The notes: generated by a model from the sequence alone, not told the origin. 64,000 bases of DNA from Porticoccus sp. (GCA_002733125.1 NVUM01000004.1:77357-141356), one strand, 5' to 3'; shown: positions 1 through 64,000, counted from the first letter of the stretch. Made by a program: numbers and translations.

Positions 1-152
1 TCTCTGAGTAGCGGATTATCCAGCAGGTAGATCTGTCCCACTGACAGATAATTGGCGGCACGCCAGTAGGCATCAATTTTTTGCAGCTGTTCCGCTGTCA
101 GTGGCTGGTGATTCTGCACCATGCCACTGCCCGCTGAATGTCGGTGTTGCAT
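1..152 (-). CDS. xfp: Phosphoketolase (Xfp) N-terminus, truncated by window edge
   Basis: Reverse-strand translation from ATG at 152: [50 protein letters not shown], the characteristic phosphoketolase N-terminal motif ([24 protein letters not shown]). Lies just downstream of ackA on the same strand. Confidence 0.88.
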
Positions 153-310
153 AGAATGTTTCCTTGCCCGGTAACAGAATGTTCATCATAGTCAAAAAAG
201 CCGGTCGTCAGCTACTGTTGACTGTGGGGTATGAGCGGTCCGGACAAGTGTCCAGCCTGGCCGGTTGCAATGATGGATAACCCGGTTGCAAATAACATCG
301 TTGTGGATCG

Positions 311-1513
311 TCAGAGGGTGAGTTGCAGGAGGCGATGGACAGATCTGGCGATAATCAGTGCTTCATCGGTGGCAATCACGCGCACCGTGACCGCGCTGGT
401 TCCGGTTGAGATCACCGCAGCATTGTCGGCATTGGCCTGGGGGTCCAGAGTAATGCCGAGATAGCCGAGCCCCTCGCAGATGCGTGCGCGGATAGCCGGA
501 GCGTTTTCGCCGATACCACCGCTGAAGACCAGTGTGTCGAGCCCCGCCAGGGCAGCGGTATAGCCGCCGAGCCACTTTTTGGTCTGGTAGCAGAACAGGG
601 CCAATGCCTCCCGGGCCCGGTTGTCGGTGTCTTCCATGGCCAGCAGTTCCCGTACATCGGCGCTGGTTTCGGAAATTCCCAGCAGGCCGGATTCACAACT
701 GGCAAGCTGTTGAAATTCCGTCGCAGTGATATTCTCCCGTTGTTCCAGATAGCTTGCCACGCCGGGTTCCAGATCCCCTGAACGGCTGCTCATGGGCAAC
801 CCGGAGGTCGGTGTGAACCCCATGCTGGTATCAATGCTTTTGCCATTGCAGACAGCGGCGAGACTGGCACCATTGCCGAGGTGGGCAAGAATTACCCGGC
901 CTGCTGTGGCCGCTTTGTCGCCGAGGCTGACCAGTTCTTCTATCAGGTACGTATAGGAAAGGCCGTGAAAGCCATAGCGCCGCACGCCCAACGCCTCGAA
1001 GCGGCGGGGAATGGGCAGCAGTTGTGCCACCCGTGGCATGCCGGTGTGGAACGCAGTATCGAAGCAGGCTACCTGTGGCAGGGAGGGAAAACGTTCCTGC
1101 AAAGCCTCGATCAATGCCAGCTCGCGGGGCAGATGCTCTGGCGCGAAGGGACTGATGCCTGTCAGTTCGGCCAGCAGTGCCGGGGTAATTCGCTCCGGCT
1201 CAGTATGAGACAGGCCGTGGACCAGTCGATGGCCGATCGCCTGAACCGATGAAATGACCCCCGAGGCCCCCAGCCAGTCCACAAAAGACGCGGCCATCGC
1301 CGTGGGGTCGGCAGGTATGTCGATGGTCCTGTCGATGGTTTCGCCGGAAATCTCCACCATGATCAATCGGGTTCCGGGGATACCAATTCGCTCAATCCGG
1401 CCATGCAGTATCTGCTGCAATGGCTCGTCAACCCGGTATTGGGCAAAGCGGATACTGGAAGAGCCCGCATTAATAATCAGCATGGTCGGTTTGATTGCGT
1501 CCACAAAAGCCAT
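311..1513 (-). CDS. ackA: Acetate kinase
   Basis: 400 aa; LIINAGSSSIRF, GHRLVHG, FDTAFHTGMP, RRYGFHGLSY, HLGNGASLAAVCNGKSIDTSMGFTPTSGLPMSSRSGDLEPG, FSGGIGENAPAIR. Confidence 0.96.
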   Translation of the reverse strand: MAFVDAIKPTMLIINAGSSSIRFAQYRVDEPLQQILHGRIERIGIPGTRLIMVEISGETIDRTIDIPADPTAMAASFVDWLGASGVISSVQAIGHRLVHGLSHTEPERITPALLAELTGISPFAPEHLPRELALIEALQERFPSLPQVACFDTAFHTGMPRVAQLLPIPRRFEALGVRRYGFHGLSYTYLIEELVSLGDKAATAGRVILAHLGNGASLAAVCNGKSIDTSMGFTPTSGLPMSSRSGDLEPGVASYLEQRENITATEFQQLASCESGLLGISETSADVRELLAMEDTDNRAREALALFCYQTKKWLGGYTAALAGLDTLVFSGGIGENAPAIRARICEGLGYLGITLDPQANADNAAVISTGTSAVTVRVIATDEALIIARSVHRLLQLTL

Positions 1514-1791
1514 CTCCCGGTGTTGATTCTGAGTGTTGTGTCGTCGACCCGATTAACCGGCCTGGCAAAGGATGTGTCAAGCCGTGCCAGTCGGGTTAAT
1601 TACGCCACCCAACAACAAAAACGTATCTCTGCTGTTTCAGAAAGTCGCGAATTTTCCGTAACAAGACTTTTTGGGTAGATGGTGGTGCGGGTACTGCGAG
1701 CGCCGCTGCCCCTTCTCCTTCCGATTTCTCCTTCCACTTTCGCCTAATTGTTGCAGATACCCACTGGGGGCTATCTTTCAAATAGAATAGG

Positions 1792-1848
1792 GGCTTTCAG
1801 TTAGCGTAATGGCTTTCAGCTAGCGTAACGGCTTTCGGCTAGAGTAAC
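1792..1848. repeat. Three 19-bp direct tandem repeats upstream of the DUF294/CBS gene
   Basis: GGCTTTCAGTTAGCGTAAT / GGCTTTCAGCTAGCGTAAC / GGCTTTCGGCTAGAGTAAC, contiguous and ending about 25 bp before the start at 1874. Confidence 0.85.
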
Positions 1849-1873
1849 GGGTAATTGTGTTGAGACAGGTTTT

Positions 1874-3730
1874 ATGATCGTCAGTGTAGAAGTGGCCGCA
1901 ATCAGAGAATTTCTTGCCGGGTGCCCACCCTTTGATGAGCTTCCCGCAGAGACGCTCGGGCGCGCCGCCAGTAAAGTACAGATTGCCTATTACCGTGCCG
2001 GCGATCCCAGCGCGGTCCTCGACTACTCCAGCCCGCGTCTGTATGTGGTTCGCACGGGTGCGTTTGAGGTGCGCGACAGCGAGGGGCAGTTGCTCGATCG
2101 GGTGGAGCCCGGTGGTTACTTTGGTTATCCGTCGTTGCTGACCGGCGACGCCATTACCAACCAGTTGACAGTGATTGAGGACGGACTGGTTTACCAACTC
2201 GACGGGGACCTGTTCCAGGCGTTGCGCTCTGCCAGTCGACCCTTCGATCGTTTCTTCAATCGCGCGCATGCCAACCGTTTGCGCCATGCCGTGCGGTTTC
2301 GCGAACAGAGTTATCAGCTTACCCGTCGGGTTGGCGACATTTTCTCCCGCGAGCCGGTGGTCGCATCTGCCGATCAGACCGTTGCCGAGGTGGCGAAATT
2401 GATGACGACTGAACGGGTATCGTCTGTGATGATCGTGGACGACAGGGGTCGGTTGTGTGGTCTGGTCACCGATCGCGATTTGCGTATTCGTGTGGTTGCC
2501 GAAGGTCGCAGTGCGGACACCCCCCTGGCCGACATCATGACCACGGATCTGGTCAGTGTTTCGGCGGAGAGCCTGGTCTTTGAAGCCACACTATTGATGA
2601 CAGAGCACAACATTCACCACTTGCCAGTACTTCGCGACGGCAGTCCCGCGGGGATGGTGACCACCACCGATTTAATCAAGGCGCAAAAAGCGGATCCCGT
2701 TCTTTTGATTGGTGAAATCGGCCATCAGGAGACGGTGGAGGGTTTACAGCAGGTGTCGCGGGATATTCCGGAATTGTTGGGCAGTCTGATCCGGGCCGGT
2801 GCCAGCGCCGACCAGGTCGGCCGTCTGCTGACCACTGTGACCGATGCATTGACCCGGCAATTGCTCCATCAGGCAATGGACAAGCTGGGTGCTGCGCCGA
2901 CAGCCTTTGCCTGGTTGGCCTTCGGTTCACAGGGCCGGCAGGATCAGGCCGCGATTTCCGATCAGGACAACGGCCTGTTACTCAGTGAGGGAGCGACCGG
3001 CGAGGACGACAGCTACTTTAAAGCACTGGCGACTCATGTGAACGACGGTCTGGATCGCTGCGGTTACAAGTACTGTCCCGGGGAGGTGATGGCCATTACC
3101 GATCGCTGGCGGCAACCCCTGGTGGGTTGGAAAAAACAGTTTCTGGGCTGGATTAATCAGCCGTCCACGAAAGCACTGATGCACGCCAGTATTTTCTTTG
3201 ACATGCGTTGTGTTTTTGGCGATAAGGCTCTGTTTGCAGACCTGCAACAGACAGTGTGCAATGCCGCCAGGGGCAACGAAATTTTTCTGGCCAATCTCAC
3301 CGCCAACGCCCTGAAACTGACCCCCCCGATGGGTTTCTTCAAACATTTTGTACTGGAACACAGCGGCGAGCACAAACACGCATTTGACATGAAGTTGCGA
3401 GGCATCATGCCGATCAATGATATCGCCCGAATTCATGCGCTTGCCGCGGGCTCCACCGAAATACATACACTGGCCCGTTTGCGTGAGGCGGCCACCAACC
3501 GGCAGATCACCCTGAAAGATGCCCGCAACCTGATCGATGCCCACGAGTTTATTTCCCGACTGCGGCTGGAACACCAGGGGGCGATGTTGAAGGCGGGCAG
3601 CAAGCCGGACAATTACCTCGATCCGAAAACGCTGTCGTCCCTGTCCCGTCACCAGCTGAGGGATGCGTTCGCGGTAGTGACCAGCGCCCAGGCCGCGCTG
3701 CGAGCCAAGTTTACCCGCGGATTGATGTAA
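1874..3730 (+). CDS. Cyclic-nucleotide-binding / CBS-pair / DUF294 putative nucleotidyltransferase
   Basis: 618 aa; N-terminal cNMP-like domain, tandem CBS (VSSVMIVDDRGRLCGLVTDRDLR ... HHLPVLRDGSPAGMVTTTDL), DUF294 core (FAWLAFGSQGRQDQAAISDQDNGLLL). Confidence 0.9.
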   Translation: MIVSVEVAAIREFLAGCPPFDELPAETLGRAASKVQIAYYRAGDPSAVLDYSSPRLYVVRTGAFEVRDSEGQLLDRVEPGGYFGYPSLLTGDAITNQLTVIEDGLVYQLDGDLFQALRSASRPFDRFFNRAHANRLRHAVRFREQSYQLTRRVGDIFSREPVVASADQTVAEVAKLMTTERVSSVMIVDDRGRLCGLVTDRDLRIRVVAEGRSADTPLADIMTTDLVSVSAESLVFEATLLMTEHNIHHLPVLRDGSPAGMVTTTDLIKAQKADPVLLIGEIGHQETVEGLQQVSRDIPELLGSLIRAGASADQVGRLLTTVTDALTRQLLHQAMDKLGAAPTAFAWLAFGSQGRQDQAAISDQDNGLLLSEGATGEDDSYFKALATHVNDGLDRCGYKYCPGEVMAITDRWRQPLVGWKKQFLGWINQPSTKALMHASIFFDMRCVFGDKALFADLQQTVCNAARGNEIFLANLTANALKLTPPMGFFKHFVLEHSGEHKHAFDMKLRGIMPINDIARIHALAAGSTEIHTLARLREAATNRQITLKDARNLIDAHEFISRLRLEHQGAMLKAGSKPDNYLDPKTLSSLSRHQLRDAFAVVTSAQAALRAKFTRGLM

Positions 3731-4413
3731 TGCTGGCCGGTTGGACTTACCAACTGAAACAAAAGCGCTATCTGGCCCGGTGTCAGCATGCCCGGATGCG
3801 GGAATACCTGCGGGCCGCAGCCCCGTCCAGAAAAGCGGATTTCCGGAAGATCTGCTATCTGGCGGTGGATCTTGAAATGACCGGGATGGAGGTCGACTCA
3901 GATCATATCCTGAGCATCGGTTTCGTACCGATAGATAACATGAGAGTCACGCTGGCCGGTGCCCGGCACATTCTGGTAAGCAGTTCCCTCGGGGTTGGCC
4001 AGAGTGCCGTGATCCACGGTATTCACGACAGGGATATGGTCGGTGCCAGCTCCCTGTCCGAGGCCATGGATTGTCTGCTGGAAGCGTTGCAGGGCAGGGT
4101 GCTGTTACTCCACTACGCGGCCCTCGATCTGGCCTTTTTACAGGAGGCCAGCCAGCGCCTTTACGGCGTGCCGCTGCTGGCGATGGTGGCGGATACCCTG
4201 GTGCTCGAAAATCAGCGACTGCAACGCAACAGTGCGGGGCAGCATGGGCAGGGCCTGCGGTTGTCGGATTGTCGCCGCCGCTACAACCTGCCCGATTATC
4301 ATGCCCACAATGCGCTGGTGGATGCTGTCGCAACGGCAGAGTTGTTTCTCGCGCAAGTCGCTCACCGGTTTGGGCGTGAGCACGCACCGCTGACCCGGAT
4401 AGTCTCCGGTTAA
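3730..4413 (+). CDS. DnaQ-like 3'-5' exonuclease (DEDDh)
   Basis: 227 aa; CYLAVDLEMTGMEVDSDHILSIGFVPI, HGI, YHAHNALVDAVATAELFLA. Start codon overlaps the preceding stop. Confidence 0.88.
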   Translation: MLAGWTYQLKQKRYLARCQHARMREYLRAAAPSRKADFRKICYLAVDLEMTGMEVDSDHILSIGFVPIDNMRVTLAGARHILVSSSLGVGQSAVIHGIHDRDMVGASSLSEAMDCLLEALQGRVLLLHYAALDLAFLQEASQRLYGVPLLAMVADTLVLENQRLQRNSAGQHGQGLRLSDCRRRYNLPDYHAHNALVDAVATAELFLAQVAHRFGREHAPLTRIVSG

Positions 4414-4549
4414 GATGTATCCGGGCTTGTCGGATGGAGCTTTGCTCAGGAAAAATCCTTGTGACCTGTTATGCAAAGGTCGAATAGATGCTAGGCTTCG
4501 TCTCCTTTAATCTGGGCCCCATAGAACTGATAACGAGAGGGAGGATTTC

Positions 4550-6487
4550 ATGTCCGCAACCAATGTTCGTCCCGTCCCCGACGACTTCGCCACCCAGGCG
4601 CATATCGATGCTGAAACCTACGAGCGCATGTATCGCCATTCCATTGAGCACCCGGATGAATTCTGGGCCAAGGAAGCCGAACTGTTTCTCGATTGGGAAA
4701 CACGCTGGAATGAGGTATGTGATTACGATTTCAATACCGGTGAAGCCAGCTGGTTCTCCGGTGGCAAACTGAATGTGACGGTCAACTGTATCGATCGTCA
4801 TCTGGCGGAGCGCGGCGATAAGGTTGCACTGATCTGGGAGGGAGATCACCCGCTGGAAAGCACCGATATCACCTATAACGAGCTCAGTGAACAGGTCAAT
4901 AAGCTGGCCAATGTGCTGAAATCCCGGGGTGTAAAAAAGGGTGATCGGGTCTGTATTTACATGCCGATGATTCCCGAGGCGGCCTATGCGATGCTGGCCT
5001 GTGCCCGCATCGGGGCGGTTCACTCTGTGGTGTTCGGCGGATTTTCCCCCGATGCCCTGAAAGACCGGATTCTCGACTCGGATTGTCAGGTGCTGATCAC
5101 AGCGGATGAAGGTTTGCGCGGCGGCAAGAAAATTCCATTGAAAGCCAATGCCGATCAGGCTTTGCGGGGTTGCCCCAATGTACATACCTGCCTGGTGGTG
5201 GAGCGAACCCGCTCTCTGGTGGAGTGGGATGATAATCGCGATATCTGGTACCACGAAGAAATGATGGAGGCGAATGAGTACTGTGCACCGGAACTGATGG
5301 ATGCAGAGGATCCACTTTTCATCCTCTACACTTCCGGTTCCACCGGGATGCCAAAGGGCGTGATGCACACCACCGCCGGTTATTTGTTGCAATGTGCCAT
5401 GACCCACAAGTATGTCTTTGATCACAAGGATGATGACATCTACTGGTGTACTGCTGATGTGGGCTGGATTACCGGTCACAGCTATATTGTCTACGGCCCA
5501 CTTTGCAATGGCGGGACTTCACTATTATTTGAAGGCGTTCCCACTTATCCCGATGCTTCCCGTTTCTGGCAGGTGGTCGAGAAGCACCGCGTCACTATCT
5601 TTTACACTGCACCCACGGCCATTCGTGCGCTGATGGGGGCCGGTGATGATTATGTCAAAAAAGCCGACCTTGGTTCCCTGCGATTGCTGGGTACGGTGGG
5701 CGAACCGATTAACCCTGAAGCCTGGGAGTGGTATTACCGGGTTGTTGGTGATGGTCGTTGCCCGATTGTCGATACCTGGTGGCAGACAGAAACCGGTGCC
5801 CATATGCTGACCCCTCTGCCTGGCGCCACGCTGATGAAGCCCGGTTGTGCGACCGTCCCATTCTTTGGCGTACAGCCTGTGCTGTTGGATGCTGAAGGGC
5901 ATGAAATCGAAGGTCCCGGTGAAGGCGTTCTGGCTATCAAGGCATCCTGGCCTGCCCAGATTCGTGGTGTATACGGTGATATGGAGCGTTTCCGGGAAAC
6001 CTATTTTGCCCCCTACAAAGGTTATTACTTTACCGGTGATGGCGGTCGTCGGGATGCCGATGGCCACTATTGGATTACCGGCCGGGTGGACGATGTGCTG
6101 AATGTTTCCGGGCATCGCATGGGGACTGCGGAGGTGGAAAGTGCCCTGGTATTGCACGCCAATGTGGCCGAAGCCGCGGTGGTCGGTTACCCGCACGATA
6201 TCAAGGGACAGGGTATTTATGCCTATGTCACGCTGATGAACGGTGCAGAGCCATCGGATGACTTGCGTAAGGAGCTGGTGGCGCTTTGTGTGAAGGAAAT
6301 TGGCGCGATTGCCAAACCGGATGTCATTCATTGGGCTCCCGGGCTGCCGAAGACCCGGTCGGGAAAAATTATGCGCCGTATTTTGCGAAAAATTGCCGCC
6401 AATGAACTGGAGAACCTGGGAGATACTTCAACCCTGGCAGATCCCGCTGTGGTGGACCAGTTGATTGAGAATCGGGCCAATACCTGA
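4550..6487 (+). CDS. acs: Acetyl-CoA synthetase
   Basis: 645 aa; [89 protein letters not shown]. Confidence 0.97.
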
Positions 6488-6493
6488 GGCCTC

Positions 6494-6526
6494 GGCAAAA
6501 CAGCCCGCCCAGCGGGCTGTTTTGCC
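6494..6526 (+). terminator. Hairpin terminator downstream of acs
   Basis: Perfect 15-bp inverted repeat GGCAAAACAGCCCGC-CCA-GCGGGCTGTTTTGCC directly after the acs stop. Confidence 0.8.
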
Positions 6527-6653
6527 ATCCTGTATTGTATCGATTCTGTCGATAATAGATCCTGCCGATATCAGTCTGAAGCAATTGCCACCAGCAGATG
6601 ATTACCGTGATACATTTCCCTTGTCATTATTCCGTCAGCAACAGGGTAGAGAA

Positions 6654-7196
6654 ATGAAAATCCGTCTGGTTGATTATCAGGGTGGGCTCGATGCCTGTTA
6701 TGGCAACTCACCCTCACCATTTGGCTCGCTTTGGCTGGTCTGGACGGAATCCGGTATTGAGCAGCTGGTGTTTCAGGATCGCGGCGAAACCGATCCCTTT
6801 CGTGTCTTTCCCCGGCTGGATAAATCCCGGTGTTTCAATCGTGATGATGCGGGTGCGGCGACCACTGTGCAAACGCTGTTTTCTAGGCCTGTCGGGGGCG
6901 ACCTGCAGGAGAACAGCTTGACACTGAGCGCGCAGGGTACGGTATTTCAGCGCCGGGTCTGGCAGGCATTATTATCGATCCCCTTTGCCAGTGTGACCAC
7001 CTATCAGCAGGTTGCCAGCGCCATTGACCAGCCCAAAGCAGTGCGCGCCGTGGCTAGCGCGATTGGTGCCAACCCGGTGGCCTGGCTGGTTCCCTGCCAT
7101 CGGGTGATCCGCAGCAACGGCGAGCTGGGGGGCTATCGCTGGGGGCTGCCCCGGAAACAGCAGATGCTGGATTGGGAGCAGTCTGTATCGTCATGA
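6654..7196 (+). CDS. ogt: Methylated-DNA-[protein]-cysteine S-methyltransferase
   Basis: FQRRVWQALLSIPFASVTTYQQVASAIDQPKAVRAVASAIGANPVAWLVPCHRVIRSNGELGGYRWGLPRKQQML contains the PCHRV active site. Start set at the internal ATG MKIRLVDYQ. Confidence 0.92.
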   Translation: MKIRLVDYQGGLDACYGNSPSPFGSLWLVWTESGIEQLVFQDRGETDPFRVFPRLDKSRCFNRDDAGAATTVQTLFSRPVGGDLQENSLTLSAQGTVFQRRVWQALLSIPFASVTTYQQVASAIDQPKAVRAVASAIGANPVAWLVPCHRVIRSNGELGGYRWGLPRKQQMLDWEQSVSS

Positions 7197-7199
7197 CAT

Positions 7200-7231
7200 A
7201 AAAAACCCGGCGATAAATGCCGGGTTTTTTT
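7200..7231. terminator. Bidirectional terminator between convergent ogt and ppa
   Basis: AAAAAACCCGGC-gataaat-GCCGGGTTTTTT. Confidence 0.85.
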
Positions 7232-7254
7232 ACTGGTTGGAGTTCGCCTGGGCT

Positions 7255-7791
7255 TCAGCCCTGCTCTTGAAGATAGCGATCGCGCGAAGCGGTAATTTCT
7301 CTACGGGCGGCTTCTGCATTGTCCCAACCTTCAACTTTCACCCACTTGCCAGCTTCGAGTGTCTTGTAATTTTCAAAGTAGTGTTTGATCTGTTTGATCA
7401 GTAGCTCCGGCAGGTCGGCAATTTCCTGCACGTGGTCATACAGCTTGGTGAGCTTGGTATGGGGTACCGCCAGCAGTTTGGCATCCACACCGGACTCATC
7501 GGTCATGTTCAACACGCCGATGACGCGGCTGCGGATTACTGAGCCGGGCATGACCGGGTAGGGTGTTACCACCAGTACATCCAGGGGATCGCCGTCTTCG
7601 GACAGGGTCTGCGGGATATAGCCGTAATTGGCGGGATAAAACATGGGTGTTGCGACAAAGCGGTCAACAAAAATTGCATCGCTGTCCTTGTCGATTTCAT
7701 ATTTGATGGGGTCGTGGTTCGCGGGGATTTCAATGACCACGTTGATATCGTGCGGCAGGTCGTTGCCAGCGGGAATCTTGTTGTAGCTCAT
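7255..7791 (-). CDS. ppa: Inorganic pyrophosphatase
   Basis: 178 aa; [53 protein letters not shown]. Confidence 0.96.
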
Positions 7792-7968
7792 GTCTCGTCT
7801 TCTTCTCTCTTGAGGTTAGGGAAGCGGAAATGCACAGGTCCACCCGGCGGGTTTCCAGAGTGGCGGAATTATACTGGCCAGCATGGGCTATTGCCAGTGA
7901 CACCTTGGTCTATACTCTCGGTTCCAAGGCCGCGTTTGCAGGTGTTGGCCGAGAATATTCAGTTCAGG

Positions 7969-8700
7969 TTACGACGATGATTGTCGGGCAACGATGGGCT
8001 CTATGATCAGCTCGACACGGCGGTTTTCAGCGCGGCCCGAGGGAATACTGTTGTCGGCGATTGGACGGTTCTGACCGAAGCATTGAATCACCAACCTGGT
8101 GGGTGTGATGCCGCGTTGGGAAAGATATTCCCCAATGGCGAGGGCACGCTGTTCGGAGAGTTCCTGATTGTAGTCAGTCTCTCCCCGGTTGTCGGTGTGA
8201 CCGGCCACAGTAATCATTGTGTTGTCATACTCTGCCAAGACCCCGGTAATGGCTGTCAGGGCCGATTGAGCCCCCTTGTTGATGGCTGTGCTGTTGACAT
8301 CAAAGATGGTTGCCCCGGGGATAACCATGGTGATTTTGCTGTTCTGTAGGCTGAGGTCAATACGCTGATTCCTCAGCTTCTGCTGGAGGTTGGCATACTG
8401 GACATCCATGTAATAACCCACTTGTTCCGGGGGCAGGGGGTTGATTTTGCCACTGTTACTTAACGTTGCCTTACGTTTTGCCGGGCTGTTTTTTGTGCTA
8501 TCCGAAAGGCTGGTGATTCTGGCCGGCTCTGACTGTTCAGTCAGGGGATTCCAAAGACTACAGCCACCGCCTGCCAATGCAATGATCGCGACGAATAGCC
8601 AGCTCAACGATGTCTTTGGGCAAGATGTTTTTTTCAAGTAGTCAATTCTCCGGTGGTTGATACAGGAATGCCCCGGGAAGGGTTGAGGCCGGCTGGTCAT
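7969..8700 (-). CDS. OmpA-family lipoprotein (peptidoglycan-associated)
   Basis: C-terminal OmpA domain AGHTDNRGETDYNQELSEQRALAIGEYL...RVELII; lipobox ALAGGGC. True start is probably downstream of 8700 on the minus strand. Confidence 0.85.
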   Translation of the reverse strand: MTSRPQPFPGHSCINHRRIDYLKKTSCPKTSLSWLFVAIIALAGGGCSLWNPLTEQSEPARITSLSDSTKNSPAKRKATLSNSGKINPLPPEQVGYYMDVQYANLQQKLRNQRIDLSLQNSKITMVIPGATIFDVNSTAINKGAQSALTAITGVLAEYDNTMITVAGHTDNRGETDYNQELSEQRALAIGEYLSQRGITPTRLVIQCFGQNRPIADNSIPSGRAENRRVELIIEPIVARQSSS

Positions 8701-8742
8701 TCCCTCCGGGGCGGGATAGTTTATCTGCGCTGAGCTGGCTGG

Positions 8743-10302
8743 TCAGCTATATTTTTGATGAAAGTTAATAAACTGACGGGCGGTTAAAGGACGACTGAAC
8801 AGGTAGCCCTGCCCCAGTCTGACACCCTGACTCAATAGCCAGTCCACCTGATGATCGCACTCGACGCCCTCGGCAATAATATCCAGCTTCAATGATTTTG
8901 CCATCTCGATCACATGGACAATGACGCTACTGGTTACCGCCTGGTTTTCAATGGCATCGACAAAGGACTTGTCGATTTTCAGGGCATCCAGCTCAAAACT
9001 TTCCAGATAGGAAAGGCTGGAGTAACCGGTCCCGAAATCATCAATCGCTACCAGATGCCCCCGTTGGCGGAGGGTACGGATCTGCTGCCGCGCCGTGTCG
9101 CTGTCCACCAATGCCCGCTCGGTGATTTCCAGCTTGATGGCTGAAGTAGCCAGCCCGGCGCTTTTCAGCTCGGTTTCAAGGTGGACAAACAGCCGGTCTG
9201 ACTGGAAGTCCTGTGCGGAAAGGTTGAGGTTAATACTGAGATCCGGGCATTGTTTTAGAAGATCGCCCAGCTCGTGAAGGATACCTTGCAGCATCGCCCG
9301 AGCCAAGTCGGTGGCCAACTCGGCCTCCTCGGCGATCGGAATGAAAATGTCCGGGCCGACAACTTCACCGTTGTCACGAGTCCAGCGTGCCAGCGATTCC
9401 GCGCCGAGGCAGCGTCCAGTGGACATGTCCACGATAGGTTGATAGTTGACTCTCAGTTTATTTCTGGTAATTGCATCACGCAATTCGGCGGCCAGGCTGA
9501 GGTGCTGGCGGGAGTAACGCACCACGGCGAATACCCAAAGGGGGATCAGTAGCAGGGCTAATATTCCGGCGGTGATCAGGGTGGGTAGATAGCGTTTCCA
9601 GAACTCACTCATTGGCTGAATGGCGACAATATCGATGGGAAGCAGGGTGCCCAGGGAAAACCGGGAAATCATCTGTTCTGTCGACTGATTGACAGTCATT
9701 CCCTGTTTGAGGCTTTCCAGTGGTGGAAAAATGGCATTGGCGGGCGTCGTGATCATGGGCAGTCTTTCTACCCACAGGCCGGCCATCTGGCCCTTCAGAA
9801 GGTCCACATTCAGTAACAGCCGTGGGTCGATCACCACATCATGGTGCCCAAATCGCATCAGAAACAGCTGTACGCCGCCCACCTCTGTCGCCTCGCTGGG
9901 CCACCAGGCAATAACGCCCGAGTTGTAAATACGGCTGGCTTTGGGTGGTGTGAAAGAGATGCCCTGAATAAACCCGGCACCACAGAGCCGTTTGGCGGCA
10001 CGCCAGTAGCCAATTGCCCGGATGTAGGGGCGCGCGACGGCGACATCCTGCATCATAGCCAGGTGGGCGGTGTTACAGGGATCAGTGGCTTGTTCATTGA
10101 GGGTTTCAAGTAGATTGCGGGCGTCAATAATGGCGTGTTCCGTTTCCTCACCGAGCCGTTGTGACAATTGTTGCAGACGCTGCTCCTCTGTGCCAACGGA
10201 TTCACGCCAGATATACCAGCCGAGCAGCAGTGACAGGGTCAATGCCCCAAGCACTGTAATGGCCAGGATACCAAAAAAGATTTTTTCACGACGTGCCAGC
10301 AT
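8743..10302 (-). CDS. CSS-motif / EAL-domain cyclic-di-GMP phosphodiesterase
   Basis: 519 aa; N-terminal TM and periplasmic domain with conserved Cys (DPCNTAH, AKRLCGAGF); EAL domain LGAESLARW, ITERALVDSD, IDDFGTGYSSLSYL, DALKIDKSFVDAI, AEGVE. Confidence 0.9.
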   Translation of the reverse strand: MLARREKIFFGILAITVLGALTLSLLLGWYIWRESVGTEEQRLQQLSQRLGEETEHAIIDARNLLETLNEQATDPCNTAHLAMMQDVAVARPYIRAIGYWRAAKRLCGAGFIQGISFTPPKASRIYNSGVIAWWPSEATEVGGVQLFLMRFGHHDVVIDPRLLLNVDLLKGQMAGLWVERLPMITTPANAIFPPLESLKQGMTVNQSTEQMISRFSLGTLLPIDIVAIQPMSEFWKRYLPTLITAGILALLLIPLWVFAVVRYSRQHLSLAAELRDAITRNKLRVNYQPIVDMSTGRCLGAESLARWTRDNGEVVGPDIFIPIAEEAELATDLARAMLQGILHELGDLLKQCPDLSINLNLSAQDFQSDRLFVHLETELKSAGLATSAIKLEITERALVDSDTARQQIRTLRQRGHLVAIDDFGTGYSSLSYLESFELDALKIDKSFVDAIENQAVTSSVIVHVIEMAKSLKLDIIAEGVECDHQVDWLLSQGVRLGQGYLFSRPLTARQFINFHQKYS

Positions 10303-10405
10303 GGAGGAAACAGACTCATGGGGGGGCGTTACTTTACCAGAGAGTCACCCAAAACGGGTATGGGATGACCATCTTGATGGCAGGGATTGTGGGTTGTCGA
10401 GTGGG

Positions 10406-10419
10406 TTGATCGACATCAA
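10406..10419. promoter_or_regulatory. FNR/Anr-type binding site
   Basis: TTGATCGACATCAA, a perfect match to the TTGAT-N4-ATCAA consensus, 60 bp upstream of the hemN start and 104 bp upstream of the divergent EAL gene. Confidence 0.85.
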
Positions 10420-10478
10420 CAAGCCGTAGGCAAACCGCTGCTAGGATCTGTCTTTTCCTCAACAGGTTTTTCAACACC

Positions 10479-11870
10479 GTGAGTTCTGAAAATACGGCTA
10501 TCTGGGATCGTCAGCTGATCGAGCGCTACGACCTGTCTGGCCCCCGTTACACGTCCTACCCCACGGCGCCACAATTCCACGAAGGCTTTGGTGAGGCAGC
10601 GCTGTGTCAGGCGATTGAGCGCAGCAATGCGGCGGGTCGCCCTCTGTCTCTGTATTTTCATATCCCATTCTGCAGTACGGTCTGTTACTACTGTGCGTGT
10701 AACAAGATCATCACGGCCAATCGCAAGCGCGCCTTGCCGTATCTGGAAAGGCTGATCACCGAGGTGGCTTGTCAGGGTGCACTGTTTGATCGTTCCCGGC
10801 CAGTCCATCAGCTGCACTGGGGTGGCGGTACACCCACTTACATCAGTGATGATGAAAAACGCCTGTTGATGGCCGCCACTCGCAAACATTTCAATCTGCT
10901 GGATGATGACAGTGGCGAGTATTCGATCGAGATTCATCCGGGGGATATGGCCGTCAGCACGATCAGCTGTCTGCGGGAGCTGGGCTTTAACCGCCTCAGT
11001 ATGGGGATTCAGGATTTCGATCCCACGGTGCAGCAGGCGGTCAACCGCTTCAATTCTGTGGAGGAAGTGCGTGTGTTAGTGGAGGCGGGCCGCGCCGACG
11101 GTTTCCATTCCATCAGCATGGACCTGATCTACGGTTTGCCCTATCAGAGCTGGGACACTTTTGAACGCACTCTGGACAGTATCATTGAACTCGGGCCAGA
11201 TCGTCTCTCGGTGTTCAATTACGCCCATTTACCCCATCTGTTCAAGGTGCAGAAACAGATCGACGAAAGCGCGCTGCCCAGTGCGGCTGAAAAGCTGTTG
11301 ATGATGGAAAGTATCACCCGGATGCTGCTGAAAGCCGGTTATGTCTATATCGGTATGGATCACTTTGCCCGCCCGGACGACGAGCTGGCGGTGGCCCAGC
11401 GCAATGGTGTGTTGCAGCGCAATTTCCAGGGTTACTCCACCCACGGCGGCTCTGATCTGGTGGCCTTTGGTGTGTCTGCCATCAGCGCCATTGACAATGT
11501 GTTCGCCCAGAACCACAAGCAGATCGAGGATTACCAGGCAGCCATCGACAGCGGCCATCTGCCGGTGGCGCGGGGCTTTGAGCTGAGCCCCGACGACCTG
11601 TTGCGCCAGGCGGTGATCAGGCAATTGATCTGCCACTTTGAGTTGCATTTTGCCGACATCGAGCAACAATTTGACGTCGTGTTCGCCGACTACTTTGCGG
11701 AGGAGTTGCACCAGCTGCGGCCGATGATAGACGATGGCCTGGTGGTCCTCAGCCCGGAGGGCCTCCGGGTAACCCCGGCGGGGCGACTGTTGATTCGCCG
11801 CGTCTGCATGACCTTCGACGCCTATATCAACAAATCCGGGTCGGAAATTCGTTACTCCAAAATTATTTAA
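10479..11870 (+). CDS. hemN: Oxygen-independent coproporphyrinogen III dehydrogenase
   Basis: 463 aa; PRYTSYPTAPQFHEGF, LYFHIPFCSTVCYYCACNKI (radical SAM CX3CX2C), HWGGGTPTY, IEIHPGD, RLSMGIQDFDPTVQQAVNR. Confidence 0.95.
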   Translation: MSSENTAIWDRQLIERYDLSGPRYTSYPTAPQFHEGFGEAALCQAIERSNAAGRPLSLYFHIPFCSTVCYYCACNKIITANRKRALPYLERLITEVACQGALFDRSRPVHQLHWGGGTPTYISDDEKRLLMAATRKHFNLLDDDSGEYSIEIHPGDMAVSTISCLRELGFNRLSMGIQDFDPTVQQAVNRFNSVEEVRVLVEAGRADGFHSISMDLIYGLPYQSWDTFERTLDSIIELGPDRLSVFNYAHLPHLFKVQKQIDESALPSAAEKLLMMESITRMLLKAGYVYIGMDHFARPDDELAVAQRNGVLQRNFQGYSTHGGSDLVAFGVSAISAIDNVFAQNHKQIEDYQAAIDSGHLPVARGFELSPDDLLRQAVIRQLICHFELHFADIEQQFDVVFADYFAEELHQLRPMIDDGLVVLSPEGLRVTPAGRLLIRRVCMTFDAYINKSGSEIRYSKII

Positions 11871-11939
11871 GTAAAGCCATTGAGTTGGTAATTGATTCGC
11901 GTAAAATCGCAATTTCACCTGCACAAAGCAGATGAATTT

Positions 11940-12022
11940 TCCTAAGGGGCGGCGCAAGCCTGAGACATCCTCGGATGAACCCTTTGAACCTGATCCGGAT
12001 AGTACCGGCGTAGGGATAGGAC
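11940..12022 (+). promoter_or_regulatory. TPP (thiamin pyrophosphate) riboswitch
   Basis: THI-box signatures in order: ggGGCGGCGCAAGCCTGAGA ... ACCCTTTGAACCTGATCCGGATAGTACCGGCGTAGGGA. Confidence 0.92.
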
Positions 12023-12067
12023 GCAAAAGTTACCGTTCACTCCTCCCATATCCGGGTCTCTTTAACA

Positions 12068-14272
12068 ATGTTAATGAGGCTCATCATGATAGACCTGTTT
12101 CGAAAAATGCCATTACTGGCATTTGCCTGCCTGCTTTCCGGCGTTGTGCTTGCTACAGAACCCGAGGGTCCTGAGGGCACAGTAGCCGGGACCGAGACCA
12201 CCATAGAGACGTTATCCGCTGAAACCATTCAGGAAGTGGTGGTGACTGCCCAGTTTCGCGATGTATCCGTGCTGGATACCGGCAACAGTATCAGCATCCT
12301 CGACAGTCAGCAGATTGAACGCCGTCAGGCCCGTCACCTGGATCAGCTCCTGAATCTGGTTCCGAATGTGAATTTTTCCAGCGGCGCATCGCGGGGCAAG
12401 TTTATCCAGATCCGTGGTATCGGCGAGCGCAGTCAGTTTATCGAGCCGCTGAATCCTTCAGTAGGGCTGCTGATTGACGGGATTGATTTCAGTGGTATCG
12501 GCGGTGCGGCAACAACCCTCGATTTGCGTCAGGTTGAAGTGTTGCGTGGTCCCCAGGGCACCCTCTACGGTGCCAACGCGCTGGCGGGGTTGATCAACAT
12601 GAAATCAAATAATCCCTCCGACGTATTTGAAGGCCACATTGAAACCTCTATTGCCGAATACGAAACCCGCACCACCAGCGCAGTATTGAGTGGACCGATT
12701 GCCGATAATCTGGGCTACCGTCTGGCCGTGCAGGGTCACCGCAGTGACGGCTATATCGATAACGAATTTCTCAATCGCAAGGATACCAGCAACATTGATG
12801 AGCTCACCGCCCGGGGCAAGCTGCACTGGCGAGTCAGCGACCGGTTGCAGCTGAACTTTACCGGTTTCTACGTGGATGCGGACAACGGTTATGATGCCTT
12901 TTCGCTGGATAACACCCGCAAGACGCTCTCCGATCAGCCGGGTAACGACCGCCAGGAGTCCACGGCCTTTGCGGTTGAGAGTATCTGGCAGGCCTCCGAG
13001 CAGTTTGAGGTGGTCGGACTGGTCAGTTATGCCGATAGCAACCTTGAATACAGCTATGATGAGGACTGGAGCTTTGCGGCTATCTGTGATGGTCTGCCCT
13101 GCGAGGGTTGGGCCTATTCCTCTTTTGATCGCTACCAGCGCAGCCGCTATAACGGCAGCATGGACCTCAAGCTGGTTTCCAGTGAAGCGGGACGTCTTTT
13201 CAATGGTGCCAGCGACTGGGTGCTGGGCATTTATTACCGCAGGCAGAATGAGTCGCTGCTGCGCGAATACACCTATGCCGACGGTGATTTCAACAGTGAT
13301 TTTGACACCCGCAACCGGGCTGTCTACGGTCAGTTGGACACCCGGCTCAGCGACCGTTTAAAGCTGGTCAGCGGGGCGCGAATCGAGTTTCGCCGTGCCG
13401 ATTATCTGGACAGCGAGGGGGTTAGTCACAATACCAGTGAAAGACTCTGGGGTGGCCGTCTGGCTCTGGAATACAGTCTGACGCCGGAAACCCTGCTTTA
13501 TGGTCTGGTCTCCCGGGGTTACAAGGCCGGTGGGGTCAACAGCAACCCTGAACTGGACCCCGGTGCGCGGGATTTTGATACCGAATATATGTGGAATATT
13601 GAAACCGGCATCAAGGGTGACTGGCTGGATCGCACCCTGCAGGTTCAACTGGCACTGTTTTATCAAATGCGCCGGGATATGCAGGTCAAGCAGTCACTGG
13701 TCAAGCCGATTACCGGTGATCTGTGCCCCTGCAGTTTTATTGACACGTTTGATAATGCGTCCAAAGGTCGCAATTACGGCCTTGAGCTGATGTTTGACTG
13801 GCTGGTGGTGGACGATGTTCAGGTCTACGGCAGTCTCGGCCTGCTCCGTGCAACCTACCAGGATTTTGAAAGCTTCAGTCATGTGGATGCCGATCCGGAA
13901 AACAATGTGGCGGTCGATCTCGATGGCCGGGAACAGGCCCATGCGCCTTCCTATCAGTTTTCCCTGGGGGTCGAAGTGGCCTTAACCGGGCGGATGTCGG
14001 CAGCACTGGAAATGGAAGGCAAGCAGCAGTTCTATTTGTCCCCGCGGCACAATGCCAGGTCAAACCGCTACGAGCTGTTCAATGCCCGGCTTGAGTACCG
14101 GGTACAGCAGTGGGATTTCATACTGTGGGGACGTAATCTCACAGATCGGGATGTGATCGTTCGCGGCTTTGGTGGCTTCGGCAATGACCCCCGCAATTTT
14201 TATCAGACTGAACCCTACTATCAATATGGTGAGCCACGCATCGTTGGCGCCACCGCCAAATACCGTTTTTAA
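12068..14272 (+). CDS. TonB-dependent outer-membrane receptor, predicted thiamin(-derivative) transporter
   Basis: 734 aa; signal peptide, plug domain (VVVTAQFRDVSVLDTGNSISIL...VEVLRGPQGTLYGANALAGLINM), C-terminal aromatic residue (KYRF). First gene after the TPP riboswitch. ATG at 12086 is an alternative start. Confidence 0.88.
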   Translation: MLMRLIMIDLFRKMPLLAFACLLSGVVLATEPEGPEGTVAGTETTIETLSAETIQEVVVTAQFRDVSVLDTGNSISILDSQQIERRQARHLDQLLNLVPNVNFSSGASRGKFIQIRGIGERSQFIEPLNPSVGLLIDGIDFSGIGGAATTLDLRQVEVLRGPQGTLYGANALAGLINMKSNNPSDVFEGHIETSIAEYETRTTSAVLSGPIADNLGYRLAVQGHRSDGYIDNEFLNRKDTSNIDELTARGKLHWRVSDRLQLNFTGFYVDADNGYDAFSLDNTRKTLSDQPGNDRQESTAFAVESIWQASEQFEVVGLVSYADSNLEYSYDEDWSFAAICDGLPCEGWAYSSFDRYQRSRYNGSMDLKLVSSEAGRLFNGASDWVLGIYYRRQNESLLREYTYADGDFNSDFDTRNRAVYGQLDTRLSDRLKLVSGARIEFRRADYLDSEGVSHNTSERLWGGRLALEYSLTPETLLYGLVSRGYKAGGVNSNPELDPGARDFDTEYMWNIETGIKGDWLDRTLQVQLALFYQMRRDMQVKQSLVKPITGDLCPCSFIDTFDNASKGRNYGLELMFDWLVVDDVQVYGSLGLLRATYQDFESFSHVDADPENNVAVDLDGREQAHAPSYQFSLGVEVALTGRMSAALEMEGKQQFYLSPRHNARSNRYELFNARLEYRVQQWDFILWGRNLTDRDVIVRGFGGFGNDPRNFYQTEPYYQYGEPRIVGATAKYRF

Positions 14273-14299
14273 GGGCATTGCCCCAGGGAGATTTGCCGT

Positions 14300-14548
14300 A
14301 TGCAGGTGACCATTGATGTCAGTATGTATCCCAACCGGGAGGACTTTATTCCGCCGATCAAAGGGTTTATCGAGAAGATTAACCACTATCCGGGGCTTGA
14401 GGTACAGACCTTTCCCACCAGTACGGTGGTGCAGGGTGAATACCAGGCGGCCATGCAGGCGGTACAGGACACCATCGCCGCCTGCCGTGAGGAATTCGGC
14501 ATGGCGGTGTATGTGCTCAAGGTGATTCCCGGATACGAGGCACTCTGA
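14300..14548 (+). CDS. YkoF/MTH1187-like thiamin-binding domain protein
   Basis: 82 aa; MQVTIDVSMYPNREDFIPPIKGFIEKINHYPGLEVQTFPTSTVVQGEY..; size and pattern fit small YkoF-related proteins, and it lies in a riboswitch-led operon. Confidence 0.75.
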   Translation: MQVTIDVSMYPNREDFIPPIKGFIEKINHYPGLEVQTFPTSTVVQGEYQAAMQAVQDTIAACREEFGMAVYVLKVIPGYEAL

Positions 14549-15163
14549 ATGTCGGACTGGTTGAGCCTGGAAGCACTGGCGGTGGTTTTTTCATTGGCCT
14601 ATCTCGTGCTGGCGATGCGAGAGAACAGCCTGTGCTGGTTTTGTGCTTTTTTTGGCACGGCTATTTATATCTGGGTGTTCGGCGGTGTCAGCCTCTACAT
14701 GGGCTCGTTGCTGCACGTCTATTATCTGGTGATGGCGGTATATGGGTGGTATCAGTGGCGTCGCGGTGGTGTCGGACATCGCGGCGTCAAAATATCCCGA
14801 TGGGGGCTAACGCAACACTTGTATGCGTTGCTCGCTGTTGTGCTGGCCTCCGCCGTGTCCGGCCACCTGCTGTCCCAACACACCGATGCCCACTTGCCCT
14901 ATCTGGACTCCTTCACTACCTGGGGTGGGGTGCTGACCACGGTGATGGTGGCCCGCAAGATTCTGGAAAACTGGCTCTACTGGATTGTCGTCGACGGTGC
15001 ATCGATTTACCTTTATCTGGATCGTGAGCTCTACCTCACGGCCGGCCTGTTTGCTGTTTATCTGGTGCTGGTCGTACTCGGTTTTATCCGCTGGAGAAAA
15101 CATTACCTTGAACAGCCAATCACTGAGCGACGGCAAGAGTTTGCTGCACCAGACGTTATCTGA
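14549..15163 (+). CDS. pnuT: PnuC-family transporter, likely thiamin transporter PnuT
   Basis: 204 aa, multi-TM; NSLCWFCAFFGTAIYIWVFGG, LYMGSLLHVYYLVMAVYGWYQWR, VARKILENWLYWIVVDGASIYLYLDRELYLTAGLFAVYLVLVVLGF. Confidence 0.82.
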   Translation: MSDWLSLEALAVVFSLAYLVLAMRENSLCWFCAFFGTAIYIWVFGGVSLYMGSLLHVYYLVMAVYGWYQWRRGGVGHRGVKISRWGLTQHLYALLAVVLASAVSGHLLSQHTDAHLPYLDSFTTWGGVLTTVMVARKILENWLYWIVVDGASIYLYLDRELYLTAGLFAVYLVLVVLGFIRWRKHYLEQPITERRQEFAAPDVI

Positions 15164-15875
15164 ATGGCGGCGCTGGGAAGTCTGTCTGCCAGGTAAACCG
15201 CGTCTGGTAAAACCCATGTCCGGCGGTATGACCAACCTGTCTTTTCTGGTGGAAAGTGGTTCCAGGCGGGCCGTGGTGAGAGTCAATACGCCGCACAGCA
15301 AAGTGTTGGGGATTGACCGCGAAAGGGAAGAGACACTGCTTCGCCTGTTGCAGTCCACCGGTTATGTACCCAAGCTGCTTTATGTGACCGGCGAGGTGCT
15401 GGTGACGGAATTTGTCGACGGACGAGTATGGGATGCGGGGACGGTTGATAACGATCATCGGCTAAACCGGCAACTGGTACCCCTGCTCGAAAAAATCCAG
15501 GCGTTTCCCAAACCGGCTACAGCCAGCCGTTTCAGTTATTTGAATCATTGTCGACACTACCTTGCCCAGCTGGCCGTTCGCCCCGCGGCGGCAGATGCAA
15601 TCGAAGAGCATGCCGCAGCTATTGATGCGGGTTCCTGGCAACCGGTCATCTGTCACCATGACCTGATACCGGAAAATATCATCGATACGGATCGTGGCCC
15701 GGTGATACTGGATTGGGAATATGCCGCCTGGGGGCACCCTGCCATGGATCTGATACGGCTGGGTGTTGTTGAAAGCCATCACAGCGCCGAGGATCGCCTC
15801 AAACTACGGGATCTCCAGCGCGGCATGGACGCTCTCTGGATGGCGCTGACGGATCAGTTGGCGGGTGTTGTTTAA
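15108..15875 (+). CDS. thiK: APH/choline-kinase-like phosphotransferase, predicted thiamin kinase
   Basis: MSGGMTNLSFLVESGSRRAVVRVNTP, ICHHDLIPENIIDTDRGPVILDWEYAAWGHPAMDLIRLG (kinase HxDxxxxN and DWE motifs). Start taken as TTG at 15108, overlapping pnuT. Confidence 0.78.
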   Translation: MNSQSLSDGKSLLHQTLSEWRRWEVCLPGKPRLVKPMSGGMTNLSFLVESGSRRAVVRVNTPHSKVLGIDREREETLLRLLQSTGYVPKLLYVTGEVLVTEFVDGRVWDAGTVDNDHRLNRQLVPLLEKIQAFPKPATASRFSYLNHCRHYLAQLAVRPAAADAIEEHAAAIDAGSWQPVICHHDLIPENIIDTDRGPVILDWEYAAWGHPAMDLIRLGVVESHHSAEDRLKLRDLQRGMDALWMALTDQLAGVV

Positions 15876-15928
15876 ACCTGGGGATTATTGAGCATTCGGC
15901 CACCATGCCGCCTGATCCGTCCGGGAGC

Positions 15929-16348
15929 TCAGGCGGAGACCTCCTTGTGAGCCGCCGCAATCATGGTGGATGCGAGGATGCCGTAAGCGACTATCCATGC
16001 TTCCTTTACGTCCTCGGTAAAGCCGTCGCCAAGGCCGGTTTGCAGGGTTTCTATCAGCGCACTGCCGACGGTATCGTAATGGGCGTCCTCAACTCCGTAG
16101 GCGAGATGACGCTTGCCCATGGCTTCCACTACGGGCACCAGTTCGTCGAGTCGATCCAGCATGCGCACCGCAGCACCGATCATTTCCATCAGCTTTTTGC
16201 CCTGCTCCCTCATATTTCCCTTGAACAGGGGTTTCAGGGTCGGATCAGCGGCAAACAGGTTGTTGTAGAACAGCGAGGCTGCGGTATCGGCAATCGGTTC
16301 CACCTTGGCCCAGGAGGTTTTGCAGGCATGTATTTGCTCGGGTGTCAT
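15929..16348 (-). CDS. Single-domain globin (bacterial haemoglobin)
   Basis: 139 aa; VEPIADTAASLFYNNLFAADPTLKPLFKGNMREQGKKLMEMIGAAVRMLDRLDELVPVVEAMGKRHLAYGVEDAHYDTVGSALIETLQTGLGDGFTEDVKEAWIVAYGILASTMI. Confidence 0.93.
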   Translation of the reverse strand: MTPEQIHACKTSWAKVEPIADTAASLFYNNLFAADPTLKPLFKGNMREQGKKLMEMIGAAVRMLDRLDELVPVVEAMGKRHLAYGVEDAHYDTVGSALIETLQTGLGDGFTEDVKEAWIVAYGILASTMIAAAHKEVSA

Positions 16349-16359
16349 GGATATATCCT

Positions 16360-16728
16360 CTATTGTGGTTGGGTGGCCAGCTGCGAAAGCATATAGCTGA
16401 CCGCCTGTGCCATTTGTTCATCGGTTAATGTTGAACCACCGCGGGCGGGCATCAGCCCGTAACCTTCGGTAGCATGTTTAACAAGGGTTTCCTCTCCCTG
16501 TCTGATTCTGGGTGCCCACATTCTGTCGTTGCCGATAATGGGCGCGCCGTTGATGCCCGATGCGTGGCAGACGCGACAGTTGGCTTTTACCAGTGGTTCA
16601 CCGGGGTGGGCCGAAGGTGGTGCCTGCCTGTCAGGTGTACTGCCGTCGACGGATGAGTCCGGCTTGTCGGAGCAGGCCGACAAGCCGAGACAAAGAACAG
16701 CAGCGATCACACATTTTTTGTTAAACAT
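16360..16728 (-). CDS. Small c-type cytochrome lipoprotein (cytochrome c5-like)
   Basis: 122 aa; lipobox LGLSAC; ANCRVCHASGINGAPIIG (CXXCH); AMSYML-like C-terminus. Confidence 0.88.
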   Translation of the reverse strand: MFNKKCVIAAVLCLGLSACSDKPDSSVDGSTPDRQAPPSAHPGEPLVKANCRVCHASGINGAPIIGNDRMWAPRIRQGEETLVKHATEGYGLMPARGGSTLTDEQMAQAVSYMLSQLATQPQ

Positions 16729-16758
16729 AGGACCACCAGACTCAGAAATTCCGATCAG

Positions 16759-17343
16759 TTAAAGGGGGACGCGAATAACCACCCCCCCCATCACGTCGCC
16801 GATATCGAAGTCGGTTCTGGGGGAGTCCTTGTGATCGTTATGGCAGGTTGTGCAGGCGGGGGAGACGGCAACATCGGGATATACCGCCGTAAAGTAGGTC
16901 ACGTCACCCAGCTTTTCCTCGCCGTAGAAGTTTTCACCGGGATTGTCCACGGTGTATTGCAGGCCCTCTTCTTCAAGGGGGGTCTTGGGTGCATTCTGCT
17001 TGTTGATAGGCCACAGGGATTGCAGTGAGTAGGTGAATTCATCGGTCACTTCCGCGACGGCCTCTGAGCCTGCCCGGAACATCTGTGCCGGCAGTAATGC
17101 CCCGTTTTCTATTTCCTTCCAGTGTTCATCTGGCTTGATGGCACCCGCGCCATTGGGTCCCAGGCGCTGAATGATCAATTTGGTGTAGTTGGCCCTGTCG
17201 GCATTCATGACCGCAAACAGTGAGTCAGTATAGAGTTTCGGCGGTATGCCGGCCTTTGCTGGTGGTGTTTCATTGCAGGCGGTAATAACAAGGCTACTGG
17301 CGAGCAGTGTAGTCATGATGGCTATTTTTTTGACGTGTTTCAT
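16759..17343 (-). CDS. DUF3365 (Tll0287-like) haem-binding lipoprotein
   Basis: 194 aa; lipobox LVITAC; single CXXCH (SPACTTCHNDHKDSPRTDFDIGDVMGGVVIRVPL). Confidence 0.82.
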   Translation of the reverse strand: MKHVKKIAIMTTLLASSLVITACNETPPAKAGIPPKLYTDSLFAVMNADRANYTKLIIQRLGPNGAGAIKPDEHWKEIENGALLPAQMFRAGSEAVAEVTDEFTYSLQSLWPINKQNAPKTPLEEEGLQYTVDNPGENFYGEEKLGDVTYFTAVYPDVAVSPACTTCHNDHKDSPRTDFDIGDVMGGVVIRVPL

Positions 17344-17413
17344 GGTGAATTCCTCGTGGTTTCAGAGTAATGACATGGGGGGTGGGTTGTGGTGGTTACA
17401 GCCGTGAATTGCA

Positions 17414-18727
17414 TCAGTCAGCCACCCGTTTGAGTGACCAGTCGATGGACGGGATATGGGTGGCTGGTTTGCCGTTGAAGTTGTTCCTGATCAGCGCCGG
17501 GTCAGCCAGGGCGTCAATGGAAAAGCCGAGATTGTGGCACTGCATGCAAACCGGCCGGATCATCTTTTCATTGGGGCGCAGGTTGTGGTTCTGGTTGTGA
17601 TTGACCTGTACCACTGTTTCCCCATCGACGATGTTCTCCGCTCTCGGCATATGACAGGTGGCACAGCTGACGGCCTGTTCCACCGGAATGGCACCGGCGA
17701 TGGCCTGGGTTAACAGCTGTCCGTGGGGCGAGCTGTCAAATCCCCGCGAGTGGTCATCGTTATGGCAGGTCAGGCAGGCTTCGCTGGCGGCAAACAGGGT
17801 GTCTGTCCGGTGTGCACTGTGGCAGCTGTTGCAACCCTGCTGCAGAGACAATGCCGTCTCCTTGAAGGACATTGTGGAATCGGCAGGGCGGATAGCGGGC
17901 AGGGACTGGGCCAGTCGCATCCCGTGTTTGCCCGATTTATAGCTTTCGGCTTCGTGAATATGGCAGGTCTGGCATTGTGCAATGCCGGGTTTTTCGAGCC
18001 ATTCATTGGAGCTGGCATCACTGTGACAGCCACCGCAGTCCACGCCGGCATCGGCATGGCTGCTGCCAGACCATGCTTGATGGATATCCGGGTGTGCCTT
18101 TTTCTGCTCGGGGAATGTCGGCTGTTGCTCGGGTACGTGCTTGCTGGCGAGCATGGCGGCGCCGTTGGGGTTGGTGAGGCGAGCCATTTCTTTCAGCCAT
18201 GGCCCCGAGTGGTTGTGAACGAGAAAGTCTTCAAAGAGTGCCCGGTTGTCGTGATAGTTGTGGCAGCCTGCGCTGGCACAGCTATCAAAGGCCAGATCCC
18301 GATGGCTCTCCCGGTCGTCGCCGACGTCGGTATGACAGTGAAAACAATAATCCTCTGGCAGGGTTACCCCCATCGGAGCTGTGATTTCTCTGTGGTGTTC
18401 GGTGTGACAGCTGACACAGTAGCGGGCATCCACCACACTGAGCCGGTCTGCATTGCGCGGGTCGGTAAACTTCTTTTTGGGGTGCGTATCGTTGGCCTCT
18501 GCCAGTTCCGCACCATGGCAGCCGGCACAGGCTTCCTGGATCAGCTCGGGGCCACCAAAGGCCTCTGTATGGCAGCTGCTGCAGGCCAGTTCGATCTGGA
18601 AGTGCCCATGGCTGGTCTCGCCGATCAGTAGTGCCTGTTTATTGTCGGCTTTAAGCAGGATATAGCCGTAGTAGCCTGCTATCGCCAGCGTGACAAGAAT
18701 CCATGTGGCCCAGATGAATTTTCTCAA
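17414..18727 (-). CDS. Membrane-anchored multihaem cytochrome c
   Basis: Ten CXXCH motifs (CSSCH, CAGCH, CVSCH, CFHCH, CGGCH, CQTCH, CNSCH, CLTCH, CATCH, CMQCH) plus one CX4CH (CASAGCH); N-terminal TM RKFIWATWILVTLAIAGYYGYIL. Likely TTG start at 18727 rather than 18886. Confidence 0.88.
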   Translation of the reverse strand: MRKFIWATWILVTLAIAGYYGYILLKADNKQALLIGETSHGHFQIELACSSCHTEAFGGPELIQEACAGCHGAELAEANDTHPKKKFTDPRNADRLSVVDARYCVSCHTEHHREITAPMGVTLPEDYCFHCHTDVGDDRESHRDLAFDSCASAGCHNYHDNRALFEDFLVHNHSGPWLKEMARLTNPNGAAMLASKHVPEQQPTFPEQKKAHPDIHQAWSGSSHADAGVDCGGCHSDASSNEWLEKPGIAQCQTCHIHEAESYKSGKHGMRLAQSLPAIRPADSTMSFKETALSLQQGCNSCHSAHRTDTLFAASEACLTCHNDDHSRGFDSSPHGQLLTQAIAGAIPVEQAVSCATCHMPRAENIVDGETVVQVNHNQNHNLRPNEKMIRPVCMQCHNLGFSIDALADPALIRNNFNGKPATHIPSIDWSLKRVAD

Positions 18728-18743
18728 TGCACCGGCCTCTGCA

Positions 18744-20774
18744 TCAGTAGTAATACACGGTGAGGATATGGAAAGCCAAAAGCACGGGCAGGGGCCACGA
18801 CACAATGATGTGCAGCCATTGCATAGACTTTCTTGTGCCCTGCGCGGCCCCTGTCCGCAGTTTGTGGCCAAGGCCAATGGCACCACTGGTAAAGGCGCCC
18901 ATCAGGAGTACTGCCAGAAAATTAACGATCAGCAACTGATTGAGATTTGATCCCAGATGAAAACCGCTGTGCAGTACCAGTGTGATACAGCACAACACCC
19001 CCAGCGAGGCATGGACCAGACGCCATCCGGAGAACTTGCCCATCCAGCGCCAGGACAGGCGTTTGCGCAGTGACATCAGCAATCCGATAGCGGTCAGCCC
19101 CAGCAAAGTAAAGCCCGTGACCTGTTTCCAGAATTTGTCGTTCCAGATGCCCTCGAACCAGCCCTGTTGTTGAACGCTGTCGGCTACTTTTGCTTCCGGC
19201 CAGAAGGCGATCAGCGCCACCAGTGCGGTGGCCAGCAGTGCCCCCGCGGTGAGGGTGGTGGCCCCGGATTCCCTCTCCATGCCGACAACACCCAAAAGCT
19301 GTTGCAGCAAAGGTTTGCAAGAACCGCAGACGGTGCCGGCCCGGGTGCGGTCCTGGAGTTCAGGCAGTGTGCTGCAATTGTTGGCGATGGCGCTGGACAG
19401 TACGCCGTAACTGATATTGTTGCACTGGCAAATGATCGTGCCACTGGGCCAATTGCCAATATCGTCACCGCCCTTGCCCCATAATGTGCCGGTCAGATAA
19501 AACCGCAGCAGGTGCCAGAACCGGATTTTGCGTGCATTCTGATAGGCCTCCTGGACGCGTCGGGACTCTGGCCAGTTGCCAATAGCCACCGCACCGATGA
19601 TCTTGCCCCGGAGCAGCACCAGCTTTCGATAGGCCCCGCTGGACTTGTCAAAATATTGAAGTTCTCTCTGGAAGGGTCTGCTGGGTAAATCACTGATTTC
19701 CCCGAGACTGCAGACATCGGTGCCGACCACCTTGAGGTGGCTGATAGCCATGGAACCCAGATAGCGCGGCAGGTTTTCCTGTGGTTCGCTGGCAATGATT
19801 TCCGCGGTTACTGCCGCCTGTTCGTAACCGGGGTTGACCAGCCCATAGGTGATGCCCAGGTGTTCGCAGCACTCACCGATAGCAAAAATATCGGGATCCG
19901 ATGTCCTCATCTGGTCATTGACCAGAATGCCCGTGCCCACCGGGATACGGGCTTTTCGAGCCAGTTCCAGGTTCGGCGTGATACCGGTACAGAACAACAC
20001 GGTATCGCAGTGAATCGTCTCGCCGTCCCGGGTGATGACCCCGGTGACATGCTCAAAACCCTCCACAGAGCGAACGCCTGAATGAGTGATAACCTCGATA
20101 CCCAGGGCGCGGACTTCGGCTTCGAGAAGCGCTGCTGCCGGTTCATCCAACTGCCGGTTCATCAGGCGCGAACTCTGCTGAACCACGGTGACTCTGGTAT
20201 TGAATTTGAGCAGCCCCTTGGCGGCCTCCAGTCCCAACAGACCGCCGCCCACCACGACAATATGACGAGAGCGAAGGATTCGCACATAGAGACTTTCTGT
20301 GTCCTTGAGACTGCGAAAACTGAATACGCCCTGGCGCTCGATACCTGGAATGTTGGGAATATGAGCGCGGGCACCGGTGGCCAGCACCAACTTGTGATAG
20401 TGGAAGCGGGTGCCGCTGGCATCGGTAACAGTTTTCCGTTCGCGGTCAATTTCCACGATGGCAGCGCTGGTAAACTGAAAATTGGGGTGATTGCCGAGCG
20501 CGGGCAGCGGCAGATCGATATCATCCCGGTTAATCTCGCCGGCCAATAGCGCGGAGAGCTGAATGCGGTTGTAGGGCTTGCAGGCTTCGTCACCGAACAG
20601 GTGAACAGCCAGTTGGGGTTTTCTGGCGAGAAGATCGTGGGTAAAGCGCATGCCGACGGGACCGGCGCCTATGACAATAATGCCGATGTCATTGTGGGAC
20701 GCCTCTACCAGCGCCCGGGTGCTGGTATCAGAGGCTTCGCAATAACCAATAGTGCTCGATGCTGTAGCGACCAT
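18744..20774 (-). CDS. NirB-like FAD/NAD(P) oxidoreductase fused to BFD [2Fe-2S] domain and C-terminal cytochrome b-like membrane domain
   Basis: IIVIGAGPVGMRFTHDLL, VVGGGLLGLEAAKGLL, ILVNDQMRTSDPDIFAIGECCEH; BFD-type cysteines ICQCNN...TVCGSCKPLLQQ; C-terminal TM segments with His (LVHASLG, LHSGFHLG, MQWLHIIVSWPLPVLLAFHIL). ATG at 20774 preferred over the 20819 GTG. Confidence 0.85.
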   Translation of the reverse strand: MVATASSTIGYCEASDTSTRALVEASHNDIGIIVIGAGPVGMRFTHDLLARKPQLAVHLFGDEACKPYNRIQLSALLAGEINRDDIDLPLPALGNHPNFQFTSAAIVEIDRERKTVTDASGTRFHYHKLVLATGARAHIPNIPGIERQGVFSFRSLKDTESLYVRILRSRHIVVVGGGLLGLEAAKGLLKFNTRVTVVQQSSRLMNRQLDEPAAALLEAEVRALGIEVITHSGVRSVEGFEHVTGVITRDGETIHCDTVLFCTGITPNLELARKARIPVGTGILVNDQMRTSDPDIFAIGECCEHLGITYGLVNPGYEQAAVTAEIIASEPQENLPRYLGSMAISHLKVVGTDVCSLGEISDLPSRPFQRELQYFDKSSGAYRKLVLLRGKIIGAVAIGNWPESRRVQEAYQNARKIRFWHLLRFYLTGTLWGKGGDDIGNWPSGTIICQCNNISYGVLSSAIANNCSTLPELQDRTRAGTVCGSCKPLLQQLLGVVGMERESGATTLTAGALLATALVALIAFWPEAKVADSVQQQGWFEGIWNDKFWKQVTGFTLLGLTAIGLLMSLRKRLSWRWMGKFSGWRLVHASLGVLCCITLVLHSGFHLGSNLNQLLIVNFLAVLLMGAFTSGAIGLGHKLRTGAAQGTRKSMQWLHIIVSWPLPVLLAFHILTVYYY

Positions 20775-20794
20775 TTTTTGCCCGTTCAATAAAA

Positions 20795-20837
20795 AAGCCT
20801 GTCGAACCACTGTTGGCACAAGTGACTCGGCAGGCTT
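20795..20837 (-). terminator. Strong intrinsic terminator-like hairpin in the leader of the redox operon
   Basis: Minus strand: AAGCCTGCCGAGTCACT-tgtgccaac-AGTGGTTCGACAGGCTT followed by TTTTATTG. The stem is about 17 bp with one mismatch and two G-U pairs. Confidence 0.75.
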
Positions 20838-21070
20838 CTTTACCTGGAACTTAATGTGTTGCCACTACCCGGTAAGAGAGAGATTCTGGGGCGGCTATCT
20901 ATGTCGATGCATAATAGATGCCAACCTGAAAAATACGTTTAATACATTGAAAAACAGGGGTTTTTCTTATTATCGTGAGAGGTCTAAAGACAGACCGGAG
21001 CAGAAAGCGTGCACTGTTTTTGCCACAGAGGTGGCGTTAATGGTGCACTCGCCATAGATGATAAAGCGGG

Positions 21071-21823
21071 TCAGGCCTGATTGTCGTTAGCGGTAGTCGA
21101 GCGGGGTTTGATACACCGGCCAAACAGAATGCCCACTTCAAACAATAGCCACATGGGTACTGCAAGCAGGGTTTGGGACAGAATGTCCGGGGGAGTGAGC
21201 AGCATACCGAACACAAAACAGATAACAAACACATAGGGGCGTTTATTAGCCAGCTGGTCCGGTTCGATAATACCCATCCAGGTCAGGATTACCACGCCGA
21301 TTGGAATTTGAAAACTGATGCCAAACGCAAAAAACAATTTCAGGACGAAATCCAGATAGCTGCGAATATCCGTCATGACGGCCACGCCTTCCGGGCCGAC
21401 ACTGGTGAAGAACATAAAGACCAGTGGGAATACCACGTAGTAAGCGAAAGCCATTCCACCGTAGAACAGCAGAACGCTGGAAAAAAACAGGGGCAGCACA
21501 ATTTTCTTTTCACGCTGGTAGAGCCCGGGGGCAACGAAGGCCCATACCTGATAGAGAATAAAGGGCATAGCGGCAAAGATTGACAGCACCAGCGTCAATT
21601 TAAAGGGGGTGAGAAACGGTGACGCGACATCGGTGGCAATCATCGACGAGGTGTTGGGTAGATGCAGCCTGAGGGGTTCCGAAATGTACAGGTAGAGGTC
21701 GTTACTGAAGGAAAATAGCCCCAGAAAGATCAACAGCACTACAATCACAGAGCGCAACAGGCGATTGCGCAATTCAATGATATGGCCAATGAAGGGTTGG
21801 CTCAGCAGTTTTTCTTCACTCAT
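21071..21823 (-). CDS. tatC: Sec-independent translocase TatC
   Basis: 250 aa; [43 protein letters not shown], six-TM pattern. Confidence 0.96.
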
Positions 21824-22146
21824 GGTTTGGTTTCGTCATGCGTGTCAGCTGTCTCGGCTGACCGTTCATCAGTGTCAGGTTTTTTGTCCTGTGGGCCGGG
21901 CAGGTCCTCGAGCTCCGCTTTGGCGTTTTTCAGATCGCGCATCAGTTTCTCGTTGTGCAACTGCCGACGAATGTCATCCATGCCGACTTCGTTTTCGAGT
22001 TCCTGGCGGACGGAGGAAAATGTCTGGCGGATCCTGCCAATCCAGAGGCCCATGGTGCGCAGGGTCTGGGGCAGGCGCTCCGGTCCCATGACTACTAGGG
22101 CCACAACGGCGATAACTAATAATTCGGCAAAGCCAATATCAAACAT
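21820..22146 (-). CDS. tatB: Sec-independent translocase TatB
   Basis: [40 protein letters not shown]. Confidence 0.95.
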
Positions 22147-22176
22147 ACGGCAGTATCTGCAAGGTCGCTGTCACGC

Positions 22177-22437
22177 CTACTGGTCTGTGGTTTTCTTTTC
22201 GCCGGTCGACGCGGCACTGTCATCGGTATTCATCTGGGTATTGGCCGATTTACTGTCGTCGAGGTGTTCCGGTTCCTTGTCCGAATCGCCGGACATGGAT
22301 TCCTTGAATCCTTTGACGGCACCGCCGATGTCGGTGCCGATACCACGAAGTTTTTTGGTGCCAAAAATCAGCGCCACGATAATCAGAATAATTAACAGTT
22401 CCTGCCAGCCAAAGCCCATAACTCTCTCTCTTATCAA
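22177..22437 (-). CDS. tatA: Sec-independent translocase TatA
   Basis: [42 protein letters not shown]; true start is likely the internal Met. Confidence 0.95.
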
Positions 22438-22782
22438 TCAGGTTGAATTGCGTTGCGCTTTCTCTTCGAGGCCCGACAGATTGAAGCGTCGTTCCAGTTC
22501 TCTGAGAACCTGTTCAGGGCCCTCACCGAGATGGGACAGCATCACCAGTGTGTGAAACCAGAGATCTGCGGTTTCATAAATCACTTTGCTGTTGTCATTG
22601 CTGGCCGCTGCATCCTTGGCGGCCAGAATCGTTTCAGTACACTCTTCGCCTATCTTTTCCAGGATTTTATTCAAACCCTTGTGGTGCAGGCTGGCCACAT
22701 AAGACTCCTGATGCGAGTAGCCTTTGCGATCTTCCAGTATCTGGCTTAATCGGGTCAATATATCATCACGGCAACTGTTCAT
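22438..22782 (-). CDS. hisE: Phosphoribosyl-ATP pyrophosphatase
   Basis: [32 protein letters not shown]...[20 protein letters not shown]. Confidence 0.95.
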
Positions 22783-23162
22783 GAATAAATGTCTCTGGGA
22801 TCTTTGATAACAGGGTCCACCGTGTGCCACTGTCCGTCTTTCAGGACACGATAAAAACAGGATGTTCGCCCCGTATGGCAGGCGATCCCGCCGAGCTGTT
22901 CAACCTGTAACACGATAACATCGCCGTCGCAGTCCAGACGAATTTCCCCGACTCGCTGAATATGACCGGATTCCTCACCCTTGCGCCACAGTTTGCGGCG
23001 GGAGCGGGACCAGTACACGGCGCGACCTTCCGAGGCGGTGAGCGTTAGCGCCTCCCTGTTCATCCAGGCCACCATCAGAATACGACCTGACGCGGCGTCC
23101 TGTGCAACAGCGGGCAGCAGGCCATCTTCATTCCAGGTGATTTGATCGAGAAAGTCAGTCAT
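22779..23162 (-). CDS. hisI: Phosphoribosyl-AMP cyclohydrolase
   Basis: [69 protein letters not shown]. Confidence 0.95.
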
Positions 23163-23219
23163 GGCGGCCATTATGACAGTTGTGGTTGGATCGGCAATAC
23201 GGATTTTTCAGGGCGAACG

Positions 23220-24830
23220 TCAGCGCACTATCAATAACAGCACACCGATTCCCACCAGAGCCAGGCTGCCGACGGACATTTGCTGGATTGTATCCGTCCA
23301 TTCAGGGAAAGCACTGCCCAGACCAATACCGATCAGTGCCGCGCCGAGCAGGGTTCGCCGGCGCTGTCCCGTTCTGACCGGGACACTGGCAGGAATTTCC
23401 TTCAGGCCGACTTCTTTCGCCTGTAGTCGTTCCAGGGTCTGAAAAACCAGCTGGGGTAACTGGGGAAACTGCTCCAGCCATTCCGGGCCGTGGCGCTTGA
23501 GCTGTTCCATCAGGGCGTTTGGCTTGAAGCGTTCTTTCAGCCAGCGCTCCAGGAAGGGGTGAGCCGTGGCCCACAGATCCAGGTCTGGATACAGTTGACG
23601 GCCGAGTCCCTCGATATTGAGGAGGGTCTTCTGCAGCAAAACCAGCGATGGCTGTACTTCCATATCGAAGCGCCGGGCGGTGCGAAACAGGTTGACCAAC
23701 AGCAGTCCAAAGGAGATTTCGCGCAAAGGGCGCTCAAAAATGGGCTCGCAGACAGTGCGTATGGCGGCGGCAAATTCACCCACATTGGTGCCCTCCGGAA
23801 CCCAGCCCGACAGGACATGGAGTTCTGCCACCTGTTGATAGTCGCGGCGGAAGATGGCCAGTAGATTGCGGGCCAGATAATACTGGTCGGCTTCGGTCAG
23901 GGTGCCCATAATCGCGCAGTCCACCGCCAGGTATTTTGGTTGCTGCGGGTCCACTGGATCGACAAATATATTGCCGGGATGCATATCGGCATGAAAAAAA
24001 TTGTGCTCGAACACCTGGGTGAAAAAGATTTCCACTCCACGTTCGGCAAGTACTTTGAAGTTGGTCTCGTGCTGTTGCAGGGTGGTGATATCCGTGACCG
24101 GTATGGCGTAGATGCGTTCCATCACCAGGACTTTTTCATTGGTGTGTGACCAGAATACCTCGGGTACGTAGAGCATTGGAGAGCGATCAAAATTGCGCCG
24201 CAACATGGAGGCATTGGCGCCTTCCCGTTGCAGGTTGAGTTCATCGAGAATGGTGTTTTGATAGTCGCTGACCACTTCGGTCAAGCGCATTCTCCGGCCA
24301 TCGACGGTATTGCTTTCGAGCCAGCGGGCCATGGTGAACAGCAGCCTGATATCCTGGCCAATGGTTTTTTCGATGCCGGGCCGAATGGCCTTGACGACCA
24401 CTTCGCGCCCGTTGTGCAGTGTCGCTGCGTGGACCTGTGCCACGGAGGCGGAGGCTAGGGGCTCCCGGTCAAAATGCAGAAACAGATTGTCGACACTGTC
24501 CTCCAGTGCCTGCTCGACGATGGCGACGAAATGGGCTTTGTCGAAAGGCGGGACATTGTCCTGCAGTTTGTCCAGTTGTTGGCAGATATCCGATGGGATC
24601 AGATCCGGCCGGGTAGACAGCAATTGGCCGAACTTGATGAAAATGGGCCCGAGATCTTCCATGGCCTGCCGCAACCGTTCGCCACGCGGTTGTTTTGGTT
24701 CGGGTAGCAGCCGATTGAGCTTCAGAAGTAGCCTGACGCCCCAGGGCAGTCTGTCTGCATCGAGAAAGGTGTCCAGTCGGTAACGAATGGTGGTGCGCAG
24801 GATCGTGCTGAGCCGACGGATTCTTGACAT
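23220..24830 (-). CDS. ubiB: Ubiquinone biosynthesis atypical kinase UbiB
   Basis: 536 aa; LGPIFIKFGQLLSTRPDLIPSDICQQLDKLQDNVPPF, ASASVAQVH, FFHADMHPGNIFVD, two C-terminal TMs. Confidence 0.96.
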   Translation of the reverse strand: MSRIRRLSTILRTTIRYRLDTFLDADRLPWGVRLLLKLNRLLPEPKQPRGERLRQAMEDLGPIFIKFGQLLSTRPDLIPSDICQQLDKLQDNVPPFDKAHFVAIVEQALEDSVDNLFLHFDREPLASASVAQVHAATLHNGREVVVKAIRPGIEKTIGQDIRLLFTMARWLESNTVDGRRMRLTEVVSDYQNTILDELNLQREGANASMLRRNFDRSPMLYVPEVFWSHTNEKVLVMERIYAIPVTDITTLQQHETNFKVLAERGVEIFFTQVFEHNFFHADMHPGNIFVDPVDPQQPKYLAVDCAIMGTLTEADQYYLARNLLAIFRRDYQQVAELHVLSGWVPEGTNVGEFAAAIRTVCEPIFERPLREISFGLLLVNLFRTARRFDMEVQPSLVLLQKTLLNIEGLGRQLYPDLDLWATAHPFLERWLKERFKPNALMEQLKRHGPEWLEQFPQLPQLVFQTLERLQAKEVGLKEIPASVPVRTGQRRRTLLGAALIGIGLGSAFPEWTDTIQQMSVGSLALVGIGVLLLIVR

Positions 24831-24832
24831 GG

Positions 24833-25495
24833 CTAGTCGCTGTTCCGGGGTTGGGGGGCTAGCTTGAGACTGAGTTTGTTGATGCGGGCAGCCAGTCGGT
24901 CCACATCTGTACTCAGTTGGCGAACCTGGGTCCTGAAATGCGCCACTTCGTTGGCGCTGGGGGTCAGTCGTATTTCCTCCTGGGCGAACTCAGCGGCGGC
25001 ACTGGCGGCGCGTTTGGCTGTTTGTGTCTGCCATGTTGCCGCAGTGCGCAGGGACTCTCCCACCAGGTGCGCGGGTACATCACCAATCAGTTTTGCCAGT
25101 GCGGCCTCCCAGTCCACATCCAGGTGTTTGAGAATCCTGCGTATCTGCCGGAGCAGATCGTGGTCGCCCTCTACTTCGACACCCGTGCCGTAAAAGGAGA
25201 CTTTGTCCTTACCGTTTGTCGCCAGTGCAGCGAGTGACAGGGCGGTTCCCCGCAGGCTGGTATTTGCCGTTCCCTCATAATGGGAAAGCAGACTGACACT
25301 GTCTGCTCCGAAGATGACGTAGAAGCTCAGTGGCGGAAGGGTGCAGTTGATTTCAAGAGCCTGGCCGTTCATTTCGCCGAGGGCCTGCCGGGTGGCGGAA
25401 TCGTACTTCAGGCCACTGTTGATCGCCGTTTCCACAGCCATGAGTGCAGAGCTGTGCAGTGCCTGCAGTGGATTGTGTTTCAGGAAATCAAACAT
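24833..25495 (-). CDS. ubiJ: Ubiquinone biosynthesis accessory factor UbiJ (SCP2 domain)
   Basis: SCP2-like N-terminus, DVDWEAALAKLIGDVPAHLVGESLR; sits between ubiE and ubiB. Confidence 0.9.
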   Translation of the reverse strand: MFDFLKHNPLQALHSSALMAVETAINSGLKYDSATRQALGEMNGQALEINCTLPPLSFYVIFGADSVSLLSHYEGTANTSLRGTALSLAALATNGKDKVSFYGTGVEVEGDHDLLRQIRRILKHLDVDWEAALAKLIGDVPAHLVGESLRTAATWQTQTAKRAASAAAEFAQEEIRLTPSANEVAHFRTQVRQLSTDVDRLAARINKLSLKLAPQPRNSD

Positions 25496-26244
25496 CAGGG
25501 TTTGAAACCCCGATGAAGGGCAACGATGCCGCCGGTCATGTTGTGATAGTCGAGGTTGACGAAGCCTGCATCCGCCATCATCTTTTTCAGGGTTTCCTGG
25601 TCTGGGTGCATGCGAATGGACTCTGCCAGGTACTGATAGCTGTCCGCGTCGTGGGCGACCAACTGACCGATTCTCGGTAACAGGTTGAAAGAGTAAAAGT
25701 CGTAGACTTTGCCCAACAGGCCACTGGTGGGGGTCGAGAATTCCAGCACCAGCAGTCTGCCGCCGGGTTTCAGTACCCGAAGCATGGATTGCAGGGCCAG
25801 GTCTTTGTCGGTGACATTGCGCAAGCCGAAGGCAATGGTGATACAGTCAAAGGTATTGTCGGGGAATGGCAGATACTGTGCATCGGCCTGTGCATAGCGG
25901 ACGTTGCCCGCTGCACCGTGATCTGTCAGCTTGTCACGGCCCACCCTGAGCATGGAGTCGTTGATATCTGCCAGTACCACTTCACCGGTAGGGCCTACCA
26001 GCCGCGAAAATTTAACGGTCAGGTCGCCGGTGCCACCGGCGATATCCAGTACCCGCTGGCCACTGCGCACCCCGGACAACTCAATGGTATAGCGTTTCCA
26101 GAGCCGATGGATGCCCCCGGACATCAGGTCGTTCATCAGGTCGTATTTGCCGGCCACGGAGTGAAACACATCCGCCACATGACCAGCTTTTTCCTGCACG
26201 GGAACGGTTTTGAAACCGAAATGGGTGGTTTTGTTGTCAGTCAT
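25495..26244 (-). CDS. ubiE: Ubiquinone/menaquinone C-methyltransferase
   Basis: [84 protein letters not shown]. Confidence 0.97.
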
Positions 26245-26362
26245 CGCCCAACGCCGGATTGAGAAAGGTCGACATTGTACACTGACACCGCCGGGGTGTC
26301 CCTTGGCGAGACGTCAATCAGCAGGTTTTCTATCGCAATCAATTCCCCTGAAGCCCGGGTAG

Positions 26363-28072
26363 TCAGGGGATGTAACGCTCCCGCTTGGCGGGTTTGAGGC
26401 GAGCCAGATCGACGACAATAAGTCCATCCACACAGTTGGCAAAGGCTGGATCGATATTGAAACCGGCAAACTGGACGCCGCCCAGCTCACAGACCTCGGT
26501 GTACTGTTTGAACAGGGTGGGAACACTGAGATTCATATGGGCCAGTTCGCTCTTCAGCTGGGTGAATTCTTCCCGCTGATCCACACCGGGGAATTTCTCG
26601 GCCAGTTCTGTCAGGCGATCCTGGTTGATGCGATAGGGCAGCATCGGTTCGGCCAGGTGTTGCAGGCTGGGATAGTGGCGGCTGTAGAAATACACCAACA
26701 TTTCCATGGCCCATTCGGGATAGCTGTTACTCAGCGTCACCGGTCCAAACAGATAGCGGTAATGGGGGTTTTTACTCAGAAAAGCACCGATTCCGTACCA
26801 CAGGTAATCCAGACTGCGACGGCCCCAGTATTTGGGTTGCACAAAGCTGCGCCCCAGTTCCAGCCCCTGTAACAGGTAGGGTTTCATGCCAGGGGCATAA
26901 TCAAACAGCTCTGCGGAGTAGAGGTATCCCCGCCCCATATTGTCCAGGCAAACCGAAGCATCACAGAACCGGTAGGCCCCGGCGATTTCCAGTTCTTCCT
27001 CATCCCAGAGCAGCAGATGAAAATAGTGGTGATCGTACCCGTCGATGTCGCGGCGGCTGCCGGTGCCTTCCCCCACCGCCCGGAAGGCAATTTCCCGCAA
27101 CCGGCCCACTTCCCGCATGATCAATGAATCGGGCTGGTAGCGGTAAAGGTAGATCTGTTTGCCATCCCCGGTACTGCCAAGCCATTCGCACTGTTTGACC
27201 GCCTCCCGCAGCAGTGCCCGGTTTTCCGGGTGGGCAATGGCGCTGACCGTATTGAAAATTCCTTTTTTGTCCTGGCCGATGCGGTACAGGTGGCGCTTGA
27301 ACAGTTTACTTTTTTCCCGCAATGGCACATTGATGCGCTGGTAGCAGTCATAGCTGACCGGTTCGCCGATGCGAACGTCCACGCAGTTTCTGGCCTGTTT
27401 GAACATCTCTCTCACCAGCAGCAGGGTAGAAAGCGGTTTGGCGACCAGTGACACACTGTAGAACAGCGCCGAATTGCGGCCGTCCACGAATACCGGCAGA
27501 ACCGGCGCCTTGCTGTTGATGGCCATGCGCAGGAAACCGTTGCGCCAGTCGCCATCGCGGATGCCCTGGGGGCCGAAGCGGGATACCTCCCCGGCGGGGA
27601 AGATAATGATCGCCCCCTCCTTGTCCAGGTGTTCGCGAATAGCGGTCAGGTTCTGGCGCGTGGTATTGCCACCCATATTGTCCACGGGCAGTAGCAGATT
27701 GTGCAGCGGCTTGATGGTAAACAGCAGTTCGTTGGCCACAACCTTGACATCCGGGCGGGTTTCTCTCACCAGTTTCAGTAGTGCCAGGCCATCCAGTGAG
27801 CCAATGGGGTGGTTGGCTATGATGACGACCCGACCGTGGGTGGGAATGCGGTGCCGTTCGTGGTCGCGCACGGTGTAGCGGAAATCGAAGTAATCCAGTA
27901 CCTGTTCGACAAAGTCGAAGCCGTGAAGATGGGGATAATCCTGCTCGAACTGCTGGAAACTCTGTTCCCGGAACAGCATCCTCAGCACCCGGATAACGGG
28001 GCGCACCAGTTTGGGGTGGCGCTGGTAAAAGCCGGGGTAGCGGTCCTGGATGAAGAGTTCGATGTTGAGCAT
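26363..28072 (-). CDS. Bifunctional acyltransferase: N-terminal PlsC/OlsA-like plus C-terminal OlsB-like GNAT (OlsF-like)
   Basis: 569 aa; IIANHPIGSLDGLALLKLV, IIFPAGEVSRFGPQGIRDGDWRNGFLRMA (PlsC-type); LIMREVGRLREIAFRAVGEGTGSRRDIDGYDHHYFHLLLWDEEELEIAGAYR, LELGRSFVQPKYWGRRSLDYLWYGIGAFL (OlsB-type). Confidence 0.82.
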   Translation of the reverse strand: MLNIELFIQDRYPGFYQRHPKLVRPVIRVLRMLFREQSFQQFEQDYPHLHGFDFVEQVLDYFDFRYTVRDHERHRIPTHGRVVIIANHPIGSLDGLALLKLVRETRPDVKVVANELLFTIKPLHNLLLPVDNMGGNTTRQNLTAIREHLDKEGAIIIFPAGEVSRFGPQGIRDGDWRNGFLRMAINSKAPVLPVFVDGRNSALFYSVSLVAKPLSTLLLVREMFKQARNCVDVRIGEPVSYDCYQRINVPLREKSKLFKRHLYRIGQDKKGIFNTVSAIAHPENRALLREAVKQCEWLGSTGDGKQIYLYRYQPDSLIMREVGRLREIAFRAVGEGTGSRRDIDGYDHHYFHLLLWDEEELEIAGAYRFCDASVCLDNMGRGYLYSAELFDYAPGMKPYLLQGLELGRSFVQPKYWGRRSLDYLWYGIGAFLSKNPHYRYLFGPVTLSNSYPEWAMEMLVYFYSRHYPSLQHLAEPMLPYRINQDRLTELAEKFPGVDQREEFTQLKSELAHMNLSVPTLFKQYTEVCELGGVQFAGFNIDPAFANCVDGLIVVDLARLKPAKRERYIP

Positions 28073-28165
28073 GCGCTGGTTTCTCCTTTTCGAACCAGCT
28101 TAGTGCGTCAATATGACAGATTATGGATAGACAGGTGACAGACCTGTGACAGCGCTTGTCGAGGG

Positions 28166-28966
28166 TCAGGCCGCCGCTTCGGTGACCTCTTCTTCGTGAA
28201 ATATGGCGCAACCCTTGCCCGCTTTTTTTGCCAGGTACATGGCGCTGTCGGCGTCATTGATGAGGTGTTCTGTCTGTGAGGTCGCTGCGGCCGTGTCCAG
28301 AAATCGTATCCCGATACTGGTGGAGACCTTGAGTTCCTTGCGGTCAAAGGATAAGGGCGTACTGATGGTGCTAATCAGCCGCTTTGCAATCAGCTCCACT
28401 TTTTTCTGGGCGGCGCTGGGCTCCTGGCCCAGGTCGCTGAGAATAACGATGAACTCATCCCCTCCCAGCCGCCCCACAATATCTTCAGTGCGGGTCATCG
28501 ACTTGAGCCGTTTGGCAATCTCTACCAGTATTGCATCGCCAGCTTCATGGCCGAATTTGTCATTGACCGGTTTGAAGCCGTCCAGATCCAGCACCAGCAG
28601 GGCGCCAAAAACATTATGCCGCAAACAGCCGGCAAGGGTTTTCTCCAGGTGCTGGTAAATAAGTCTGCGGTTGGCCAGCTGGGTGAGGGGGTCGAGACAG
28701 GCCATATACTCTATCTGGTGTAAGGTGTCGTTATGTGCCTTGACAAAAGGTTTGACCACCCAGAAGTAGATAATGGGAGTGGATAAAACCACCAGCGAAA
28801 AGGCATTCAGGGTGGCCTCCTGAAAGGCGGAGATTGCCGGGGGAAAGGTGTGCAGGAGGGCCATTACCAGAAACTCGGCACCTGAGACGATGCCGATAAT
28901 TCGAACAGTGACCTGCGCTTTACTGGGCAGGTCAATGGTTTTCCCCTGTCGGATCATTGTTTTCAT
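28166..28966 (-). CDS. Membrane-anchored GGDEF diguanylate cyclase
   Basis: DPLTQLANRRLIYQHLE, DLDGFKPVNDKFGHEAGDAIL, GRLGGDEFIVIL. Confidence 0.92.
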   Translation of the reverse strand: MKTMIRQGKTIDLPSKAQVTVRIIGIVSGAEFLVMALLHTFPPAISAFQEATLNAFSLVVLSTPIIYFWVVKPFVKAHNDTLHQIEYMACLDPLTQLANRRLIYQHLEKTLAGCLRHNVFGALLVLDLDGFKPVNDKFGHEAGDAILVEIAKRLKSMTRTEDIVGRLGGDEFIVILSDLGQEPSAAQKKVELIAKRLISTISTPLSFDRKELKVSTSIGIRFLDTAAATSQTEHLINDADSAMYLAKKAGKGCAIFHEEEVTEAAA

Positions 28967-29063
28967 TTCTGGTTATTGTTCACGTAGACCAACTTAGCAC
29001 ACTTGATCCGTCAATTCATGGATAGTCCTTTTATGGGTAATCCGTGTCGCCTTTTTGTCTAAG

Positions 29064-31760
29064 TCACCTGAATCCTGTCTTCGACAGCTTCAGCCGAAGT
29101 TGTTTTTCAATTTCCAGAATGACAAATACAACGATACCAATGGCGACAATCAGTACGCCGTCTGTCACAGATACCGGCTCGGTATTGAAAATCGATTGCA
29201 GGGCTGAGACGTAAGTGATCGAAAACTGAGCCAGCGTAACCAAAAAAACCGCGATCCATATTACCCTTGTACCGCGCACAGCCCGCCAGGTCAATGATGT
29301 GCCATAGATGTTGCGAATGAAGAAGAGGCTGAATATCTCCATGACAACCAATGTGTTCATTGCCATGGTCTGGGCCATGGTGACGTTATAGCCACGCTCA
29401 ATTGCATAAGTGTAAATACCAAATACACCACATACAAACAGGCTGCAAAGCAGCAGAATCTGCCATACCCAGACGCCCCCCAGTAGCGGTGCGCCCTGGG
29501 GGCGAGGGGGACGATGCATGGTGTTTTCTTCTGTCGGTTCAAAAGCCAGGGCGATACCCAACGTGACAGCCGTGATCAGATTTACCCAGAGAATCTGAAT
29601 GGCTGTGATGGGTAACGCCATTCCCAATAACAGTGCTATCACAATAGGCATCGCCTCGCCGACGTTGGTGGGCAGAGTCCAGCTGATGACCTTTTTGATG
29701 TTGTCGTAGACGGTCCTGCCTTCCCGGACAGCGGCCACGATGGAAGCGAAATCGTCATCTGCCAGCACCAGCTCGGCAGCCTCTTTTGCAGCTTCACTGC
29801 CTTTTTGTCCCATGGCAATGCCGACATTGGCCCGTTTCAGAGCAGGGGCATCATTGACCCCGTCACCGGTCATGGCAACAACCTTGCCCTGTGCCTGCAG
29901 CGCCATCACCAGTCGCAATTTGTGCTCCGGGCTGGTGCGGGCAAAAATATCGGTATCGACCACAGCAGACGCCAGATCAGCATCGGTCATTTGATCTAGA
30001 TCCACGCCAGTCAATACTTTGTCCGGATTTTCCAGCCCGATCTGTCGGGCGATGGCGGCGGCAGTGCCCGCGTGATCGCCGGTGATCATCTTCACCTGAA
30101 TACCGGCCTGATGACACTCGGCCACTGCGGTAATGGCTCCTGCGCGGGGCGGGTCCATCAGACCCACCAGACCCAGCAGGGTCAGCCCGTCCGTCACATC
30201 CGTCATGTCCAGTGAGAGGTGCTGTGGTTGGACTTCCTTGGTGGCAAGGGCCAGCACACGTAGGCCCCTCGCGGCCAGATCTGTGCTGCTTTGATGCCAT
30301 CGATTCTGGTCAATTGGCACGGCATCCCCCGACTGCGTGGACTCATGACTGCACATAGCCAGTATTTGCTCGGGAGCACCTTTGACAAAAATAGCCGCCT
30401 TCCCTTCATGGTTGTGGTTGAGGGTCGCCATAAAGCGATGCTTGGCGTCAAACGGAATAGTATCTGTCCTTGCCCAAAGACCCTGCTCAGCATGTCTGTC
30501 AATTCCAGTTCTTCCTGAAAAGGCCAGTAATGCCGCCTCCATGGGGTCTCCCTCTATATCCCAGTTTTTCTCCTTCTCATGCAGGGCGCTGTCATTGCAA
30601 AGTGCGGCTGTCCTTCCCATTGATGTCAGTACCGGATGATCTTCCTGGTTGATGGCGGTCTCATCAATATGCACCGATCCAGAGGGCGCATAACCTTCAC
30701 CGTCCACTGTCAGCAATCGGTGCTGGATAACTACGGTGGTGATATTCATCTCGTTGCGAGTCAACGTGCCGGTTTTATCAGTACAGATAACCGATACGGA
30801 GCCTATCGTTTCTATTGCTGGCAGGCGACGCACAATGGCATTTCTCCTGGCCATGGTTTGAACACCGATAGCCAGGGTGATTGTCAGTACTGCCGGTAGG
30901 CCTTCCGGGATGGCGGCTACAGTCAGGCCAACGACTGCCATGAAGAGTGCGTCAAAGGCCTGTTGCTGAATGAAGATGCCGAAGGCCAGTATAAGACTGG
31001 CAACGGTAAGTATCATTGCGGTAAGCCACTTTGAGAAAATCGCCATCTGGGCCACGAGTGGAGTCGTCAGTGTTTCCACCGTAGAGAGCAGGCCGCTGAT
31101 AAGACCTATCTCAGTGGCGCCGGCGATGGCTGTAACTACCCCTGTGCCCTGACCACTGGTAACCAATGTTCCACCGAATGCCATGCAACTGCGGTCACCC
31201 AGAGGCACCTCCTGCTGAATGGCTGCAGTCTGTTTCTCCACAGGTAGCGATTCGCCGGTAAGAATGGCCTCCTGGATTTGCAAACCATGGGCCTTGATAA
31301 GTCGTAAGTCCGCTGGCACCTTGTCGCCGGGCTCCAATAATACGATATCTCCAGGCACCAGCTGCTCGGCAGGAATAGTGTGTCGCCCGCCATCCCGCAA
31401 CACCGAGGCATTCGGGGACAACATCCGATTGATGGCATCCATGGCTTTCTCGGCCTTTCCCTCCTGAATAAAACCAATCAGGGCATTGACGATTACGACC
31501 GCCAGGATGACAGCCGTGTCGATCAGGTGACCCAGTAATAACGTAATCACTGCTGAGCCGAGCAGCACATAAATCAACACATTGTGAAAATGCACAAGAA
31601 ATCGCATGATCGGCCCGCGCCGTTCGGCTTTCGGCAGACTGTTGGGGCCAAAGCGGGCTGCCCTGATTTCGGCTTCACTGGTGCTTAAACCCTGGGGAGC
31701 GGAATCCAGTTCAGATAATGTGTTTTCGTAGGTGCGTAGGTACCAGGTTTCGGTTTCCAT
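29064..31760 (-). CDS. P-type cation-transporting ATPase (P2 subfamily)
   Basis: 898 aa; LVPGDIVLLEPGDKVPADLRLI, LTGESLPVEK, ICTDKTGTLTRNEM, KGAPEQIL, MITGDHAGTAAAIA, MTGDGVNDAPALKRANVGIAMG. Confidence 0.94.
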   Translation of the reverse strand: METETWYLRTYENTLSELDSAPQGLSTSEAEIRAARFGPNSLPKAERRGPIMRFLVHFHNVLIYVLLGSAVITLLLGHLIDTAVILAVVIVNALIGFIQEGKAEKAMDAINRMLSPNASVLRDGGRHTIPAEQLVPGDIVLLEPGDKVPADLRLIKAHGLQIQEAILTGESLPVEKQTAAIQQEVPLGDRSCMAFGGTLVTSGQGTGVVTAIAGATEIGLISGLLSTVETLTTPLVAQMAIFSKWLTAMILTVASLILAFGIFIQQQAFDALFMAVVGLTVAAIPEGLPAVLTITLAIGVQTMARRNAIVRRLPAIETIGSVSVICTDKTGTLTRNEMNITTVVIQHRLLTVDGEGYAPSGSVHIDETAINQEDHPVLTSMGRTAALCNDSALHEKEKNWDIEGDPMEAALLAFSGRTGIDRHAEQGLWARTDTIPFDAKHRFMATLNHNHEGKAAIFVKGAPEQILAMCSHESTQSGDAVPIDQNRWHQSSTDLAARGLRVLALATKEVQPQHLSLDMTDVTDGLTLLGLVGLMDPPRAGAITAVAECHQAGIQVKMITGDHAGTAAAIARQIGLENPDKVLTGVDLDQMTDADLASAVVDTDIFARTSPEHKLRLVMALQAQGKVVAMTGDGVNDAPALKRANVGIAMGQKGSEAAKEAAELVLADDDFASIVAAVREGRTVYDNIKKVISWTLPTNVGEAMPIVIALLLGMALPITAIQILWVNLITAVTLGIALAFEPTEENTMHRPPRPQGAPLLGGVWVWQILLLCSLFVCGVFGIYTYAIERGYNVTMAQTMAMNTLVVMEIFSLFFIRNIYGTSLTWRAVRGTRVIWIAVFLVTLAQFSITYVSALQSIFNTEPVSVTDGVLIVAIGIVVFVILEIEKQLRLKLSKTGFR

Positions 31761-31953
31761 AATTATCAGGGTTCACTGAGTCTCCCGTTTTGGGGCGAGT
31801 TATCGCCCCGATTCTGGAGATTTAATTTGGGTGGTGTGAGCAAAGCACGGTACGGTGTATCAGAATAAAAAATCGTCAGCCTGTCATCAATAAATCAACT
31901 GTCTCCAGTAAGATGGCGATCATGTACCCTGATCAGCAGTATACCTTGGAGAA

Positions 31954-33228
31954 ATGATAACAATGGCCGTTATTTGCAAAACAGTTGAAGAGGCATTGGC
32001 ACCGATAAAATCCGGCGACAGGGTCTGGTGTCACTCCATGGCGGCAACGCCCTACAGGCTCCTGGAAGCGCTGGCCGTACATGTTTTGAGCCTTGAAAAC
32101 GTCACACTGCTTCAGCTTCACCTGGAGCATGCGGAAGCGGTCTGCCAGCCCCAACTTGAAGGGCATTTGCGCAATCGCTGTTATTTCGTCAGCCATAGTA
32201 CCCGGGAACTGGTGAATACCGGCAAGGCGGATTACGTGCCCATCTTCCTCTCCGAAATCCCCAAACTGTTGCGCAGCGGTCGCCAGCCCATTGATGTCGC
32301 CCTGATTCAGGTGTCGCCCCCGGACCGTCACGGCAATTGCTCGCTCGGTGTCTCCGTAGAGGCCACTCTGGCAGCCTGTAACGTGGCAAAAACCGTGATT
32401 GCCCAGATTAACCCGCAGATGCCCCGCACTCACGGTGATGCAGCCATTTCATTGAAATCCATTGACTTCGTTGTGGAGATCGACAGCGAGATCCCCGCCT
32501 CTTCCCCTTCTGTGCCAAAGGACGAACACCTGCAGATTGGTGGCCATGTGGCAGAGTTGATTCGCGATGGTGACTGCCTGCAAATGGGCATTGGCGCCAT
32601 ACCGGATGCGGTGCTGGCGCATCTCGGTAACCATCGACATCTGGGTATCCATACTGAAATGTTTTCCAGCGGTGTGCTGCCGCTGGTGGCATCGGGTGTC
32701 ATAGACAACAGCAATAAGGTGATTCAGCCGGGTAAAATTGTCACCAGCTTTGTACTGGGTTCCGATGCCCTCTACGATTTTGTTGCTGATAACACCGAGG
32801 TGCTTTTTCTCGATGTGGAATATGTCAACAACCCGGCAGTCATTCGAAAAAATGCTCAGGTGGTATCGATCAACAGTGCGATTCAGATCGATTTGTCCGG
32901 TCAGGTCTGTGCGGATTCCATTGGCGGAAAGGTTTATTCGGGTTTTGGCGGGCAGGTGGATTTTGTCACTGGTTCCCAGCTTTCAGAGGGCGGTCGCTCT
33001 ATCATTGCGATGCCATCCACGGCTCTCTCTGGCAGTCAATCGCGCATCGTCAGCCACCTCTCGGGCGGCGCCGGTGTGGTGACGTCGCGTGCCCAGGTGG
33101 ATTTTATTGTGACCGAGTATGGTGTTGCACACCTGCATGGTCGCAGTCTTCGCGAGCGGGCAGAGCGATTGATTGCCATTGCACATCCGGATTTCCGGGA
33201 GGACCTGGCAAAATCTGTCAATTTCTAG
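31954..33228 (+). CDS. Acetyl-CoA hydrolase/transferase family protein (4-hydroxybutyrate CoA-transferase-like)
   Basis: 424 aa; DVALIQVSPPDRHGNCSLGVSVEAT, QMGIGAIPDAVLAHL, GIHTEMFSSG, GFGGQVDFVTGS, VTEYGVAHLHGRSLRERAERLIAIAHPDFRE. Confidence 0.92.
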   Translation: MITMAVICKTVEEALAPIKSGDRVWCHSMAATPYRLLEALAVHVLSLENVTLLQLHLEHAEAVCQPQLEGHLRNRCYFVSHSTRELVNTGKADYVPIFLSEIPKLLRSGRQPIDVALIQVSPPDRHGNCSLGVSVEATLAACNVAKTVIAQINPQMPRTHGDAAISLKSIDFVVEIDSEIPASSPSVPKDEHLQIGGHVAELIRDGDCLQMGIGAIPDAVLAHLGNHRHLGIHTEMFSSGVLPLVASGVIDNSNKVIQPGKIVTSFVLGSDALYDFVADNTEVLFLDVEYVNNPAVIRKNAQVVSINSAIQIDLSGQVCADSIGGKVYSGFGGQVDFVTGSQLSEGGRSIIAMPSTALSGSQSRIVSHLSGGAGVVTSRAQVDFIVTEYGVAHLHGRSLRERAERLIAIAHPDFREDLAKSVNF

Positions 33229-33932
33229 TCACCGGTTTCGGGTGCAGCAGAAAACCAGATATCGCCATACCAGGCCCGTGCACTGAGACCGGTGTTGTCG
33301 GTATCGGTCATCAGGGCGACGGCCGCGATCTCCCCGGGTTCTTCATCGAACAGACGTCGATAATCGGCCAGTACATCCCGTTGTTCCTGTACCCATTGAT
33401 CCTGCAACCCGCCACTACCCCGGACGGCGATCATTCGGGCATTTGAGGTAAAGGCATTGGGCCACTCACTGCCTGCGGGCTGATTGCTCGACCAGACATA
33501 ATTGATCGCACGGGTGCGCCAGAACCTCAGTCCACCGGAAAATACCACATAGAGCCGCGCCGGATAATCATCGCCGGCCTTGTGGCGCTCATTGTTGCCA
33601 GTCAGCAGGTCGTTGACTTTCCAGGACCAGTTCAGCAGTGGCGTCTGTTTCAGGTCAATGACTATTTCCCGGTAAAGGCCCGAGGCGCTGGCGCGACTAT
33701 CAGCCCGCAGCACCTGTCGACCGTCATTGGGAACCAGCGCATAATCGGTTTTTCCGGCAAACACTTTGGTGTTCCACTGATCGAGCTGACCTTCGGAAAA
33801 GTTGCCGACATCGATTCGGTCAACCTCGGCGAGTGCTATCCCGGAACAGGGCAACAGTGCAGTGATGAGCAAGATTTTCAGCCATACCGCCATTGCTCGA
33901 CAGGTTATTGGTGATGAAAGAGATGGGAGCAT
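33225..33932 (-). CDS. DUF3047 family secreted protein
   Basis: 235 aa; signal peptide, LNWSWKVND, DDYPARLYVVFSGG, INYVWSSNQPAGSEWPNAFT, VALMTDTDNTGLSARAWYGDIWFS. Confidence 0.8.
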   Translation of the reverse strand: MLPSLSSPITCRAMAVWLKILLITALLPCSGIALAEVDRIDVGNFSEGQLDQWNTKVFAGKTDYALVPNDGRQVLRADSRASASGLYREIVIDLKQTPLLNWSWKVNDLLTGNNERHKAGDDYPARLYVVFSGGLRFWRTRAINYVWSSNQPAGSEWPNAFTSNARMIAVRGSGGLQDQWVQEQRDVLADYRRLFDEEPGEIAAVALMTDTDNTGLSARAWYGDIWFSAAPETGD

Positions 33933-34103
33933 AGGAATATCCGAACAAGGAGGGTAGCCCGGTCAGCTGTCCAATAAGGTAACAGGTTAGTGTGGATTGC
34001 GGGGCTGGGCAACTCGTCAGGCGCATCGAAATCTGTAAGTGCTCGCTTCGTCAAAACAGGTAGCTTCGTATTTATGCAGCAATTACCAGGTGAACTCACG
34101 ACC

Positions 34104-34418
34104 ATGGAGCGCCGCAGGCTTAAATACCTTGGGTTGGCATTGCTGCTGGCATTGTCACTGGGGATTGCACTCGCCCTGTACCTTGCTTCCGCAGTGGGTG
34201 CCGTGATTGCACTGGTGGTCGGTTACCTTATCTGGAGGTTATTTATTCTGTTGATTGATCGGCAGCTGGCGTTGACCTGCAGTATTTGTCGGCGGCGGGG
34301 GTTGGCCGAAATACCGGGGTTGCCCTGCCGACTGCCGGAATACCAATGCAGTGTATGCGGGGCACGCTTCAAGCAGGGCCGTCCCATATCGGCGGTGCAA
34401 ACCGATAAAATCGACTGA
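34104..34418 (+). CDS. Small membrane protein with zinc-ribbon-like C-terminus
   Basis: Two hydrophobic helices, then CSICRRRG...YQCSVCGARFK. Confidence 0.55.
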   Translation: MERRRLKYLGLALLLALSLGIALALYLASAVGAVIALVVGYLIWRLFILLIDRQLALTCSICRRRGLAEIPGLPCRLPEYQCSVCGARFKQGRPISAVQTDKID

Positions 34419-34464
34419 ACAGCGGCTTGCCAAGCCAGTTTGCAGCGTGGCGGGGATGAAACAT

Positions 34465-34863
34465 CTAATGCCGGGTAGGGCTGATCAACTTGACGATCTG
34501 GCGGTCCGGTTCGCGAAACTCACCGGCTGCCTCCAGTGCTGACAGATAATCCTGCCAGTAACTCTGGTAGTTGATGGCAAGGTCGCGCAGATAGTCCCAG
34601 GTGAAAATACCGCTGTCGTGACCATCACTGAAGGTCACCTGCAGGGCATAGTTTCCCGAAGGGGCCACATGGGTGATACGGACACCATGTTTTCCCGACT
34701 GCAGTATTCCCTGTCCCTTGCCGTGTCCGCGGACTTCCGCGCTGGGGGAGTGGACCCGCAAATACTCTCCGGTCAGGGTAAACCGACTGCCATCGGCATA
34801 TTCCAGCAGCAGGCTGCCTTCCTCAAGATTCAGTTTGATCTTTTCTGGTGTCATCGCGGCCAC
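34465..34863 (-). CDS. DUF971 (gamma-butyrobetaine hydroxylase-like N-terminal) protein
   Basis: KIKLNLEEGSLLLEYADGSRFTLTGEYLRVHSPSAEVRGHG, VTFSDGHDSGIFTWDYLRDL; downstream of hslU as is common. Confidence 0.88.
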   Translation of the reverse strand: MAAMTPEKIKLNLEEGSLLLEYADGSRFTLTGEYLRVHSPSAEVRGHGKGQGILQSGKHGVRITHVAPSGNYALQVTFSDGHDSGIFTWDYLRDLAINYQSYWQDYLSALEAAGEFREPDRQIVKLISPTRH

Positions 34864-34898
34864 ACTCCCGGTTTTATGCGGCGCCCGTTATTTGGCAT

Positions 34899-36224
34899 CT
34901 AGAGAATGAATCGGGACAAATCTTCATCCCGGGAAATTTCATTCAGGTATTTATCGACATAGGCACTGTCAATATCGATGGGCTCGCTTTTTTCGCCGAG
35001 GTCAGAGGCTTCGAATGACATTTCCTCCAGCAGACGCTCCATGATGGTATGCAGGCGTCGGGCACCGATATTCTCCGTACGCTCATTGACATCAAAGGCA
35101 ATTTCCGCAATACGCTTTACGCCATCGGCGGTGAAGCGGATGCGGAGCTTTTCGGTCGCCAGCAGCTCCCGGTATTGCTCGGTCAGAGACGCGCTGGGCT
35201 CGGTTAGAATTCGTTCAAAGTCACCACTGGTGAGGGATTCAAGTTCTACCCTGATGGGCAGCCTGCCCTGCAGCTCCGGAATCAGATCCGAGGGTTTGGA
35301 AAAGTGGAAGGCACCGGATGCGATAAACAGGATATGGTCGGTTTTGATCATGCCGTATTTGGTGGAAACGGTGCAGCCCTCAATCAACGGCAGCAAATCC
35401 CGTTGCACACCTTCCCGGGAAATATCGGTACCGGAGGTTTCGCCGCGCTTGGCCACCTTGTCAATTTCATCGATGAAAACAATGCCGTTCTGTTCCGCAA
35501 CAGTTACCGCGCGAACTTTCAGTTCGTCATCATTGACCAGTTTTGCCGCTTCATCCTCCGTGAGCTTTTTCATGGCCTGTGCCACGGTCATTTTTTGCCG
35601 ACTGGTTTTGTTTTTCCCCAGGTTGGAAAATATGCTTTGCAGCTGGTTGGTCATCTCTTCCATGCCGGGCGGCGCCATGATTTCAACGCCCACCGGCGAC
35701 GCATTGACTTCGATTTCGATCTCCCGGTCATCCAGTTCACCCTGGCGGAGTTTTTTGCGGAATACCTGCCGGGTACCTGACTCCGTTTCCGTCTGTTCCT
35801 TGTCCCGGGCAGGGGGCAACAAGACATCCAGGATACGCTCTTCGGCGGCATCCATGGCGCGGTGCTGGACCTTCTGCATTTCCTGTTCACGCAGCTGCTT
35901 CACCGACGTCTCCACCAGATCGCGAATAATCGATTCCACATCCTTGCCCACATAGCCCACCTCGGTGAACTTGGTGGCTTCCACCTTGACAAAAGGCGCG
36001 TCTGCCAGCCGGGCCAGTCGACGGGCAATTTCAGTTTTACCCACCCCGGTGGGGCCGATCATCAGAATGTTCTTCGGTGTTACTTCATTGCGCAACTCCT
36101 CTCTGAGTTGCATGCGACGCCAGCGGTTGCGCAGGGCAATGGCTACAGCGCGCTTGGCTGCATCCTGCCCAATGATATGGCTGTCGAGTTCATGGACGAT
36201 TTCACGGGGGGTCATATTGGACAT
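34899..36224 (-). CDS. hslU: ATP-dependent protease ATPase subunit HslU
   Basis: [66 protein letters not shown]-terminus. Confidence 0.98.
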
Positions 36225-36341
36225 GTCTTGGTCTCTTGTTTCCGGTTGCCGTTAAGCCCTCGGGCTGTAGCGGCAAATAATGGAGCCCAACCGGGCAGTG
36301 TGAAGTGGTAACAGGGCTTCGCTCTGCCAACACCCGGTTGA

Positions 36342-36905
36342 TCAGTAATCGAGTTGTTCGATCGTACGGTTGTGATTGGTATAGATACAGATATCGCCTG
36401 CGATGGCGAGTCCCTTCTCGACGATATCTCTGGCACTCAGCTCGGTGTTGTCGAGCAGGGCGCGTGCCGCAGACTGGGCGAAAGGGCCACCTGAGCCGAT
36501 GGCAATCAGATCTTCTTCGGGCTGGATCACATCACCGTTGCCGGTAATGATCAGCGAGGCTTCTTTGTCGGCTACCGCCAGCAATGCTTCCAGTTTCCGG
36601 AGGATGCGGTCCGAGCGCCAGTCTTTGGCCAACTCCACAGCTGCGCGGGTCAGGTTGCCACTGTGTTGTTCCAATTTGGCCTCGAATCGTTCAAAAAGCG
36701 TGAAGGCATCGGCTGTGCCGCCTGCAAACCCGGCAATAATCTGATCTTTGTAAAGGCGGCGCACTTTGCGCGCGTTGCCTTTCATAACCGTATTGCCAAG
36801 GGTGACCTGGCCGTCTCCGCCGATGACAACAGTGCCATTGCGACGTACGGAGAGAATAGTGGTACCGCGATATTGTTCCAAAAGATTCTCCTGTGGACTA
36901 TCCAT
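36342..36905 (-). CDS. hslV: ATP-dependent protease peptidase subunit HslV
   Basis: [56 protein letters not shown]. Confidence 0.97.
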
Positions 36906-36970
36906 CGATCTGAAATAATTTTATACAGGGGACTAGGTGGGGCCAAAATGCAGAAATTCAACAGTGACTG

Positions 36971-37318
36971 TTAGCCGGCGTCTCCCGTTGCTTTGTCTGC
37001 CCTGAGGTACAGTGCCCCGTTCTCAATGCGGTAGGGCACCATGTCCAGGTATTGGCCGGCACAGGGTCCGGCAACGCATCGACCACTATCCACCTCAAAT
37101 AAAGCGCCGTGCGTACTGCACTGAATGTATTTCCGGTCATAGTCCAGAAAATGATCCGGCATCAGGTTCAAGGGTGCGCCTGTATGGGGGCAGTGGTTTT
37201 GATAAACAAATACTTCCTGTCCCCGCCTAACCACAAAACAGCTTTTACCGGCGACATTCAGTTCCCTGCTGCCCGGATTCGGTAGCTCTGCCACATGGCA
37301 GAGCGGTTTTGCGGACAT
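36971..37318 (-). CDS. Rieske [2Fe-2S] domain protein
   Basis: QNHCPHTGAPLNL ... YIQCSTHGALFEVDSGRCVAGPC (CXH/CXXH Rieske motifs). Confidence 0.88.
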   Translation of the reverse strand: MSAKPLCHVAELPNPGSRELNVAGKSCFVVRRGQEVFVYQNHCPHTGAPLNLMPDHFLDYDRKYIQCSTHGALFEVDSGRCVAGPCAGQYLDMVPYRIENGALYLRADKATGDAG

Positions 37319-38211
37319 CAGCCACCCCGGCGCAGTGTTTCAATGCGCTCGCTGAGGGGAGGGTGTGTCATGAACAGGCGCGAAGCATGTTCTTTCCAGC
37401 CACTGGAAATACCGAAAGCTGTAAGGGTATCCGGCATCTGGTTGGGCACGTGAGCCTGGGTTTCTTCCTGAAGTCGCTGCAGGGCCGAAATCATTGCCCC
37501 GCGGCTGGCCAGATGTGCACCGCTGGCGTCGGCGCGAAATTCCCGCCAGCGGGAAAACCACATCACAATCATTGACGCAAAAATGCCCAGTACCACCTGT
37601 AATACCATGACGATCATGAAGTAACCGATGCCGTGGCCACTGTTGTTTTTGAATACGGCCCTGTCGATAATCGAGCCGAGAATCCGGGCAAAAAACATCA
37701 CGAAAGTATTCAGAACCCCCTGTATCAGCGATAGGGTTACCATATCGCCATTAGCCACATGGCCGATTTCATGGGCCAGCACAGCGCGGACTTCCTCTCG
37801 ATCAAAACGCTGCATCAGCCCGGCGCTGACCGCGACCAGGGCATCGTTCCTGTTCCAGCCTGTGGCGAAGGCATTTGATTGCTGTGCGGGAAAAATGCCG
37901 ACTTCCGGCATGCCGATACCCGCTTTTTTTGCCAGGTCAGCAACCGTTTCTTTCAGCCAGCGCTCCTCGGGGGTCCGCGGCTGGTCGATCAGTTGCACGC
38001 CGGTGGACCGCTTTGCCATCCACTTTGAGATAAGCAGTGAAATGAATGAGCCGGCAAAACCGAATATCCCACACATGATCAGCAGCCCGGTGAGGTTCCC
38101 CTGAACCCCTTGGGCGGCAAGGTATTGCTCCAGCCCAAGTACTTTTAGAATGATGCTGAACAGCACCAGAATGGCAATGTTGGTGCCCAGAAAAAGCCCG
38201 ATTCTTAACAC
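37318..38211 (-). CDS. htpX: Membrane metalloprotease HtpX
   Basis: [53 protein letters not shown] at 38211 fits the usual HtpX N-terminus better than ATG 38262. Confidence 0.94.
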
Positions 38212-38517
38212 GTGATCTCTCCTAGTGATAATGTCGGCCAGTATGGTGTCAGCAACTGGCACCCCTGTAAGATGCGACTTGTTTTGAAAAATTCAATTGC
38301 CGGGTTGATGAATATCCCCGGCTGTCTTGTTGGAACGCCTGTCATAAACTGTCAATGGTTGTCGCGTTAAAAAGCAGTGATTGACTATAGCAAAGATGAC
38401 CAGCCGGCTCTCCAGAAAGATTGATGGATTCCGGGTCGGGACTGCAGTCACCCGGTAGCAATCCGATGTACTATGTGGGCAGATTCCAATCTGGGTTCGC
38501 CAAAACGAGGTTCTGCC

Positions 38518-38979
38518 ATGGCAGTAATGAAACCGCTGGTAATAATGCTGATGGCACTGAACATGCTGTCCGGGTGCGCTCTATTGTCGTCGGGGCAGCC
38601 GCCGCCAGAAGTTCAGCTCAGCAATGTGGAGCCTGCCGGGAGAGAAGGGCTTGAGCAACGCTTTATGATCAGTTTGCGAATCCTCAACCACAGCAGCACA
38701 CCACTGAATATTTCCGGATTATCCTATAGCCTCAATTTGGAAGGACACAAGCTGATCAGCGGGGTGGCCGGGGGGCTTCGGCCGATTCCTCCCCACAGTC
38801 AGGTCGCTATCAAAGTACCAGCCTCCACCAACCTGATCAGTGGTCTGAAAATCATTGGTGCCTTTATGGAAAAGAACAGACAATCGGTGGATTTTGAACT
38901 GGAAACCCGGTTAAGCATGGGCTGGTGGCGCATGCCTGTCACTGTGGTCGAATCGGGTTCGCTCGACTTGAGTCAATAA
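38518..38979 (+). CDS. LEA14/WHy-domain lipoprotein
   Basis: Lipobox LSGC; VEPAGREGLEQRFMISLRILNHSSTPLNISGLSYSLNLEGHKLISGVAGG..IPPHSQVAIKVPAS. Confidence 0.78.
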   Translation: MAVMKPLVIMLMALNMLSGCALLSSGQPPPEVQLSNVEPAGREGLEQRFMISLRILNHSSTPLNISGLSYSLNLEGHKLISGVAGGLRPIPPHSQVAIKVPASTNLISGLKIIGAFMEKNRQSVDFELETRLSMGWWRMPVTVVESGSLDLSQ

Positions 38980-39006
38980 TCCCCGGTTACATCGGATCAA
39001 GCGAAC

Positions 39007-39792
39007 GTGATACTCCAGCGAATAGGTGAATGGTTAGCAAGCAAGCTGGCCGAGCCCAGATATCGCAGTACGATGCCAACCCGTACGGACCTGCTGGCGG
39101 CGACACTTCGTCCCGGTGACGTATTGCTCGTGGAGGGGCTGAGTCGTTTCAGTATCGCCATCAAGTATCTCACCCAGTCTACCTGGTCTCATTCCGCACT
39201 CTATATCGGTTCCTGGCAGGGACAGACGGGAATGCTGGTGGAGGTGGATGTGCGCGAAGGGGTCAGGCTGGTTCCGCTGAGTCATTTTTTTGGCCTTCAG
39301 GCGCGTATCTGTCGGCCGGTGAAACTGGATGAAAGCGAGATAGCCGAGTTGATCGGTTATGCGACCGACAGGCTTGGCTATCATTACGACCTGAAAAATA
39401 TTCTGGACCTGATGAGGTATCTGATTCCGACACCTCCGGTGCCGAATCGATGGCGGCGGCGGATGCTGTCGCTGGGCAGTGGTGATCCCACCCGAGCCAT
39501 CTGCTCGTCCCTGATTGCCCAGGCATTCCAGTCAATACGCTACCCGATCTTGCCTACAATAACATTGGAAAAGGCCGTTGATCCCGATTTGCAGGAAATC
39601 TATCAGGAAATTCTTCATATTCGGCACCATAGTCTTTTTGTGCCGAGGGATTTTGATTTGTCGCCCTATTTTGAAGTGGTCAAACCGACCCTGGTAGCCG
39701 GTTTTGATCCTCATCTGGTGACCTGGGGTGAACCGTCCGTTGAGCAGGATGTGCAGCCGCAGCAAGCATCCCGGCATATATCGGCGGATTAA
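39007..39792 (+). CDS. YiiX/YebB-like (permuted NlpC/P60) cysteine hydrolase
   Basis: RPGDVLLVEGLSRFSIAIKYLTQSTWSHSALYIG (Cys/His-type permuted NlpC motif region), ICSSLIAQAFQS. Confidence 0.75.
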   Translation: MILQRIGEWLASKLAEPRYRSTMPTRTDLLAATLRPGDVLLVEGLSRFSIAIKYLTQSTWSHSALYIGSWQGQTGMLVEVDVREGVRLVPLSHFFGLQARICRPVKLDESEIAELIGYATDRLGYHYDLKNILDLMRYLIPTPPVPNRWRRRMLSLGSGDPTRAICSSLIAQAFQSIRYPILPTITLEKAVDPDLQEIYQEILHIRHHSLFVPRDFDLSPYFEVVKPTLVAGFDPHLVTWGEPSVEQDVQPQQASRHISAD

Positions 39793-39803
39793 CAGGTAGC
39801 CAA

Positions 39804-40628
39804 TTAACCCGCATTATCTAACAGACGAACCTCTCTCTGTGGGAAAGGTATGTTGATGTTGGCGTCAGTGAGTGCCTGAAAAATCGCCCCGTTCACCCGG
39901 AACCGCGTTTCGTGAAAATGTTCTGTAGGCACCCAGAAACGCACCATGAAGTTAATCCCGCTATCACCAAAATTGTCGATGCCGATCAGAGGGTCCCGGG
40001 CCTCCGCAGCGCCCTGTTCTGCCAATACTGATTGCAGTACCTTGACCACCGTCTCCGGGTCAGAGCCATAACTGACGCCCACCGTGGTTTCTGCCAGTTT
40101 GTTGGCAGCAGAATTGTGCAGAATCTCGCCGACGATATGCCGGTTGGGAATGGTGATGCGCACATTGTCCTCATCCTTCAGGACGGTATAAGCGAGATGA
40201 ACCTCGTCTACCAGTCCGGTTTCCCCCTTCACTGTGATGGTGTCGCCCACGACGAAAGGGCGGGTAATGATAATATTCAGTCCCGCGCCATAGTTGGAAA
40301 GTAGTCCCTGAACGGCCAGGCCGGCCCCCAGTGAAATGGCACCAATGGCGGCCACGAAAGGTGTCACACTGATACCGATTTTGCCGAGGGCAATAATGGC
40401 CACGCCCACCAGAATGACAATTTTGACAAAGCTGGCGATAAAGCGGCTCAGGGTGATATCGAGGGACTTTTTCTCACACAGTCTGAGTGTTGCGGCCGAC
40501 ACTTTGGATGCCACAAACATGCCGATCAGAAAAACGATCAGTGCGCCAACCAACTGGAAGCTGTAGTTGACAAAAAATTGCACAATACTGTTGTAGATTG
40601 CCTCGACTTGCTGAATTTCTTCCTGCAT
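39804..40628 (-). CDS. mscS: Small-conductance mechanosensitive channel (MscS)
   Basis: GAISLGAGLAVQGLLSNYGAGLNIIITRPFVVGDTITVKGETGLVDEVHLAYTVLKDEDNVRITIPNRHIVGEIL. Confidence 0.93.
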   Translation of the reverse strand: MQEEIQQVEAIYNSIVQFFVNYSFQLVGALIVFLIGMFVASKVSAATLRLCEKKSLDITLSRFIASFVKIVILVGVAIIALGKIGISVTPFVAAIGAISLGAGLAVQGLLSNYGAGLNIIITRPFVVGDTITVKGETGLVDEVHLAYTVLKDEDNVRITIPNRHIVGEILHNSAANKLAETTVGVSYGSDPETVVKVLQSVLAEQGAAEARDPLIGIDNFGDSGINFMVRFWVPTEHFHETRFRVNGAIFQALTDANINIPFPQREVRLLDNAG

Positions 40629-40730
40629 GGGTGGTCACTCCTGCTGTGTTTTGGGCGAAGCATAGCAAAATACTATTCGGCATATTAAGGTGTTATTTTT
40701 CCGACAGGCTGTATTCCCGGTAAAACCTAC

Positions 40731-41429
40731 ATGGCAAGTATTAACAATCGAATGCTAATGGGCTGTGATGAGCAGTTCCTGTGCAAACTGGATGGCAGTG
40801 TGTTGTTGCACGGTGACGTCATCAGGCCATTTCAGGCGATGTGTGATGCGGCTGCGGGTGAGGGCCTACAGATTACCGTGGCCAGTGGCCATCGCTCTTT
40901 CGCGCGGCAACTGGCCATCTGGAACAGCAAGGCTCGGGGTTTGCGCCCGGTGCTGGATGATACTGGCTCCCCGATTGATCTCGAATCGCTCAGTGACTGC
41001 GACAAGGTAATGGCGATCTTGCGCTGGTCCGCACTGCCGGGGTGTTCCCGGCATCACTGGGGAACCGATATGGATGTCTGGGACGCAGCGGCTGTGCCTG
41101 GCGACTACAGGTTGCAGCTTGTCCCGGAGGAGTATGCCGGGTCAGGGCCGTTTTGCAGATTGTCCGAATGGTTGCAGGAACATGCCGCCGGTTTTGGTTT
41201 TATCAGACCCTATGCCATTGATCGTGGTGGCGTGGCCCCCGAGCCATGGCACCTGAGTTATCTGCCGGTAGCACGGCTGTTTGAGGAGAAACTGGATAGA
41301 GTATTTCTGCGCGAAATTCTGGATAATGACCAGTTGGAATTGCGTGCTGCTGTTCTGTCGAATCTCGATACAATCATGGCAAGGTTCATTTTTCCCGCAA
41401 TAACTTTGCCGCAATTAAAGAGACACTGA
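40731..41429 (+). CDS. VanY-family D-Ala-D-Ala carboxypeptidase
   Basis: ASGHRSFARQLAIWNSKARG, GCSRHHWGTDMDVWD, EPWHLSYLP (LAS metallopeptidase motifs). Confidence 0.88.
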   Translation: MASINNRMLMGCDEQFLCKLDGSVLLHGDVIRPFQAMCDAAAGEGLQITVASGHRSFARQLAIWNSKARGLRPVLDDTGSPIDLESLSDCDKVMAILRWSALPGCSRHHWGTDMDVWDAAAVPGDYRLQLVPEEYAGSGPFCRLSEWLQEHAAGFGFIRPYAIDRGGVAPEPWHLSYLPVARLFEEKLDRVFLREILDNDQLELRAAVLSNLDTIMARFIFPAITLPQLKRH

Positions 41430-42241
41430 TGGTCGATCTGTCACAAACAACCCCAGCCGACGACGCGCTCTGGCAATCAATTCGCCACGAAGTTGTGGAA
41501 CGGGCCAGACTGGAGCCGGTTCTGGCGAGCTTTTTCCATGCCGCCGTCCTGAGCCATAAATCCCTCGAGGATGCGCTCGCCTACAACCTGGCTGAACAAC
41601 TCGGTAACAGTATTTTATCCCCGCTGGCCATTTATCAGGTGCTGCTGGACGCAATGCAGAGTGACAGTTCAATTTGCGAGCGGATGAGACGTGACCTGAC
41701 GGCCCATATGGAACGTGATCCGGCCTGCGATCAGTATTGTCTGCCTCTGCTTTACTTCAAGGGATTTCACGCTTTGCAGGTGTACCGTGTGGCGAACTGG
41801 CTCTGGCGGCACGAGCGGCGCTCCCTGGCCCTGTTTCTGCAAAGCCGGGCCTCGGAAATATTTGCGGTGGATATTCATCCTGCAGCCGATATTGCCGGCG
41901 GTATCATGCTTGATCATGCCACGGGTCTGGTGATCGGTGAAACGGCGGTGATCGGTGAAAATGTTTCCCTGTTACATTCGGTGACCCTGGGCGGCACCGG
42001 CGCTCAGGCAGGCGATCGCCATCCAAAAATACGTTGCGGTGTGCTAATTGCTGCGGGTGCCAAAGTACTTGGCAATATCGAGGTGGGTGAAGGTGCCAAG
42101 ATCGGTGCCGGAAGCCTGGTTCTCGATTCAGTATTACCGCATACCACAGTGGTGGGTGTCCCAGCCAGAGTGGTGGGGGTTCCCGGTGAGGCCGAGCCCT
42201 CCCGTACCATGGACCAACGTATCAACCTGGGTTGTGGCTGA
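41429..42241 (+). CDS. cysE: Serine O-acetyltransferase
   Basis: GFHALQVYRVANWLW, DIHPAADIAGGIMLDHATGLVIGETAVIGENVSLLHSVTLGGTG, hexapeptide repeats. Confidence 0.96.
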   Translation: MVDLSQTTPADDALWQSIRHEVVERARLEPVLASFFHAAVLSHKSLEDALAYNLAEQLGNSILSPLAIYQVLLDAMQSDSSICERMRRDLTAHMERDPACDQYCLPLLYFKGFHALQVYRVANWLWRHERRSLALFLQSRASEIFAVDIHPAADIAGGIMLDHATGLVIGETAVIGENVSLLHSVTLGGTGAQAGDRHPKIRCGVLIAAGAKVLGNIEVGEGAKIGAGSLVLDSVLPHTTVVGVPARVVGVPGEAEPSRTMDQRINLGCG

Positions 42242-42603
42242 TGGAACGCATTTATGGCTTGATAAAACGTCGCGCTTTCTATGCCGCCATTAACTCCTGG
42301 CGTGGTTTACTGGCCTGTTTTAAATACGAGGAAGCCTTCAGGATTGAAGTGGCGGTTACCTGTCTGCTCTTTCCTCTGGCATTTTTTGTGGCTGAAAACC
42401 CGGTCGAGCTGGTTCTTCTGTTGGGTTCCGTTTTATTGTTGCTGATCGTGGAGCTGCTCAATTCCGCTGTGGAGGCTGCCATTGACCGTATCGGTGAAGA
42501 GCGCCATGATTTATCTGGCAGGGCCAAGGATCTCGGTTCTGCGGCGGTTTTATTGACGATGTTGTTGGTGTTGATTACCTGGGTTGCTATCGCCGTTCAA
42601 TGA
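42241..42603 (+). CDS. dgkA: Diacylglycerol kinase
   Basis: YAAINSWRGLLACFKYEEAFRIEVAV, LIVELLNSAVEAAIDRIGEERHDLSGRAKDLGSAAVLL. Confidence 0.95.
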   Translation: MERIYGLIKRRAFYAAINSWRGLLACFKYEEAFRIEVAVTCLLFPLAFFVAENPVELVLLLGSVLLLLIVELLNSAVEAAIDRIGEERHDLSGRAKDLGSAAVLLTMLLVLITWVAIAVQ

Positions 42604-42664
42604 ATAGGCGTCGTTTGACTGAACATCAGGATTGATTGCTATCTGAAACGGATAAGGGGAGCGG

Positions 42665-43240
42665 GTGATGAACGATAGACGTTTTGAAGTGATTTTTCGC
42701 GGAGACGTGGTGCCCGGACAATCTCTGATGGACGTGAAGCGACGTCTGGCCGAATTATTCGGCGCACCGGCTGCCAAGGTTGAACAGATGTTTTCCGGCA
42801 GACCCGTAGTCATTAAACGTGACCTCGATGAAGAGGCGGCAGCGCGTTACAGGGTTGCCCTGAAAGATGCCGGTGCGCTGGTGGAGCTTCGCCCCGTTGA
42901 TTCTGACAGCCACACAGGAAGTGATACCAGCCGCGCAGATCAAACAGTACCACTGGCTGCGAACCCGGCTCTGGGTGCTGACGGCCCATCGGGTCGGAAA
43001 ACGGTAGCGCCACAATCCGGCCCGGAATATTCGAAGGCAGCAGAGACCATCGGTGTAGCCCCGGTGGGAGCGGACGTTCTGCCTCCTGAATATCGCCGTG
43101 ACTTTACGCCCCGAGAGGTGGATACGTCCTATATAACGGTGGATGAACCCGGCGCCGATGTGCTGAAAGCAGATGAGAAGTCCCCACCCATCAAACGGAA
43201 TGTGGATACCTCCCGTCTCTCTGTGAAAGATCCCGAATAG
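42665..43240 (+). CDS. Hypothetical protein with N-terminal ~70-aa compact domain and disordered C-terminus
   Basis: RFEVIFRGDVVPGQSLMDVKRRLAELFGAPAAKVEQMFSGRPVVIKRDLDEEAAARYRVALKDAGALVELRPV, then low-complexity region. Confidence 0.65.
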   Translation: MMNDRRFEVIFRGDVVPGQSLMDVKRRLAELFGAPAAKVEQMFSGRPVVIKRDLDEEAAARYRVALKDAGALVELRPVDSDSHTGSDTSRADQTVPLAANPALGADGPSGRKTVAPQSGPEYSKAAETIGVAPVGADVLPPEYRRDFTPREVDTSYITVDEPGADVLKADEKSPPIKRNVDTSRLSVKDPE

Positions 43241-43642
43241 CAATAACCCGCTGAGATTCTCCTGCCAGTCGGTATTGAAGGCGGTGCTCAGGGCTGCTGC
43301 CAGGTGAAGGTGGCGAGCGCATTGGATGTCAGTCCCGGTCAACTGGGAACGAGGTCAGCCATGCGGCTTCCGCCAACAACCAGCTCACCAGATCGGCCGG
43401 TGGTTGTTTTGGATGCCAGTATTTTCTACTTGTCGGATCAGGTAATTAATATCGGTGGTCTGATGGATGTCTATTATCTATCAGTATGTTGGCATTGATC
43501 CAAAAGAAGTACGGCAGCACATGGATCCGTGTCTCCGGGGACACGTTACCCATTCATGATTTCGCCTGTCGGCGATGCCGAGGTAACCTGGCCTTTGCCG
43601 GCGCTATAATGCATCTTGTACGTGGCAGGAAAGGAATGCAGT

Positions 43643-44239
43643 GTGACTGACGACGATAACGGTATTTTTCGCCAGCAGATGAAGGATGTTGAACCGCTTA
43701 AAAAACCGGCGGAGCGCGTTCGTCTGAAGCAACCCGTTGTGATGACCCCCGGCCTGGAATCGCGACGGCGGGCTGCCGAGGCCATGATCGCCAGTGATGT
43801 CGATGGCCTGTCGTCAGAAGCGTATATCCCGCCAGTGAAACCAAGGGATGTGCTGTCGTTCAAGCGCAGTGGCGTTCAGCACGGCGTGTTCAAAAACCTG
43901 CGGATGGGCAACTATCTTGTCGATTCGCGGCTCGACCTGCACCGCCTGACGGTTGATCAGGCGCGACAGCAGGTCTACCTCTTTATTCAGGATTGCCTGA
44001 AACACGACATACGCTGTGCATTGATCACGCACGGGAGAGGGGAGAATCGGGAAAAGCCCGCACTGCTTAAAAGCTGCACCAACCATTGGTTGCAGCAGAT
44101 GGATGAAGTGTTGGCTTTTCACAGTGCCCAGCCACAACACGGGGGCACGGGTGCCACCTATGTCATGTTGCGCAAAAGCGCCGAGAAACGCGTTGAAAAT
44201 CTGGAGCGGCACCACAAGGGGATCAAGTCGCGACTGTAG
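43643..44239 (+). CDS. Smr-domain protein (SmrA-like)
   Basis: LDLHRLTVDQARQQVYLFIQDCLKHDIRCALITHGRGENREKPALLKSCTNHWL; GTG start at 43643. Confidence 0.9.
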   Translation: MTDDDNGIFRQQMKDVEPLKKPAERVRLKQPVVMTPGLESRRRAAEAMIASDVDGLSSEAYIPPVKPRDVLSFKRSGVQHGVFKNLRMGNYLVDSRLDLHRLTVDQARQQVYLFIQDCLKHDIRCALITHGRGENREKPALLKSCTNHWLQQMDEVLAFHSAQPQHGGTGATYVMLRKSAEKRVENLERHHKGIKSRL

Positions 44240-44296
44240 TTTGTCGCTCTGGTTCTGGTTTCCGAGCGCCAGATGCCCGATGGGTCCGATTAAAGG

Positions 44297-44875
44297 CTAT
44301 TGTTTGCGCTTTAACAGCAGTGAATCAATCCCGTTTCCCGACAGGCTGTCCCTCGCACTCGCCAATTCCGCACGGTTGGTAAATGGCCCAACCAGAACCC
44401 GGTGCCAGGTTTCTCCCGGGCGGGGCGTGACCATCTCGATACTGGCGCTAAGGTTCAGAAGCAACAGCCTGGCCCTCAGGCTGTCGGCATCCCGGTTACT
44501 CTTGAACGACCCCACCTGAAGCAGAAACACCTCTTTTGCTGTGGGTGTTGTCGGTGTACTGGTGGACTGATCTGGCGGCGCTTCTTCTGCCTGGGGTACT
44601 GATGAATCCGGGACGATAACCTCGGTTTCCCGCAGCAGCGTGTAGAAATCAAAACGCGGTTTAACACCGGACTCTTCCTCGACTGGCTTGACAGTGGGCT
44701 GAGCGGTAGGTGCCGGGGGCGGTTCCGGCCTCTGAAGAAGGAAGGTTGCCACTATACCTACCAAGATGCCGGCCAACAGCCACAGCCATCCCGGAAGAGA
44801 CTGCCGGGATGGCGTTTTTCTGCGAACATTGCCGCTGCTGCGACGGCTTGTTTTTCTCGCGTAATCCCTGGTCAT
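44297..44875 (-). CDS. SPOR-domain (FtsN-like) protein
   Basis: N-terminal cytoplasmic RKTSRRSSGNV plus single TM; C-terminal FLLQVGSFKSNRDADSLRARLLLLNLSASIEMVTPRPGETWHRVLVGPFTNRAELASARDSL. Confidence 0.87.
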   Translation of the reverse strand: MTRDYARKTSRRSSGNVRRKTPSRQSLPGWLWLLAGILVGIVATFLLQRPEPPPAPTAQPTVKPVEEESGVKPRFDFYTLLRETEVIVPDSSVPQAEEAPPDQSTSTPTTPTAKEVFLLQVGSFKSNRDADSLRARLLLLNLSASIEMVTPRPGETWHRVLVGPFTNRAELASARDSLSGNGIDSLLLKRKQ

Positions 44876-44942
44876 TTGTTTATCTATACTCCGCTGAAGG
44901 GCGCCATTGTAGGGGTAACCTGCCGAGCCTTCCAGACTCTAA

Positions 44943-47153
44943 TTAGCTCATATCCTGTGGATCAACGTCCACCGACCAGCGGATTTTCCCCGCCAGTGGC
45001 GACTGCTCCAGAATCGGGCAGAGAGTTGCCAGCAGGTGTTGGAGTGCGGGTCGCTCTGCAGCGCAGATTGTCAATTGATGGCGAAAACGCCCACCTCTCC
45101 GTTCCATGGGGGCAGGTAACGGGCCGAGGTAGCTGATGTTGCCTGCCGGTGGCAGTAGTATTTCTGCCTGCTGGCGGGCGAAACTGAGAAAATTCACCGC
45201 CAGCTGGCCATTTTCAGCTTCGGCGCGCAGCAATGCCAGATAGCTGAACGGTGGCAGGTTGGCCAGTTTCCGTTCGGTCATCAGCAGATCAGAAAAAGTG
45301 GCGTAGTCCTGTTGGGTCAGGGTGGTGATCAGTGGGTGATCACAATGATGGCTTTGCATAATGACCGTGCCGGGTTTATCGCCCCTGCCCGCTCGGCCAG
45401 CCACCTGGGTAATCAATTGTCCCATCCTCTCCGGTGCCCGGAAATCCGGGCTGAACAGGCCGGCATCGGCATCCAGAATAGCCACCAGCGTGACGTTGGG
45501 AAAATGGTGTCCCTTTGCCAGTAACTGGGTGCCGAGCAGAATGCAGGGCTCTCCCTGATGCACCCGATCGACCATGTTCTGCATGGCCTGCTTGCGTCGG
45601 GTGCTGTCCCTGTCCACCCGAATAACCGGAAAGTCCGGGAACAGCGCTTCGAGGGTTTCTTCGCTGCGCTCGGTGCCCTGACCGAGGCACTGTAAATGAA
45701 TGCTGTGACAAACCGGGCAGCGGGGTGGCACCGGTTGCCTGAATTCGCAGTGATGGCAAACCAGCCGTTGAACCTGACGGTGTACCGTCAGTCGCGCTTC
45801 ACAGTGCTGGCAGTTCGCTATCCAGCCACACTCATGACAGGTCAAAGTCGGTGCAAACCCGCGGCGATTCAGGAAAACCAGAACCTGATTGCCATCGTCG
45901 AGGTGGGACTGAATGGCATTGATCAGCTCTCTGGAATAGCCTCCGGACAGATTTGCCTTTCGGATGTCGACCGGCTGCCAGCGGGGTTGCCGGGCGATAC
46001 CCGGGCGGCAGGACAGGATCAGTCGGGTGTAGCGCTGCTGTTCGCAGTTATACCGTGTTTCGAGGGACGGGGTGGCCGAGCCCAGAATCAGGGGAATGGA
46101 CTCCATTCGCGCCCGCACCACGGCGAGGTCTCGCGCCGAGTAGCGAAACCCCTCCTGCTGCTTGAATGAGCCGTCGTGTTCCTCATCCACAATCAGAATG
46201 CCCGGTGACTCCAGCGGTGTGAAAATGGCGGAACGTGTACCCAGTACAATCGGGGCGGCACCGGTGCGCGCAGCGTCCCATGCCAGTATGCGCTCCCGGT
46301 CGGTGAGGCCGGAGTGAAGCACTGCCACCGGGCAGTTGAAACGGGTTTTAAAGCGCTCCAGCGTCTGTGGCGTCAGGCTGATTTCCGGAATCAGTACCAG
46401 CGCCTGTCTTCCGTACCGAATGATTTTTTCAATGGCCTGTAAATAAATTTCGGTTTTGCCACTGCCGGTTTGACCGTCCAGTAAGTAGGCGTGGAAGCCG
46501 TGCAGCTCAATGTTCTCCATCGCCTGTTGCTGTTCGGGATAAAGGGGCAGGGGGGATTCCGAGAGCAGCCTGTCCGGATCGAACAACGGGGTGTTCACCC
46601 GGAGTTCCAACGATTCGATCAGGCCTTTGTTTTCCAACTGTCGAAGTGCGGCAACGCTGATGCCCTGTCGCTGAAAATCGTCTTTTGTGGCGGAGGGTTC
46701 CTGCTGCAGTAAATTCAGTGCCTGTTGTTGTCGGGGGGCACGCGCCAGGGCCGTGTCTGGCAGCCCCTTGCCGGCTAGTGTTAATTGCCAGCGGACTTCG
46801 CTTTGCCGGGGTACCGCATCCCCCTTGCGGAGCGTTGCCGGCAGCGCTGTACTGAGTGCGTCACCCGGTGGGTGCTGGTAATAACCCGCGGCCCAGACAC
46901 AGAGCTCCAGCAGGGTTTCGGGCAGCAACGGTTCATCATCTACGAGTTCGGTAACGGGTTTCAAGCGCGCGGCGGGATGTTCGCTGGATGCCGCAATTTC
47001 AATGACAACCCCGATGACCTGACGGCGGCCAAAAGGTACCTTGACGCGGCAGCCGGGCCGGGGTGTCCGGGTACTGTTTTCTGAAGACAGGTAGTCGAAC
47101 AGCCGCCGCAGGGGAGAGGGGACAGCAACACGGATAATGATGGATTCTGTCAT
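44943..47153 (-). CDS. priA: Primosomal protein N' (replication restart helicase)
   Basis: 736 aa; LLDGQTGSGKTEIYLQAI, IVDEEHDGSFKQQEGFRYSARDLAVVRA, zinc-binding CHECGWIANCQHCEARLTVH...CHHCEFRQPVPPRCPVC. Confidence 0.97.
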   Translation of the reverse strand: MTESIIIRVAVPSPLRRLFDYLSSENSTRTPRPGCRVKVPFGRRQVIGVVIEIAASSEHPAARLKPVTELVDDEPLLPETLLELCVWAAGYYQHPPGDALSTALPATLRKGDAVPRQSEVRWQLTLAGKGLPDTALARAPRQQQALNLLQQEPSATKDDFQRQGISVAALRQLENKGLIESLELRVNTPLFDPDRLLSESPLPLYPEQQQAMENIELHGFHAYLLDGQTGSGKTEIYLQAIEKIIRYGRQALVLIPEISLTPQTLERFKTRFNCPVAVLHSGLTDRERILAWDAARTGAAPIVLGTRSAIFTPLESPGILIVDEEHDGSFKQQEGFRYSARDLAVVRARMESIPLILGSATPSLETRYNCEQQRYTRLILSCRPGIARQPRWQPVDIRKANLSGGYSRELINAIQSHLDDGNQVLVFLNRRGFAPTLTCHECGWIANCQHCEARLTVHRQVQRLVCHHCEFRQPVPPRCPVCHSIHLQCLGQGTERSEETLEALFPDFPVIRVDRDSTRRKQAMQNMVDRVHQGEPCILLGTQLLAKGHHFPNVTLVAILDADAGLFSPDFRAPERMGQLITQVAGRAGRGDKPGTVIMQSHHCDHPLITTLTQQDYATFSDLLMTERKLANLPPFSYLALLRAEAENGQLAVNFLSFARQQAEILLPPAGNISYLGPLPAPMERRGGRFRHQLTICAAERPALQHLLATLCPILEQSPLAGKIRWSVDVDPQDMS

Positions 47154-47419
47154 TGATGTGTTTTTTTGTTAAAACCTTGAATGGGCATCGTTTTCTGGTA
47201 GTATTCGCGCTCCGTTTAAAGGCGGCATATGGTGCCCGACAATTGAAAGGCATCCCGAGGGATTAAACGCGACCTGTTATCAGCAAACCGAGGCGAGGCA
47301 TCCAGTGTACCAGAAGTGCATCAGGGTTCGGGCGATCGGTTTGGCAAGCAGGAGCGAATCAATATTCGGGTTGCACAGAGATCGGGTTGGCGATATGCAA
47401 GAGACTGAGGCAATGAGAC

Positions 47420-47635
47420 ATGAGATCTGAAATCCATCCAAATTACGGCACACTGTCAGCTACCTGCAGCTGTGGTAATGCATTTGAAGTAGGCTCCACC
47501 ATGAACGGTAGCATCCACGTGGATGTCTGTTCAGCCTGCCACCCGTTCTACACCGGCAAGCAGAAAGTTGCTGATACCGGTGGTCGTATCGACCGTTTCA
47601 ACAAACGTTTCGCCGGTCGTTCCGCCAAAAAATAA
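47420..47635 (+). CDS. rpmE: 50S ribosomal protein L31 (zinc-binding, C+ type)
   Basis: [62 protein letters not shown]. Confidence 0.97.
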
Positions 47636-47642
47636 TCTGAAT

Positions 47643-48434
47643 ATGTCTGCCTTTCGAGGCAAACGATGCGCGCTCTGGATGATATGCCAGAGCGCGTTTT
47701 TCGTTGTCTGGCTGTTTATCGCCGGCGGGCCCGCCAGCGCCGATCTTCGCTGCCAGCCTTTCGCCCCACTGGAGAGGGTTGCCGTCACTCATGTCTATGA
47801 CGGCGATACCGTCAAACTGGACGACGGCCGCAAAGTTCGATTGATCGGTATCAATAGCACAGAGCTGGGTCGCGATGGGCAACCGGATCAGCCGTTTGCG
47901 GCCGAGGCCCGTGACAGATTGCACAGCCTGATCAAGTCTGGCTCGCAACTACATTTGTTAACGGATCGGCAAGCCCATGACCGCTATGGTCGAACGCTCG
48001 CACACCTGTTCAATGAGCGAGGAGAAAGTCTCCAACAAATCCTGCTGGAACAGGGGCTGGCCTACCATGTTGCGGTGCCGCCCAATCTGACCCTGGCAAA
48101 CTGTTTTGCCAGCGCCGAGCAGTTGGCTGTCAAACAGCAGCGGGGACTCTGGAGCAAGGCCGGTATTGCCCCCGTCGCCGCCCGGGATTTGCAGGGCGGG
48201 GGTTTCAACCGGTTGCAGGGTACCGTAACTGCCGTCCAAACCGGCAGGCACTGGCGGCTGGTCCTGGATGATGTGATCAACGTGATGATTTATCCAGAAC
48301 ACCGCCATCGCTTTGAGGCAAAACAACTGAATAGCCTGCAGGGCCGGCGAGTGGAAATACAGGGGTGGATTTACCGCAGTCGCGGGGAATGGCGGGTCAA
48401 GTTGGAAACTGTCCACGGGTTGGTGGTGCTGTAG
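47643..48434 (+). CDS. Thermonuclease (SNase-like) family protein
   Basis: VAVTHVYDGDTVKLDDGRKVRLIGINSTELG, DRYGRTLAHLFNERGESLQQILLEQGLA; signal peptide. Internal ATG at 47679 is an alternative start. Confidence 0.88.
   Translation: MSAFRGKRCALWMICQSAFFVVWLFIAGGPASADLRCQPFAPLERVAVTHVYDGDTVKLDDGRKVRLIGINSTELGRDGQPDQPFAAEARDRLHSLIKSGSQLHLLTDRQAHDRYGRTLAHLFNERGESLQQILLEQGLAYHVAVPPNLTLANCFASAEQLAVKQQRGLWSKAGIAPVAARDLQGGGFNRLQGTVTAVQTGRHWRLVLDDVINVMIYPEHRHRFEAKQLNSLQGRRVEIQGWIYRSRGEWRVKLETVHGLVVL
47669..47701 (+). terminator. Intrinsic terminator of rpmE overlapping the 5' end of the nuclease ORF
   Basis: CGCGCTCTGG-atgatatg-CCAGAGCGCG-TTTTT: perfect 10-bp stem and T-run, 33 bp after the rpmE stop. 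Confidence 0.82.
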
Positions 48435-48579
48435 GCCATATGGCATATTCCGGAGCAATTACTCTTAAATCTGTCTGCGCCCCTTTGGTTAGTCCCTAGG
48501 GGCGACATAAAATCCGGTAACACCAGATGAATCGACATGCTAATCTGGTGTCCCCTGGTTACTTTTATGAGGATGTGTC

Positions 48580-49329
48580 GTGGACAGAAATACTGTTTTG
48601 TTGAGTGTTGTGCTGGTGATTACACCCTTGTCTGTCAGTGCCGCCAGCTGGTGGGATACCGGCAAGGAATTGCTCGGTGGCAACACGGGAAACACGACAG
48701 AATCCGCTGCGCCGGTCAGTGGGCTCTCCAGCGATGAAATTGCCGCAGGATTGAAAGAGGCGTTGCGGGTGGGTGCCGGTAATGTGGTTTCACAGCTTGG
48801 GACTCAGGACGGATTTTACCTCGACGACGCGATTCGTATTCCTTTGCCCCCTCAACTTCAGCAGGCCAAAGGTGTTCTTGAGCAGGTGGGGATGGGCGCC
48901 AGTTTGCAGGATCTAGAAATGAAACTGAACAGGGCTGCCGAGGCCGCTACTCCGCGGGCAAAGGCGATGTTTTTCGATGCTATAAGTGCCATGACCATTG
49001 ACGATGCGAAGAAGATTTACAGTGGCTCGGAAGATGCCGCTACCCGCTATTTCAGTGACAAAATGCGCGGCCCCCTCGCGGAGGAAATGCGCCCGGTGAT
49101 TGAAGCCAGCCTCGCAGAGGTGGGCGCGCTACAGACTTACGATGCGATTGTCAGTAAATACAAGACCCTGCCTTTTGTCCCCGACCTCAAAGCCGACTTG
49201 ACGGACTACACGATAAACGGGGGGATGGACGGCATCTTCTATTATCTGGCGCGGGAAGAAGCTGCGATCCGTGAGAATCCGGTCAAGCAAACCACCTCGC
49301 TGTTGAAAAAGCTGTTTGGTCAGCCCTGA
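48580..49329 (+). CDS. DUF4197 family protein
   Basis: GLSSDEIAAGLKEALRVGAGNVVSQLGTQDGFYLDDAIRIPLPPQLQQAKGVLEQVGMG. Confidence 0.85.
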   Translation: MDRNTVLLSVVLVITPLSVSAASWWDTGKELLGGNTGNTTESAAPVSGLSSDEIAAGLKEALRVGAGNVVSQLGTQDGFYLDDAIRIPLPPQLQQAKGVLEQVGMGASLQDLEMKLNRAAEAATPRAKAMFFDAISAMTIDDAKKIYSGSEDAATRYFSDKMRGPLAEEMRPVIEASLAEVGALQTYDAIVSKYKTLPFVPDLKADLTDYTINGGMDGIFYYLAREEAAIRENPVKQTTSLLKKLFGQP

Positions 49330-49701
49330 ACCCTATGGCCGATCAAAATACGCTTTTGATTTCGAGGCCATGCAGCCTGTTCTGGTCTCTATATCACCGC
49401 TCTCTCATAGGGGTTGCGGGGTGATACCAATCAAAATTCCCTATCAGTCTCTTTGCAGAATACTATCTGCTAATGGTTTATCCTGATGCCACGAAAAGAG
49501 GCATGGAAGTTAAAATTCGCGTAGGATCGTAACCCTGCCCGGTCCTGTGGGGCGAGTCGTTAAATCATTAAACTCGGTATCACAGTCAGGTTTGCTGTGA
49601 AACTGACATGATCCGCTGAAATGAGAATGAGCCCGAAGCCAGGGTTTCCATGTTTCGATCAGTGCACCAGAGAATGGTGTTCAGACCTGGAGAGAAAGCG
49701 A

Positions 49702-51282
49702 ATGACAACAATAGGTATCCCCAAAGAAATTTATCCCGACGAAAGGCGTGTTGCCGCCACTCCCGCCTCCGTTCAAAAGCTGCTCAAGCTCGGCTATGAG
49801 GTATTGGTTCAGTCGGGAGCTGGTGAACCAGCGCATTATGATGATGAAGCCTACATCAATGCCGGCGCGGCAATTGCTGTTGATGCACCTGCGCTCTGGA
49901 GCCAGGCAGATTTTATTCTGAAAGTGCGTGCCCCTATGGAAAACGCCATGCTCAACAGGCATGAAGTTGACATGATGAAGCAGGGCGCTGGTCTGGCCAG
50001 CTACATCTGGCCGGCACAAACCCCTGAATTGCTGGAGAAGTTTGCGGCAAAAGGGGCCACGGTGTTCGCTATCGACAGCCTGCCCCGTATCAGTCGCGCG
50101 CAGAAAATGGATGCGTTGAGTGCCATGGCCAATGTCGCCGGTTATCGCGCCGTCATTGAGGCAGCCAACCACTTCGGACGCTTTTTTACCGGCCAGGTGA
50201 CGGCGGCCGGGAAGGTCCCCCCCGCCAAGATCATGGTGATTGGTGCTGGCGTGGCAGGCCTTGCTGCGGTTGGTACCGCTAACAGCATGGGTGCCATCGT
50301 GCGTGCCTTTGACACCCGTCTCGAAGTGAAGGAGCAGGTGGAGAGCATGGGTGCCGAATTCCTCGAGCTGGATTTTGGTGATGAAGATGGCAGCGGTGGC
50401 GGCGGTTATGCCAAGCAGATGAGCGATGAATTCATCAAGGCCGAGATGGCACTGTTTGCCGAGCAGGCAAAAGAGGTGGATATCATTATCACCACCGCCC
50501 TGATTCCCGGCCGTCCGGCACCGAAACTGATTACCGCCGAGATGGTGGCTGCGATGAAGCCCGGCAGTGTGATTGTCGATCTGGCCTCGGAGCGAGGTGG
50601 TAACTGTGAACTCACTGAGCCGGGCAAGGTCGCTGTGCATCACGATGTGTCCATCATCGGTTATACCGATCTGCCCAGCCGCATGGCAAAGGTGTCCAGT
50701 GATCTATATGCCAGCAACCTGACCCACTTGATGAGCGATCTGACGCCTGAGAAGGATGGTCAGCCCAGCGTTGACATGGAAGACACCGTCATTCGCGGAC
50801 TCACGGTTGTTCACGATGGTGAAGTTACCTGGCCACCACCGAAAGTGGAGGTGGCGGTGAATGCCCCGCCGCCGCCGAGCACTGAAGAGCCATCGCCCAA
50901 GGGTAAAAAGGCCAAAGGAGAGCCCTCCGTGATTGGCCGGTGGCTGGGCAAGGGCCTGCTGCTGCTGGTGACGGTGCTGGCGCTGCTGGGTATTGGTACC
51001 TACGCCCCTCCCAGTTTCCTTACCCATTTTACGGTGTTTGTCCTGGCCTGCTTTATCGGCTGGCAGGTGATCTGGAATGTGACGGCGTCCCTCCACACCC
51101 CTCTGATGAGTGTGACCAATGCGATCAGTGGCATTATCGTGATCGGGGCGTTGCTGCATCTGGCGCAGTCTGAAAGCGGTGCAGTGGGCATCATGGCTTT
51201 TATCGCCGTGCTGATTGCAACCATCAATGTGGCCGGGGGCTTTCGGGTTACCCACCGCATGCTGAAAATGTTTCGCCGATAA
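49702..51282 (+). CDS. pntA: NAD(P) transhydrogenase subunit alpha
   Basis: [94 protein letters not shown]-terminal TMs. Confidence 0.97.
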
Positions 51283-51294
51283 GGAGGGCACACC

Positions 51295-52689
51295 ATGAGT
51301 CCAGGAATCGTCAGTGTGGCCTACGTAGTGGCCAGTATATTATTCATTCTCAGCCTCGGTGGTTTGAGTCATCAGGAGTCCGCTCGTCGCGGTAACTACT
51401 ATGGTGTCGCCGGGATTCTGATTGCCGTTGGCGTCACCATAGCCAATGTCGGCACGGGCGATATGGTCGCAATTCTGGTTGCGATTGTGCTCGGCAGCAT
51501 CATTGGTATTTTTCTCGCCAACCGGGTCGAAATGACCCAGATGCCGCAATTAGTAGCCCTGCTGCACAGCTTTGTCGGTCTGGCTGCCGTGCTGGTGGGC
51601 TTCTCCGGTTACATCGAACCATTGATCGTGACCCACGGTGCGGAGCACACCATCAAACTGGTCGAGATATTTCTCGGTATTTTCATCGGTGCGGTAACCT
51701 TTACCGGGTCGCTGATCGCCTGCGGCAAGCTGGATGGCCGTGTATCCAGCAAGGCATTGACCCTGCCGGGTCGTCACCTGATGAACCTGGTGGCACTGGC
51801 CATTACCGTGGCACTGGGGATCATGTTTGTGGGTGCCGACAGTCACTGGGCCGGATTGCTGGCACTGATCATCATGACCATCATCGCCAGTGTGCTGGGT
51901 GTCCACCTGATTATGGCTATCGGCGGTGCCGACATGCCGGTGGTGGTTTCCATGCTCAATAGCTACTCGGGTTGGGCTGCCGCCTCTATCGGGTTCATGC
52001 TGGGCAACGACCTGTTGATTGTAACCGGCGCACTGGTGGGTAGCAGTGGTGCCATCCTCAGTTACATTATGTGTCGCGCCATGAATCGCTCCTTTATCAG
52101 CGTGATTCTCGGTGGCTTTGGCCAAACCACCAGTAGCAGCAGTGCGTTGACGGGTGATGAAAGTGTTCAGGAAACCTCCATCGACGAGCTCGCCGAGGAA
52201 CTGTTGTCTTCGGACTCGGTAATTATCGTGCCCGGCTACGGCATGGCAGTGGCCCAGGCGCAGAATGCGGTGGGGGACATAACCAAGCTGTTGCGCGAGA
52301 AGGGTATTACGGTACGGTTTGGTATCCATCCGGTGGCGGGTCGATTGCCGGGGCACATGAATGTGTTGCTGGCAGAGGCCCACGTTCCCTATGACATCGT
52401 GCTGGAAATGGACGAAATCAACGAAGACTTTCCTTCAACAGACGTGGTGCTGGTGATCGGTGCCAATGACACCGTCAACCCGGCCGCGGCCGAAGATCCG
52501 GGTAGCCCAATTGCGGGTATGCCTGTTCTCGAAGTCTGGAAATCCCGTCAGGTAGTGATACTGAAACGCGGTATGGCAACCGGCTATTCCGGTGTGGAAA
52601 ATCCCCTGTTTTACAAGGACAACACCCGGATGTTATTTGGCGACGCCAAGGAAACCGTAGATAAGTTGCTGAGCGCACTGCGTTCATGA
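51295..52689 (+). CDS. pntB: NAD(P) transhydrogenase subunit beta
   Basis: 464 aa; multi-[86 protein letters not shown]. Confidence 0.97.
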
Positions 52690-52707
52690 TCCGGTGGATT
52701 TGACAGC

Positions 52708-52732
52708 AAGCGGTCTGCAGCGCAGACCGCTT
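52708..52732 (+). terminator. Hairpin downstream of pntB
   Basis: AAGCGGTCTGC-AGC-GCAGACCGCTT, perfect 11-bp stem but no clear T-run. Confidence 0.5.
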
Positions 52733-52904
52733 CAATCAGCGCAAATCGCTGCGCCCATTACCGGGCCCAGGCACGCAATGAGCAGAAAATTGATGACGGA
52801 CAGGTGCGCCCTATCTGCCGGGCGTCGCGCACCTTGGGTAATATGCTGATCAAAGATCGGGGAACCCTCCCTGCCATTTTTTGGCTCTATAATTTGATGA
52901 ATTT

Positions 52905-54689
52905 ATGAAGCAGCATATCGGAGTGGTACAAACGATCCCCGATTTCCAGTCTGAGCTGGAGGTGCTGGCTGGAGGGCTCCAGGAAGACCGGGCCGAAATG
53001 CCTTCAGCCATTCTGGTGCAGCTATTCTTTTCTTCCGATAATCTCGAGTGGATAGATCAGGTAACTGAGGCTGTGCTGACCGTCATGCCCGGGGCGGTTG
53101 TCGTCGGTGCTACCACAGATGGCGAGATTGCCAACGGTAAGACACTGACCAATAGCACCGTCTTTTCCATTTCCGTCTTTGCAGAAACCACTCTGCGGCT
53201 TGTTGCCGATACCTGCCTTCCCGGCGAGGAGCTGGCGCTCGGGGAAGGCCTGCGAGACCAGTTGCTCAGGGAGGAGCGGCAGATTGCCGGTGTGCTTTTC
53301 CTGGCAACCCCCCTGTCAATCAATGTCAGCAGGTTGTTGGACGGGCTGGCCTCCGGGGATATTGATTTTCCTCTGTTTGGCGGCGGGGCAGGTGATTATG
53401 CCGTCATGGAACACAGCCTTGTTATTGCCAACCGCCAGCCGATTGACTGTGGGGCAGTGGTGGTTGCCCTGATCAGCGATGATCTGGTCATCAAGGAATA
53501 TACCTATTCGGGTTGGATGCCGCTGACCAGGGAAATGACCATTACCGCCACAAAGAATGACAGGATTGCCACCGAGATTGATGGCCGGCCTGCCTATGAC
53601 GTGTACAGCGGTTATCTGGGCATCGAGAACGACCAGCAGTTCTTCCTCAATGCCCTCGAATTCCCGTTTCTGGTGAAGCGCGGTAACGAACTGCTTGGCC
53701 GTACGCCCATGAAGGCAACCGAGGACGGCGGAATACATTTCATTGCAGATGTTATGCCCGGCGATAAATTTCGTATCGGTTATGGTGATCCCAAAGAAAT
53801 TATTGCCCACGCCAAACATGCCCGTGATGAGCTGAGCGAATTCTGTCCCGAGGCTATTTTTCTCTATACCTGCTGCTGCAGACGCTTCCTGATGCAAAAT
53901 GACGTTGAAATGGAAACGCTGCCATTTGAAGAGGTCGCGCCAACGGCCGGTTTCTATACCTATGGTGAATTCCTCGGTAAGGGCAGTCACATCAGCCATT
54001 ACAACTCCACCATGTTGGTGGTGGGTATGCGGGAAGGTGAGCCGAAACAGCCGATGGCCTGTGATGTCGTCAGTCGGGTACCTGAAGCCGATCTGGCAGA
54101 CAGGCCTGATCTTTACAAAAATCAGCACATTCGCGTGGTGACCCAGCTCATTCACTTCATCGAAACCATCACTGCCGAACTTGAAGATCGAAACAAAGAG
54201 CTCATGCAACTGGCGGTTACCGACAAGCTGACCGGGTTGTTCAATCGGGCCAAACTCGATCAGGTCCTGGATGAGGAGATTGTCCGCCACAACCGCTATG
54301 GCACGGAATTCTGCGTCATTATGGCAGACATCGACGACTTCAAGATGATCAACGACACCTTCGGTCATCACAAGGGCGATGCCGCGCTGGTGGCATTTTC
54401 GGACATTCTTCGACACAGCATTCGTGTCAATGACACGGCCGGTCGCTGGGGTGGGGAAGAGTTCCTGATTGTTCTGCCACACACGTCGGTCGATGCAGCC
54501 GCACAGACCGCCGAGAAGATCCGTGCACTTGTGGCGAGCGGCGATTATGGTGAGGTTAAAACCGTCACAGCCAGTTTTGGTGTGCTGGCGCACAAGTCCG
54601 GTGAAACGGTGTACGACCTGTTGTCGCGGGCGGACATGGCGCTGTACGCGGCGAAGCGTAAAGGTCGCAATGCAGTGGTCTGCCAATAG
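52905..54689 (+). CDS. FIST sensor domain fused to GGDEF diguanylate cyclase
   Basis: 594 aa; FIST-N/FIST-C region (GAVVVGATTDGEIANG, FGGGAGDYAVMEHS, CPEAIFLYTCCCRRFLMQNDVEMET..PTAGFYTYGEF) followed by TDKLTGLFNRAKLDQVL, ADIDDFKMINDTFGHHKGDAAL, GRWGGEEFLIVLP. Confidence 0.92.
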   Translation: MKQHIGVVQTIPDFQSELEVLAGGLQEDRAEMPSAILVQLFFSSDNLEWIDQVTEAVLTVMPGAVVVGATTDGEIANGKTLTNSTVFSISVFAETTLRLVADTCLPGEELALGEGLRDQLLREERQIAGVLFLATPLSINVSRLLDGLASGDIDFPLFGGGAGDYAVMEHSLVIANRQPIDCGAVVVALISDDLVIKEYTYSGWMPLTREMTITATKNDRIATEIDGRPAYDVYSGYLGIENDQQFFLNALEFPFLVKRGNELLGRTPMKATEDGGIHFIADVMPGDKFRIGYGDPKEIIAHAKHARDELSEFCPEAIFLYTCCCRRFLMQNDVEMETLPFEEVAPTAGFYTYGEFLGKGSHISHYNSTMLVVGMREGEPKQPMACDVVSRVPEADLADRPDLYKNQHIRVVTQLIHFIETITAELEDRNKELMQLAVTDKLTGLFNRAKLDQVLDEEIVRHNRYGTEFCVIMADIDDFKMINDTFGHHKGDAALVAFSDILRHSIRVNDTAGRWGGEEFLIVLPHTSVDAAAQTAEKIRALVASGDYGEVKTVTASFGVLAHKSGETVYDLLSRADMALYAAKRKGRNAVVCQ

Positions 54690-54738
54690 AGATCGCCGGT
54701 CATCCTGTCGATCTATTTCTATTGCCCGGATTTTTTCG

Positions 54739-55161
54739 TCAAATAGCCAGATAACCCATTATCACTACTGCATATCGCAGGCCCTTTCCCGTGGCCACCA
54801 GAATAAAAAAAGTGCTGGCGGGGACCTTCATCAGGCCGCCGACCACGGTCAGGGCATCGCCACCTATCGGCAGCCAGGTCATCAGCAGACTCCATTTGCC
54901 GTAGCGGTTGAACCAGTTTTGCGCCCGCTCTATATCCGCCTTGCGGGAAGTAAACCAGTGGCGTTCTGAGTAGTCCCCCAAACGCAGCCCGATCCACCAG
55001 TTAACCCCTGCACCCAGGGTATTGCCGGTGGTTGCGAACAGCCACAGCAGCAGTGGGTCGAGTCCATCCCGAAGCTGGGCGACCAACAGAATCTCGGAAT
55101 AAAAAGGCAGCAGGGTGGCTGCACCAAAAGCGACGGCGCAAAGCAATAAATAATCTGTCAT
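54739..55161 (-). CDS. YqaA/DedA-like (SNARE-associated) small membrane protein
   Basis: 140 aa; LPFYSEILLVAQL, LLLWLFATTGNTLGAGVNWWIGLRLG, LMTWLPIGGDALTVVGGLMKVP. Confidence 0.85.
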   Translation of the reverse strand: MTDYLLLCAVAFGAATLLPFYSEILLVAQLRDGLDPLLLWLFATTGNTLGAGVNWWIGLRLGDYSERHWFTSRKADIERAQNWFNRYGKWSLLMTWLPIGGDALTVVGGLMKVPASTFFILVATGKGLRYAVVIMGYLAI

Positions 55162-55432
55162 GGGGTTAACGGAGACCGATCAGTCATGGGAGAGGGACCT
55201 GTTTGAGCATGGGCAAAAGGGGTGCCGGTGAGCATAAAGACTATCGGGGTGCCCTTCAAACAGGAATACTAAAAGTTAATTCGGCTCAGTCATTTTATAA
55301 GTGGCCTGGCGCTATCCTCAAATGGATTAATGCTGGAAAAAAGTTCGGCGGAACCATAGGCTGTTGAAGATAACATGACCTGTTGGGCGCCAGTCGAAAG
55401 CACACCCCACTTTGACCAGAAGGATAAAATTT

Positions 55433-56269
55433 ATGAAGCAATCTATTACCGCGGATACTAACTTGTTCCTCCCGGTTCTTGCCGGGCTGTTGCTTTTTCT
55501 GGGTGGTTGTAATTTTGAGTCTAACCCGGAGGAACTGGCACCTGATTCACCCAAAGCCAACCAGTTAGTTACTGCCCAGCCAGCAACCAGTCACAACAGC
55601 TATGACTCTTTGACGTGGGAAGGCGTTTATTCCGGAGTTTTACCCTGTGCAGATTGCCAGGGAATTGAAACAAACATCATTTTGCACAGGGATAACACGT
55701 TTAATCTGACGACTCGCTATCTGGGCAAAGACGATCAGGTATTCGAAAATTCCGGCACCTTCCGCTGGAATGAAGCGGGCAGGGGGATTCGCCTTCAGGG
55801 TATTGCCGATGGCCCGGACCAGTACCAGGTTGGCGAAAACCAGTTGATCCAACTGGACAAACAGGCCCAGCGTATTACCGGCGATCTGGCGGATCAGTAT
55901 GTGTTGAAGAAAAGGGTTGCCACGCCAAACCACACGCCAGTGGCCATTTTTGCTTCCCGATGGCTATTGACCGAACTACTTGGAAAACCAGTAACCTACG
56001 AACCGCCTTGGCTGACTTTTGAGAAAGTGGACGGCAGAGTTACCGGCTTCAGTGGCTGCAATAATCTGGTCGGCAATGCTGTATTTGGCGAAGGAGGAAA
56101 ACTACGTTTTTCCCAAATGGCCGGCAGCCGCAAAGCCTGTCCTGATACAACCCGTGAAATGCAGTTCCTGCAGGTGTTACGGTCAACGGTTAACTACCGG
56201 CTAAATGACAAAACACTGGTGTTGATGAACGCCAAAATGGCACCGCTGGCAACGTTTGAAAGGCCCTGA
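55433..56269 (+). CDS. NlpE-N / META-domain lipoprotein
   Basis: Lipobox FLGGC; WEGVYSGVLPCADCQGIETNIILHRDNTFNLTTRYLG (NlpE-type); SRWLLTELLGKPV...GFSGCNNLVGNAVFGEGGKLRFSQMAGSRKACPD (META). Confidence 0.87.
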   Translation: MKQSITADTNLFLPVLAGLLLFLGGCNFESNPEELAPDSPKANQLVTAQPATSHNSYDSLTWEGVYSGVLPCADCQGIETNIILHRDNTFNLTTRYLGKDDQVFENSGTFRWNEAGRGIRLQGIADGPDQYQVGENQLIQLDKQAQRITGDLADQYVLKKRVATPNHTPVAIFASRWLLTELLGKPVTYEPPWLTFEKVDGRVTGFSGCNNLVGNAVFGEGGKLRFSQMAGSRKACPDTTREMQFLQVLRSTVNYRLNDKTLVLMNAKMAPLATFERP

Positions 56270-56296
56270 ACCTGGGTTTTCAGCCGGATTTTCCGG

Positions 56297-56812
56297 TCAG
56301 TAAAACCGCAGGCCCGACAGCGCCAGATCCGCCTCGAAGGCGCGCCCGATAGCCACAAGGCCTATTCGTTTCAGTTTGCCGAGATTGAGCGGCGTCTCGG
56401 TGCGATGGGCAACGAAGTCATTGAACGGCAGCCTGAGCGTTTGCCATTCCGGTTTGACCTTGAAGGGCTGACGGTAGGACTGCCAGGGTCTGCTCAGTTC
56501 GGTGGTTCTCAAGTGAACGGCGTATTCCTCCGCCGGACCGCAGACATCCAGCTCTATGCCCTGCCACGCGCCATCATCCACGGCGGACTGATCGCCGGAT
56601 AAATCCAGCGCCATCTGCAGAAACCCGCCGTTATTCTCGAGACTTACCCGGCCGCGCATGCGCAGTGCCAAATGGTTGCAGATGGTTTCACGAGTCAGGG
56701 TGCCGTCCGACAGCCCACCCATCACGCCGTCGGTTACCAATCGCCACCGGCATGGATTGCCGTCGGAGGGGAGGACTGATTCAAGGCTGTCAAAGATAAC
56801 GGAGTTTGTCAT
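56297..56812 (-). CDS. CIA30-family protein
   Basis: WRLVTDGVMGGLSDGTLTRE...VSLENNGGFLQMALDL...GIELDVCGPAEEYAVHLRTTELSRPWQSYRQPFKVKPEWQTLRLPFNDF. Confidence 0.85.
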   Translation of the reverse strand: MTNSVIFDSLESVLPSDGNPCRWRLVTDGVMGGLSDGTLTRETICNHLALRMRGRVSLENNGGFLQMALDLSGDQSAVDDGAWQGIELDVCGPAEEYAVHLRTTELSRPWQSYRQPFKVKPEWQTLRLPFNDFVAHRTETPLNLGKLKRIGLVAIGRAFEADLALSGLRFY

Positions 56813-56866
56813 AACGATTGAATGCCTGTTCTGTTGATGGAAGGTAAAACGTAAAGCGAGCACCGC

Positions 56867-57089
56867 AAAAGGGGTCGGTGACGACTGAGAATTATTCTTG
56901 TTAGCTGTCCCGCTTAATTGGATGAGGAAGCTCACTGCTACATGCTATTCAAAAAGCTTCCATGTTTTCAACGCTCCTGATTTCCAAGCAGATTGGAAAG
57001 GTACGAGGAAGAAGACCTAATCATATAAAAGCCAGGAAATCAGTGAAAATTAAATGGGAATGATTCTTAGTTGTCACCGACCCCTTTTT
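56867..57089 (+). mobile_element. ~223-bp MITE-like / internally deleted transposon remnant with ~31-bp terminal inverted repeats
   Basis: Left end AAAAGGGGTCGGTGACGACTGAGAATTATTC; reverse complement of right end AAAAGGGGTCGGTGACAACTAAGAATCATTC (3 mismatches in 31 bp, all transitions). Interior keeps an apparent C-terminal ORF tail, GKVRGRRRPNHIKARKSVKIKWE-stop. Confidence 0.7.
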
Positions 57090-57484
57090 ACAGTCAGTCA
57101 TCATTGAGTAGGATCTTATATCTCCGTTTCTTTGGGCATATATGCCCTGTTCCAGCTTTGTTTCATAGGCTTTCTGTAATTTTTGGCGGGGTTCTTTTTA
57201 AAGAAGGAAAACATAGGCATTTATCCATAGTAAGTTGTCTTGCCTGTACGTATATAAATGGTTTTCGGTTCTTCCCTTGATGCCTCAGTGGAAACATCAC
57301 GGGGTGAGCAGAGAGGTTAAGCGTGGTTGATAGAAGGAGTGGTGGCTTTGCTGCCCGCCTTATGTAAGATGATGAAGCATCTGCGATGTATTGGTATGGC
57401 TGGGTTCTGGCCATTGCGTGTTTGATTCCATCCAGGGGAATAAATCCTGAGGTTGGCTGTTAGCAAGAAGGCGATGAAAACGTT

Positions 57485-58381
57485 ATGCCGGAAAATTCCA
57501 AAAAAACAGTATCCCTGGTTCTGGGAAGTGGCGGTGCTCGTGGCCTGGCCCATATCGGTGTCATTGATTGGCTTGAGAAAAACGACTTCAAAATAGAATC
57601 CGTTTCAGGTTGTTCAATAGGGGCGCTTGTGGGAGGTATTTACGCCGCTGGCAAGTTGGACGATTTTGAAAACTGGGTGCGTGAAATCACCAAGGTCGAT
57701 GTTTTCAGATTGCTTGATCTTTCATGGGATAAAAGTGGTCTTGTTAAGGGTGACAAGCTGTTCGACAGGCTAAGGGAGCTTGTGGGTGACGTGGCTATTG
57801 AGGACTTGCCTATGGCCTATACTGCCGTGGCCACCAATGTGTCGGTTGAAAAGGAAGTCTGGATGAATTCCGGGAAGCTGTTTGATGCTATTCGGGCATC
57901 TATTTCGCTACCGCTGCTTTTCACTCCCTTTAATTATCAGGGGGTCGATTTGATTGATGGCGGCGTGTTAAACCCTGTCCCGATCGCACCCACCTTTAAT
58001 GATCGAACAGATCTGACCGTGGCCGTGAACCTTGGCGGGAAGGTGGATAAAAAGCACGAATCAGCAGAAAGCGAGGACTCATCGGAGGAACATGCATCGC
58101 CGCTGCTGGAGAAAGTCTCCGATTTTGTGAAAAGCGTTAAGGGTTCGCCAGTAAAACACGTTGGCAAAGACTGGGATGCCTATGATATTGCCAATCAGGC
58201 CTTTGACACGATGCAAAGTGCCATAGCAAGACAAAAGCTGGCAGCCTATCCGGCCGACTATTTAATAGAAATACCCAGAAATGCCTGTGGAACCGTAGAG
58301 TTTGATCGCGCTTCTGAAATGATAGAGCTTGGATACAAAAGTGCCGGGGAAAGCTTGAGTAACATCACCGGTAAAACCTGA
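57485..58381 (+). CDS. Patatin-like phospholipase (RssA-like)
   Basis: LVLGSGGARGLAHIGVIDWLEK, GCSIGALVGGIYA (GXSXG), LIDGGVLNPVPI (DGG). Confidence 0.93.
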   Translation: MPENSKKTVSLVLGSGGARGLAHIGVIDWLEKNDFKIESVSGCSIGALVGGIYAAGKLDDFENWVREITKVDVFRLLDLSWDKSGLVKGDKLFDRLRELVGDVAIEDLPMAYTAVATNVSVEKEVWMNSGKLFDAIRASISLPLLFTPFNYQGVDLIDGGVLNPVPIAPTFNDRTDLTVAVNLGGKVDKKHESAESEDSSEEHASPLLEKVSDFVKSVKGSPVKHVGKDWDAYDIANQAFDTMQSAIARQKLAAYPADYLIEIPRNACGTVEFDRASEMIELGYKSAGESLSNITGKT

Positions 58382-58524
58382 AAGCGCGATGGTTACAAAA
58401 TATTCCAGTGGATAAAAATTCGCATCAATCACGTTTTGCTGGCGAGTCCATTCCTTAGTGGTGTCATCAAATCCCATTTGTCGAGGTGTACATGTTTGTC
58501 GCAATGAACCGTTTTAAAATCGCG

Positions 58525-58605
58525 CTGCGGAGACAACTGAGAACCATTCCCATTTAATTTTCACCGGTCTTCTGGCTTTTACATGGCCCGGTCTCCTTCC
58601 CAGCG
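58525..58605 (-). mobile_element. Second, truncated and inverted copy of the repeat found at 57000-57089
   Basis: GAGACAACTGAGAACCATTCCCATTTAATTTTCACCGGTCTTCTGGCTTTTACATGGCCCGGTCTCCTTCC aligns with the reverse complement of 57000-57080 (GTGACAACTAAGAATCATTCCCATTTAATTTTCACTGATTTCCTGGCTTTTATATGATTAGGTCTTCTTCC). Encodes the same tail, GRRPGHVKARRPVKIKWE. Confidence 0.65.
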
Positions 58606-58631
58606 CACAATTTTGGCACAGTCCAGAAATG

Positions 58632-58665
58632 AAAAAGGCCCGCGACTTGTCGCAGGCCTTTAAAA
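58632..58665 (-). terminator. Intrinsic terminator downstream of tRNA-Phe
   Basis: Minus strand: AAAGGCCTGCGA-CAAG-TCGCGGGCCTTTTTC. Confidence 0.8.
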
Positions 58666-58741
58666 TGGTGCCCAGAGGCGGAATCGAACCACCGACACGA
58701 GGATTTTCAATCCTCTGCTCTACCAACTGAGCTATCTGGGC
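58666..58741 (-). tRNA. tRNA-Phe (GAA), CCA encoded
   Basis: Minus strand GCCCAGATAGCTCAGTTGGTAGAGCAGAGGATTGAAAATCCTCGTGTCGGTGGTTCGATTCCGCCTCTGGGCACCA; cloverleaf arms intact, anticodon GAA. Confidence 0.97.
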
Positions 58742-58817
58742 ATTTCTACCAGTGGTAACTGGCGAAGGCGCGTATTAAACCTTCTCATATTTCCAGCGTC
58801 AAGGGTGGGCGCGGAAA

Positions 58818-59090
58818 TTATTCTGCAGGCGGTACGTAGCCCTCCGCCTGGTCGATGTCCTGACCGGAGAGAAACCTGTCCCGCTGTTCGTTCAGGTAGG
58901 TGCGGGCGGTCATGTCCATCATGTTGAGGTGTTTCTCGTTGATCAGGCGGGTCTGGTGTTCGAGCCATTCCAGCCAGGCCTGTTTGGAGACGTGTTCGTA
59001 GATATCCTGTCCTTTGGGGCCGGGGAAGGGCGGTGCATCGAGTCCTTCCAGTTCCCGGTTGAGCTTTTTGCAGTGAACCATACGTGCCAT
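58818..59090 (-). CDS. yggX: Probable Fe(2+)-trafficking protein YggX
   Basis: MVHCKKLNRELEGLDAPPFPGPKGQDIYEHVSKQAWLEWLEHQTRLINEKHLNMMD. Confidence 0.96.
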   Translation of the reverse strand: MARMVHCKKLNRELEGLDAPPFPGPKGQDIYEHVSKQAWLEWLEHQTRLINEKHLNMMDMTARTYLNEQRDRFLSGQDIDQAEGYVPPAE

Positions 59091-59094
59091 GGGA

Positions 59095-60162
59095 TTACCT
59101 TGTTGATTGGTTGGGTTGTTGCCGTTCTTGCAATTCCTGTAAAAGTTGCCTGACGGGCTGGGCGGTGCCCACCGCCAGTGTTGACTGGGGGTTATACCAG
59201 ACCAGCGCGCTGGTATCCATGACCTGCTGCTGTGGCTGAACGGTGATCAGCGCCGGTTGGTAGTCCAGATGGTAATGGCTGAAGCTGTGGCGTCGGCCGG
59301 GCAGTAACTCCCAGTCTGTTGCGCGGTAACCGAGGCTGTTACAGGTCTGTTCTATCTCGCCTTTATGGTCGCATTGGGGAAACACCCAGAGTCCGCCCCA
59401 CAGGCCACTGGCGGGGCGCTGTTGCAATAGCACTTCCCCTACCGGGTTTTGAATGACCAGAAAGAGGCATTGGCGAACCGGCTGCTGTCGATGGGGCTTT
59501 TTGCCGGGGTAGCGGGTGGGTGTGCCCTCTGCCAGTGCTTTGCATTCCTCTGACAGCGGACATTGGCTGCAGGCCGGTTTGCTGCGGGTACAGAGGGTGG
59601 CGCCGAGATCCATGATTGCCTGGGTGTAATCGCCAAAGCGCAGCGCTGGGGTATGTTGTTCGGCCAACTCCCAGAGTTGTCTGGCGACTGATGTCTGGCC
59701 GGGCCAGCCGTCGATGCCATGGTAGCGGGCGAGCACCCGTTTTACGTTGCCGTCGAGGATCGCAGCCCGCTTGTCGAGTGCAATGGCACAGATGGCACCA
59801 GCGGTGGAACGGCCGATGCCGGGCAGTGCCATTAATTGTTCCTGGGTATCCGGAATAACACCGCCATGTTCTGTGCAAACAAGCTGTGCCGAGCGATGCA
59901 GGTTGCGGGCCCGGGCGTAGTAACCGAGACCGGTCCACTGTTGCAACACGTCATCGAGCGGGGCTTTTGCCAGTGATGAAATGTCGGGGAAACGCGCCAT
60001 GAACCGCTGAAAGTAGGGGATCACGGTGCTGACCTGGGTTTGTTGCAACATGATCTCCGACACCCATACCCGATAGGGGTCTTTGTTCTGTTGCCAGGGC
60101 AAGTCCTTGCGGCCGTGCCGGTCAAACCAGCACAGCAGCTGTTCGGAAAATATTGCGGACAC
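59095..60162 (-). CDS. mutY: A/G-specific adenine glycosylase
   Basis: [54 protein letters not shown]6-C-X2-C-X5-C cluster [17 protein letters not shown]. Confidence 0.97.
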
Positions 60163-62351
60163 TATTGGAAAATACCCTTGAGCACCTCATCGATGAGTTG
60201 TTTTTTGGGGTCTTGTTCTTTACTGGTTGGGGACTCTTTATCAGCTGAGGGCTCTTCATTGGCTGAGGGCTCTTGTTTGGTTGAGGACTCCTCCGTGGCT
60301 GAAGGCTCTTCAACCGCTGATGGCTCTTTATTGGCTGAGGGCTCTTCTGTGGTTGTAGATGGCTGTTTCAGGTATTTGTCAAACAGCTTTTCCTTGAGAA
60401 GGTCCTGCACTTTGCCCTGAATCAGCTGGTTGATGAATTGCTTGTCCGGCAGGCAGCTGCCCCCGCCGTTTTCGGCAAATGAGCCGGTACAGCGGAATGG
60501 GATGTCCCGGTTCTGGATGGATTTGCTTTTGATCGTACAGCCAGTCTCCGAGGTGGTATCGCCGCGCAGATTGGCCTTGATCAGCATGTCGTAGGTTTCC
60601 CTGCCGAGATGGGCGGAGCCGTTGCCGGAAACCAGCAGGTTGCCGATGCCGGTGGTAAAACCGGGCAGGGTAATCTGCTGGTCCTGCCATTTGATGGTGC
60701 CCTGCATGTCCTGCAGGGTGGTGTGGTTTGGCCAGGTTTTGCCGGTCAAGGTTCTGCCCTCTACGAGGGAGGCCATTTCACAATAATTTTTTTCCACATT
60801 GATGTTGTCGACCTGTAGCTCCGAGAAGCTGAAGTCGCCGTTGCCGTTCATGTTGTCCAGCAGGGCTTCGCTGCTGTCGCCGGCGCTGTTGCCGGTGAAA
60901 TTCATGGTCAGCTTGCCGTGGATGTCGCCCTGCTCGGCCAGTGTCACCAGCGCTTTGTGCAGGTCTATTGCAGCGACGTTCTGGGTGAAGCTGACGGTTG
61001 GGGTGGCCCTGCCAAGGTCTGCCCTGGCGGTGGTTTTGAAGGTGCCGGCAAATATGCCGCCGGAGAGTTCGCTGACTTGCACCACTTTGCCATTGGCCAG
61101 CAGTTTGAGGAGGAGGTTGTCCACGCGGATGTTATCCGCCGTCAGGCTTGCCAGGCTCAGTTCCACTTCGCCCTTGCCGCCTTCGAGCAGTGCCAGTGGT
61201 GCCAGCAGTGGGGTGAGGAGGGCGGCCTGCTGTTCGGTGGATTCCGTTTCGCTGGTGGCGGGCAGGACAAGGTGATTGCCCTCTATTTTCATGGATAGCT
61301 GGCGAGTCCCCTGGAGTTGCATGGTCATGTTGCCGGTTGCATTAAATTCGTCCAGCGCCAGTTTCAGGTTGCTCAGGGCGACGGTTTTTTCCGATACCGC
61401 AAACGTGCTGCTGATACCAACCTTTTTGAAACCCTCCGGCGTCTCCATCTGCAGCTCTGCCAGAATCAGATTCTGCAATGACAGTTCGCCCTGCAGCGCA
61501 GGTGTGGTTTGCAGTCCTGCGCCATTGACCGCGCCAGTGATGCTTGCCGATCCCAGCTTGCCGGTGATGTCTGTGACGGAGAGGCTGTCTGTGTCACCTT
61601 CATAATCGGCATTGAACTTCAACGTCAATGGCAGTTTCTCCAGCCCTTTTACCGATAGTCTGGCATCGGAAAGGGTGAGTTTTTGTGGACTGGCCTCAAC
61701 GGCGACAAAGGATTGCAGTGTGACTTGCAGGGTCGGCTGGTCGGGGAGCGCGGTGATGAATTCGAGGTTGATGGCAAAGGGTTTGCCATCGAGATTGAGT
61801 TTTGTGCTGGTAAAGTTCAGTTGTTCGAATATCCGGTCAGGTGCGTCTGGTGATGTCACGGTGATCCGGCTATCGGTCAGGGAGATTTCATCAATGGCCA
61901 GCTCAAAAGGCAGGCCACCGGTTTTTGTGTCACTGGTAGCGGCAGCGGCCCCGGGCAGTGCCGCCACATTGGCGGCTTCGGCGGCTGTTTTTGTGCGGAT
62001 ATCGGCACCATCAAAGGTGATCGCTTGCAGGCGAACAGTGCGTGTCAGCAGTGCTCTCCAGTCGAGGATCAGGCTGGCTTCCCGAAATTTTATATCGGGT
62101 ATTCCGGTATTTTCTTTGGTGGCGGTGAGTGATGAGCTGCCCGCTTGAACGGCCAGATTGGGAAAGAACGACCAGCTCAGGTCGCCGTCTATTTTCAGCT
62201 CGAGATCGTTCTGTCGGGCAAGTTTTTCCAGTTCAGGTTTGTAGGTGTTCGGGTCGACGCCAAATAGCAGAAAAGTTACGCCCCCGGCCACAACCAACAT
62301 CAACACCAGTAACATTACCAATATAATTCTTAGCAGTTTCATGGGTATCAC
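60162..62351 (-). CDS. asmA: AsmA-family protein
   Basis: 729 aa; N-terminal [35 protein letters not shown]-terminal [29 protein letters not shown]. Confidence 0.87.
60219..60365 (-). repeat. 18-bp (6-aa) imperfect tandem repeat within the asmA C-terminal region
   Basis: Plus-strand units GCTGAGGGCTCTTCATTG / GCTGAGGGCTCTTGTTTG / GTTGAGGACTCCTCCGTG / GCTGAAGGCTCTTCAACC / GCTGATGGCTCTTTATTG / GCTGAGGGCTCTTCTGTG; protein [36 protein letters not shown]. Confidence 0.9.
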
Positions 62352-62452
62352 TCTCTGTCCGGGAAAGCCAAAACGGCCATTGCAGGCAACTATGTTACTC
62401 GCAATGGCCGTGATTGTTTACCGATACGCGACGACTTGGCGCCGCTGCCGGA

Positions 62453-64000
62453 TCAGAAGCTGTAACGTATCCCCAGCTCGAGACTCAGGCGCGCCTCGGG
62501 GGCGAATTCCCGCAGGAAGGATGTGGAGTTGCGGATTTCCTCATCCAGCAGGTTGTTGGCCTTGGCAAAAAACAGCCAATCCCCGGCAACAGTATCCACA
62601 TGGTAGTTGAAGTGGGCATCCAGGCGGGTGTAGCTGTCGGTATCCTCTTCAAATTCACCGGCGTGGTTCTGTTTCTTGACGTCGGTGAGCCGGAAGCCGG
62701 TGTGCCAGTTGTAGGCCTGATAATCCAGTGCTATGCCATAACGCAGTGGCGGGATTCGCGGCACATCACCGCCTTTATCGAGCTTGGCACGCACGTAATC
62801 ACCGAATATTTCCACCTGCCAGTTATCTCTGAATGGAACGACCAGTGAGGCTTCAGCACCCCTGAAGGTGGCATCCTGTTGCTGGAATTGATAGATATCC
62901 AGCTCCTCTTCCTCGTTTTCTTCGCCGGTATTTTTCTTGAAGATAAAATCATCAATTTTGTTGTAGAAAATACTCAGCTTCAGATCAACTGGTCCCTGGT
63001 AGCGGTAGCCCAGCTCAATATTGTGGCTGGTTTCCTCATCGAGGTCCCTATCGCCGACATCAAAACTCTGGCTGGCGAAGTGGGGTCCATTGGACAACAG
63101 TTCCTCAACGACGGGCGCACGATCTGCGCGGCTCAGTGACAGACTCAACGACTGCTCGTCGGTCACCTGCCAGAGGCTGCCGGCGGACAGGCTGTAAATG
63201 TTATGGCTGATTTTGGAACCGTTGTCCGGGTCTACGGTTTGCCGGTCAAAGCGTGCCCCGAGTTCATGGGTGAACTGGTTGTGCGTGGTTTCGCCCACCC
63301 AGAACAACCCACCCTGACGGATATCGGACTTGGGCACGAAGGCTTCATCGCCGATGGCGCCGAAGCGGCGATCTTCCAGCTGTGTACCAAAAGCGCCTTT
63401 CCAGCCGGCAATTTCCTGGTGTACCAGTTCTCCCCTGAATTCAAACGCTTCATTGAAGAATCTGGTGCCTTTTTCACCGCTTTCCAGTTCTATGTGCTCA
63501 TAGTCGTTATAGCCGAGACGGAAGCGGCCCAGTTCGATACCGGGCAGGATGTTTGCCCATTCGCCCTTCAGGTCGATCCGGGTCTGTTCCATATCGATGC
63601 GGATCAATTCAACTTCTTCATCGTGGTCATCTTCTTCGTGATGCCCGTGGGATCCCGGCGGTATGCCGTATTCATTGTTGATCTGGCTGAAAGACATACC
63701 GATAAAACCTTCATCGCCTATCCAGGATAATCCTGCACTGAAGGCGTCGGCCCGGGTGTCGGTATTTTCGATATAGCCACGGGTGCTTTCAGGCTCTTCA
63801 CCGGGTTCCGGTTCCTGGGCATAACCTTGTATCTTGAGGTCATTGCTTTCCCGGTAAATACCGTCCAGGTGCCACGCCCAGCTGCCGGCGCCGCCATCCA
63901 GTTTGAACACGGTGCTGTTCTGGTCGCTGGCGGTGTTATGGCGATATTCCACGGCACCTTCAAGCTTCTCGGGCACCTTGTCGGGAATCCGGTTGTCGAT
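62453..64000 (-). CDS. TonB-dependent receptor, ZnuD-like (His-rich loop), truncated at window edge
   Basis: Beta-barrel receptor C-terminus ending LELGIRYSF; His/Asp/Glu-rich loop GSHGHHEEDDHDEEVELI; the frame remains open to the end of the window (IDNRIPDKVPEKLEGAVEYRH). Confidence 0.85.
   Translation of the reverse strand: MDNRIPDKVPEKLEGAVEYRHNTASDQNSTVFKLDGGAGSWAWHLDGIYRESNDLKIQGYAQEPEPGEEPESTRGYIENTDTRADAFSAGLSWIGDEGFIGMSFSQINNEYGIPPGSHGHHEEDDHDEEVELIRIDMEQTRIDLKGEWANILPGIELGRFRLGYNDYEHIELESGEKGTRFFNEAFEFRGELVHQEIAGWKGAFGTQLEDRRFGAIGDEAFVPKSDIRQGGLFWVGETTHNQFTHELGARFDRQTVDPDNGSKISHNIYSLSAGSLWQVTDEQSLSLSLSRADRAPVVEELLSNGPHFASQSFDVGDRDLDEETSHNIELGYRYQGPVDLKLSIFYNKIDDFIFKKNTGEENEEEELDIYQFQQQDATFRGAEASLVVPFRDNWQVEIFGDYVRAKLDKGGDVPRIPPLRYGIALDYQAYNWHTGFRLTDVKKQNHAGEFEEDTDSYTRLDAHFNYHVDTVAGDWLFFAKANNLLDEEIRNSTSFLREFAPEARLSLELGIRYSF

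Follow-up and report, generated by a model that had tools for sequence, protein, structure and literature searches.

Multihaem reductases of the bacterial periplasm are normally fed with electrons from the quinone pool. Among the described systems closest to the locus reported here is the narK-bjgb-flp-nasC operon of Bradyrhizobium, for whose globin Bjgb protection of the cell from NO made during nitrate assimilation has been tested experimentally (PMC4724949). Further background comes from PF11845, a haem-c Cache domain according to a 2026 preprint, in which tight NO binding is described for a signalling member that lacks the axial Cys and a stand-alone member possessing this Cys looks to be of the redox type (PMC12889525).

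Here we describe an operon of Porticoccus sp., located in a window of 64,000 nucleotides, which is the whole stretch of DNA analysed (GCA_002733125.1, NVUM01000004.1:77357-141356). It occupies 15929-20774 and consists of five co-directional genes, all on the minus strand and separated by short gaps; every gene that the original prediction had placed there is present. The gene products are a NirB-derived membrane fusion (FUS), an 11-haem cytochrome (DEC), a Tll0287-like lipoprotein (TLL), a small cytochrome c (CYC) and a single-domain globin (SDgb). No characterised system was said to share this composition, and searches of the open-access literature indeed found no prior description of the operon; mentions of DUF3365 in Idiomarina and Geobacter proved to be unrelated to it. 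The explanation that we consider best, although belief and doubt are about evenly balanced, is an electron line that would be driven by NAD(P)H without quinones, work beside nitrate assimilation and feed periplasmic N-oxide reduction, with the globin clearing NO from the cytosol.

The operon and its NirB-derived membrane fusion

The first gene, FUS (P0001, 676 aa; 18747..20774, minus strand), encodes the predicted succession of Pyr_redox_2, Rubredoxin_C and Fer2_BFD domains, followed by membrane helices. The NirB model TIGR02374 covers residues 32-501 only and scores 377.7 bits where the cut-off is 578.35, and because this match stops at profile position 472 of 794 (it begins at position 1), the sirohaem half is missing from FUS. 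In place of the NIR_SIR half, the C-terminal part consists of about 180 aa of membrane helices. The protein is thus not an assimilatory NirBD, as had been stated beforehand, and a genuine sirohaem NirB is encoded elsewhere in the same genome. A role of FUS-DEC as a stand-in for sirohaem NirB was considered and rejected, since PF01077 proteins occur in all 34 named carriers tested. Five genomes of the class possess DEC and have no NirB over the cut-off; in two of these (G144 and G220) NasA runs to the contig end, and the missing NirB is therefore uninformative there.

Two sets of ligands are invariant in FUS. C449, C451, C483 and C486 ligate the BFD-type [2Fe-2S] cluster, and H588/H602 and H655/H669, which are invariant in 52 homologues, form two pairs, each on one helix with its members 14 residues apart. 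These four membrane His provide two haem sites, which both bears out and refines the earlier description of a His-containing, cytochrome b-like C-terminal domain. Two stacked b haems are classically held by paired His with such spacing on two helices. The predicted structure has a mean pLDDT of 91 and shows five C-terminal helices; as the flavin half is cytosolic and the basic loops lie inside, each pair would have its first His towards the cytosol and its second towards the periplasm. In Pfam, the membrane domain shows weak similarity to cytochrome b561, DUF4405, Ferric_reduct and Ni_hydr_CYTB; sequence profiles returned no solved homologue of this domain, and the listed Foldseek hits of the whole model cover the soluble half alone.

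From this composition and these ligands, FUS would oxidise cytosolic NAD(P)H and hand the electrons on from FAD via the [2Fe-2S] cluster and the two stacked b haems to the periplasmic side, where the anchored DEC would receive them. The domain content, the invariant ligands and the confident FUS model all support this route from NAD(P)H to periplasmic multihaem cytochromes, which the original prediction had proposed.

The arrangement of the genes is widely conserved. An alignment of DEC was scanned over the GTDB species genomes, which yielded 404 confirmed relatives, and the neighbourhoods of the best 80, all of them named, were rebuilt with DEC as the sole selection gene. Among these 80 loci, FUS lies directly upstream of DEC in every case and TLL downstream of it in 79, a co-linearity which is far beyond chance; CYC is present in 48 and is optional in the family. 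The median gaps, counted from the first possible start codons, are 6 nt between FUS and DEC and 29 nt between DEC and TLL. Carriers are found in many families of the Gammaproteobacteria, in the Alphaproteobacteria (Hyphomicrobiales) and the Burkholderiales, as well as in two Nitrospirota MAGs and one Poribacteria MAG, for which contamination may be the cause. Conservation of FUS and TLL across many families is the opposite of a confinement to close relatives, the outcome named in advance as speaking against the prediction. Searches for defence genes in the feature with PADLOC and for plasmid carriage of DEC and FUS gave no match.

The 11-haem cytochrome and its lipoprotein partners

DEC (P0002, 437 aa, with a TTG start; 17417..18727, minus strand) is a periplasmic cytochrome with an N-terminal membrane anchor. 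Its ten CXXCH motifs and single CX4CH motif, already counted in the original prediction, recur in the same numbers in 55 of 55 aligned homologues, among whose conserved motifs no CXXCK haem site was found. In the AlphaFold2 model, the C-terminal half (residues ~200-437) is confident and the N-terminal half, which is haem-free, is poor. The top Foldseek hits are the hydroxylamine oxidoreductase HAO (6t5e, E 4e-4), the Kuenenia rHAO (6h5l) and IhOCC (4qo5), with TM-scores to HAO that are low (0.25-0.30) for a model in which only the C-terminal half is well formed. Profile matches are headed by NrfA and the eight-haem nitrite reductase. The C-terminal half is therefore likely to be kin to the HAO/NrfA/ONR superfamily, a kinship which falls short of proof because the TM-scores reach only about 0.3 and shared haem motifs make matches of this kind look better than they are. 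A further lead is the series CLTCH-x3-H326-x8-H335...CATCHMPR...H377...CMQCH, which resembles the order of elements around the distal His of NrfA. Taken together with the proposed route, these resemblances suggest that DEC would most likely be a reductase of nitrite, NO or hydroxylamine, with the reaction taking place in or close to this C-terminal half.

A rather unlikely alternative is that DEC is a mere electron wire. FUS, DEC, TLL and CYC would then pass electrons from NADH to another periplasmic enzyme or a soluble cytochrome and serve as a redox valve that relieves over-reduction of the NADH pool during nitrate assimilation or at low O2. Since the 11 haems of DEC are matched by 11 conserved non-motif His, all of them could be bis-His and no open catalytic site would be left; DEC also has sequence matches to Cytochrom_c3_2 and, weakly, to an MtrC/F domain, which are wire-like, and the small mono-haem proteins TLL and CYC look like carriers. 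Nevertheless, the best fold and profile matches of DEC are to catalytic members of the HAO, NrfA and ONR families, no conserved terminal reductase was seen among the neighbours, and a valve would leave unexplained the globin that accompanies nearly every locus.

The two small lipoproteins follow DEC. TLL (P0003, 194 aa; 16762..17343, minus strand) matches PF11845 with an E-value of 1.3e-17 and is a Tll0287-like haem c lipoprotein of the DUF3365 (sCache_heme) type, in agreement with the predicted DUF3365 haem lipoprotein. CXXCH is present in 99% of 79 homologues. The only Cys residues of TLL are those of the lipobox and of CXXCH (56 of the 79 homologues likewise have three Cys in all), and an axial Cys is consequently absent; TLL is thus a stand-alone PF11845 member without the ligand that marks the redox-type cluster. 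CYC (P0004, 122 aa; 16363..16728, minus strand) is a Cytochrome_CBB3-type mono-haem lipoprotein, which matches the small cytochrome c lipoprotein expected at this place, and its invariant M93 is the probable sixth haem ligand. Both proteins may act as outer redox partners of the chain or as NO-reactive haem proteins.

The properties of TLL also raise the question of whether the main role of the system is NO or redox sensing, with TLL as an NO-responsive haem-Cache protein that is reduced via FUS and DEC and with the globin limiting NO. The lack of the axial Cys of redox-type members fits such a role, as does the binding of NO by sCache_heme domains fused to signalling modules, but the same study assigns redox roles to stand-alone members (PMC12889525). 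Moreover, the operon contains no conserved kinase or receptor, and a sensor would hardly need an 11-haem protein at its side, so that we regard a primarily sensory function as improbable.

Leader, nitrate-assimilation context and globin slot

Upstream of FUS, and beyond the interval of the original prediction, lies a putative leader attenuator (20790..20846, minus strand), which is marked by its fold score and its 12-mer and is conserved in congeners. A strong intrinsic terminator (20794-20838; fold z-score -3.96) ends about 16-20 nt before the FUS ATG at 20774. This distance leaves no room for a promoter, and transcription therefore probably passes through the terminator. Its 5' arm is overlapped by a hairpin resembling the P2 element of ANTAR targets (CAGGU-AAAGAA-GCCUG, 20831-20846) with a six-base loop carrying A1 and G4; a hexaloop with A1 and G4 is the signature needed for recognition by ANTAR proteins (PMC3369931). 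Within the 2.26 Mb genome, the 12-mer GGTAAWGAAGCC has exactly two occurrences, one in the FUS leader and one in that of the nas cluster, where it likewise overlaps a terminator. This nas cluster comprises a porin, an ANTAR-type nasT, an NMT1_2/nasS-like gene, nrtABD, a nirB region and nasA.

In the congeners G009, G011, G015, G005 and G002, one copy of the 12-mer precedes FUS by about 60 nt and there is one further copy, the second site being near nirB in G009, G011 and G005. Additional 12-mer hits in congeners without the operon were examined as extra NasT targets and dismissed as chance, as they lie inside genes and have no terminators. Among distant relatives, a terminator stands just before FUS in 11 of 70, and in seven a hairpin with an A-x-x-G hexaloop lies beside or over the terminator, so that the leader motif belongs to a minority of carriers; mononucleotide shuffles produced the terminator in 1% and the hexaloop hairpin in 0% of cases. 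We read the folds of two leaders (L113 and L053) as showing both P1 and P2; in the genus of the window, only P2 is recognisable and no clear P1 hairpin was found. An Rfam search of the leader gave sub-threshold chance matches only. On the strength of these sequence features, the operon is probably controlled in this genus, together with nas, by nitrate-responsive NasS-NasT antitermination.

The neighbourhoods point to the same process. Genes for nrtA/nrtB, nasT or NIT lie within about 10 kb in 26 of the 80 loci and are absent from most. Two loci (L099 and L101) have the order nasT-FUS-DEC-TLL-SDgb-nrtA-nrtB-nrtD and two others (L095 and L121) the order nrtA-nrtB-nrtD-porin-FUS-DEC-TLL-SDgb-nasT; in representatives, the neighbour families were confirmed by the ANTAR domain of NasT and by nitrate ABC transporter models. 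Across 321 genomes of the class, 26 of which possess DEC, NirB exceeds the cut-off in 21 of 26 carriers against 125 of 295 others (p 1.6e-4, ignoring kinship), and a NasA match is present in 17 of 26 against 89 of 295 (p 7e-4, ignoring kinship). An NIR_SIR protein is encoded by 34 of 34 named carriers tested, but this family also covers sulfite reductase, and the NirB count is for this reason the better test. The original prediction, whose electron route is supported, contained neither this link to nitrate assimilation nor the resemblance of DEC to HAO and NrfA.

This context bears on two further alternatives. An Mtr-type line for extracellular electron transfer or metal reduction would account for the multihaem and lipoprotein cytochromes and for the weak DmsE decahaem and MtrC/F matches of DEC; however, an MtrB-type barrel is absent from the operon, an Alginate_exp porin is found beside it only now and then, in nrt clusters, and the linkage to nitrate genes and globins and the co-occurrence with NirB and NasA point elsewhere, which makes such a line very improbable. 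Slightly less probable still is an inward flow, in which DEC would oxidise hydroxylamine or another N compound in the manner of HAO and FUS would return the electrons to NAD+. Although the closest folds of DEC include hydroxylamine oxidoreductases, the genomic context is that of nitrate assimilation, i.e., of reduction, and the N-terminal half of FUS is the NADH-oxidising half of NirB. In addition, electron flow from hydroxylamine to NAD+ is energetically uphill unless it is driven.

The last gene, SDgb (P0005, 139 aa; 15932..16348, minus strand), matches PF00042 and encodes the single-domain globin that had been announced for the fifth position, which is predicted to be cytosolic. Of the 80 loci, 65 have full flanks, and these contain a single-domain globin in 28 cases, a truncated (Bac_globin) globin in 27, neither in ten and both in none, i.e., the two classes are mutually exclusive (Fisher p 3.5e-10, ignoring kinship). 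In 25 of 27 loci, a Fer2/FAD_binding_6/NAD_binding_1 reductase of the Hmp module type comes next after the truncated globin, whereas this holds for the single-domain globin in 0 of 28. On the DEC tree, the globin class swaps three to six times, and the clade of the window forms a single-domain island amid relatives with truncated globins. That one globin class has given way to a distant one in the same slot speaks for the retention of a globin function rather than of a hitchhiking gene, and we take the globin to be an integral part of the system. In an alignment to 3s1i, SDgb has Tyr28 (B10), Gln49 (E7) and His81 (F8), which are kept in 97%, 100% and 97%, respectively, of 36 homologues, and TyrB10/GlnE7/HisF8 is the usual set of NO-dioxygenating bacterial globins.

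Whether single-domain or truncated with its Hmp-type reductase, the cytosolic globin would remove NO arising from nitrate and nitrite reduction. Of the two roles once suggested for it, that of an NO-handling partner is favoured by the genomic context, and that of a recipient of electrons from the chain is not, given its predicted cytosolic location and the separate reductase of the truncated form. The nas linkage and the globin support a nitrogen oxide as the substrate of the electron line that we prefer. A more specific form of this explanation, which we put forward tentatively, is that FUS-DEC may constitute a hitherto unknown N-oxide reductase of the periplasm that is coupled to NAD(P)H and independent of quinones, with a NirB connected anew across the membrane to an 11-haem enzyme of the HAO/NrfA superfamily. 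Co-induced with nitrate assimilation, it would recover or detoxify nitrite, NO or hydroxylamine that has escaped into the periplasm, while an interchangeable globin would do the same job in the cytosol.

Comparison with known systems

A NirB-derived flavoprotein appears here to supply an 11-haem cytochrome directly, across the membrane, with electrons from NAD(P)H. The recurrence of the system in hundreds of genomes, in or probably co-regulated with nitrate-assimilation genes, suggests that widespread bacteria, most of them marine, possess a dedicated arm of nitrate assimilation for handling N-oxides that current nitrogen-cycle annotation misses, and cultured carriers exist in Alcanivorax, Marinobacter, Hahella and Pseudomonas benzenivorans.

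With NirBD, FUS shares positions 1-472 of NirB, i.e., the FAD/NAD(P) and BFD [2Fe-2S] modules, and both occur in nitrate-using cells; unlike NirBD, it has a di-haem b membrane domain instead of the sirohaem/[4Fe-4S] half and is accompanied by a separate, genuine NirB in the same genome. The paired His 14 residues apart on two helices, which would form an FAD-fed transmembrane di-haem b unit, are shared with the NOX/FRE/STEAP flavocytochromes and cytochrome b561, whereas the five-helix domain, the NirB-type flavin domain with its BFD module and the multihaem cytochrome partner are not. The C-terminal half of DEC is probably related, judging by its fold and profile matches, to NrfA (with NrfH), octahaem nitrite reductase and HAO-like proteins, and all are periplasmic multihaem proteins. 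In contrast to the pentahaem NrfA, with its five haems and usually a CXXCK motif, DEC has 11 haems in 55 of 55 homologues, with an invariant CX4CH and no CXXCK, and its electrons would come from FUS, not from quinol through NrfH or NrfBCD. TLL corresponds to a stand-alone sCache_heme (Tll0287/DUF3365) protein with CXXCH (PMC12889525), but it has no counterpart of the axial Cys found in Tll0287 and in the P. putida protein and is a lipoprotein in a fixed operon. The combination that defines Mtr systems, an MtrA decahaem cytochrome with an MtrB barrel and a surface cytochrome, is not seen, as neither a barrel nor a surface cytochrome is conserved in the operon.

The Bradyrhizobium narK-bjgb-flp-nasC operon, which is under NasST control and serves nitrate assimilation, combines a single-domain globin with a flavin reductase and detoxifies NO (PMC4724949); in the present family, the globin is encoded near nitrate-assimilation genes in 26 of 80 loci and, in the window, a putative leader of the NasT type precedes the operon. 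The Bradyrhizobium operon differs in having no multihaem cytochrome, membrane flavocytochrome or DUF3365 protein, and its Flp is a separate soluble reductase, whereas the present operon reads FUS-DEC-TLL-(CYC)-globin and includes periplasmic cytochromes. By composition, the present operon is therefore a member of none of narK-bjgb-flp-nasC, NirBD, NrfA and Mtr, and we rate the system as a whole as new and outside the known families, with every one of its parts drawn from a known superfamily.

Genomic surroundings of the operon

The immediate upstream neighbours of the operon are minus-strand genes at 21071-24830, named by eye from the sequence as tatC, tatB/tatA-like, hisE/hisI-like and ubiB-like, and this tat locus adjoins the operon in the genus of the window and likewise in the genomes G007, G009 and G012. 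On the other side, a plus-strand gene set (11935-15875) converges on the gene of the single-domain globin. It opens with a TPP riboswitch, after which come genes for a TonB-dependent receptor, a small Thiamine_BP-like protein, a member of the PnuC family (NMN_transporter) and a protein resembling APH/choline kinases, and it is probably an operon for thiamine uptake and salvage.

The nitrate-assimilation (nas) cluster of the same genome (L128; C2:28001-48000) encodes a porin, an ANTAR-type NasT, an NMT1_2 sensor-like protein, NrtA, NrtB, NrtD, a 406 aa FAD reductase, the NirB region and NasA (884 aa); its porin gene is preceded by an ANTAR-type leader. This cluster and the operon are not linked in the genus of the window.

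Carriers of the 11-haem cytochrome

In the Porticoccus relative G007 (L045), the operon is present and the globin absent; its fusion gene is split over two reading frames, reflecting either a frameshift or an assembly error. A related group of carriers (L082, L088, L107 and L093) is also devoid of any globin, and in these the nrt porin, nrtA and nrtB genes lie directly 3' of the gene for the DUF3365 haem lipoprotein, in some cases with nasT in between.

The 1.7 Mb genome G271 holds two matches to the 11-haem cytochrome (L125, L126), one of them within a full operon of fusion, cytochrome and DUF3365 lipoprotein genes. Neither NirB nor NasA has a match in this genome, which encodes two DsrAB-like NIR_SIR proteins. 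This carrier may lie outside nitrate assimilation.
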